From IMG/VR virus record IMGVR_UViG_3300023179_000350, positions 1 to 30,879 of that record: a stretch of 30,879 nt of DNA; one strand, written 5' to 3'. Shown one piece after another: positions 1-30,879 of this stretch (position 1 is the first letter of the stretch; the number at the start of each line of letters is the position of its first letter). Origin of the DNA: a virus. Under the pieces are notes generated by a model. The model made no database searches and was not told the origin of the DNA. It saw only the letters and a program-made list of their open reading frames with translations. Made by a program: the position numbers and the translations under genes.

Positions 1-5
1 ATATA

Positions 6-122
6 GTAAATTGTCCCAAAAAAAAGTAAACAAAAAAAATAAAAAAAAAAGAAAAAATAAAAAAAATATTTTTCTTAAGTTTTTTTGTGACCTTAAAGAT
101 ATTATGTCTAGGAGACAATAAC
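6..122. promoter_or_regulatory. Divergent control region with phased A-tracts
   Basis: This lies between the leftward early operon (first ATG at 30724) and the rightward gene at 123. It holds A-runs of 8, 8, 10, 6 and 8 at 18-25, 32-39, 41-50, 52-57 and 59-66, spaced roughly one helical turn apart, a pattern expected to bend DNA. ATTGTC at 10-15 and its reverse complement GACAAT at 114-119 flank the tract. TATTAT at 100-105 could be a -10 for the rightward gene. For the leftward operon, TTGGGA and TATAAA separated by 16 bases are weak candidates. No promoter is certain. Confidence 0.5.
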
Positions 123-131
123 ATGCAAAAC
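6..131. repeat. Terminal direct repeat (left copy)
   Basis: These 126 bases recur exactly at 30754-30879, including every A-run length. Positions 1-4 also match, with a single mismatch at position 5 against 30753. The repeat holds the A-rich divergent region, the ribosome site and the first codons of the rightward membrane gene. The simplest reading is overlap at the ends of a circular assembly. A short physical terminal repeat as in T7-type phages is possible but cannot be told apart here. Confidence 0.97.
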
Positions 132-623
132 AAATCAAAATTCTTTGAATTTTTTAAAACCAAACGATTAAAACTTAGCTTAGTAATCTTTTTCGGGACG
201 ATCGGCGTAGTAAGTAATTACTCGGCTCTTAAATACTTTCTAGCACAAACAAGAATAGATTTTCTAGGGTCTGAGGTAAGCCTGACTATTTACGCGATAG
301 GAATCACTATGGCATTGGATGTCAGTATTATAATATTTCACCTTGCAAGGATATACCCGTTAATGTTTGGCTCATCAATGCTTGCATTTATGATTTCGCT
401 CGGTGCCAATACTACTACTTACTTCGCTTGTGCTGGTAGCTGTAAGAATGCCCTGGATGATCTCGGAACCGTAATGATGTTTGGGCAATCGCTTGTGATG
501 TCAATATTGCCAATTATAATTATAATCTATCTGACTGAACTGGCAGTCAAACAATATGACATGGAGGTTGGGAATACCGAAGAAACTTATAAAAATAGTT
601 GGAAAAATATTAAACTAGATTAG
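123..623 (+). CDS. Four-helix membrane protein, sole rightward gene
   Basis: Predicted 166-residue integral membrane protein. The ATG at 123 is preferred over the upstream GTG at 87 because AGGAG at 110-114 lies eight bases before it. A basic N-terminus (KTKRLK) precedes four hydrophobic stretches at about residues 20-42, 54-76, 80-104 and 115-140, followed by a polar tail. I recognise no enzyme motif. It is the only gene on this strand, transcribed away from the early operon, with its own ribosome site and an end hairpin. That placement resembles an independently expressed accessory gene such as superinfection exclusion, but this is inference. Base composition looks richer in GC than the neighbouring early genes. 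Confidence 0.85.
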   Translation: MQNKSKFFEFFKTKRLKLSLVIFFGTIGVVSNYSALKYFLAQTRIDFLGSEVSLTIYAIGITMALDVSIIIFHLARIYPLMFGSSMLAFMISLGANTTTYFACAGSCKNALDDLGTVMMFGQSLVMSILPIIIIIYLTELAVKQYDMEVGNTEETYKNSWKNIKLD

Positions 624-633
624 TAATACAAAG

Positions 634-657
634 CCAAGCTATAGATTTATAGCTTGG
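634..657. terminator. Bidirectional hairpin between convergent genes
   Basis: CCAAGCTATA at 634-643 pairs perfectly with TATAGCTTGG at 648-657 around a four-base loop. It sits between the stop of the rightward membrane gene (623) and the endolysin, and includes the endolysin stop codon. Neither side has a strong T-run, so termination may be partial or helped by the convergent arrangement. Confidence 0.65.
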
Positions 658-1123
658 TATATTCAAAATGCATTAAATCTTTTCTGGGAAACTTCTCACC
701 ACTCAAGAAATTATACTCACCCCAAACTTGAATAAACGCTTTACTAAATGGCTTTAATCCATCGGCCAAACACTCTTCTCTTGTTTTGCCTAATGGGTTT
801 TGTGATGCGTTAAAATCTAATGCCGTCCCGAATGCATGATTGCTTAAAATCTTCTTGTGCTCGAGTCCTCGTATGTATCTAGGATTGAAGCATCCATCAT
901 AGGATATGATTTCATTGATTAACTTAGTTCTGACCAAATCATTAAAGACCTTACAAAGATCTTCCATGATAATTTTATTACAATAAATTTTGTTTGGTAA
1001 CTTTTTGTTTACTTTGGCATACTCTGCAAAATCGAGCATGCCCATATTTGCTTTTTGAAATGCTTGGAGTTTTTCTGGCGACTCCATGACATTCCCATAT
1101 TTAATCTCTGCCTTACTTGGCAT
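647..1123 (-). CDS. Endolysin, M15-family peptidoglycan peptidase
   Basis: Zinc metallopeptidase of the VanY/M15 type, expected to cut peptide bridges of peptidoglycan for lysis. With the ATG at 1123 the protein has 158 residues. The family signature SNHAFGTALDF places zinc ligands at His96 and Asp103, and MHFEY near the C-terminus supplies His152 with Glu154 next to it. There is no signal peptide, so release depends on a holin. The frame is open to a TTG at 1168, but the ATG at 1123, overlapping the holin-like gene by 11 bases, is the better start. It is the last gene of the leftward late operon. Confidence 0.88.
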   Translation of the reverse strand: MPSKAEIKYGNVMESPEKLQAFQKANMGMLDFAEYAKVNKKLPNKIYCNKIIMEDLCKVFNDLVRTKLINEIISYDGCFNPRYIRGLEHKKILSNHAFGTALDFNASQNPLGKTREECLADGLKPFSKAFIQVWGEYNFLSGEKFPRKDLMHFEYTKL

Positions 1124-1313
1124 CGTCTTCGACAAAGAAGTTGGATAATACTTTACCGACTGCCCCAATTATCATAACTACCAATCCTACTTCTGGCTTT
1201 TCATTTACAATAGAAATACCTGTGGCAATTTGTGCCCCGTATTGCATAGCATCACCAACTTTTCTTATACCTGCTGGTGTTGGTTTATAGTATCCGCCTA
1301 TATCAAATTTCAT
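1113..1313 (-). CDS. Small membrane protein, probable holin
   Basis: 66-residue protein with a polar N-terminus, a moderately hydrophobic stretch around residues 22-38 and a stronger one at about 43-60 ending in an acidic tail (VEDDAK). A good ribosome site, AAGGTG, precedes its ATG. It overlaps the endolysin start, the usual place for a holin. Assignment rests on size, hydrophobicity and position; there is no motif specific to a holin family. Confidence 0.6.
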   Translation of the reverse strand: MKFDIGGYYKPTPAGIRKVGDAMQYGAQIATGISIVNEKPEVGLVVMIIGAVGKVLSNFFVEDDAK

Positions 1314-1314
1314 A

Positions 1315-1518
1315 TTATTTCACCTTTATTAGTAATTGTTTTACATCTGCCTTGATTTCTCTTAACTCTTCTTTAATTTCTTGTATTACTTTTCTGTCTT
1401 GCTGTGCTTCACTTTCTAATTTTACAATTCTTACTTCATGTGTGTAGTATGCTACTGTTAAAGATACAATAAATGATCCATAGGTTATTATATCTTTAAA
1501 GTCTAATCTTAGATTCAT
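1315..1518 (-). CDS. Membrane-anchored coiled-coil lysis-region protein
   Basis: 67 residues: one N-terminal transmembrane segment (about 10-25, ITYGSFIVSLTVAYYT), then a charged coiled coil rich in Lys and Glu to the end. The arrangement resembles XhlA-like or spanin-like accessory lysis proteins, consistent with its place just upstream of the holin-like gene. It has no lipobox. Its start overlaps the stop of the 44-residue gene upstream (ATGA), implying coupled translation. Confidence 0.6.
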   Translation of the reverse strand: MNLRLDFKDIITYGSFIVSLTVAYYTHEVRIVKLESEAQQDRKVIQEIKEELREIKADVKQLLIKVK

Positions 1519-1649
1519 TTTTTCTTTTTCGCTATTGGCTTAGTAAATTCTTTTCCTACTTTTACAGGAATTCCTACTTTTTTTGCAAACTTTGGATTAT
1601 TCGCAACGGCCTGCATTAATCTTTCTTGTGCTTTACTTTTAGTTGGCAT
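1515..1649 (-). CDS. 44-residue basic phage protein
   Basis: A 44-codon gene with AAAGGAG six bases before its ATG and a TGA stop overlapping the next ATG. The product is Lys-rich (MPTKSKAQERLMQAVANNPK at the start, KKKK at the end) and carries NPKFAKKVGIP, a sequence style I associate with small hypothetical proteins of many tailed phages. Its function is unknown. Position between ejection-type proteins and lysis genes suggests late expression. Confidence 0.8.
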   Translation of the reverse strand: MPTKSKAQERLMQAVANNPKFAKKVGIPVKVGKEFTKPIAKKKK

Positions 1650-1696
1650 ACTATCTCCTTTATGCTTTTATATTGCTTTGTTTAATATTGTCAAGT

Positions 1697-3481
1697 TTAC
1701 TTTACTCTGTTTTTGTTATCTTGTTCAAATTTAGATTTCATTTCTTGTTTGCGTTTAACTTCGTTTGCATTGTCTGATAAGAATTGTTCTATTAATGGCT
1801 TCTGTAATCCTTGTTGTGTTGCAAATCCTCTTTGGGTAGATTCTGGTATTGCTGTTGGAGTTCTTATGCCTTTAGTTTTTTCTAATACTTTAGCCGCAAA
1901 TTTTCCGCCTTCTCTCTCCATTTTTGGAGCTATCAAAGCACCTCCGAGAGTTCCGAGAGTAGTTCCAAATGCTCCACCTGTAGCCGCACCAGAAGGTCCT
2001 CCAACAATTCCACCTATTGTAGTTCCAATACCTCCACCAAAAGTTCCTCCAGTTGCAAGCATTCTATTAGTGACGCTTGATCCTATTGCTCCAGTTGCTT
2101 GTATCTCTTGCAATAACTTTAAGTCTGCTATTGTTTGATTTACATCTCTAAGTTTATTGATGCCAGGATAATTATTATATCTAGGATTTTTTAATTCCTC
2201 TCCCATTAATTTTATAGTTCTTGATTCTGCCTCTAATGGAGTTAAAGAATTTTGTCTTAATTTAGAATTTATAAATTCTTCTGCTTTTTTTGCACTTGCT
2301 TCCTTCCCTCCATATTGTGATACTGTTAATTTTTGTAAATATTCAGATACATTTGTTGCATCAGATACTGGCTTCATTGCCTCTTTATAATCAACAGATT
2401 GTTGCTTTAATGGAACATCAATTTCAGATCTTATTGTTTTGAATAAATTTAATCTATTTTCTGCGTCAATTGGAAGTTGTCTTTGTTCTCCTACCTTTGG
2501 AGTTAATGCTTTGATATCTTTATCAATTTCTTTTATTAGTTTTTTTGATTGCAATCCATTCAAAGTTTCTGGGTATACTTGATCTATTTTTTTAATTTTT
2601 TTATTTAATGCTTTTAATGTTAATTCATCAACATCTGATGTAGTATTAAATTCAGTTGCAATATTTTTTAAATTATTAAGTACATCTTCTTTTGAAATAG
2701 ATATTTTTTCATTATCTTTTTCAAGCACTTTATATGCTCTATTTGATAATAGGCTCGCCTTTCTTCCAAATGGATCTTTCTTTACTAAATCAGTAATATC
2801 ATTTGCTAGTTTTTGAGTCTCCTCTTTTCCTGTGCCTGTAAATATTCTTTCTATCTTCTTAATTCTCTCAGGTTGACTTTCTACTTTTTCTAAGTAAGGA
2901 AGAGTTTTACCAGTCATTGCAGATAATCCTGATTTAATGCTTACATCAATTGCAGGTTTTACTCCCTGTATTGCAGACTGTACTCCTCTTCCCAATACTG
3001 GTAGCCCTCCTCCTAACGCTCCACCTATAGCCACATCTTTTGCAATTTGTCCTGCTGTATCACCTTCTGAATATCCTAATCCTGATATTGCCCCTGTTCC
3101 CGCTCCAATTAATGCAAGTTTTCCTAACTTCGCAGCTGTTGTCGCTTGTCCAATTCCAGGTATAAAAGAAGGCAGCACACCTCCTGCAATCTCTGATCCT
3201 GTGTAAGTGATTGGATTTGCTTCTTGTGCTTGTTTGTATGCTTGCCTTGATTCTTGTAATGCTTGTTCGTATGGAACGCCTTTCATGATTGATTCGAGTC
3301 TTGCCGTTGCTTCGTCTGCAAATCCAAATGATAGGCCTTGAGCTCCTCCACGTAGTGCTGATTCTGTTTTTGAGACTTGAGGAGGAGGAGCCTGAGAGAT
3401 TGGTTGATTAGGAATTACTTCTTTTGTTCTTTTTTCATCAAGTCTTTGAAATCTTAATTTTCTTAATTCTTCTTTATCCAT
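1697..3481 (-). CDS. Large internal virion / DNA ejection protein
   Basis: 594 residues. A charged N-terminus leads into ALRGGAQGLSFGFADE near residue 43, a sequence seen in podovirus internal or DNA-transfer proteins. Two Gly/Ala-rich hydrophobic zones follow (about 95-175 and 465-525), separated by a long charged helical region. The distribution fits a protein ejected into the cell envelope that forms part of a DNA channel, as proposed for P22 E-proteins. It is last in a run of three or four such genes after the tail genes. A lytic transglycosylase motif is not visible. The family call is by architecture and context. Confidence 0.65.
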   Translation of the reverse strand: MDKEELRKLRFQRLDEKRTKEVIPNQPISQAPPPQVSKTESALRGGAQGLSFGFADEATARLESIMKGVPYEQALQESRQAYKQAQEANPITYTGSEIAGGVLPSFIPGIGQATTAAKLGKLALIGAGTGAISGLGYSEGDTAGQIAKDVAIGGALGGGLPVLGRGVQSAIQGVKPAIDVSIKSGLSAMTGKTLPYLEKVESQPERIKKIERIFTGTGKEETQKLANDITDLVKKDPFGRKASLLSNRAYKVLEKDNEKISISKEDVLNNLKNIATEFNTTSDVDELTLKALNKKIKKIDQVYPETLNGLQSKKLIKEIDKDIKALTPKVGEQRQLPIDAENRLNLFKTIRSEIDVPLKQQSVDYKEAMKPVSDATNVSEYLQKLTVSQYGGKEASAKKAEEFINSKLRQNSLTPLEAESRTIKLMGEELKNPRYNNYPGINKLRDVNQTIADLKLLQEIQATGAIGSSVTNRMLATGGTFGGGIGTTIGGIVGGPSGAATGGAFGTTLGTLGGALIAPKMEREGGKFAAKVLEKTKGIRTPTAIPESTQRGFATQQGLQKPLIEQFLSDNANEVKRKQEMKSKFEQDNKNRVK

Positions 3482-3488
3482 AATATCC

Positions 3489-4496
3489 TCAAAATTCTGC
3501 TATTGGGTCAAGACTATCGCCTTTAGGAAATACATAATATTTATTTTCATCTTCTTTATATTCCACTTCAAAGCCTTTATTTTTTAATTTAATAATTTGC
3601 TTGTCTATTAAACTTTTTTGTAAATTTTTTAATCTATTTGAATATTCTTCTTTTGATTCATTTGGAGATATAGCTAAACTATCATTCCAAAATTTAATAT
3701 CATCCATTGTCATTGATCCTTGACCTTTCAAAACTCCCATAGTAGCAGCAATTCCATATTTTAATGTATCCTGTTCCTTTGATGCTCCTCCTACCCAAGC
3801 ATTTCCCTTATCTTTTACACTATTTGCCAAACTACTAGTAAGGTTTCTTAATTCAGTAACTTTTGATAACTCATCATTATCTTTATCTTCTAATCTAATC
3901 CCTTTTTCTGGCTTTGTTTTTATTCCTACTTTCACTGGAACAGACTGTTGATTTCTACTTCTTAATCCTTGCAATACGTTTGAATCATTTAAATCTGCAT
4001 AACTTAAATCCTCTGGAACATCATAACCTAAATTTTTAAATACCATTCTTCTTTTTTGGCTTTCTTTACTCTTGGGATCCATAAGGAGTTTAGCTTTTCT
4101 TTCATTCTCTTGTTTGTCTCTCATTCCCTGAAACATATTAGCAGATCTTTGTATATCGTAAGAATCCCCACCCATAAGACCTGTTCCAATTCCTGCAATA
4201 CCTTGAGCAATTAATGATCCAAGGAAGTTTGAACTATCATCATTTGATTCTTTTGGCATTTGCTGTTCCGGTAGCATTTGCACTCCTGCACTACGTATTA
4301 CATTTTGAGGAGGCATTGCAGAAGGGACACGAGGAGGAGTTGATTGAGAAATTCCAAGTCCTAATGGAATATTTTTTCTAATCGTTTCTTGACCAAGAGA
4401 TACATTATTAGGAGTAAATATTTCATTTTCTGCATATGGATTAGGATAAGTAATACTTGATGGAATTTGTTTATTTAATATTTTTTTATCTGCCAT
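3489..4496 (-). CDS. Probable internal virion / ejection protein
   Basis: 335 residues. A Pro/Asn-rich N-terminal third is followed by a short Gly-rich hydrophobic segment (about 91-105, FLGSLIAQGIAGIGTGLMGG), then a charged helical body. I do not recognise a family. Gly-rich membrane-active segments also occur in both neighbours, and all start within a few bases of the preceding stop, so they probably act together during DNA delivery. Confidence 0.5.
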   Translation of the reverse strand: MADKKILNKQIPSSITYPNPYAENEIFTPNNVSLGQETIRKNIPLGLGISQSTPPRVPSAMPPQNVIRSAGVQMLPEQQMPKESNDDSSNFLGSLIAQGIAGIGTGLMGGDSYDIQRSANMFQGMRDKQENERKAKLLMDPKSKESQKRRMVFKNLGYDVPEDLSYADLNDSNVLQGLRSRNQQSVPVKVGIKTKPEKGIRLEDKDNDELSKVTELRNLTSSLANSVKDKGNAWVGGASKEQDTLKYGIAATMGVLKGQGSMTMDDIKFWNDSLAISPNESKEEYSNRLKNLQKSLIDKQIIKLKNKGFEVEYKEDENKYYVFPKGDSLDPIAEF

Positions 4497-4503
4497 AATT
4501 AAC

Positions 4504-5475
4504 CTACTTTTTTCCTGTCAATGCTGCACCTGCTACGGTTCCGCCTACTGTCAATCCTGTTCCAAGACCTTGACTCATAGCTTGTTGATTTGCGAGTTGT
4601 TGTTGTGTCTGAGTCTGTCCCACTCCTCCAATACCTTGACCGAGTGCACTTGTATAATCTGTTTGTAATCCATATTGAGCTAATGGTCTATTGACTTGAT
4701 TTTGCATAATTTGCTTATTCATTAAATCTGCATTAGCTTGTGCAATACGATTTCTTTCCTGTACATTCAAGTTTGCAAGATCTTGTTGAGTTTGTAAATT
4801 TCTTAATCCTGCAGTATTACGATTCTGTACATTAAATTGATTAATAATATCTTGTGCTTGTGCTTTTTGTGTCTGTCTCTCAAAATCTGTTTGCTCAATT
4901 CCGCTCGATAAATTTGCTAAATTATTTAAAGCATTTACTCTCGCTTGTTGTGCTTGTGCTGCCTGTTGCATTCCTTGCTGAGATGCTAACTGAGATGCCG
5001 CTTGAGAAGATGCTAGTTGTGCCGCTAATTCTTGACCACTTCCTGACAATCCTCTTTGAGCCATATTTTGCAAGATAGATTCTCTTTGTCCTTTTTCTTG
5101 TGTTGCAATCTGATTTTGTATTTCACTTAATGCTGCCCTATCAATTGCACTTAATCCAGTTTGAGAAAGTTGCTCATATCCTCCAAGAGCTTGCAATTGT
5201 TTGCTTCGCATTGCTTGATTAATTACTCCTGAAGGCAATCCAGTTGCCTGTAATTCTTCTGGAGTAAAATTGCCAAGATATGCTAATGCTTCAGGAGTAG
5301 AATATTTTTGTAGTTCAATCTCTGGTATTTCTGGAGGCCTATTAATTAAAGCAGTCAATGCTTGCAGTTTTGCTGAATTTGTTGATGCAGATAAATCTGG
5401 TTTTGTTAGATAACCAATCAAACCTCCTGCTACTGTACCTGCTCCTCCTGCAATAAGTGCTGTCGTTACTGGCAT
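4504..5475 (-). CDS. Gln-rich ejection protein with Gly-rich ends
   Basis: 323 residues. Hydrophobic Gly/Ala segments lie at both ends (about 6-23 and 300-320), flanking a long Gln/Ala-rich helical core with repeated AQLASSQAASQLASQQ-like sequence. That is the profile of podovirus ejection proteins such as P22 gp7, gp16 and gp20, which leave the capsid and line a conduit across the envelope. Its start overlaps the stop of the upstream gene (TAATG). Function is inferred from composition and order. Confidence 0.6.
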   Translation of the reverse strand: MPVTTALIAGGAGTVAGGLIGYLTKPDLSASTNSAKLQALTALINRPPEIPEIELQKYSTPEALAYLGNFTPEELQATGLPSGVINQAMRSKQLQALGGYEQLSQTGLSAIDRAALSEIQNQIATQEKGQRESILQNMAQRGLSGSGQELAAQLASSQAASQLASQQGMQQAAQAQQARVNALNNLANLSSGIEQTDFERQTQKAQAQDIINQFNVQNRNTAGLRNLQTQQDLANLNVQERNRIAQANADLMNKQIMQNQVNRPLAQYGLQTDYTSALGQGIGGVGQTQTQQQLANQQAMSQGLGTGLTVGGTVAGAALTGKK

Positions 5476-6815
5476 TATGATAACCTCGTTTGTAATAATG
5501 GATTGAATTGTGTAGTACCTGCAAGTTGTTGCAATGCCTGAATTCTTGAAAGTCTAGTAGGATCATTTTCTTGCAAATATTGCTCTCTTGTTTTATTTAT
5601 TTGATTCAAATATGTATTATATTTATTAATGGTATCTTGATTATTAGCTAAAAATTGTTGATATGAATTTTCGTCTAATGCTAGTATTTCTGGATTAATA
5701 GATTGATTCCTAAGTTGAATTTGTTCTCTAAATCTATTAATTTGATTTTGCCTATCCATTTTAGTTCTTTCTGCAGCTCTCAATTGAGTATCATCAAAAC
5801 GCCTTCTATTTCTTTGTGCATCTATTTGTTTTGCTTGTTCTTCTGCTATTGTTTTATCTGCTTGGTCTATAAAACTTTGCTCAAAATTTATAGCATTGTT
5901 TAATTCATTAATTGCTGCATTATGTGCTTCTAATATTGGTTTACTTGTTTGATATTTTTGTAATTGCTCAGCTACTGCTTTCCCTTGATTTACGTCAACT
6001 CCTACTTTACCTGCAACGTATCCGGGAGTTATTCCTCTCACATATTCTTCCTCTGGAGTTGTTTGAGAAGTGATTAAATTTCTTACGTCAGCACTTGACA
6101 AAGGGCCTGCCTGTGCTTGTGTTCTTAATGATTCAATATCTCCTACAATACTTGGAGCTTGTGCTTGTCGTATTGCAGTAGCAGTTGTTCCTAAACCTTC
6201 GATTGCTTGTTGTCCCGATTGAGTGCTTTGAGTTAAGAATCTATCAAGAACATTTTCTCCTCTTGTTGCCAATGATGGATTAGCTCTTTGGGATTGTATA
6301 TAATTTTGTAATGCAGTAGGAATTGATTTAATAGTCTCAAGTCCGCTTGCAAGTTGTTCTTGTTGCGTTCCAAGACCTGATCTTAATGCTTGCAATTGAT
6401 TATATGGTGTCTCGATGTCACCGACTCCACTCGTTCTATATCCTGCAAATTGTTGTAATCTTTCAGGAGTTACATACTGAGTAGGATTTTCTAGAGCATT
6501 TTGTACAAATTGTTGTCCTGATCTTATTGTTTCAAATCCTGTTTTTATTGGAGTAGCCTGAGTAGTAAATTGAGCTTGCTTGGTTCCAAGTTCTCCTTGT
6601 TTTGCTTGTGCTTCTCTCTGCAATAATCGAGCATTAGGATTATTTGCTTCGTTGGCCTGTATGTATTGTTGTAAATTTGTAAATCTTCCACTGTTGCCTT
6701 GTTGATTAATATTTCTTCTTTGTTGGGCATTGGCTCCAAATGTTCCACTTTGCTCTCCTAAGATGGGAGCCTGTGCAGGGTTTTGATCTTGTGGTCTAAA
6801 TTCTGTGATTGCCAT
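5475..6815 (-). CDS. Gln/Asn-rich coiled-coil internal virion protein
   Basis: 446 residues, strongly enriched in Gln, Asn and Thr with long heptad-like helical stretches (about 60-110 and 290-440) and no hydrophobic membrane segment. It lies between the tail nozzle group and the ejection proteins and probably belongs to the latter set. It could alternatively be a tail needle or plug component. I find no catalytic motif. AGGAT shortly before the ATG serves as ribosome site. Confidence 0.5.
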   Translation of the reverse strand: MAITEFRPQDQNPAQAPILGEQSGTFGANAQQRRNINQQGNSGRFTNLQQYIQANEANNPNARLLQREAQAKQGELGTKQAQFTTQATPIKTGFETIRSGQQFVQNALENPTQYVTPERLQQFAGYRTSGVGDIETPYNQLQALRSGLGTQQEQLASGLETIKSIPTALQNYIQSQRANPSLATRGENVLDRFLTQSTQSGQQAIEGLGTTATAIRQAQAPSIVGDIESLRTQAQAGPLSSADVRNLITSQTTPEEEYVRGITPGYVAGKVGVDVNQGKAVAEQLQKYQTSKPILEAHNAAINELNNAINFEQSFIDQADKTIAEEQAKQIDAQRNRRRFDDTQLRAAERTKMDRQNQINRFREQIQLRNQSINPEILALDENSYQQFLANNQDTINKYNTYLNQINKTREQYLQENDPTRLSRIQALQQLAGTTQFNPLLQTRLS

Positions 6816-6816
6816 T

Positions 6817-7236
6817 TTAAAATCCTAGTACTGTAATATTATAATTTTTGCTATTTGATAATCCACTGATATAATGTATCGTCACTGTTCCATCGTTATT
6901 GTCATACCAAGATACAGTAATTGCATCATGTTTTTTCTTTGGTGTGCCTATTTCTTCTATATATCCTAATAATAATATTTGCGTCTTACGTCCAAGAGTA
7001 TTGAGATAAGTTATTTCTGTGAATTCTTTTAAGGATGTATAATTGGATGAAGTTCTAAAAGTTAAATTCTTAATTTGACCTTTAACATTTTCTGGAATTG
7101 TAAGATTTCTATTAAAAGAATTGTACACCTCTTCAATAAATTGATTAAGAGGAGAGAGGAGAGAATCCACCCATATTGGAATATCTGCTCCAAGATCGGA
7201 TCTTTGCACTCTTTTAATTGTTGGGAGCGTTGCCAT
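6817..7236 (-). CDS. Small tail-associated protein
   Basis: 139 residues. The N-terminal half (LPTIKRVQRSDL, then a helix with SLLSPLNQFIEEVYNSFNRN) resembles short proteins found beside podovirus tail nozzles. The C-terminal half is beta-rich (ITVSWYDNNDGTVTIHYISG). It starts in the TAATG overlap at the end of the nozzle gene, so the two are made together. The exact structural role is unknown. Confidence 0.55.
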   Translation of the reverse strand: MATLPTIKRVQRSDLGADIPIWVDSLLSPLNQFIEEVYNSFNRNLTIPENVKGQIKNLTFRTSSNYTSLKEFTEITYLNTLGRKTQILLLGYIEEIGTPKKKHDAITVSWYDNNDGTVTIHYISGLSNSKNYNITVLGF

Positions 7237-9686
7237 TATTTAAACCTCTCGCTCATCGGTTCAAACATAGCCGACAATCCCTGTATTGCAAAATAGTTTT
7301 GTGCCTTCTTAGACCTGACTCGAAAAAATACCCATGATGCTCTTCTTTTTAGTAATGGAATATAAGTTCTAATTGGATAGGCTAAACCTGTTCCTATCCC
7401 CCATGGAATTGACCCCCATGCAAAACTTCCCCAAAGATCAGATCTAATTGGAGTTATTTCCGTATATTCGACATTAGAATCAAAATTACTTGCAAATCCT
7501 AATTCGATAGAAATAAAATCCGCAGCTCTAAATAACATTGTAATTTCTCGCCAATGTTTCAATATTCCAGGATTTTGACTGTCATTTTGTGACCATTCAA
7601 TTATTGATTCTATCGGTTCATAAGAATTTGCAGATCCAGTCGTAAAACCTGTAGCACTTTGAATTGTAACATTATTACCATTTACTGCAGTAACTACAGA
7701 ACTGACTGCTCCTTTTCTAATAATTTGATTTATTGCAATATTAGTAGCACTGGCAAGAGTTAAGACATTTCCATTAATGGAATTGATTGTAATAGGATAA
7801 GAGTCATCCACATAATCAGAAGAATTTAAAGATTTTCTCTCTCTGTATATAAATCCATCCACTCCGCCCATATATAGCCTATCATTAAATGAAATTCCAC
7901 AAGAACGATCATTAATATACTTAGTCCATGCGTTTGTGAAAAAATTAAAAACGTATGCTTCCGTAGGATATGAATCAGTTTCTAATGCCTTACAATAAAA
8001 AATATATTTACGATCAACTTCATAACTAATACCAAATGAACTCGTAAAGAAATTACTTATTATTTCTCTTTGCTGAATTTGGTCTTCAATTGGCCTTGAT
8101 AATACTTGTACTCCATTATCTGATATTGCTGTGATACCTTGATCTGTATAGCAATAAATTTGATTATTCATTCCAACTGCAGATTCAATAGATAATAAAG
8201 ATACTGTACTATCAAACAATGATACTCTAAGAGAGCTTGGGTCTTCTCCAATAATTCTATAAACTCCATCTTCCTTAATTACAAAAACAGAATCTCTCAA
8301 AGGTATTATTCTGAGGATCTCATTTGCTCTACTTCCTGCCTCGACATAGTTTAATAATGGGACTGCCTCTGGCTGCTGAACTTTACTAAAATAAATCCTA
8401 TTAGGATTCTCGTCATTAGTGCTTGAATTATTAGTTCCCGATGTACTTAAAACTGGGTTCCAACATGTAGTTCTTGATGAAGTAATATAAAATTCAGAAG
8501 TGATATAATCATTAGCTTGTATCCAAATTTTACCTGGCAAATCTCCAAATCCAGAAACATAATAAGCACTTATTATTGATTGATATAAATTAATTACCTT
8601 TACTAAACTTCTAGCAGTATCGGTAATGTTTGATGATGCAGTACCTGTAGTAGTAAGTTTAAATATTGCACTAGCAGGAGTTTCCGCAGATGTTGACGCA
8701 GTATAAATCACTCCATTAATAGTAATTGTATCGCCATTAACTAATCCAGGTGAAGTTCCAGTCGCAGATATTAAAGTTAAAAATATGTTTTGTCTGCCTT
8801 TGGTGTTGGCATAAAAAGTCATATTTTTATAAGTACAAATATCAACACAAAAAGGAGGTTCATCATTAGACTGTAATATTCCTTCTTGCGTTGGGGATGT
8901 GTAAAGAAATGCACCTCTAAGATCGTCTGGAGTTATATCCGTAAAAGTCACATATCCAGTTGATATGTCGCCAGAAGTAACATTCCCTTCATAGACTAAT
9001 TGTAAATCGTCTGGAGGCTCGATGCCTGTTCCAACTTGAACTGATCTATAAGCTTGATAAAAATACCCTACAGAAATATTATCAGGTATATAGAGAGTTA
9101 CATCTATCATTCTATTTCCCGATAAAGTATTAGTTATTGTAGCTCTCCCCGATGGAGACCCTAAAATCAAATTATCGTTTGCATCTTTGTATCCCCAAAC
9201 AAAACGATAAGCACAAGAATTATTATTACTTAAAAATCCACTTGTAGCACCAACGGAACAATACCCATCTAGTGCTCTTGGGGCTCCTGCATTAATCGGC
9301 TCATCACTAACGACCGACATTTTTTTAATGTTTGATGAAGTAGTAAAATAAAAGTTTTTATTTGCTTGAGTTGATTTAATTCTATGTCCACTCGGAGGAG
9401 AATATGTATTGCTATAGGCTGTAAATGTTCCGCTTCCGTTATCTCTTGCAAGTTTATTATTATAACTTACAATCAATGTTCCACTATAATCATATAATGC
9501 ATCTACCAATCCAGTATAATTACTTGGCAATTGGCCATATTTTGCCTGTCCTCTTCTTGGTTCGGCGACCGATCCTTTATCAATTACTATATTGTCTGCT
9601 CTCTGTAATGCTCCTTCTGGTATCTCACTAAATTGATTGGGATTTGTATATAATCCTGATATTTTAAGATTTAAAGCTTGTGCCAT
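7236..9686 (-). CDS. Tail nozzle / tail tube protein B-like
   Basis: 816 residues, almost wholly beta-strand. The start, ISGLYTNPNQFSEIPEGALQ, then ADNIVIDKGSVAEPRRGQ, is characteristic of podovirus proteins equivalent to T7 gp12 and P22 gp10, whose beta-propeller hexamer forms the distal tail tube. Propeller-like blades include VFVIKEDGVYRIIGEDP and YTDQGITAISDNGV. It follows the adaptor gene by four bases, the standard order. Ribosome site GGAAGTG precedes the ATG. The family is well supported by size and N-terminal sequence. Confidence 0.8.
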   Translation of the reverse strand: MAQALNLKISGLYTNPNQFSEIPEGALQRADNIVIDKGSVAEPRRGQAKYGQLPSNYTGLVDALYDYSGTLIVSYNNKLARDNGSGTFTAYSNTYSPPSGHRIKSTQANKNFYFTTSSNIKKMSVVSDEPINAGAPRALDGYCSVGATSGFLSNNNSCAYRFVWGYKDANDNLILGSPSGRATITNTLSGNRMIDVTLYIPDNISVGYFYQAYRSVQVGTGIEPPDDLQLVYEGNVTSGDISTGYVTFTDITPDDLRGAFLYTSPTQEGILQSNDEPPFCVDICTYKNMTFYANTKGRQNIFLTLISATGTSPGLVNGDTITINGVIYTASTSAETPASAIFKLTTTGTASSNITDTARSLVKVINLYQSIISAYYVSGFGDLPGKIWIQANDYITSEFYITSSRTTCWNPVLSTSGTNNSSTNDENPNRIYFSKVQQPEAVPLLNYVEAGSRANEILRIIPLRDSVFVIKEDGVYRIIGEDPSSLRVSLFDSTVSLLSIESAVGMNNQIYCYTDQGITAISDNGVQVLSRPIEDQIQQREIISNFFTSSFGISYEVDRKYIFYCKALETDSYPTEAYVFNFFTNAWTKYINDRSCGISFNDRLYMGGVDGFIYRERKSLNSSDYVDDSYPITINSINGNVLTLASATNIAINQIIRKGAVSSVVTAVNGNNVTIQSATGFTTGSANSYEPIESIIEWSQNDSQNPGILKHWREITMLFRAADFISIELGFASNFDSNVEYTEITPIRSDLWGSFAWGSIPWGIGTGLAYPIRTYIPLLKRRASWVFFRVRSKKAQNYFAIQGLSAMFEPMSERFK

Positions 9687-9689
9687 GTA

Positions 9690-10574
9690 TCACTTCCATA
9701 GATATCTTGCTATTCTATTCTTGGATGATATTTTCTTAGGCTGTGCATCCACTCTCGGACTAATTAAATTTCTATTATCATTCTCCATTTGTGCGTAAGT
9801 CAAAAGACTAGCTTGCAATCCATTAGTATCACCCATGTATTCCATAATTCTTACCACTACTGCTTGTATTAATAATGGTATTGTATCTTGTGGAATTTGT
9901 GCAAATGGCGATTCTCCTCTTGTAGTTACATAATAATTTGTCTCGATGTCTGAAGTATCTGTTAAATTTAACGTAGCACTTGATACCGTTCCTGCAGTTC
10001 TCTCTGCCATAATCTCCCAAGGTTGGTCATTGCTTACAATATCAATTAATGATCCTGTGGTTATGTTTGCAGGAAGATTAGTACTACATACAATCGATGT
10101 GTTAGTATTTACTGTGCTTATTATTGCAGTTCTCGAGGTTGATACTATCTCGGATGGTCGTCTATAATAATAGATTCTGAGTATTCCGCTTGAAATAGGC
10201 TGAGGAAATATTTTAATTTTATTTCCTTGAATATAATAACCACCAAAATAATCATTTATTTGTGATACTGTTATTCTAGGAATTGTTTGAAAAAATGAAT
10301 CCGATGTATTAGAGGTATATAAATTTATTTGATTAATTTTATTTCCAATTGCATTAGTAGGAATATTAATTTCAGTAGTGCTACCGTTTTGAGTATATTC
10401 ATCATACGTCAAAAAATAATCTTCCCTGACTGCTAATATATAAGGAATTATTCTATTCTGCAATTCCTCATTTAGCATTGCAATCAAGTCTGAATCTGTA
10501 AATAAATTCTGACTTGTTGGGATTAATGCCCTACGTTTTATTTGTGCGATTAATCCTGTGGATGTAAAATCCAT
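9690..10574 (-). CDS. Head-tail adaptor (gp4/gp11-like)
   Basis: 294 residues. The N-terminus (LIAQIKRRALIPTSQNLFTD, then DLIAMLNEELQNRIIPYIL) and a middle motif giving RIYYYRRPSEIV, followed by a late helical segment (DTIPLLIQAVVVRIMEYMGD), match the layout of podovirus adaptors that bind beneath the portal and dock the nozzle (T7 gp11, P22 gp4 role). A beta insert occupies about residues 150-210. It is followed directly by the nozzle gene. The role is inferred from domain layout and gene order. Confidence 0.75.
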   Translation of the reverse strand: MDFTSTGLIAQIKRRALIPTSQNLFTDSDLIAMLNEELQNRIIPYILAVREDYFLTYDEYTQNGSTTEINIPTNAIGNKINQINLYTSNTSDSFFQTIPRITVSQINDYFGGYYIQGNKIKIFPQPISSGILRIYYYRRPSEIVSTSRTAIISTVNTNTSIVCSTNLPANITTGSLIDIVSNDQPWEIMAERTAGTVSSATLNLTDTSDIETNYYVTTRGESPFAQIPQDTIPLLIQAVVVRIMEYMGDTNGLQASLLTYAQMENDNRNLISPRVDAQPKKISSKNRIARYLWK

Positions 10575-10578
10575 CTAA

Positions 10579-10884
10579 TTACATACCTTTTATTTTCATT
10601 CTGGCTTTAATTCTTGCTAATGCTGAATAAGGATCAATAAAGTCATCTTCCTCATTATTGCTTTCTTCATTATCATCTTCCATCTCTATTTCTGGAGTTT
10701 TATTTGATTCTAGTTTTACAATAGTAATCCCTTTCTTTTCTGGTTTTATCATTTCCTCTGACTCCATGGAATCCATTGATTCCATTTTATCTTTAGGAAT
10801 TAGTCTTGATAATTCCATATCGTCCATCTGAGATATGATATCCATTATCGCTTTCATTTTTGCATCTTTCATAAGACCTTGCAT
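10579..10884 (-). CDS. Small acidic virion-region protein
   Basis: 101 residues. Met-rich helical N-terminus (MQGLMKDAKMKAIMDIISQM), acidic middle with a run of Glu, Asp and Asn at about 68-82, and a basic end (ARIKARMKIKGM). The charge pattern suggests a partner-binding or assembly protein. I do not recognise a family. It sits between the tail-fibre accessory genes and the adaptor. Confidence 0.6.
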   Translation of the reverse strand: MQGLMKDAKMKAIMDIISQMDDMELSRLIPKDKMESMDSMESEEMIKPEKKGITIVKLESNKTPEIEMEDDNEESNNEEDDFIDPYSALARIKARMKIKGM

Positions 10885-10885
10885 T

Positions 10886-11110
10886 TTATTCGCTCCATAT
10901 TGGTTGGGGTTCGGTTGGGAAAATTGAGTTTTCTATTGGATTTATTATTAATTCTCTAAGTTGACTTCTATAGTTTTCAAAGTCTGATTTGTTTTGTAAC
11001 TTTACATCTGGCAATACTGACCAATCGGATTTAGCAATCAAATATTTTGCTTTTGACTTGCATGATTCTTTTTGTATTTCATGATATTTATTTTCATTGA
11101 GTATAATCAT
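10886..11110 (-). CDS. Tail-fibre assembly chaperone-like protein
   Basis: 74 residues. The pattern LIAKSDWSVLPDVKLQNKSD, then NYRSQLRELI and a Pro-rich end (FPTEPQPIWSE), matches the core of phage tail assembly chaperone domains, where an SDW motif is followed by YRxxLR. It lies two genes downstream of the tail fibre, as expected for a folding helper. Its ATG overlaps the previous stop (ATGA). Confidence 0.6.
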   Translation of the reverse strand: MIILNENKYHEIQKESCKSKAKYLIAKSDWSVLPDVKLQNKSDFENYRSQLRELIINPIENSIFPTEPQPIWSE

Positions 11111-11364
11111 TGAACTGCCATGCCTTTGTAGTCTGGATATTTTTCATCAAACTCTTCTTTTGTAAGACCAATGCCATCTGCATTTGATTCATTAATTTCT
11201 AGTTCCCAAGCTGACCTAAATTCTCTTGAAGGTAAATCTAAGGGAGATATTATTTTGTAATATAATCCACTTGGAACGTCTTTATCTGCAATTATTTTAA
11301 TATCAATATCTATTACAGGAGTTAATATTTTTAATCCTTCACTATCATTATATGCTATTTTCAT
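11107..11364 (-). CDS. Tail-fibre-linked small protein
   Basis: 85 residues: MKIAYNDSEGLKILTPV, then GLYYKIISPLDLPSREFRSA, then WELE and a charged end. This SREFRSAWE-type sequence recurs in small proteins next to tail fibres of aquatic phages, where the role is undetermined. It overlaps both neighbours by four bases (ATGA), so it is coupled to fibre and chaperone translation. An assembly or capping role is plausible but unproved. Confidence 0.6.
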   Translation of the reverse strand: MKIAYNDSEGLKILTPVIDIDIKIIADKDVPSGLYYKIISPLDLPSREFRSAWELEINESNADGIGLTKEEFDEKYPDYKGMAVQ

Positions 11365-12527
11365 CTAAATACCGCCACTGAAATATATGGTGCATCAATT
11401 ATGCTACCAGTATGGTCTATAACAGCTATTCTTGTCTGAGAAACTGTCGGATCAACAGTAACAGGAGACTCTGCCATTACACCTAATATCTGTGTATTGC
11501 TACCTGCGGTACAAATTGTAGAATAATTTATATCTGGCATTGGATTAGTAAAGTTTATTCTATATCTACCTACATTATCATCTACTAAAGTAGATATATT
11601 TCCGCTTGATCTAATTGATATAGTCCCAGTTCCGTTAAAGTTTACCCATGCACGACATAGGAAGCCAGGATAATGAGTTGACCCACCTGGAACGACTGCG
11701 GAAAGTTGACCGTCACCTGCAATATTAAATCTTGTAACCCTTCTATCGCTTGACCTACTCCCAGAAGGAGTAGTAGCCAAAGAAATAGTGCTAGAGCCAT
11801 CAGGGTTATGAACGAAAAAAATATGGCTATCGGTAATCCCTAAATTATTAGAAGAATCCAAAAATGATGTTTTAGCAACAGATGAACTATCGCTTTTTGA
11901 TATTATTTTAAGTCCTGTAAAATCTCCAGTTGTTCCAACCCTAGCATTATCATTTACATCTAAACCATTAATTGGGCTACTTGTCCTAATTCCTACTCTA
12001 TTATTTGCAGCATCAATAACAAAAGTATCACTATCAATATTTAATCCATTTGGGACGGATACTGCCGTGCCATTGATTGTAGTGGTATCTCCACTAGCAT
12101 CTCCTAAAGTCGTATTTCCATTTATAGTTAAATTTCCACTAGATTTAATGTTTCCAGTTATATCTAATGCTTCTGTTGGACTAGTTACATTTATTCCTAC
12201 TCTATTTGTTGTTGGATTTACTACTAATACATTTGTATCAATAGCTACTGCACCAATAATAGTTATTATATCACTTGTTGCATTTCCTAGATTTATATTA
12301 CCATTTAAAGTAGTTGTACCTGCAACAGTTAGAGTAGAATCTAAAGTCGTAGCTCCAGTTACATCAAGAGTTCCTGGTAAATCAACAGTAGTACCACTTG
12401 CAAGGCCTATTTTACCAAAAGCCGAAGCAGTTTGTACTGCAAAATCTGTAGCTTCATCACTCCAATTTGTATCTCCTGTCTGTGGATAATTAATTGATTC
12501 TCCATTGACATTGATAGTTATTGCCAC
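11361..12527 (-). CDS. Tail fibre / receptor-binding protein
   Basis: 388 residues starting at GTG. The first 60 residues are a short virion-attachment-like segment. Residues 50-210 are a beta-helical repeat region rich in Thr, Asn and Gly with NRVGI-x-x-SP-type repeats. The C-terminal domain (about 280-388: RAWVNFNGTGTISIR, then NFTNPMPDINY, ending ISVAVFR) resembles the tip domain common to tail fibres of aquatic phages. It probably forms a trimer and binds the host surface. Its place directly after the capsid gene, before adaptor and nozzle, is less usual than a position after the nozzle. The start uses AAGG within the preceding tiny gene. Confidence 0.78.
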   Translation of the reverse strand: MAITINVNGESINYPQTGDTNWSDEATDFAVQTASAFGKIGLASGTTVDLPGTLDVTGATTLDSTLTVAGTTTLNGNINLGNATSDIITIIGAVAIDTNVLVVNPTTNRVGINVTSPTEALDITGNIKSSGNLTINGNTTLGDASGDTTTINGTAVSVPNGLNIDSDTFVIDAANNRVGIRTSSPINGLDVNDNARVGTTGDFTGLKIISKSDSSSVAKTSFLDSSNNLGITDSHIFFVHNPDGSSTISLATTPSGSRSSDRRVTRFNIAGDGQLSAVVPGGSTHYPGFLCRAWVNFNGTGTISIRSSGNISTLVDDNVGRYRINFTNPMPDINYSTICTAGSNTQILGVMAESPVTVDPTVSQTRIAVIDHTGSIIDAPYISVAVFR

Positions 12528-12530
12528 GTA

Positions 12531-12599
12531 TTACTTACCTTTCTTTTTAGACATTGGTTTTTTAACTGGCATTTTAGAACCTGATTTTTTACCGTACAT
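12531..12599 (-). CDS. 22-residue Lys-rich peptide
   Basis: A 22-codon gene directly after the capsid gene, with a strong AAGGAG eight bases before its ATG. The product is almost all Lys, Ser, Gly and Pro (MYGKKSGSKMPVKKPMSKKK...). Similar tiny basic peptides occur beside capsid genes in other podoviruses, where DNA or capsid binding is only supposed. The strong ribosome site argues that it is translated. Confidence 0.65.
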   Translation of the reverse strand: MYGKKSGSKMPVKKPMSKKKGK

Positions 12600-12624
12600 G
12601 TTTATCTCCTTGTAGTATTTCAAA

Positions 12625-12646
12625 GAGAGGAGTATTGTCTCCTCTC
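12625..12646 (-). terminator. Hairpin after capsid gene
   Basis: A perfect eight-base stem (GAGAGGAG with CTCCTCTC) and six-base loop, 13 bases after the capsid stop and before the 22-residue gene. Only TTT follows on the transcribed strand, so it probably stabilises capsid mRNA or terminates partially, reducing tail-gene expression relative to capsid. Confidence 0.6.
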
Positions 12647-12658
12647 AGTTTTGTTGTC

Positions 12659-14170
12659 TTATGTTACTGTAAAGCCAGTAACTTTTGTACACTTAGCAGG
12701 AGCCATACATAAAAGAGCTTGATCTGCGTAAGCCCGCACTTCATAACCTGCGTTAGATGGAAGCTGTAAGAATATTTCTGTGCTATCCATTCCAGGTGTT
12801 TGAAAAGTAACATCTGTTGCACCTACTCTGATAAATTGTTTTTTGGGAATAATAAATACTTCCCCTGCTTTCACAATTGGATGAGGTTCAATTTCAATCT
12901 TTCCATTTGCACCATAGAAAGAAAGTTTCTGAAATCCATTTTCAGCAACATTATTTTTATAGGATTGGTCATACATTCTTAATCCTGACTGAGCTGCCGC
13001 TAATGTATTCCAAGCTGAAATTGGAACATAAGCACAAACATCCTCCATCAATCCTTGAGCAACTGCATTTTCAGTAGCTGAAATTATTGTGCTTAAAGAT
13101 AAGGCACCACTTGCAGTATATTCATTACCTTTGAAAAGAGTATAAGTTGTGTTTGTTATACCAAAGAGAGATCCTGAAGTTGTGATAATTTTATCTATAC
13201 CTAGGAAATCTTTACCTTTAGAAGAATTAAAATACACATAAATTCCACCGTTAAAATCTGCTTGTGCTACTGCCATTAATGCAGTTACACCTGTAGATGT
13301 TCCTGTAAGACCAATTCTTTTGTAAACTGGATCGATAGAAGAGATAGTGAAAACAGAATCAGAAGAAGAGGAAATCAAAGTAGAATTATCGTCTTTGTAA
13401 AACTGTAATTCAGCACCTACTTTACCTGCCCAAAGTCCAGTTGACCACTGTGCTTTATCTATATAATACCAAGCAGTTGTGGAAGATCTTTTTACGAATG
13501 GCCCAATAGTACAAGCTTTGGGAGCTGTTAAAGTTCCGCTTGTAGTATCTGGAATTGTAAAAGTTGTAGAACTTGCTTGAGTAGCAATAATACCTGTAGA
13601 AGCAGCACTAGACCCAGAATCATCTGTAAAACTTACTGTATCTCCAACAACCAAACCATGATTTGCAGTAGTAGTAACTGTGATTACAGTTGTAGCTCTT
13701 CCAAAAGTAGCAGTTCCGATAGAGTTATTAGGAGATCCTGATCCAGTTCCTAAAGAAGATCCACCATAGAAAGAGGAAAGTTCAAGCCTGTTAGACATTG
13801 ACTCAACCATATTTTCAAACAAAGTACTTGTAGCATCGGCAAAAGCTTCTTTGTTGGAAGTTGCAGCTGCGGCGGCTTTGTAGGAAATTTGAGATTGTAG
13901 TACTTTTTCCGCACCTCTTACTTGTGCGTTTTTGGTTCCCATTGCAAGAGCACCATTAAGAGCAAAAGCAGTTCCATCCCCATCGTTATAAGTAAAACCT
14001 TGTTCTGCTTGGAGAACTACTGGAACATTGTAATAATCACCAAGTTTTTTACGTCTTTCAAATGGAACTTCTTTGATAAATTTTGCGGACTCTGGGATTA
14101 GATTGATTAATGAATCCCCATAAATTTGCTTATAAAAGCCATTTAATGTGGCTAGTGTGTTTGCACTCAT
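12659..14170 (-). CDS. Major capsid protein
   Basis: 503 residues. The N-terminus (LNGFYKQIYGDSLINLIPES, then FIKEVPFERRKKLGDYYNVP) and later IPISAWNTLAAAQSGLRMYD are typical of podovirus HK97-fold capsid proteins. Residues about 145-215 form a Thr/Ser-rich beta insert (TTANHGLVVGDTVSFTDDSG) that could be a surface decoration domain. It lies immediately after scaffold in the packaging-portal-scaffold-capsid order. A 427-base leader with terminators and promoter-like elements precedes it, fitting high separate expression. GAGG serves as ribosome site. Confidence 0.88.
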   Translation of the reverse strand: MSANTLATLNGFYKQIYGDSLINLIPESAKFIKEVPFERRKKLGDYYNVPVVLQAEQGFTYNDGDGTAFALNGALAMGTKNAQVRGAEKVLQSQISYKAAAAATSNKEAFADATSTLFENMVESMSNRLELSSFYGGSSLGTGSGSPNNSIGTATFGRATTVITVTTTANHGLVVGDTVSFTDDSGSSAASTGIIATQASSTTFTIPDTTSGTLTAPKACTIGPFVKRSSTTAWYYIDKAQWSTGLWAGKVGAELQFYKDDNSTLISSSSDSVFTISSIDPVYKRIGLTGTSTGVTALMAVAQADFNGGIYVYFNSSKGKDFLGIDKIITTSGSLFGITNTTYTLFKGNEYTASGALSLSTIISATENAVAQGLMEDVCAYVPISAWNTLAAAQSGLRMYDQSYKNNVAENGFQKLSFYGANGKIEIEPHPIVKAGEVFIIPKKQFIRVGATDVTFQTPGMDSTEIFLQLPSNAGYEVRAYADQALLCMAPAKCTKVTGFTVT

Positions 14171-14347
14171 TCGAATACCTCGATAAATTTAATAATGCAG
14201 TTTAAAGACCTGCTAGTCTCGGTATGTCGAATCAGTTTAGACCCTTGTTGTAATAGTATTGCAGATATGTTTTAGCTTATAGTGTTGATCTATATCGACC
14301 AATTATAGGAATTTTGCCATACTATTTTTATTTGTCAAGCAAAATTT

Positions 14348-14373
14348 AAAAAAATCCCCCTGGAGGAGAGGGA
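14348..14373 (-). terminator. Intrinsic terminator 2 upstream of capsid gene
   Basis: On the transcribed strand TCCCTC pairs with GGGGGA (one G-U) around a seven-base loop, followed at once by seven T residues. It lies just before the promoter-like elements of the capsid gene. Confidence 0.7.
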
Positions 14374-14420
14374 CAAGGTTTTTTGGAAAATTGGGAAAAC
14401 AATGAGATAATTATGTAACA

Positions 14421-14473
14421 AAAAAAGAAAACCCATGACCTATAGTTTTCGAGGACTTGGAGTCATGAGTTTT
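14421..14473 (-). terminator. Intrinsic terminator 1 after scaffold gene
   Basis: A 12-base stem between 14462-14473 and 14428-14439 (AAAACTCATGAC with GTCATGGGTTTT, one G-U in the leftward RNA), loop of 22 bases, then C and a run of six T residues. The wobble pairs only on the leftward strand, supporting that direction. It would end transcripts from the portal-scaffold genes. Confidence 0.72.
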
Positions 14474-14597
14474 TTAGAAATTTTATATAAGGGAGGTAAA
14501 CCTCACTCACATCCAAAAAAAATGTTATAACCCGAAAACCGAAAACCAATATAAATAGAAGTGATTCCCAAAGTCACGACAAACTAAATCCAAATTA

Positions 14598-15503
14598 TTA
14601 AGATCTTATTCTTTCGGCAAGTTCTTTTCTCCATTCTTCTTTTGTAATCTTCTTATTATTATTTTGTTTCGGCTTGGGTTGAGATTGATTAGGCTGAGAT
14701 TGATTTGTCTTTAGCCTAGCAAGATCATCTTGCCTGATTTGCTTAAGGAGATCCTCCCCAATATAATTAATCCTTTTGTTGGGATCAAGTGACTTGAGAA
14801 TTTGAGCGTTAAGATTCCTAAAGTCTTCCTCTACCAAAGGAATAATCTGTTTAACATTAATCGCAATTCCTTTTTGTTCAGCAATCAACATGTAGTTTGC
14901 AATTCTCTTTACTACTTCAGGACTCCTAGGGAGAGAACTACTATCAAGTGCATCAATAATCTGGCCTGTGATTTCTTGTTCAGCCTGTTGCACTGCAAAT
15001 TGCATTTGTTCTTGCTCTCTTCTGGAGAGTTCTTCTTTATATTGTCTTTCAAGTTCTTCTTTTTCGGATCGGACTCGCCTAAGCTCTCTCTCATTTTCAG
15101 GTAACATATCCTCTTCGATTACTTGAGTAAGATATTCTTCTGCTAATTGTCTAGGATTGTATCCTGCTTTTTCGAGCAATTGCCAAGGATTAGTCTGGAT
15201 TAAGTCTGCAATCTCTTTGACTAGCTTCTCTTGATGCCTTGCGTTACGTGTAGCAATATCAGAAGTTTTCTGTGCTTTGTAACTGGAAACCATAGTCTTA
15301 AATTCTTTGTCAGTGATAGACTCATTTTCTGGCAATCCCCAAAGGGCTTTAAGTTGTCGCTCATTGATTTGCATGACTTGACCACCAACTTCTACTTTGG
15401 CTTCTCTAATCGGTATCTCGGGAGTTGATTGTACTACTTCCCCTGATTCCTGTATTTCAGATGGGACTGACTCCTCAATCGCTTCTGTACTATTTTCTTC
15501 CAT
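14598..15503 (-). CDS. Scaffolding protein
   Basis: 301 residues, highly charged and mainly helical. Acidic N-terminus (EENSTEAIEESVPSEIQES), coiled coil at about 130-185, then a Gln/Pro/Asn linker and a basic helical C-terminus (KKITKEEWRKELAERIRS). The basic C-terminal helix is the usual capsid-binding element of P22-type scaffolds. Position between portal and capsid genes supports the call. No protease is seen, so removal would be by exit rather than cleavage. Confidence 0.8.
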   Translation of the reverse strand: MEENSTEAIEESVPSEIQESGEVVQSTPEIPIREAKVEVGGQVMQINERQLKALWGLPENESITDKEFKTMVSSYKAQKTSDIATRNARHQEKLVKEIADLIQTNPWQLLEKAGYNPRQLAEEYLTQVIEEDMLPENERELRRVRSEKEELERQYKEELSRREQEQMQFAVQQAEQEITGQIIDALDSSSLPRSPEVVKRIANYMLIAEQKGIAINVKQIIPLVEEDFRNLNAQILKSLDPNKRINYIGEDLLKQIRQDDLARLKTNQSQPNQSQPKPKQNNNKKITKEEWRKELAERIRS

Positions 15504-15524
15504 GTTAATTTCCTTTAAAATTTA

Positions 15525-17513
15525 TTATACTGGTACCGCACTTGCTCCGCTTGCTGTTTGATATTTCTCTCCAGTCATTGGATTAGTTGGTAAATTTGGC
15601 AAGGCTCCCGTGACTTGTTCTAATGGGTTTTCCTGTCCTGCTTGTGATACTTGAGGAATTGATGGTTGTTCTGGAGTCTGAGGAGGTAAATTCTGCATTC
15701 CTAGAATTGCAAATAAATCTTTGTCTCCTGATCGCATTTGGTCAATGTGCTTTTGAATATGACCCAATACTACAACAACCAAATCAGGATTATTCCTAGC
15801 TTCTGGACTGTCTAACAATTGCTTATGTTCCTGAATATGCATAGGATGATTATCTGTCACTAGCACGGGAGGATCAATGCCATCGCTCATCTGCTCATTC
15901 TCTTGTGCGATTAACATCAATTGTCTTTGGATTGGATCCATGATTGAATCTAATCGTCCATTTTGTAAGACTGCAAAGTACATATCCGAATTCTTAACAA
16001 ATCCATATTGTAATAAAGTATCTGCTATTTGAATTTTTCCTGCAGTAGTCTTTGACAAAGGATTTCCCATGTCAACTATCACTCTCTGGACATTCTCTAA
16101 GTCTGATCCTTTAAATTCTTTCATGTAAGGAGTATTCATCTTTCCTACTATTGTCGCTACTCTCGGAACTGCAGCATAAGACTTTAACATATTAATAATT
16201 GCTGTTCCTGAGTCTTCCAATAGTTGAACATATCTTTGCTGTGTTAACTGAAGAAATTGTATTGCTTGTGATGCAACCAATGCCAAGGCAGCACCACTCT
16301 TAAGGCTTGCCTCTGGATTCCCTCTTACTACTGAGTTAATGCCTGATATTGATTCCATCTCATTGACTAACTCTTTGTATCTATTAAAGATTTCTACTGG
16401 GGTTGCAGTGAGGTTCATTGGTTCAGGCTTGCCCATCTTAGGATCATACTGTACTATATTCAATCCCCCTGATAATTCCTCGACATCAAGATTAGATCCT
16501 TTTGGAACTAATACGTTTTGCACTCCAAAGGCTTCTTGATTGGTTTGAATTGTAGATGCCAATCCATCGACTGCCCTCTGAATAGGAAGCATATCAAAAC
16601 TAACTGAATACCCAAAAGGAGAAGCATAAATTGACCCAGGATGAAGTGCATAGACTGGTATTTCTGGGTAAGGAATATCGGAATCAAATAATACTGTTCC
16701 GCCCTCTATAAATTCTGAGTATCTACCGTTCGGAACTGACTGAGTTTTATCATGATAGAATCTATAAAGAGGAATCAAATCAGAATCAGTTATACGATAG
16801 AAATCAAGAAAGTCATTTTTAAGATTTCCTGAAGTCATTTCTGAGTTAATAATATCATCTTGAAAGTCTGGATACTTTTTTGCAAGTTCATACTTGTTTA
16901 CAAACTCCCTGACTATCAACCAATTGCGATCTTCAAATTTTCTTAGATATGGATGCCTAATAATATCAATTCCAGAACAAGAAGTGAATTTAATGTCACC
17001 TTCTCGGATTGGTTCATTGTTCTGTCCTACTCCATATTCTCTTCCAAGTGCTACATCCCAATTTAAAACAATATAACCTTCGCCCGACCATATAGCAAAC
17101 TCGACCGCATCGGCTACATATCTTTCTAATCGCTTCTCTCTCATATAATAATCAAGCAAACCTTGTGCAAGTTTAGTTTGTGCTTGGCTTGAATAATCAT
17201 TATTGACTGCCCTTGCATCGAATGCAGGCCTCTGCGATACTGTGATAGATAGGATTGCTTGTAAGATAGAACGATAATGATTTACAAAGAGAAAACTGTA
17301 CTCTCCTGCATCTCCTCCTCTGACTGTATCTCCCAAATGATACCCTGCTCTAAAATATTGTCGATATGATTTTCGCCAAAGATCGAGCATCCCATTAATA
17401 CGAACATATTGATAGTAATCATCCACTTTCTTTTGGAGTTCTCCTCCAAGTTCATCAACTGTTAAGTTTGCAAAATATACTGCATTCTGCTCTAGCTTTG
17501 TTTTAGTTAACAT
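15525..17513 (-). CDS. Portal protein
   Basis: 662 residues, close to the size of P22-type portals. The N-terminus has aromatic- and Arg-rich helices (LWRKSYRQYFRAGY). The middle is alpha/beta with IYASPFGYSVSFDMLPIQRA, the stem and clip region, then a long helical segment with SGAALALVASQAIQFLQLTQ. The end is Pro/Gln-rich. It forms the dodecameric ring through which DNA enters and leaves, and follows terminase in the standard order with two small genes between. Confidence 0.9.
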   Translation of the reverse strand: MLTKTKLEQNAVYFANLTVDELGGELQKKVDDYYQYVRINGMLDLWRKSYRQYFRAGYHLGDTVRGGDAGEYSFLFVNHYRSILQAILSITVSQRPAFDARAVNNDYSSQAQTKLAQGLLDYYMREKRLERYVADAVEFAIWSGEGYIVLNWDVALGREYGVGQNNEPIREGDIKFTSCSGIDIIRHPYLRKFEDRNWLIVREFVNKYELAKKYPDFQDDIINSEMTSGNLKNDFLDFYRITDSDLIPLYRFYHDKTQSVPNGRYSEFIEGGTVLFDSDIPYPEIPVYALHPGSIYASPFGYSVSFDMLPIQRAVDGLASTIQTNQEAFGVQNVLVPKGSNLDVEELSGGLNIVQYDPKMGKPEPMNLTATPVEIFNRYKELVNEMESISGINSVVRGNPEASLKSGAALALVASQAIQFLQLTQQRYVQLLEDSGTAIINMLKSYAAVPRVATIVGKMNTPYMKEFKGSDLENVQRVIVDMGNPLSKTTAGKIQIADTLLQYGFVKNSDMYFAVLQNGRLDSIMDPIQRQLMLIAQENEQMSDGIDPPVLVTDNHPMHIQEHKQLLDSPEARNNPDLVVVVLGHIQKHIDQMRSGDKDLFAILGMQNLPPQTPEQPSIPQVSQAGQENPLEQVTGALPNLPTNPMTGEKYQTASGASAVPV

Positions 17514-17519
17514 TATCTT

Positions 17520-17792
17520 TTATTCCTTATGTCCTACTTTATAAATAGGTTTTTTTATAAATATAAGCCTAGCAAAATAAATTAACTCATCTAATTCTCT
17601 CATAATAAAAATATAAGAAAAAAATAATTTTGTTAAATCGTTTTCATTGTTATAATCTAAACTATTAATATTTAATTCGTTTATTTTATTTCTCAATAAA
17701 TCTATTTGCTCAATAACTTCATTACAAGCATAAATAGTTTTTTCATTCTTAGATTTAATATTTATATAATTATTAATAAAATTATTTTTCAT
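17520..17792 (-). CDS. Small helical hypothetical protein
   Basis: 90 residues, very AT-rich gene, product Asn- and Lys-rich with helical segments and a hydrophobic patch (LFFSYIFIMRELDELIYFAR). I do not recognise a family. It overlaps the 47-residue gene upstream by 11 bases and ends just before the portal gene. Confidence 0.6.
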   Translation of the reverse strand: MKNNFINNYINIKSKNEKTIYACNEVIEQIDLLRNKINELNINSLDYNNENDLTKLFFSYIFIMRELDELIYFARLIFIKKPIYKVGHKE

Positions 17793-17925
17793 GATTTCTT
17801 TTTAGTTCTTCTTTCAAGTATTGCATGTGTAATTTTATTGATTCCCTGATACATTTTGCTTGTACCTTATTCCATCCTAATTGAGCTCGTTTCATATGCT
17901 CTTTATGCAATTCGTCTTGGTTCAT
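17782..17925 (-). CDS. 47-residue helical protein
   Basis: Open frame of 47 codons with GAGG seven bases before the ATG. It overlaps both neighbours. The product is a charged amphipathic helix (MNQDELHKEHMKRAQLGWNK...). The good ribosome site and overlapping arrangement support a real gene. Function is unknown. Confidence 0.6.
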   Translation of the reverse strand: MNQDELHKEHMKRAQLGWNKVQAKCIRESIKLHMQYLKEELKRNHEK

Positions 17926-18208
17926 CTTTTTCCTCGTATTCTTTTATTATTTCTTCTATGTTATTATCTATAAAATTTATCATTTCTTGATATTCCTCTG
18001 TTTGGTATTCTTTAACTATGAGCATATCTAACCAATCGCCATTAATACGTATCTCCCATGGATCGTTATATCTTTGTCTAAGATAAATTTTATATTCTTT
18101 TTGGTTAACCGTAAATGTTTTATAAATTTGAGATTGACACCATATAAGATCAATGTCCCATCCGTTTTCGATTCTACATTTTTCGTGAAATGGGTATTCT
18201 TTTCTCAT
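17903..18208 (-). CDS. Hypothetical protein after terminase
   Basis: 101 residues with a beta-rich first half (WCQSQIYKTFTVNQKEYKIY, then WEIRINGDWLDMLIV) and an acidic helical tail. Its ATG overlaps the terminase stop (TAATG), so it is co-translated. No family recognised; context would allow a packaging accessory role. Confidence 0.65.
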   Translation of the reverse strand: MRKEYPFHEKCRIENGWDIDLIWCQSQIYKTFTVNQKEYKIYLRQRYNDPWEIRINGDWLDMLIVKEYQTEEYQEMINFIDNNIEEIIKEYEEKDEPRRIA

Positions 18209-19611
18209 TATCTCCTAAACATCCTTTTTATATTTGCTCTCTCACTTGATTCTCTCTCGAAGTGAATATAATGTGTACTCGGTAAAGCCGTACTAGTAAT
18301 GGGAATTGGATTAGAATATTGGTCTATATTTCGAACCATATAAATCAAACTTGCAAGAGCGTCAAAGTGTCCGTACATATCTGACACATCAAATTGATTT
18401 CTTTGCTTGTTCCATATCCCTGCCCTAAGACATCCTATGAGTTCTTGACATCTATCCGAGACATATAATCTTCCCTGTGCTACAAAAACTCTAAGTTCAT
18501 TGACCATTGCTAAGAGAGTATCTTTAGAGGTTGGGGCAAAATGGACACCATGCATCAACGACATATCTTGTAATAGTATAACATTGTTATTATCTGCAAT
18601 ACGTCTAGGTTCAGTCATTCCATTAAATAGTTCTTCTTCTTTGGCTACTATTGTTTTTGCAATCAAATCCGTTGTCGTATCCTGTCCCGTTAATATAGAC
18701 TCATCCACTATTTGCAATATTGATTTCTTGAAATCATAGTATCCATAAAGAATAGCCGTTTTATGCCTTCCTCCGATATCCATAGAAATATAATTATGAT
18801 AGTACATTCTCCAAGAGTCTAGTTCTATATCCCCAATAAAAGTGTCATTCCATTCTGGAACAATTACAGACATTTCATCAACTACGAATTCACATAGGTA
18901 TTCTCTTTTCCATGTGCTTGAATTTACTCCTCCTGCCTCATTGCAATATAAATCAATAGTTTCTTGCTTAAGGCTTAAATTGTCATAGATAGTAAATTTA
19001 GAATAGTAATTTCCCCAAATAGCCTCTTGACATAGCCTAGGAAAATAATGAGCTGGAGTTCTTGGAGGAGTGCTTGAAATAATAGTCCTCCCCCCTGTGG
19101 TCAATGTTTGAGGCATAAGAATATCTTTTAAAACATACTCCAAATCTGAGATACTACCTGCTTCATCAATTAAGTTTAAGTCTGATCTATGCCCTCTAAG
19201 ATTCTCTGAATTATTGTTATCACACCCTGCAATATGTATTTCGGATCCATTTTGAAATACATATTTAGAATCTTGTGTTTTAAATACTGGTTTATATTTA
19301 TCAGGACAATCTGAAAGTATTTCTATCATAATTGGCTGTATAATTTCTTTTAATTGTTTTTGTGTAGGAGCCGCAAACCTTATTAATTTATTTGGACTTT
19401 TTAATGCCTGCTCGATTGCAAGAATACAAAGAGTAAAAGACTTCCCAAATCTTCTAGTACAATTAATTACATGTTTGATTGAGTTTGATTGCTTTATACT
19501 GTCATACAATTTAATCTGATAAGGTAAAAATTTATAGTACAAGTCTCCTACTTCCCACGATTCCAGGATTAGTTCATTGTATAATAATCTTTCCTTAGAA
19601 ATTGCATTCAT
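18208..19611 (-). CDS. terL: Terminase large subunit
   Basis: 467 residues, DNA-packaging motor. The ATPase has Walker A CTRRFGKS (Lys57), Walker B LNLIDE (Asp149-Glu150) and coupling motif ISSTPP (about 178-183). The RNase-H-like nuclease has Asp278 (SMDIGG), Asp340 (RRIADNN) and Asp417 (GHFDAL), so all key residues are present. The start overlaps the small-subunit stop (ATGA) with GGAG upstream. The packaging mode (cos, headful or terminal repeat) cannot be inferred from these motifs. Confidence 0.97.
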   Translation of the reverse strand: MNAISKERLLYNELILESWEVGDLYYKFLPYQIKLYDSIKQSNSIKHVINCTRRFGKSFTLCILAIEQALKSPNKLIRFAAPTQKQLKEIIQPIMIEILSDCPDKYKPVFKTQDSKYVFQNGSEIHIAGCDNNNSENLRGHRSDLNLIDEAGSISDLEYVLKDILMPQTLTTGGRTIISSTPPRTPAHYFPRLCQEAIWGNYYSKFTIYDNLSLKQETIDLYCNEAGGVNSSTWKREYLCEFVVDEMSVIVPEWNDTFIGDIELDSWRMYYHNYISMDIGGRHKTAILYGYYDFKKSILQIVDESILTGQDTTTDLIAKTIVAKEEELFNGMTEPRRIADNNNVILLQDMSLMHGVHFAPTSKDTLLAMVNELRVFVAQGRLYVSDRCQELIGCLRAGIWNKQRNQFDVSDMYGHFDALASLIYMVRNIDQYSNPIPITSTALPSTHYIHFERESSERANIKRMFRR

Positions 19612-20018
19612 CCGTTATTTGCTCCCATATCGGATCTTAGCTTATCTATTAGCATTCTTCTCTCTTCTGGACTTAGTCTCTCTGCAACTATTGATTCTCC
19701 TTTTGACGTTACATCCAAACCATCAATAATCTTTCCATGTCCTGAGTCCATTAGCTCTTTAAATGCAGGGACGTCACCTTTAAGTGCTTTGCCTATAAGA
19801 CTAATAACCATATGATCTTGAATAGATAATTTTTCAGGCTTTCCGCTAATAGGATTGGTTTTGGTATAGAGTGCTTCCAGCCATTCTCGGACGATTGTAG
19901 ATCGGTTGCGAGACCCCTTAGGTCTGCCAGTTTCTTTTCCATGGCTTCCTTGCAAAAGAGTTCCACCCCTAGCAGTTTTAATTGTTCTTATGGGTTTTTT
20001 ATGGGATTCATCTTTCAT
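19608..20018 (-). CDS. Terminase small subunit (putative)
   Basis: 136 residues. A basic N-terminal linker with GRPKGSRNRSTIVREWLEAL, a signature of small packaging proteins in many phages, precedes helical segments (LIGKALKGDVPAFKELMDSG) and a C-terminal helix (LSPEERRMLIDKLRSDM). It should bind the packaging start site and regulate the large subunit. Immediate coupling to terL (four-base overlap) is the main support. Confidence 0.75.
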   Translation of the reverse strand: MKDESHKKPIRTIKTARGGTLLQGSHGKETGRPKGSRNRSTIVREWLEALYTKTNPISGKPEKLSIQDHMVISLIGKALKGDVPAFKELMDSGHGKIIDGLDVTSKGESIVAERLSPEERRMLIDKLRSDMGANNG

Positions 20019-21085
20019 TTACTTAACCATTGTAAATATATTTGATGTGCTATTTGTGCAGTCATTACTGGCGGAACACTCATTCCTATTAAGTACTTTG
20101 GCTCTATATCAAAAAAATTATAATCTAATGGGAAAGATCCTATTTGCTGAATATCTATATTTGATATTTCTTTAAATTCATCATAATAAATATATTGATT
20201 TCCGCTAACTATAGTAGGAGCATAATCATTTTTTTTTATTAATACTCGACCAAAAGATTTTTGTTTTTTTTCAGTTCTTAAACATATATCACCAAAATTT
20301 TTATCTGTATCTTTTCTTTTTGTCCAATCAGAAAATAGTTTTCCGTTTCTTTTTAGTTCTAATCCATTTTTTGGATTTATAAAATCTTTTAACATTATAC
20401 TCTTTTCATTAAAATCTAATCTTAATTTAGGATAGTTCAACTCTTTCTTTGAGCAAATAAAAAATACTCTTTCTCTTTTTTGAGGGACTCCCATTGACGC
20501 AGCATTCAATAAAAACAATTGGACATTATAACCAATTTTATTTAGTTCTTTATTGATTTCTATTACATATCCTTTTGCATTGCCTTTAATTAATCCGCTT
20601 ACGTTTTCTGCAATTGCAATCTTTGGTTTTAGTATGCTAACAGTTTTAATCCAGTGAAAGAATAAATCATCTAATATTTGTTTTGCTTGACCTTCTCGAA
20701 ATACTTTTTCTTTTCCCCATGCTTTTTCTCTTGAACCTGCTATTGAAAATGTGCTACATGGTGGTGACCCGTCAAATATATCTAAATTAAATAATTCATC
20801 TGGAATATTATCTCTAAGATTAAATGTTCTTATATCTTCATTATAATAATATTTAGGATTGTGATTTTCTTTATATACCATAGCTAATTTTTTATCTATT
20901 TCAATTCCGCCTAAGTGATTATAACCTGCTAGTTTATAACCCATAGTAGAACCACCACCACAAAGAAAAGAACCGAATACTTTTAAATTATGCGATTCAA
21001 TATTTTTAGATGGATAACCATCTTTTAAATACCACTTATAAGGAAATTTATGATTAGAATCTAAATTTACATTTAGGGCATTCAT
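20015..21085 (-). CDS. C5 cytosine DNA methyltransferase
   Basis: 356 residues. Ordered motifs: I, VFGSFLCGGGSTMG (about 36-49, SAM binding); IV, DGSPPCSTFS with catalytic Cys110; VI, IAENVSGL (Glu160); VIII, QKRERVFF (202-209); X, GMSVPPVMTAQIAHQI at the end. All catalytic motifs are intact, so it is probably active and may protect phage DNA or alter regulation. The target site cannot be read from sequence. It overlaps the ParB-like gene by 32 bases and the small terminase by four. No restriction enzyme is adjacent, so it is a solitary enzyme. Confidence 0.94.
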   Translation of the reverse strand: MNALNVNLDSNHKFPYKWYLKDGYPSKNIESHNLKVFGSFLCGGGSTMGYKLAGYNHLGGIEIDKKLAMVYKENHNPKYYYNEDIRTFNLRDNIPDELFNLDIFDGSPPCSTFSIAGSREKAWGKEKVFREGQAKQILDDLFFHWIKTVSILKPKIAIAENVSGLIKGNAKGYVIEINKELNKIGYNVQLFLLNAASMGVPQKRERVFFICSKKELNYPKLRLDFNEKSIMLKDFINPKNGLELKRNGKLFSDWTKRKDTDKNFGDICLRTEKKQKSFGRVLIKKNDYAPTIVSGNQYIYYDEFKEISNIDIQQIGSFPLDYNFFDIEPKYLIGMSVPPVMTAQIAHQIYLQWLSK

Positions 21086-21524
21086 GCTCTAATCCATCCT
21101 CTATTAAATCCATATCAATCTCTTTGTTCTTATCTGAATAATCTTTTTCCTCTACATCAAAGTTAGGAAGGGTTAACCCCCAATCATCTAGTTCTTTATA
21201 ATCCCACTCATTGGCAAGCATAGCCCAATCCCATTCTCCAAAACCAACATTATCTTTGATGATAAATTCTCTCTGTTGTTCAGAAGTAAGATCGCTTGCC
21301 TTAATTATTGGTATTTCTTTTAATCCAGCTTCTTTGCATGCCTTGAGTCGCATATTGCCACCGAGAACTATATTATCGTCATTGACTACGATAGGACGCA
21401 TCTCTAGCATCTGAGGGAAGTCTAAGATTGATTGGACTAGCTTTTTAAATTTATCGTCTTTGATAATCCTGGGATTGTTAGGATTAGATTTAATATCTTT
21501 TATTAAAACACGTGTGGCATTCAT
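21054..21524 (-). CDS. ParB/Srx-fold protein with C-terminal CxxC
   Basis: 156 residues. IKSNPNNPRIIKDDKF and NIVLGGNMRLKACKEAGLKE are the two hallmark boxes of the ParB N-terminal fold, common in phage proteins encoded beside DNA methyltransferases. The last residues (HECPKCKFRF) give a single CxxC, half of a zinc ribbon. It is not a partition protein in the usual sense: no ParA and no central HTH domain. Coupling to the methyltransferase suggests a joint DNA-modification role. Confidence 0.8.
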   Translation of the reverse strand: MNATRVLIKDIKSNPNNPRIIKDDKFKKLVQSILDFPQMLEMRPIVVNDDNIVLGGNMRLKACKEAGLKEIPIIKASDLTSEQQREFIIKDNVGFGEWDWAMLANEWDYKELDDWGLTLPNFDVEEKDYSDKNKEIDMDLIEDGLEHECPKCKFRF

Positions 21525-21781
21525 ACAATCTTACTCACTGGCTTACTCGACCACATCTTACATGACCAATATTTCGGACTCGTCTTGTCCTTAGCATCCT
21601 CACAATTATGCCTCGCTCTAAAACTGGCTTTCCTCTCTGGGTCATCTCTCTTAATAGATAGATTAGGATCTCCAAAAGTAACTTTAACAATCTTTCCTGT
21701 CTGTTTACTCTTAACATATACTCCAAATTTCTTGTTAGATCCCTTTGGCAATCTAAAAGGTTTATTTAGTATTTTGTCCAT
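21521..21781 (-). CDS. Conserved small phage protein (FRARHNC family)
   Basis: 86 residues when started at the ATG at 21781, chosen over 21787 because TTGGAG lies seven bases before it. The sequence KFGVYVKSKQTGKIVKVTFG, then KRDDPERKASFRARHNC and YWSCKMW, matches a small family I associate with many large and small tailed phages, of unknown function. Conserved Cys and His could bind metal. It overlaps the ParB-like gene (ATGA). Confidence 0.75.
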   Translation of the reverse strand: MDKILNKPFRLPKGSNKKFGVYVKSKQTGKIVKVTFGDPNLSIKRDDPERKASFRARHNCEDAKDKTSPKYWSCKMWSSKPVSKIV

Positions 21782-21938
21782 CTTCATACTCCAAGAATTG
21801 ATCTAATGCTCCTTCAGATTCCCATAAAGATTTTTCTATCATGCCAGAGTAATCATATATTCCTTTTTCAATATTCTTTTCATAATTCATTCTTAAGAAT
21901 ATTTTATATAATTCAAACTGCATTTGTTCTTTATCCAT
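21762..21938 (-). CDS. 58-residue acidic helical protein
   Basis: 58-codon gene with GAGGAGAAGAG directly before the ATG. It overlaps the genes on both sides. The product is acidic and helical (MDKEQMQFELYKIFLRMNYE..., ending QFLEYEDGQNTK). No family recognised. The overlap and ribosome site are the evidence. Confidence 0.65.
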   Translation of the reverse strand: MDKEQMQFELYKIFLRMNYEKNIEKGIYDYSGMIEKSLWESEGALDQFLEYEDGQNTK

Positions 21939-22128
21939 CTCTTCTCCTCATTCCCTGTGCTACTCTAATATTAGATACCTGATCTTCTAATACTTTAATT
22001 CTCTCCAATAAATCTTCTATTTGAATATCACTTTCCAACTGCTTAGGCTGTCGTATTGCGTTTAGGTATAGATAGGCTGATACAATCTCAGAGGAAATTA
22101 TGACCAAAGCAATAGACAACCAAAGCAT
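21931..22128 (-). CDS. Single-pass membrane coiled-coil protein
   Basis: 65 residues: N-terminal transmembrane helix (about 2-23, LWLSIALVIISSEIVSAYLY) followed by a coiled coil (IEDLLERIKVLEDQVSNIRV) and a basic end (RRRDG). Lies in the early/middle block rather than with the lysis genes, so a membrane-associated early function is likelier than lysis. Function unknown. Confidence 0.65.
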   Translation of the reverse strand: MLWLSIALVIISSEIVSAYLYLNAIRQPKQLESDIQIEDLLERIKVLEDQVSNIRVAQGMRRRDG

Positions 22129-22130
22129 GA

Positions 22131-22592
22131 TTAATTTATGTCACTCTTTTTATTTTTGTCAAGCAATAATTTAATGGCTACTTTATCGGGACGCTCTACG
22201 ATCTTTCCTATTTCATCCATTCCGTTCTTTTTAAGCCATTTAATCGCTCTGGTATTATTACTGTAAAGATAGCTTAAGAATCCGTCATCATGCTCATTCT
22301 CTAAATATTCCCAAAATAGTTTTAAATTTTCCTCGCTTCTTTTTTCTGGATGCACTCCAAAACTATATAATATATTGTCACCATGAGCTTTCAACCAAAC
22401 TGCAAAATATTTCCTATCCTCATCAACAAATATATAACTACTTGGATATTGAATTAAACATCCATTAAGTTTTATTATAATTTGATCTGATATATTTTGA
22501 TTGTACATTAAGAAATCCATATCACAAAATTTCTTAATATCTTTATCTAAATCAAATATATCTCTTATCAATTCTCTATGATTCTTTTGCAT
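22131..22592 (-). CDS. GNAT-like protein fused to small early-family N-terminus
   Basis: 153 residues. The first 25 (MQKNHRELIRDIFDLDKDIK) closely resemble the start of the 74-residue gene two places upstream. Residues about 35-140 look like a GNAT acyltransferase fold: VWLKAHGDNILYSFGVHPEK, then LYSNNTRAIKWLKKNGMDEI, a typical GNAT ending. The acetyl-CoA loop (Q/RxxGxG/A) is not evident, so activity is doubtful; phage virion and early proteins with degraded GNAT folds are known. It starts in a TAATG overlap. The fused head may arise from recombination among the neighbouring paralogues. Confidence 0.55.
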   Translation of the reverse strand: MQKNHRELIRDIFDLDKDIKKFCDMDFLMYNQNISDQIIIKLNGCLIQYPSSYIFVDEDRKYFAVWLKAHGDNILYSFGVHPEKRSEENLKLFWEYLENEHDDGFLSYLYSNNTRAIKWLKKNGMDEIGKIVERPDKVAIKLLLDKNKKSDIN

Positions 22593-22801
22593 TACTCATC
22601 ATCCATTTCTAGCTTGTCCCTTAGTGCTCTGGTATATATAATTAATTCTTCAAAATCATAAGAAGTAAATAAATTTCTAAATTCTTTATTTATAAAAGAA
22701 TCAATCCTATTATCATACTCTAAAATAAATTTTACATTTGATTGCATTGTATTATACCATTCATCAATTTTATTGATTAAATCTATAAGCTCTTTATCCA
22801 T
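22592..22801 (-). CDS. RALRDKLE-family small protein
   Basis: 69 residues (MDKELIDLINKIDEWYNTMQ...), ending YTRALRDKLEMDDE. It shares the opening ELIDLINxID and the closing RALRDKLE with neighbours at 22794-23018 and 24318-24515 and more distantly 24080-24325. The eight-base overlap with the previous gene is ATGGATAA, formed by its Asn-Gly-stop end. No known domain. Confidence 0.7.
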   Translation of the reverse strand: MDKELIDLINKIDEWYNTMQSNVKFILEYDNRIDSFINKEFRNLFTSYDFEELIIYTRALRDKLEMDDE

Positions 22802-23018
22802 TTTTTATTATATCTCTTAAAGCTCTCATTTTATATAATAATTCCGCACAATCATCAGGAATCCATTTTATCATTTCTGGATAATGCCCATCTATTAAAT
22901 CTTCTAATCTATTTTCTGTGGTTCGGTCTAAAAACCATATAAAATCACGATGCAGAGATCCCATAAAATGATCTATATTATTTATTAAGTCAATTAATTC
23001 TTTATGATTCTTTTGCAT
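22794..23018 (-). CDS. RALRDKLE-family small protein
   Basis: 74 residues (MQKNHKELIDLINNIDHFMG..., ending LLYKMRALRDIIKNG). Helical and charged. The N-terminus matches that of the GNAT-like protein and the C-terminus the rest of the small family, making it the link between them. It overlaps the upstream nuclease gene by 17 bases. Function unknown. Confidence 0.7.
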   Translation of the reverse strand: MQKNHKELIDLINNIDHFMGSLHRDFIWFLDRTTENRLEDLIDGHYPEMIKWIPDDCAELLYKMRALRDIIKNG

Positions 23019-23394
23019 GGTTCTCCATAATCAAATCAATAATCTTTGCACTATATCCAGATACGCTATAAGAATCTTTACTTATTCTCATGAAATGATC
23101 TGTTGTTAATCTCAATATTTTGTAACCACTTAGAGTAATTAAATTGTATTTCTCTATATCATTCTTATATCCTATTCCTCTTTGATGTCTTCCATTAATC
23201 CACTGTCCACCCTCAATCTCAATTATCACATTATAATCAGGAAGGTAAAAATCACATGCAAATCTTCTGTCTTTAAAAGGTTTAAATTGTCTTATAAATT
23301 TAATGTTCTTAAATATTAACCACTGAGCAAAAGGATCCTCCAATTGAGCCCTCTTCCTAGGTAGTATTGGATTGTTGCCATTCATGTAAGGCAT
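23002..23394 (-). CDS. PD-(D/E)XK-type nuclease (DUF559/VSR-like)
   Basis: 130 residues. The core CDFYLPDYNVIIEIEGGQW (Asp48, Glu59, Glu61) followed by GRHQRGIGYKNDIEKYNL and GYKILRLT is the pattern of DUF559/Vsr-related endonucleases, where the acidic residues bind metal. Such phage enzymes may resolve branched recombination or replication intermediates. It is directly coupled to SSB (one-base overlap), which supports a DNA-processing role. Substrate is not known; a mismatch nicking role is the alternative. Confidence 0.72.
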   Translation of the reverse strand: MPYMNGNNPILPRKRAQLEDPFAQWLIFKNIKFIRQFKPFKDRRFACDFYLPDYNVIIEIEGGQWINGRHQRGIGYKNDIEKYNLITLSGYKILRLTTDHFMRISKDSYSVSGYSAKIIDLIMENHAKES

Positions 23395-23741
23395 TAAAAT
23401 TCAACCTCTTCCTCGAGTCCGAAGTTAGCATCATTGGGATTACTAATCTTCTTAACTAGCTTCTCAAAGTTATTCGCAATACATGTTGTCTTAAATTGTT
23501 TCTTCCCATCAGCTCCATCCCATGACTCGATATCAAGTTTACCGCTTACTTGAATTCTATCGCCTTTCTTCAGATCTTGCATTAGTTGAGCAGTTTTTTC
23601 CCATGCCTTAACACGCACAAACATTGACTCGTTTGGTCGCTTGTATACTCCGATGTCAAACTGGACAAAATCTTTGCCGTTGATTTGTTTATGCTCTACA
23701 TCCTTGGTAAGATTACCTACTAAGATTAATAAATTTCTCAT
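23394..23741 (-). CDS. ssb: Single-stranded DNA-binding protein
   Basis: 115 residues, shorter than bacterial SSB (about 178). The OB fold is clear: LLILVGNLTKDVEHKQING, then FVRVKAWEKTAQLMQDLKKG and RIQVSGKLDIESW. The end (GLEEEVEF) is an acidic tail finishing in Phe, like the partner-binding tip of bacterial SSB. It probably protects replicating strands and recruits repair or replication proteins. Gene GC is visibly higher than in the AT-rich orphan genes around it. Confidence 0.92.
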   Translation of the reverse strand: MRNLLILVGNLTKDVEHKQINGKDFVQFDIGVYKRPNESMFVRVKAWEKTAQLMQDLKKGDRIQVSGKLDIESWDGADGKKQFKTTCIANNFEKLVKKISNPNDANFGLEEEVEF

Positions 23742-23759
23742 TCCATGTCCTTAATTAAT

Positions 23760-24080
23760 TTATCTTGATATGAATATATCTGTTTCTGGATATGACCTAC
23801 ATGCCCTTAAATAATCCTTAACAAAAATAACAAAATCTTTATACATTCCCCACCCATTATTCGCATTAAACTTACTATAATAGTTTGGTCTAATTTGCAA
23901 GTCTATTAAACCTTCATATAATGGTTGAATTATATCTTTAGCTTTTTGAATTCCAATTTCTTCTGGACGCCATACAAGAGTGTATATATTCGCTTTGTCA
24001 GCCATCAATCCAAGATTATGGGTAATATTACCATGATACAAGATGTCATCATTTTCATGCAATATAATGCTTAAGCTCAT
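23760..24080 (-). CDS. Conserved phage protein (NITHNLGLMA family)
   Basis: 106 residues. ILYHGNITHNLGLMADKANI, then LVWRPEEIGI, NNGWGMYKDFVIFVKDYLRA and a final Pro-x-x-x-Ile-x-x-SR pattern form a recognisable family of uncharacterised proteins in phages of many hosts. The conserved His/Asn and Trp suggest a binding site, but no activity is known to me. It starts in a TAATG overlap. Confidence 0.75.
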   Translation of the reverse strand: MSLSIILHENDDILYHGNITHNLGLMADKANIYTLVWRPEEIGIQKAKDIIQPLYEGLIDLQIRPNYYSKFNANNGWGMYKDFVIFVKDYLRACRSYPETDIFISR

Positions 24081-24325
24081 TATTCCATGTCTCCATTATC
24101 TCTGTTTTCTAATATTACTTTATAGCTTTCTTCTAGCTTATGGTCTAGTGCTCTTGTGTATGTCGATAATTGATTAATAAGCCATATATAATGATCTAAA
24201 TAATCAAATGAAAATGCATAACTACGATATCCGCCATCATATCTTTGAATGTGATATATTTGTTTATTGATCCTATCAAAACAATCATCTATCTCAAATA
24301 ATATGTGTTTTAGCTCATCATCCAT
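24080..24325 (-). CDS. Divergent RALRDKLE-family small protein
   Basis: 81 residues (MDDELKHILFEIDDCFDRIN..., with LSTYTRALDHKLEESYKVIL). The YTRALxxKLE motif lies internally, about 20 residues before the end, unlike its paralogues. Tyr- and Asp-rich. It overlaps the upstream family member by eight bases (ATGGATGA), as the pair at 22.8 kb does. Confidence 0.68.
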   Translation of the reverse strand: MDDELKHILFEIDDCFDRINKQIYHIQRYDGGYRSYAFSFDYLDHYIWLINQLSTYTRALDHKLEESYKVILENRDNGDME

Positions 24326-24515
24326 TTTCTAATTTGTCCCTTAATGCTCTAACTTTTATCTCTAATTCATTACAGTATAATGGAATTATTTCATATGTAA
24401 GATCTGAAGCATATTCAATATCATTATTTAATATTGATTGTTTTAATCTATCAATATTAAATTGAACATCGCTTAGGTCATATCCAATTTCATACACGAA
24501 CTCTAGGTCAACCAT
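24318..24515 (-). CDS. RALRDKLE-family small protein
   Basis: 65 residues, acidic helical body ending CNELEIKVRALRDKLENG, the clearest copy of the shared tail. It starts in a TAATG overlap with the DUF3310 gene. Function unknown; the conserved tail suggests a common partner. Confidence 0.7.
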   Translation of the reverse strand: MVDLEFVYEIGYDLSDVQFNIDRLKQSILNNDIEYASDLTYEIIPLYCNELEIKVRALRDKLENG

Positions 24516-24742
24516 TATTCATCAACCTTCTTTTCCAAATTCTCAATCTCTCTACCCAAATACCATATAGCCTTTTTAAGATCCTCAATAGTGCCTTCAG
24601 TGGTTGGATGTTTAATTCCTGCCCTAAGGATATACTTAACCACATTACCCAAATTAAATCCAAGTCCGTAATACTCTATGACTTTAATTGGCTCATGTGG
24701 GTTGTCACTGCCGCCGTAATGCTCAATCATCTTCACCTGCAT
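24515..24742 (-). CDS. DUF3310 protein (T7 gp1.7-related)
   Basis: 75 residues. EHYGG near the start, then GLGFNLGNVVKYILRAGIKH and GTIEDLKKAIWYLGREIENL reproduce the DUF3310 signature (HY, GNxxKYIxRAGxK, EDLxKAxWYL). The family includes T7 gp1.7, reported as a nucleotide kinase, but this short version lacks the extra length, so catalysis is uncertain. Starts at 24742 or the ATG four codons later; neither has a clear ribosome site. Confidence 0.85.
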   Translation of the reverse strand: MQVKMIEHYGGSDNPHEPIKVIEYYGLGFNLGNVVKYILRAGIKHPTTEGTIEDLKKAIWYLGREIENLEKKVDE

Positions 24743-24836
24743 TTACAAAATTATCAAGTAAATACCATCCTACGCTTAACAAAAAAGTAATCATTGCACT
24801 ATATGCACAAAATTTCATAAGTATATCAATGGTCAT
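24723..24836 (-). CDS. 37-residue single-pass membrane peptide
   Basis: 37 codons with AGGAGAGA ahead of the ATG. It overlaps the upstream gene as ATGA and the DUF3310 gene by 20 bases. Residues 6-30 form one transmembrane helix (MKFCAYSAMITFLLSVGWYL), with an acidic end. The perfect coupling on the upstream side is the main evidence that it is real. Confidence 0.65.
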   Translation of the reverse strand: MTIDILMKFCAYSAMITFLLSVGWYLLDNFVNAGEDD

Positions 24837-25057
24837 TTTTCTTCTCTCTCCTGGAACATGCTTATTCTAATATCCGCATCGGCAAGATGTTTTTTAAGTT
24901 TAACTTTAAATTTGTAATAATCATCATAATTATTAGTTAGATTAATGTAAGACAAAGCCGATGATGCAATGTCTCTTAAATCATTAATGTCAATATCCTT
25001 CATGATTAAATCACCATAAACAATCTTATAATGTGAATTAAATTCATCCTGGCTCAT
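24833..25057 (-). CDS. Small charged hypothetical protein
   Basis: 74 residues, helical, Asp/Lys/Tyr-rich (MSQDEFNSHYKIVYGDLIMK..., ending SMFQEREEK). No motif recognised and only vague resemblance to the nearby paralogues. ATGA overlaps join it to both neighbours. Confidence 0.65.
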   Translation of the reverse strand: MSQDEFNSHYKIVYGDLIMKDIDINDLRDIASSALSYINLTNNYDDYYKFKVKLKKHLADADIRISMFQEREEK

Positions 25058-25221
25058 ATCAACCTTCCCACAATTAATCCAGCTACAAAACCAATTAAAG
25101 TAAATGATAATACCATTATAACTTTACTTTTCATTTCGGATTCATGTTTATTTATCATTTCCATAATCTTTAACTCTCGATCTATTTTATCCTTGCTATA
25201 TTGTATTTCTTGTTCAGTCAT
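25054..25221 (-). CDS. 55-residue tail-anchored membrane protein
   Basis: 55 codons. Charged helix at 1-33 (MTEQEIQYSKDKIDRELKIM...) then a C-terminal transmembrane segment (about 34-52, KVIMVLSFTLIGFVAGLIVG). Overlaps the upstream HTH gene by eight bases and the downstream gene as ATGA. Function unknown; tail-anchor topology suggests membrane targeting from the cytoplasm. Confidence 0.68.
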   Translation of the reverse strand: MTEQEIQYSKDKIDRELKIMEMINKHESEMKSKVIMVLSFTLIGFVAGLIVGRLI

Positions 25222-25666
25222 ATTCTCTATTAATCACCTTATATAATTTTGATTTACTCGTAAAATTCATCTTACGAATCTCATTAACTAGATGATCGTC
25301 TATTTCCCTTTTTAAATAATAGATTTTTTTAACCTTAGTATAAAACTTTGCAAACTTATATTCGCAAGCATTAATAATATTAACCGCATGCACTTTACTA
25401 CATTTAAGCATTTTGCAAATATCTTGCAAATCGTAATATGTTTCTCTTGGCTCTGGCTTCCAGTCTGGTCTTTTAAATTGTTTATATACTGGTGGAAGTG
25501 CAATACGCTTTCTCTCGTCCAATTCTGCTTTTATTTTATCCAGATCTTCAATATTATATATTTTTTTCTGCTTTTCCATTTGATACCTAACATTGTATTT
25601 CACTACAAAAGTATTAAATGTTTCTGGCCCTACTCCCAAATATCTTTGTGCTTCTGTTCTAACCAT
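25214..25666 (-). CDS. Protein with two MerR/Xis-like helix-turn-helix units
   Basis: 150 residues. Two similar units: about 5-50 (AQRYLGVGPETFNTFVVKYN, then YNIEDLDKIKAEL) and 78-125 (YYDLQDICKMLKCSKVHAVN, then YYLKREIDDHL). Each has the excisionase-like pattern of a recognition helix followed by a short strand and helix. It probably binds DNA as a regulator; an integrase, the usual partner of an excisionase, is absent. A strong GGAG precedes the ATG. Confidence 0.65.
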   Translation of the reverse strand: MVRTEAQRYLGVGPETFNTFVVKYNVRYQMEKQKKIYNIEDLDKIKAELDERKRIALPPVYKQFKRPDWKPEPRETYYDLQDICKMLKCSKVHAVNIINACEYKFAKFYTKVKKIYYLKREIDDHLVNEIRKMNFTSKSKLYKVINREYD

Positions 25667-25712
25667 TGCTTTTCTCCAAAAATAATAAATTATATTATCA
25701 AATAAATTACAA

Positions 25713-27209
25713 TCATTTTTTACTCTTCTTAAATAAATAATTTAATTTATCCAAATCTTCCTGACTTGGATCCTTAACCATAAACAATCTATTCATCTCT
25801 TGTGATTCTTCTGGCGTTAAGTTTGCCTTGATCGGTTTTGCTAATGGTTCTTCCATAAAGATTCCTTTGGCTATCCTGTTCAAAACATCATTTGTCCGTT
25901 CCTGGAATTGCCTTTTTTCTTCCTCGGTAAACATGGCCTGTAAGTCTGCAATCCTATTGGCCTCAAGTTGCCTAATTTTTCGAGCATGTTCAATTTTAAT
26001 CTCACCGACTTTCTTCTTGGCATCCTTGGCGGCCAATCTGCAAACCTCAGAGTAAACCCCGTCAATGTCGTTAGAGAATCCACCAAGGCAGTACTTAAAT
26101 GTAGGATTACAATTCAGGTAGAGTGTTAGGTTAGCTTTTAAGATTTCTGGATACATTTGCTCCCGGTAAGGATCACCATATTTCTTGATGACGTAAATCT
26201 TGAGCATAGCCTCGACGGCCTGATAAATTCTCTTGGCAATCGAATCACGCTCATCTTTTCCCGAAGACATATATTTTCGGATCATGTCCTCCAAGATTTC
26301 CACGTCCTTACTGTCCTCTTTAATCACAAAATCTTTAGGCAGTTGATTATAGATTAAATTTAAAATTCTACGGGGGTTATTATCGAAGCCTATACCCACC
26401 CTGCTAAGGAAGTCTTCCGATGCCTCTAGAAGCGATTCTATCGTTAATTTCGGGATCATTATGTCGCTTTGTAGATTAAATTCCTGCTCTACTTTAGCAA
26501 TTTCATTCGAGTAGTGTTTACTAATCTCTTCTTCTTTGGTTCTGATCGCCAGCTGTTTGTGGTCTTCTGGCTCTAAGGATTTGTTGATGTTAAAGCCTAG
26601 CATCCTTGCAAGCTCGTGTTCCTCTTTAGAGAATTCCTTGGTAAGATCTATCTCTTGGGTGTGTGCTGAATTTTTGAACTCTTCGGTTTTTCCGAACTGT
26701 TCGGTAGGCTCGCTTTCTTTCACACTTTCTTTAATATTTATTTCTTTCTTTTGTTGTTCCCTCTGGGGTAACTCTTCAGTTACCTCTGGGGTAACACATG
26801 AGTTACCTCTAGGGTAACACCCTGTTACCTCTAGGGTAACACATTTACTTTTTCTACTGTGTTCCCTCTGGGGTAACTCTTCAGTAATATTTAGGATTTG
26901 ATAAAGATGGGAATTATTCTTATCTCCCTTTTTTAATATTTTAATGCATCCAATTGATATTAAATTCTTTACATCTTTAAATACTTTAGATATTGATATT
27001 CCTGTCTTTTGAGATATCTGTCTAATAGATATTCTATCATATTCTTTGTGATAGCCATAAATTTGACGGACAAAAACATTCATAATTTTTGTCTGATTGC
27101 CTGATAGATGAGGCATCCAATTGTCCAAAATCTCATTTGGGTACTGAGTAAAATTCGGAATAAATTCTAAATTTTTTTGATTGCTTTTTTCTTGTGGTGT
27201 GTTATTCAT
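25713..27209 (-). CDS. Lambda O-like replication initiator
   Basis: 498 residues, longer than lambda O (about 300). Residues about 15-105 form the winged-helix domain of phage replication protein O: FTQYPNEILDNWMPHLSGNQ, FVRQIYGYHKEYDRIS and ISQKTGISISKVFKDVKNLI. Residues 111-152 are encoded by iteron repeats, then a charged linker and a large helical domain (about 235-470) I cannot assign. It should bind the iterons and load the host helicase, directly or through a partner, because no phage polymerase or helicase is seen. Hand-counted GC is 11/60 at 26941-27000 (DNA-binding domain) against 26/60 at 26401-26460, suggesting a mosaic gene. AAGGA lies seven bases before the ATG. Confidence 0.78.
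   Translation of the reverse strand: MNNTPQEKSNQKNLEFIPNFTQYPNEILDNWMPHLSGNQTKIMNVFVRQIYGYHKEYDRISIRQISQKTGISISKVFKDVKNLISIGCIKILKKGDKNNSHLYQILNITEELPQREHSRKSKCVTLEVTGCYPRGNSCVTPEVTEELPQREQQKKEINIKESVKESEPTEQFGKTEEFKNSAHTQEIDLTKEFSKEEHELARMLGFNINKSLEPEDHKQLAIRTKEEEISKHYSNEIAKVEQEFNLQSDIMIPKLTIESLLEASEDFLSRVGIGFDNNPRRILNLIYNQLPKDFVIKEDSKDVEILEDMIRKYMSSGKDERDSIAKRIYQAVEAMLKIYVIKKYGDPYREQMYPEILKANLTLYLNCNPTFKYCLGGFSNDIDGVYSEVCRLAAKDAKKKVGEIKIEHARKIRQLEANRIADLQAMFTEEEKRQFQERTNDVLNRIAKGIFMEEPLAKPIKANLTPEESQEMNRLFMVKDPSQEDLDKLNYLFKKSKK
26756..26877. repeat. Five iterons, probable replication origin
   Basis: Five copies of the 17-base dyad GTTMCCTCTRGGGTAAC at 26756-26772, 26779-26795, 26802-26818, 26824-26840 and 26861-26877, start-to-start 23, 23, 22 and 37 bases. 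The core GTTACC/GGTAAC is an inverted repeat; the outer two copies have GTTCCC in one arm. They lie inside the O-like gene, as lambda iterons do. A purine-rich AT-rich patch (26711-26755 on the coding strand, AAAGAAAGAAATAAATATTA) follows and could be the unwinding element. Confidence 0.82.
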
Positions 27210-27240
27210 AAAATATCCTTTGATTGAGTTTGTTGTTGTG

Positions 27241-27269
27241 AGTCTAGTGGGTTGGTAGCCTACTAGACT
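27241..27269. terminator. Hairpin between antirepressor and initiator genes
   Basis: AGTCTAGTGGG pairs with CCTACTAGACT across a seven-base loop (11-base stem; one position is G-U on the plus strand and A-C on the minus strand). The T-rich side (TTAGTTTATTTTAATT) is on the plus strand. In the leftward direction it may be an attenuator or RNA-processing site rather than a strong terminator. Confidence 0.5.
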
Positions 27270-27274
27270 TTAGT

Positions 27275-28006
27275 TTATTTTAATTTACTACTAATATATT
27301 CTTGCCCTTTACCTGTAATCAAAGTTTTAAATTTTACCTGATTTTTAGCTTCCAACACCCATTCTATTACTTTAAAATAACCTGCCTCGACATATTTCTG
27401 GTAAGGTATATTACTATCCATTAGTAGCTTATTATCTCGTAGCCATTCGAAAAGTTTCTTCTCTCCGATTCCAATTACTTTCCCAAAATCCCTTACTGAT
27501 ATTGCATTATTAGTATTAACAATCTTTTCCGCAAATTCAACTTTAGGTTTTTGTTCTTCCAATTGCTTTTGTTGATCTGCTATTTTTGATTGCATATTCT
27601 GGATGACTAGCAATGTCATTTCTTCGATGCTTAATTCAGGCTTAGAATTAATTGAATATGATCCAGTCTTACGGATTGATGGGAGTACTTTTGATGTTAC
27701 CCATTCTTTAAATTTAACTGCTTCAGATTTTCTTGACCCAAGTATTAACTCATATAATGCAGACTCATTTATTATTGTTAATTCTTGAATTCCTCCAGTA
27801 GTTTTAAGGGGGTATTTCCTGCTGACACCCTTTGTGCAATTATCAATTATTGCCTGTCTGCCGTTTGAATATCCTAATATCTTAGTAACATCACTGGCAA
27901 CAAACCAAATCTCGCTGTCAATAATTACAGTTCTTACTTGTTGGGTTTCAAAATCAAATATTGATATTTGAGTTTCTTTAGGTTGATTAAATAAATTTTG
28001 TTCCAT
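27275..28006 (-). CDS. BRO-N / KilAC phage antirepressor
   Basis: 243 residues. BRO-N domain at about 14-118: EIWFVASDVTKILGYSN and LTIINESALYELILGSRKSE, then FKEWVTSKVLPSIRKTGSY. A coiled linker is followed by a KilAC-type DNA-binding domain at about 150-240 (AISVRDFGKVIGIGEKKLFE, WLRDNKLLM, YQKYVEAGYF). Such proteins inactivate or replace repressors in temperate phages. Here no CI-like repressor or integrase is visible. A structured RNA leader lies directly upstream, with AAAGGAG before the ATG. Confidence 0.88.
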   Translation of the reverse strand: MEQNLFNQPKETQISIFDFETQQVRTVIIDSEIWFVASDVTKILGYSNGRQAIIDNCTKGVSRKYPLKTTGGIQELTIINESALYELILGSRKSEAVKFKEWVTSKVLPSIRKTGSYSINSKPELSIEEMTLLVIQNMQSKIADQQKQLEEQKPKVEFAEKIVNTNNAISVRDFGKVIGIGEKKLFEWLRDNKLLMDSNIPYQKYVEAGYFKVIEWVLEAKNQVKFKTLITGKGQEYISSKLK

Positions 28007-28027
28007 TATTGGGCTCCTTTAATGAGT

Positions 28028-28102
28028 CCCGATGGCATGGGTAGAAATTTGTGGTAGGTTTTGATTCTCCCTCAAGAATCTACCCGATGTGAGGGCATCG
28101 GG
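28028..28102 (-). ncRNA. Structured leader RNA with complementary hairpin loops
   Basis: In the leftward transcript, hairpin 1 is CCCGATG/CATCGGG (28102-28096 with 28089-28083) with loop CCCTCA. Two bases later hairpin 2 is GATTCT/AGAATC (28080-28075 with 28068-28063) with loop TGAGGG. The loops are exact reverse complements, so they could kiss. A second set exists: 28102-28096 also pairs with CATCGGG at 28034-28028, and GGGTAGA at 28085-28079 with TCTACCC at 28045-28039; these exclude the first set. The element ends about ten bases before the antirepressor ribosome site. Confidence 0.7.
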
Positions 28103-28112
28103 CTTAGTACTA

Positions 28113-28140
28113 TGTTATGTCGCTTGGGTTTTTTGTAAAG
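28113..28140 (-). promoter_or_regulatory. Possible antirepressor promoter
   Basis: Leftward TTTACA followed, 16 bases on, by TAACAT just upstream of the structured leader. Each resembles the sigma-70 hexamers (TTGACA, TATAAT) at four or five positions. It would place transcription start at or just before the leader. Confidence 0.4.
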
Positions 28141-28332
28141 TTATTTTTCCTGCTCTGCTTTATAAATCTCTAACAATTCAAGCATTGCTACTCTCGTTTC
28201 ATTTAGTGATCTTCGAGTCTGCTTTAGCTGATCCTTTTCTTTTTTGCTCAATATACTTTTCAATGATCGCTCTAAATATGCCTCGACTGTGATCAATGTT
28301 ATTAATTCGCTTTCAATTTGTGCATTTGTCAT
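28141..28332 (-). CDS. Small coiled-coil protein
   Basis: 63 residues, fully helical and charged (MTNAQIESELITLITVEAYL..., ending LELLEIYKAEQEK). GGAGGAAGT directly precedes the ATG. It starts within the TGA of an open continuation upstream. No family recognised. Confidence 0.7.
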   Translation of the reverse strand: MTNAQIESELITLITVEAYLERSLKSILSKKEKDQLKQTRRSLNETRVAMLELLEIYKAEQEK

Positions 28333-28421
28333 ACTTCCTCCAATTCCAAATTATTTTTAATATAGTTTTCGATTCCAGGATGCTTAGTCTTGAAACGTTT
28401 AATCCATGCCTCATACTCAAA
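28329..28421 (-). pseudogene. Continuation after in-frame TGA of the 28577 gene
   Basis: Thirty sense codons (FEYEAWIKRFKTKHPGIENY, then IKNNLELEEV) follow the TGA in the same frame with no start codon of their own, ending in a TGA that overlaps the next gene's ATG exactly as real genes here do. A single TGG-to-TGA change would explain it. It could also reflect readthrough or a sequencing error. Confidence 0.6.
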
Positions 28422-28577
28422 TCACTTGTTAGTGGATAACAAAAACATCTTAAGATCTGTATTCTCTACAAGTAGCTTAGAAAGCATATTATTTGCGGCA
28501 TTAACGTCATCTTGGTTCTTGTCGCCTAGCACGTCATACACTGTTTTGTTGGCTATGTCAAAGTATCGTTGATTCAT
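28422..28577 (-). CDS. Small protein, probably truncated by in-frame TGA
   Basis: 51 residues from the ATG at 28577 (AAGGG ribosome site; an alternative TTG lies at 28607): MNQRYFDIANKTVYDVLGDK..., ending LLSTNK. It stops at TGA 28424-28422, but the same frame continues for 30 plausible codons. The intact form would have about 82 residues. Its start overlaps the previous gene (ATGA). Confidence 0.65.
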   Translation of the reverse strand: MNQRYFDIANKTVYDVLGDKNQDDVNAANNMLSKLLVENTDLKMFLLSTNK

Positions 28578-28729
28578 CCCCTTCCCTTTAATCCTAATGT
28601 GTCCCAAATCTTATCAACCGCAGTTATTAGAAGCCGTTGTTTCTCGGCTTCCTTCATTGCTTCTTCTTTGGTTAATTCATGACGTATTACTAATCGACTC
28701 TGTTTGTAAACATAGTATTCTTTACTCAA
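28574..28729 (-). CDS. 51-residue basic protein, TTG start
   Basis: Frame of 51 codons starting at TTG in the TTGA overlap with the annealing-protein stop and ending in an ATGA overlap with the next gene. Product is helical and basic with TKEEAMKEAEKQRLLITAVD, then KIWDTLGLKGRG. It fills the gap precisely, which supports it despite the rare start. Function unknown. Confidence 0.6.
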   Translation of the reverse strand: MSKEYYVYKQSRLVIRHELTKEEAMKEAEKQRLLITAVDKIWDTLGLKGRG

Positions 28730-29556
28730 AATATTGTATCCTCATCTTTTGATTTCTTGCCATTAGCAATTGAAGTTTGTATTTGCAACTTCCAATTATT
28801 ATTAATCGCAATTAATTCTTTTTCTTGGTCTTGTGTTACGGTGATAGATCCCGCCTCAATCGCATCACAAATATTTGTAAACATTTGATTGATGAAGTGC
28901 TCATACTCTTCGAATAATGGTTCTGGTAACTTATCAATGTATTTTTGGAATGTGCCATTAGCTTTAATAAATCTGCTAATATCAAATTGAGTTATAGCAA
29001 TAGATATAGCAGTTTTAAATTTATTAAATGTTTCTTCGAGGCTTGATTTTACTGGCTCTTTTGCTACTGGCTTAGTAGGTTCAGGCTTAGATACTTCTGG
29101 TTTGTTAATCTCAATTTCATGTCCCATTTCTTCGGCTGGTGTTGTTTCTAATCCTGCATCCATCAAAACCACTACATGAGCAAAAACTGAGCGTGCTGCT
29201 CTGGACATACTGCGAGTTTGTGCCATGGCTCTACGTGCAAACAGTGGACGATTAGACCAAGTTTTTTCATCGTCTCCAACAAATCCTTCAGCCTCCCCAA
29301 GTATTATACCATCACTAATCCGTCTTACAATACCACGTGCAGAGATCCCGCCGTCAACCTGCTTTACATCACATGCAGAGAGATTGCAACCGTGAGCTGT
29401 AGCAATTGCCATCCATCCTTCTACTGGCACATACTTTCTGTTTTGAATCTTGATGCTAGTGCGAGTGACTATCTCTTTGCAAGCACCTGCAACATCGGTT
29501 GATCGCTTGATGTTTGCGATAGGATTATTGTCTTGTATCGCTAATTCGTTATTCAT
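28726..29556 (-). CDS. Putative single-strand annealing protein
   Basis: 276 residues. The conserved part (about 20-145: DVAGACKEIVTRTSIKIQNR, EGWMAIATAHGCNLSA, then RRAMAQTRSMSRAARSVFAH and LETTPAEEM) looks like a family of phage proteins I associate with recombination annealing (Rad52/ERF-like pattern of a QTRxxSRAxR helix). A Pro/Lys-rich linker and a helical C-terminal domain follow. SSB and a nuclease nearby fit. No partner exonuclease is seen. Family assignment is moderate. Confidence 0.55.
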   Translation of the reverse strand: MNNELAIQDNNPIANIKRSTDVAGACKEIVTRTSIKIQNRKYVPVEGWMAIATAHGCNLSACDVKQVDGGISARGIVRRISDGIILGEAEGFVGDDEKTWSNRPLFARRAMAQTRSMSRAARSVFAHVVVLMDAGLETTPAEEMGHEIEINKPEVSKPEPTKPVAKEPVKSSLEETFNKFKTAISIAITQFDISRFIKANGTFQKYIDKLPEPLFEEYEHFINQMFTNICDAIEAGSITVTQDQEKELIAINNNWKLQIQTSIANGKKSKDEDTIF

Positions 29557-29977
29557 TATTTTTCCTCTTTTCTATTGTATATTTATTATTTAATGCGTCG
29601 AATAATTCTTCTAATGTTAGATATATATCTTCATGATGGACACTGTATGGCTTTTCAAAGAAATGTGAATGTATTCTATACATCCTATCAAACCATCTAG
29701 ATATTCCCATTACATAACCTTGACCAACTATACCGCAATGAATAAAATAAACTGACTTTGCAATCAATCCAAAGTCAAAGTTATCTGGATTTTGTCTCAT
29801 ATATTCATCTTTGCTCATATTTTCTATTCCATCTTCAACCATTAAATATTGCTGATTGAGCCTTATCATTTTATATTTAGTGTTATTATCCATGTCTTCA
29901 GTTATAAAGCCTTCTGACTTTAATAACTTGATATCTAGCTCATATAAGCCTACTAATTCTTTTTCATCCATTGTCAT
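29549..29977 (-). CDS. Hypothetical early protein
   Basis: 142 residues (start 29977, or 29971 for better spacing from AAGGAG). Acidic, with NPDNFDFGLIAKSVYFIHCG, IVGQGYVMGISRWFDRMYRI and HHEDIYLTLEELFDALNNKY. Aromatic-rich middle; no family recognised. It overlaps the start of the annealing protein by eight bases. Confidence 0.7.
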   Translation of the reverse strand: MTMDEKELVGLYELDIKLLKSEGFITEDMDNNTKYKMIRLNQQYLMVEDGIENMSKDEYMRQNPDNFDFGLIAKSVYFIHCGIVGQGYVMGISRWFDRMYRIHSHFFEKPYSVHHEDIYLTLEELFDALNNKYTIEKRKNNE

Positions 29978-30150
29978 ATCTCCTTAAGTTTTCCGTTTGC
30001 ATAGTTTACTAAAATCATGTTTACTATACTTCTTTTTGTTATATACTCGGGCTGTATTCCAGTTTCCTCAGAATAACGCTTTGTAATCTTTGTGATTGTT
30101 AGATCATCTATTGGGATAGATGACCATGATAGTTTTTTTTTATTCTTCAT
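29974..30150 (-). CDS. Small basic protein, possible RHH regulator
   Basis: 58 residues from the ATG at 30150, chosen for AAAGGAG upstream. MKNKKKLSWSSIPIDDLTIT then KITKRYSEETGIQPEYITKR and SIVNMILVNYANGKL resemble a short strand plus two helices of a ribbon-helix-helix fold. Low-confidence regulator. Overlaps the gene downstream (ATGA). Confidence 0.6.
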   Translation of the reverse strand: MKNKKKLSWSSIPIDDLTITKITKRYSEETGIQPEYITKRSIVNMILVNYANGKLKEI

Positions 30151-30286
30151 TATTTTCTCCTTTATTATAATAAGTTTCAATTTCTTCAAGTATCCACTTT
30201 AATTCTTGTTTTTCTTGTTTACTAATATTATCTTTAGTTAATTTATATTTAGTATTAATATATAAATAATAATCTTGATCAGTCAT
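30140..30286 (-). CDS. 48-residue acidic helical protein
   Basis: 48 codons with AGGACAAG upstream. Product Tyr/Lys/Glu-rich (MTDQDYYLYINTKYKLTKDN..., ending NKGENNEE). Overlaps the next ATG and the end of the preceding frame by eight bases. Function unknown. Confidence 0.65.
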   Translation of the reverse strand: MTDQDYYLYINTKYKLTKDNISKQEKQELKWILEEIETYYNKGENNEE

Positions 30287-30350
30287 TATTCTTGTCCTTA
30301 TCCATTATATATCTAATTGCTTCTTCTTGTGATATTTTTACAAAATTATT
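30279..30350 (-). pseudogene. Continuation after in-frame TAA of the 30536 gene
   Basis: NNFVKISQEEAIRYIMDKDK and three more residues follow the TAA in frame without their own start and end in the eight-base overlap (ATGACTGA) typical of genes here. An AAA-to-TAA change in a TTTAAAATAA context would account for it. Confidence 0.5.
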
Positions 30351-30536
30351 TTAAAGATAATTTTCATAGCCAACTGCTTTATCTTGATGAATTTGCACTG
30401 CATACAATAGAGCAGTATTATGATAATAATCATAATAATTATCATCATTAATATCAAGATACTGAGTAATGATATTTGCATTGCTCAAAAAATCTTTGTG
30501 CGTTTTTGGGCTATAATTATAATTCCAGTTATTCAT
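30351..30536 (-). CDS. Small Asn/Tyr-rich protein, probably truncated by in-frame TAA
   Basis: 61 residues (MNNWNYNYSPKTHKDFLSNA..., LLYAVQIHQDKAVGYENYL). Stops at TAA 30353-30351, but the frame stays open for 23 more codons to a TGA that overlaps the next gene. No clear ribosome site precedes its ATG. Function unknown. Confidence 0.6.
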   Translation of the reverse strand: MNNWNYNYSPKTHKDFLSNANIITQYLDINDDNYYDYYHNTALLYAVQIHQDKAVGYENYL

Positions 30537-30553
30537 TGTTTTTATTTTCTTTT

Positions 30554-30724
30554 TTATGCTACTATTTCAAGTAGCTCATTGTTTTTTATCTCTTCTCTTG
30601 ATTGCATGCCAACCATAGACCAATTACTTACATTATTTAATTTAGCCCAATCGGATAATTGTTTTAGTCCTGATGCTCTAACTAATTTTGATTTTTTATT
30701 AATTGTGATTTTAAAAACTTTCAT
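30554..30724 (-). CDS. First leftward early gene, small basic protein
   Basis: 56 residues from the ATG at 30724; GAGAGG 11-16 bases upstream favours this start over one at 30781 inside the control region. MKVFKITINKKSKLVRASGL, then LSDWAKLNNVSNWSMVGMQS and an acidic end. Fold unclear; placement first in the early operon fits host takeover or regulation. Confidence 0.7.
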   Translation of the reverse strand: MKVFKITINKKSKLVRASGLKQLSDWAKLNNVSNWSMVGMQSREEIKNNELLEIVA

Positions 30725-30753
30725 TGTTATTATCCTCTCTTTATAAATATATC

Positions 30754-30879
30754 GTAAATTGTCCCAAAAAAAAGTAAACAAAAAAAATAAAAAAAAAAGA
30801 AAAAATAAAAAAAATATTTTTCTTAAGTTTTTTTGTGACCTTAAAGATATTATGTCTAGGAGACAATAACATGCAAAAC
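30754..30879. repeat. Terminal direct repeat (right copy)
   Basis: Exact copy of positions 6-131. It ends inside the first three codons of the rightward membrane gene (ATG at 30871), so that gene is intact only across the circle join. The unique genome length is therefore 30,748 bases. Confidence 0.97.

Follow-up and report, generated by a model that had tools for sequence, protein, structure and literature searches.

A candidate bistable leader RNA with complementary hairpin loops before the antirepressor gene of a group of uncultured phages

The window analyzed here is an IMG/VR virus record of 30,879 bases, one of a group of records from uncultured phages. On its minus strand, between a small upstream gene (28332-28141) and an antirepressor gene (28006-27275), lies a leader that we interpret, with a probability of roughly 0.6, as a cis-acting bistable 5′ leader RNA of an antirepressor–replication operon, the antirepressor being a likely regulator of the choice between lysis and lysogeny. 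The leader carries two adjacent hairpins, P1 and P2, with mutually complementary loops, together with a rival set of pairings that reach toward the ribosome site. It most likely represents a new family of antirepressor leader, similar in its working to IsrK and C4 but unrelated to them.

Architecture of the leader

The minus strand is taken as the transcript because the antirepressor reading frame, 28006-27275, lies on it. Read in this direction from 28105 to 28007, the leader comprises P1, P2, c′, a″ and P3, followed by the gene. AAG precedes a, b and a′; a TA dinucleotide separates these from d, b′ and d′; a 16-nt stretch that includes CCTACC follows. The 3′ part then runs TCTACCC, ATGC, CATCGGG, ACTC..AAAGGAGCCC and ATG. 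The parts, all on the minus strand, are as follows.

28112..28139, minus strand: sigma-70-like promoter, TTTACA - 16 nt - TAACAT; predicted RNA start near 28105
28096..28102, minus strand: a, CCCGATG, 5′ arm of P1, with a″ as alternative partner (sequence and covariation)
28090..28095, minus strand: b, CCCTCA, loop of P1, complement of b′ (6/6 pairs kept in all distinct rows; two-sided changes in 5 pairs)
28083..28089, minus strand: a′, CATCGGG, 3′ arm of P1 (pairs with a, 6 nt apart)
28079..28085, minus strand: c, GGGTAGA (GGGTRGAT in relatives), overlapping a′ and d, with c′ as rival-fold partner (variable pair: A-U replaced by G-C)
28075..28080, minus strand: d, GATTCT, 5′ arm of P2 (pairs with d′)
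28069..28074, minus strand: b′, TGAGGG, loop of P2 (complement of b)
28063..28068, minus strand: d′, AGAATC, 3′ arm of P2 (pairs with d)
28053..28058, minus strand: CCTACC, kept as CCTNCC, between P2 and c′ (predicted rival-fold partner of b′)
28039..28045, minus strand: c′, TCTACCC, partner of c in the rival fold (sequence and covariation)
28028..28034, minus strand: a″, CATCGGG, partner of a in the rival fold, overlapping the 5′ arm of P3 (covaries with a in L026, lost in L019)
28011..28030, minus strand: P3, Shine–Dalgarno hairpin, GGGaCTC/GAGCCC (GGACTC/GAGTCC in relatives; RNA folding and comparison)
27275..28006, minus strand: antirepressor gene, 243 aa, Bro-N and KilAC (ANT) domains, directly after the leader
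25713..27209, minus strand: lambda O-like replication initiator, the gene after the antirepressor, in the same direction

A first-pass annotation had described the two hairpins, the exact reverse complementarity of their loops (CCCTCA and TGAGGG), and the rival pairings of CCCGATG with either copy of CATCGGG and of GGGTAGA with TCTACCC; every one of these is present. Its extent, 28028-28102, does enclose the core, but the whole element is longer, running from the promoter (28139-28112) to the Shine–Dalgarno hairpin (28030-28011). A strict form of the motif, in which a 7-bp hairpin with a 6-nt loop is followed by a 6-bp hairpin and the two 6-nt loops are fully complementary, has a single occurrence in the window and none in 100 dinucleotide shuffles, while a looser version turns up in 7/100. 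The minus-strand RNA is predicted to fold at −31.2 kcal/mol (z −2.9). The opposite strand can also form a long hairpin, a candidate dismissed since both gene and promoter lie on the minus strand. A leader peptide was likewise set aside: some phages have a short frame starting at an ATG within P1, but this ATG is missing in L026 and the frame is shifted in L008.

The promoter matches 9 of 12 consensus positions, a score that is common in shuffled sequence too. In the compared relatives, TTTACA stands 28 nt before the AAG of P1, with variable −10-like hexamers behind it, and this constant distance places P1 at the 5′ end of the RNA. At the other end, the Shine–Dalgarno sequence AGGAG (28018-28014) lies inside P3, a hairpin that is conserved without covariation and has a reduced length in L007 and L020. 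Two or three G residues of the P3 5′ arm also belong to a″, so that P1, a:a″ and P3 would compete as a chain, and this overlap would couple the fold of the leader to ribosome access. Two relatives carry inserts in the ribosome-site hairpin (L020, 5030-5090; L026, 3550-3600) that differ in sequence, are each self-complementary (GTTTC/GAAAC and TATAAC/GTTATA), and are flanked by AAGG/CCTT.

Covariation among related phages

Scans of IMG/VR yielded nine further phages with the leader, all of a single group, for a total of ten with the window; two were found with the antirepressor protein as query and seven more with DNA patterns. Searched with a covariance model of the 43-nt core, each phage shows a single copy. 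Five distinct cores are represented, and in all of them the loops are perfectly complementary: CCCTCA/TGAGGG, CCCATA/TATGGG, CCCTAT/ATAGGG (within the 7-nt loops of L008), CGCCCA/TGGGCG and CCGTCA/TGACGG. In L026, P1 itself is replaced by CCCAGAG/CTCTGGG. Across nine distinct rows, all 171 of 171 cells of P1, P2 and the loop pairing are standard pairs. Two-sided changes affect 10 of the 19 pairs of fold A (P1 and P2) plus the loop helix, a figure reached by 0/500 shuffles, and pairing falls to 37-55% when the partners are slid against each other; for this alignment the L008 loops were cut to 6 nt. The loop helix b:b′ is 100% paired, with two-sided changes in five of its six pairs.

The rival fold B (a:a″ and c:c′) covaries more weakly. 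It is 93% paired, with two-sided changes at four pairs (6/500 shuffles) and 36-53% pairing in slid versions, in an alignment that was joined by hand from pieces with registers picked for pairing and is to that extent biased toward the model. Where GGGTRGAT varies between A and G, c′ carries the matching U or C. In L026, a″ changes together with a over five pairs and is there only partly paired; in L019, a″ is lost and unpaired. On the mRNA strand, the non-Watson–Crick cells comprise 13 G•U against a single A•C, along with eight other mismatches in the rival helices; the excess of G•U over A•C points to RNA of the minus strand as the functional unit. Together, these comparisons show, at the level of sequence, that the fold A pairings, the loop pairing and, less strongly, the fold B pairings are kept through matched changes, although five distinct cores from one phage group amount to few independent changes. 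Uncompensated changes in relatives had been named in advance as evidence against the element. The opposite was found: loops and stems change in matched pairs, as do the rival helices to a lesser degree.

Energetics and geometry of the two folds

Constrained ensembles of folds A and B differ by −5.5 to +8.3 kcal/mol, and B minus A lies within 3.7 kcal/mol in 8 of 10 phages, with loop pairing uncounted. In eight of the ten, fold B is predicted to expose the Shine–Dalgarno sequence modestly more than fold A does, a small change that is reversed in L020. In ensembles computed for the growing transcript, fold A prevails until c′ is transcribed. Once a″ is included, fold B takes over in eight; L004 is divided about in half, and L019 switches through c:c′ only. 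After transcription of P3, the window, L004 and L026 return to fold A, L005, L006, L008 and L016 are mixtures, and L007, L019 (c:c′ only) and L020 are in fold B. These models describe equilibrium and ignore pseudoknots and kinetics; within those bounds, they point to near-equal fold energies and to competition among P1, a″ and P3.

The following mechanism is consistent with these properties. In fold A, P1 and P2 would form as they are transcribed; their loops could pair, P1 and b:b′ making an H-type pseudoknot, and a″ would be free to join P3, which holds part of the Shine–Dalgarno site. In fold B, a″ and c′ would displace P1 and P2 to give a long irregular hairpin (a:a″, c:c′), withdrawing the GG of a″ from P3 and making the ribosome site more accessible. 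Antirepressor output would then depend on how the leader divides between A and B. The controlled step would presumably be translation, with fold A as the less translated, off state and fold B as the on state, and loop pairing would bias the choice between them. Possible triggers are the order in which the RNA folds as it is made, a processed leader copy, or a protein. The earlier suggestion of a switch built from mutually exclusive folds before a ribosome site thus holds for the folds, both of which covary, while the regulation itself we infer.

How the loops meet is constrained by geometry. A rough A-form estimate indicates that stacking intact P1, the loop helix and intact P2 in one molecule would leave about 50 Å (51 Å) to be spanned, against 20 Å for the linker, and that about four P2 pairs must open for the 2-nt linker to reach. 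P1 and P2 should therefore not both be fully formed while the loops pair within one molecule. Of the proposed kissing-loop or pseudoknot element, the loop complementarity is retained in every phage, but on this modeling steric reasons make it doubtful that both hairpins, intact, could kiss fully in cis. More likely, the loop pairing takes the form of an H-type pseudoknot, built of P1, b:b′ and a crossing loop of 8 nt, that alternates with P2, or else occurs between molecules. A symmetrical double kiss between two leaders, with loop 1 of each joined to loop 2 of the other, should be free of the linker problem; the 2-nt linker would permit it because the helices can lie side by side. We give the double kiss little credence, yet if true, the leader would sense the number of phage transcripts and its loops would carry the immunity type.

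Genomic context and exchange of leaders

A terminase is common to all nine records long enough to hold it, the window included (74-100% identity); the tenth, L006, is a short contig. The gene after the leader is antirepressor-like in all but one of the ten phages, the exception being L006, where it is of no recognized type. Bro-N with KilAC fills this slot in three phages and another N-terminus with KilAC in two, while in four a Rha-like or Bro-N part is joined to a shared C-terminal domain; in L019, the slot gene lies behind an extra 90-aa gene. The L006 gene (1594-1998, 134 aa, GTG start) is the sole slot gene without a Pfam or PHROGs match, and its leader core is identical to that of the window. 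Overall, the slot (27275-28006 in the window; L050, L051, L054-L062) appears domain-shuffled, with several N-terminal types attached either to KilAC or to a different, near-invariant C-terminal domain (YHRITIYGKKFRPDLDQ...). In most phages, this variable gene is followed by a replication-type gene, and each of the nine leader-bearing records searched has a gene with partial-length similarity to the window's O-like gene. Since the downstream genes differ among phages, the leader is, judged from these sequences, tied to the promoter/antirepressor module and not to one particular antirepressor.

The leader and the O-like gene are both missing from G017, a more distant relative (terminase 69%), whose reading frames include a different, apparently primase-helicase-like gene. 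The remaining relatives found by terminase are fragments with no leader match. Apart from L026, further scans of IMG/VR that used the promoter, P1/P2 or slot genes as queries returned only chance sequences or the known ten phages. A genome collection searched with the DNA pattern and a terminase profile gave no match, nor did known phages and plasmids searched by DNA. In G008, the terminase is 92% identical to that of the window, yet its leader core (L061, 4955-4997) is identical to those of G004 and G007, whose terminases are 74-76% identical to the window's; this mismatch suggests that leaders have been exchanged between phages. The portal and terminase of the window (15525-17513 and 18208-19611) match known phages weakly, the best being a Silvanigrella aquatica phage record at 28-29% identity, so that host and phage group are apparently undescribed. 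Adjoining the terminase genes, at 20015-21524, the gene for a ParB N-terminal-like protein overlaps one for a C5 cytosine methylase.

Alternative explanations

An unlikely but substantial alternative is that the leader acts in trans: its processed 5′ part would pair with c′/a″ or with loops in other leader copies, in the manner of C4 RNA in P1 and IsrK in Gifsy-1, and so make related phages immune to one another. The gene position before an antirepressor is that of C4 and IsrK (PMC4825925, PMC12197685), the pairing partners stand immediately upstream of the ribosome site, and the loops vary between phages while staying complementary, as specificity loops should; identical cores in phages with different terminases are likewise what exchange of leaders would leave. 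Against this, no terminator-like site lies within 27900-28400, the interval between P2 and the gene included, other targets in the phage genomes are limited to matches of 10-12 nt (the 16-nt matches being the leader's own opposite strand), the leader is no homologue of C4 or isrK, and pairing in cis accounts for the same complementarities.

An improbable reading is that a phage or host protein binds the leader, with the pseudoknot made by P1 and the loop pairing as its nucleation site, much as gp32 binds the T4 gene 32 leader. P1 (7 bp), b:b′ (6 bp) and the 8-nt crossing loop fit an H-type pseudoknot, the phage encodes an SSB, and in the gp32 precedent, too, the leader begins with a pseudoknot, which precedes a ribosome site with less structure (PMC535899). 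In the present leader, however, the ribosome site is structured and the first gene is not an SSB, and c:c′ and a:a″ would be left unexplained. It is very unlikely that the palindromes are simply DNA operators, bound after the promoter by a dimeric repressor and devoid of any RNA role: two perfect inverted repeats and a third half-site at the predicted transcription start would suit such a protein, but neither the spacer-to-spacer complementarity kept in all phages (five spacer pairs) nor the 13:1 ratio of G•U to A•C on one strand would follow. Least credible is a linker conserved only as a crossover site for exchange of the antirepressor module, which would explain a conserved leader ahead of a changing gene but would demand sequence identity, whereas here the sequence changes and the pairing is kept.

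Comparison with known systems

The cis-acting bistable leader favored here was compared with the known RNA families of phage antirepressors. Rfam searches at gathering and relaxed levels gave no credible match in the window, riboswitch families included. C4 (RF01695/RF03163) and isrK (RF01394) gave no match at E values up to 5 in the window leader or up to 1 in nine leader loci. In a positive control on phage P1, the same search returned the C4 models at E 3e-13 and 6e-12, recovered c4-a1b1, and scored the P1 leader against isrK at E 7e-6, below the isrK gathering score; conversely, the leader model R1 has no match in phage P1. Since C4, c4-a1b1 and a sub-threshold isrK are found in phage P1 and none here, the leader is no member of these families by sequence or structure. 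No report of a kissing leader before an antirepressor was found in the open-access literature searched. A conserved unpaired aptamer core, the mark of a ligand riboswitch, is absent from the leader, nearly all of whose conserved core bases are paired; two loops of conserved complementarity, the mark of a kissing-loop element, are present.

Loop pairing controls expression in the IncI/IncB repZ leader pseudoknot and in the ColE1 RNAI/RNAII kissing loops, both of which differ from the present leader in serving plasmid copy control through a separate antisense RNA from the other strand. C4, for its part, is a processed, trans-acting RNA of ~77 nt. The T4/RB69 gene 32 leader (PMC535899) likewise belongs to a phage mRNA and places a 5′ pseudoknot ahead of the ribosome site; it differs in its autoregulation by gp32, its unstructured ribosome site, and the lack of any described rival fold. 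The P4 CI RNA and its seqA-seqC immunity leader (cited in PMC4825925) likewise bear complements on either side and control phage replication genes, whereas the present leader gives no sign of a processed RNA or of transcription termination. In P1/P7, C4 acts as an antisense RNA against the ant leader (PMC12197685). It resembles the present RNA in being encoded in an antirepressor operon leader and in having a pair of short complements (a, b) around the first gene's ribosome site, but the leader described here has no C4/c4-a1b1 match and no separate upstream a1b1 target, and its loops pair with each other.

IsrK of the Gifsy-1 Salmonella anrP operon (RF01394; PMC4825925) is similar in having an antirepressor mRNA 5′ leader with two mutually exclusive folds of near-equal energy, a 5′ part of which pairs with sequence near the ribosome site. 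Its silent and active folds precede anrP, and it is opened in trans by its own short RNA (PMC4825925). Two exclusive folds before an antirepressor are found here as well, by comparison and by computation; unlike IsrK, however, the present leader has no isrK match, no terminator for a short RNA and no upstream ORF, and its 5′ part is a pair of hairpins whose loops are complementary. Leader RNAs in control of phage antirepressors have been described in a handful of enterobacterial phages (C4, IsrK, P4). That an unrelated RNA seems to do their work in uncultured phages suggests repeated acquisition of RNA switches by antirepressor operons, and this one, with few parts and natural variants of its loops, is well suited to swap experiments.
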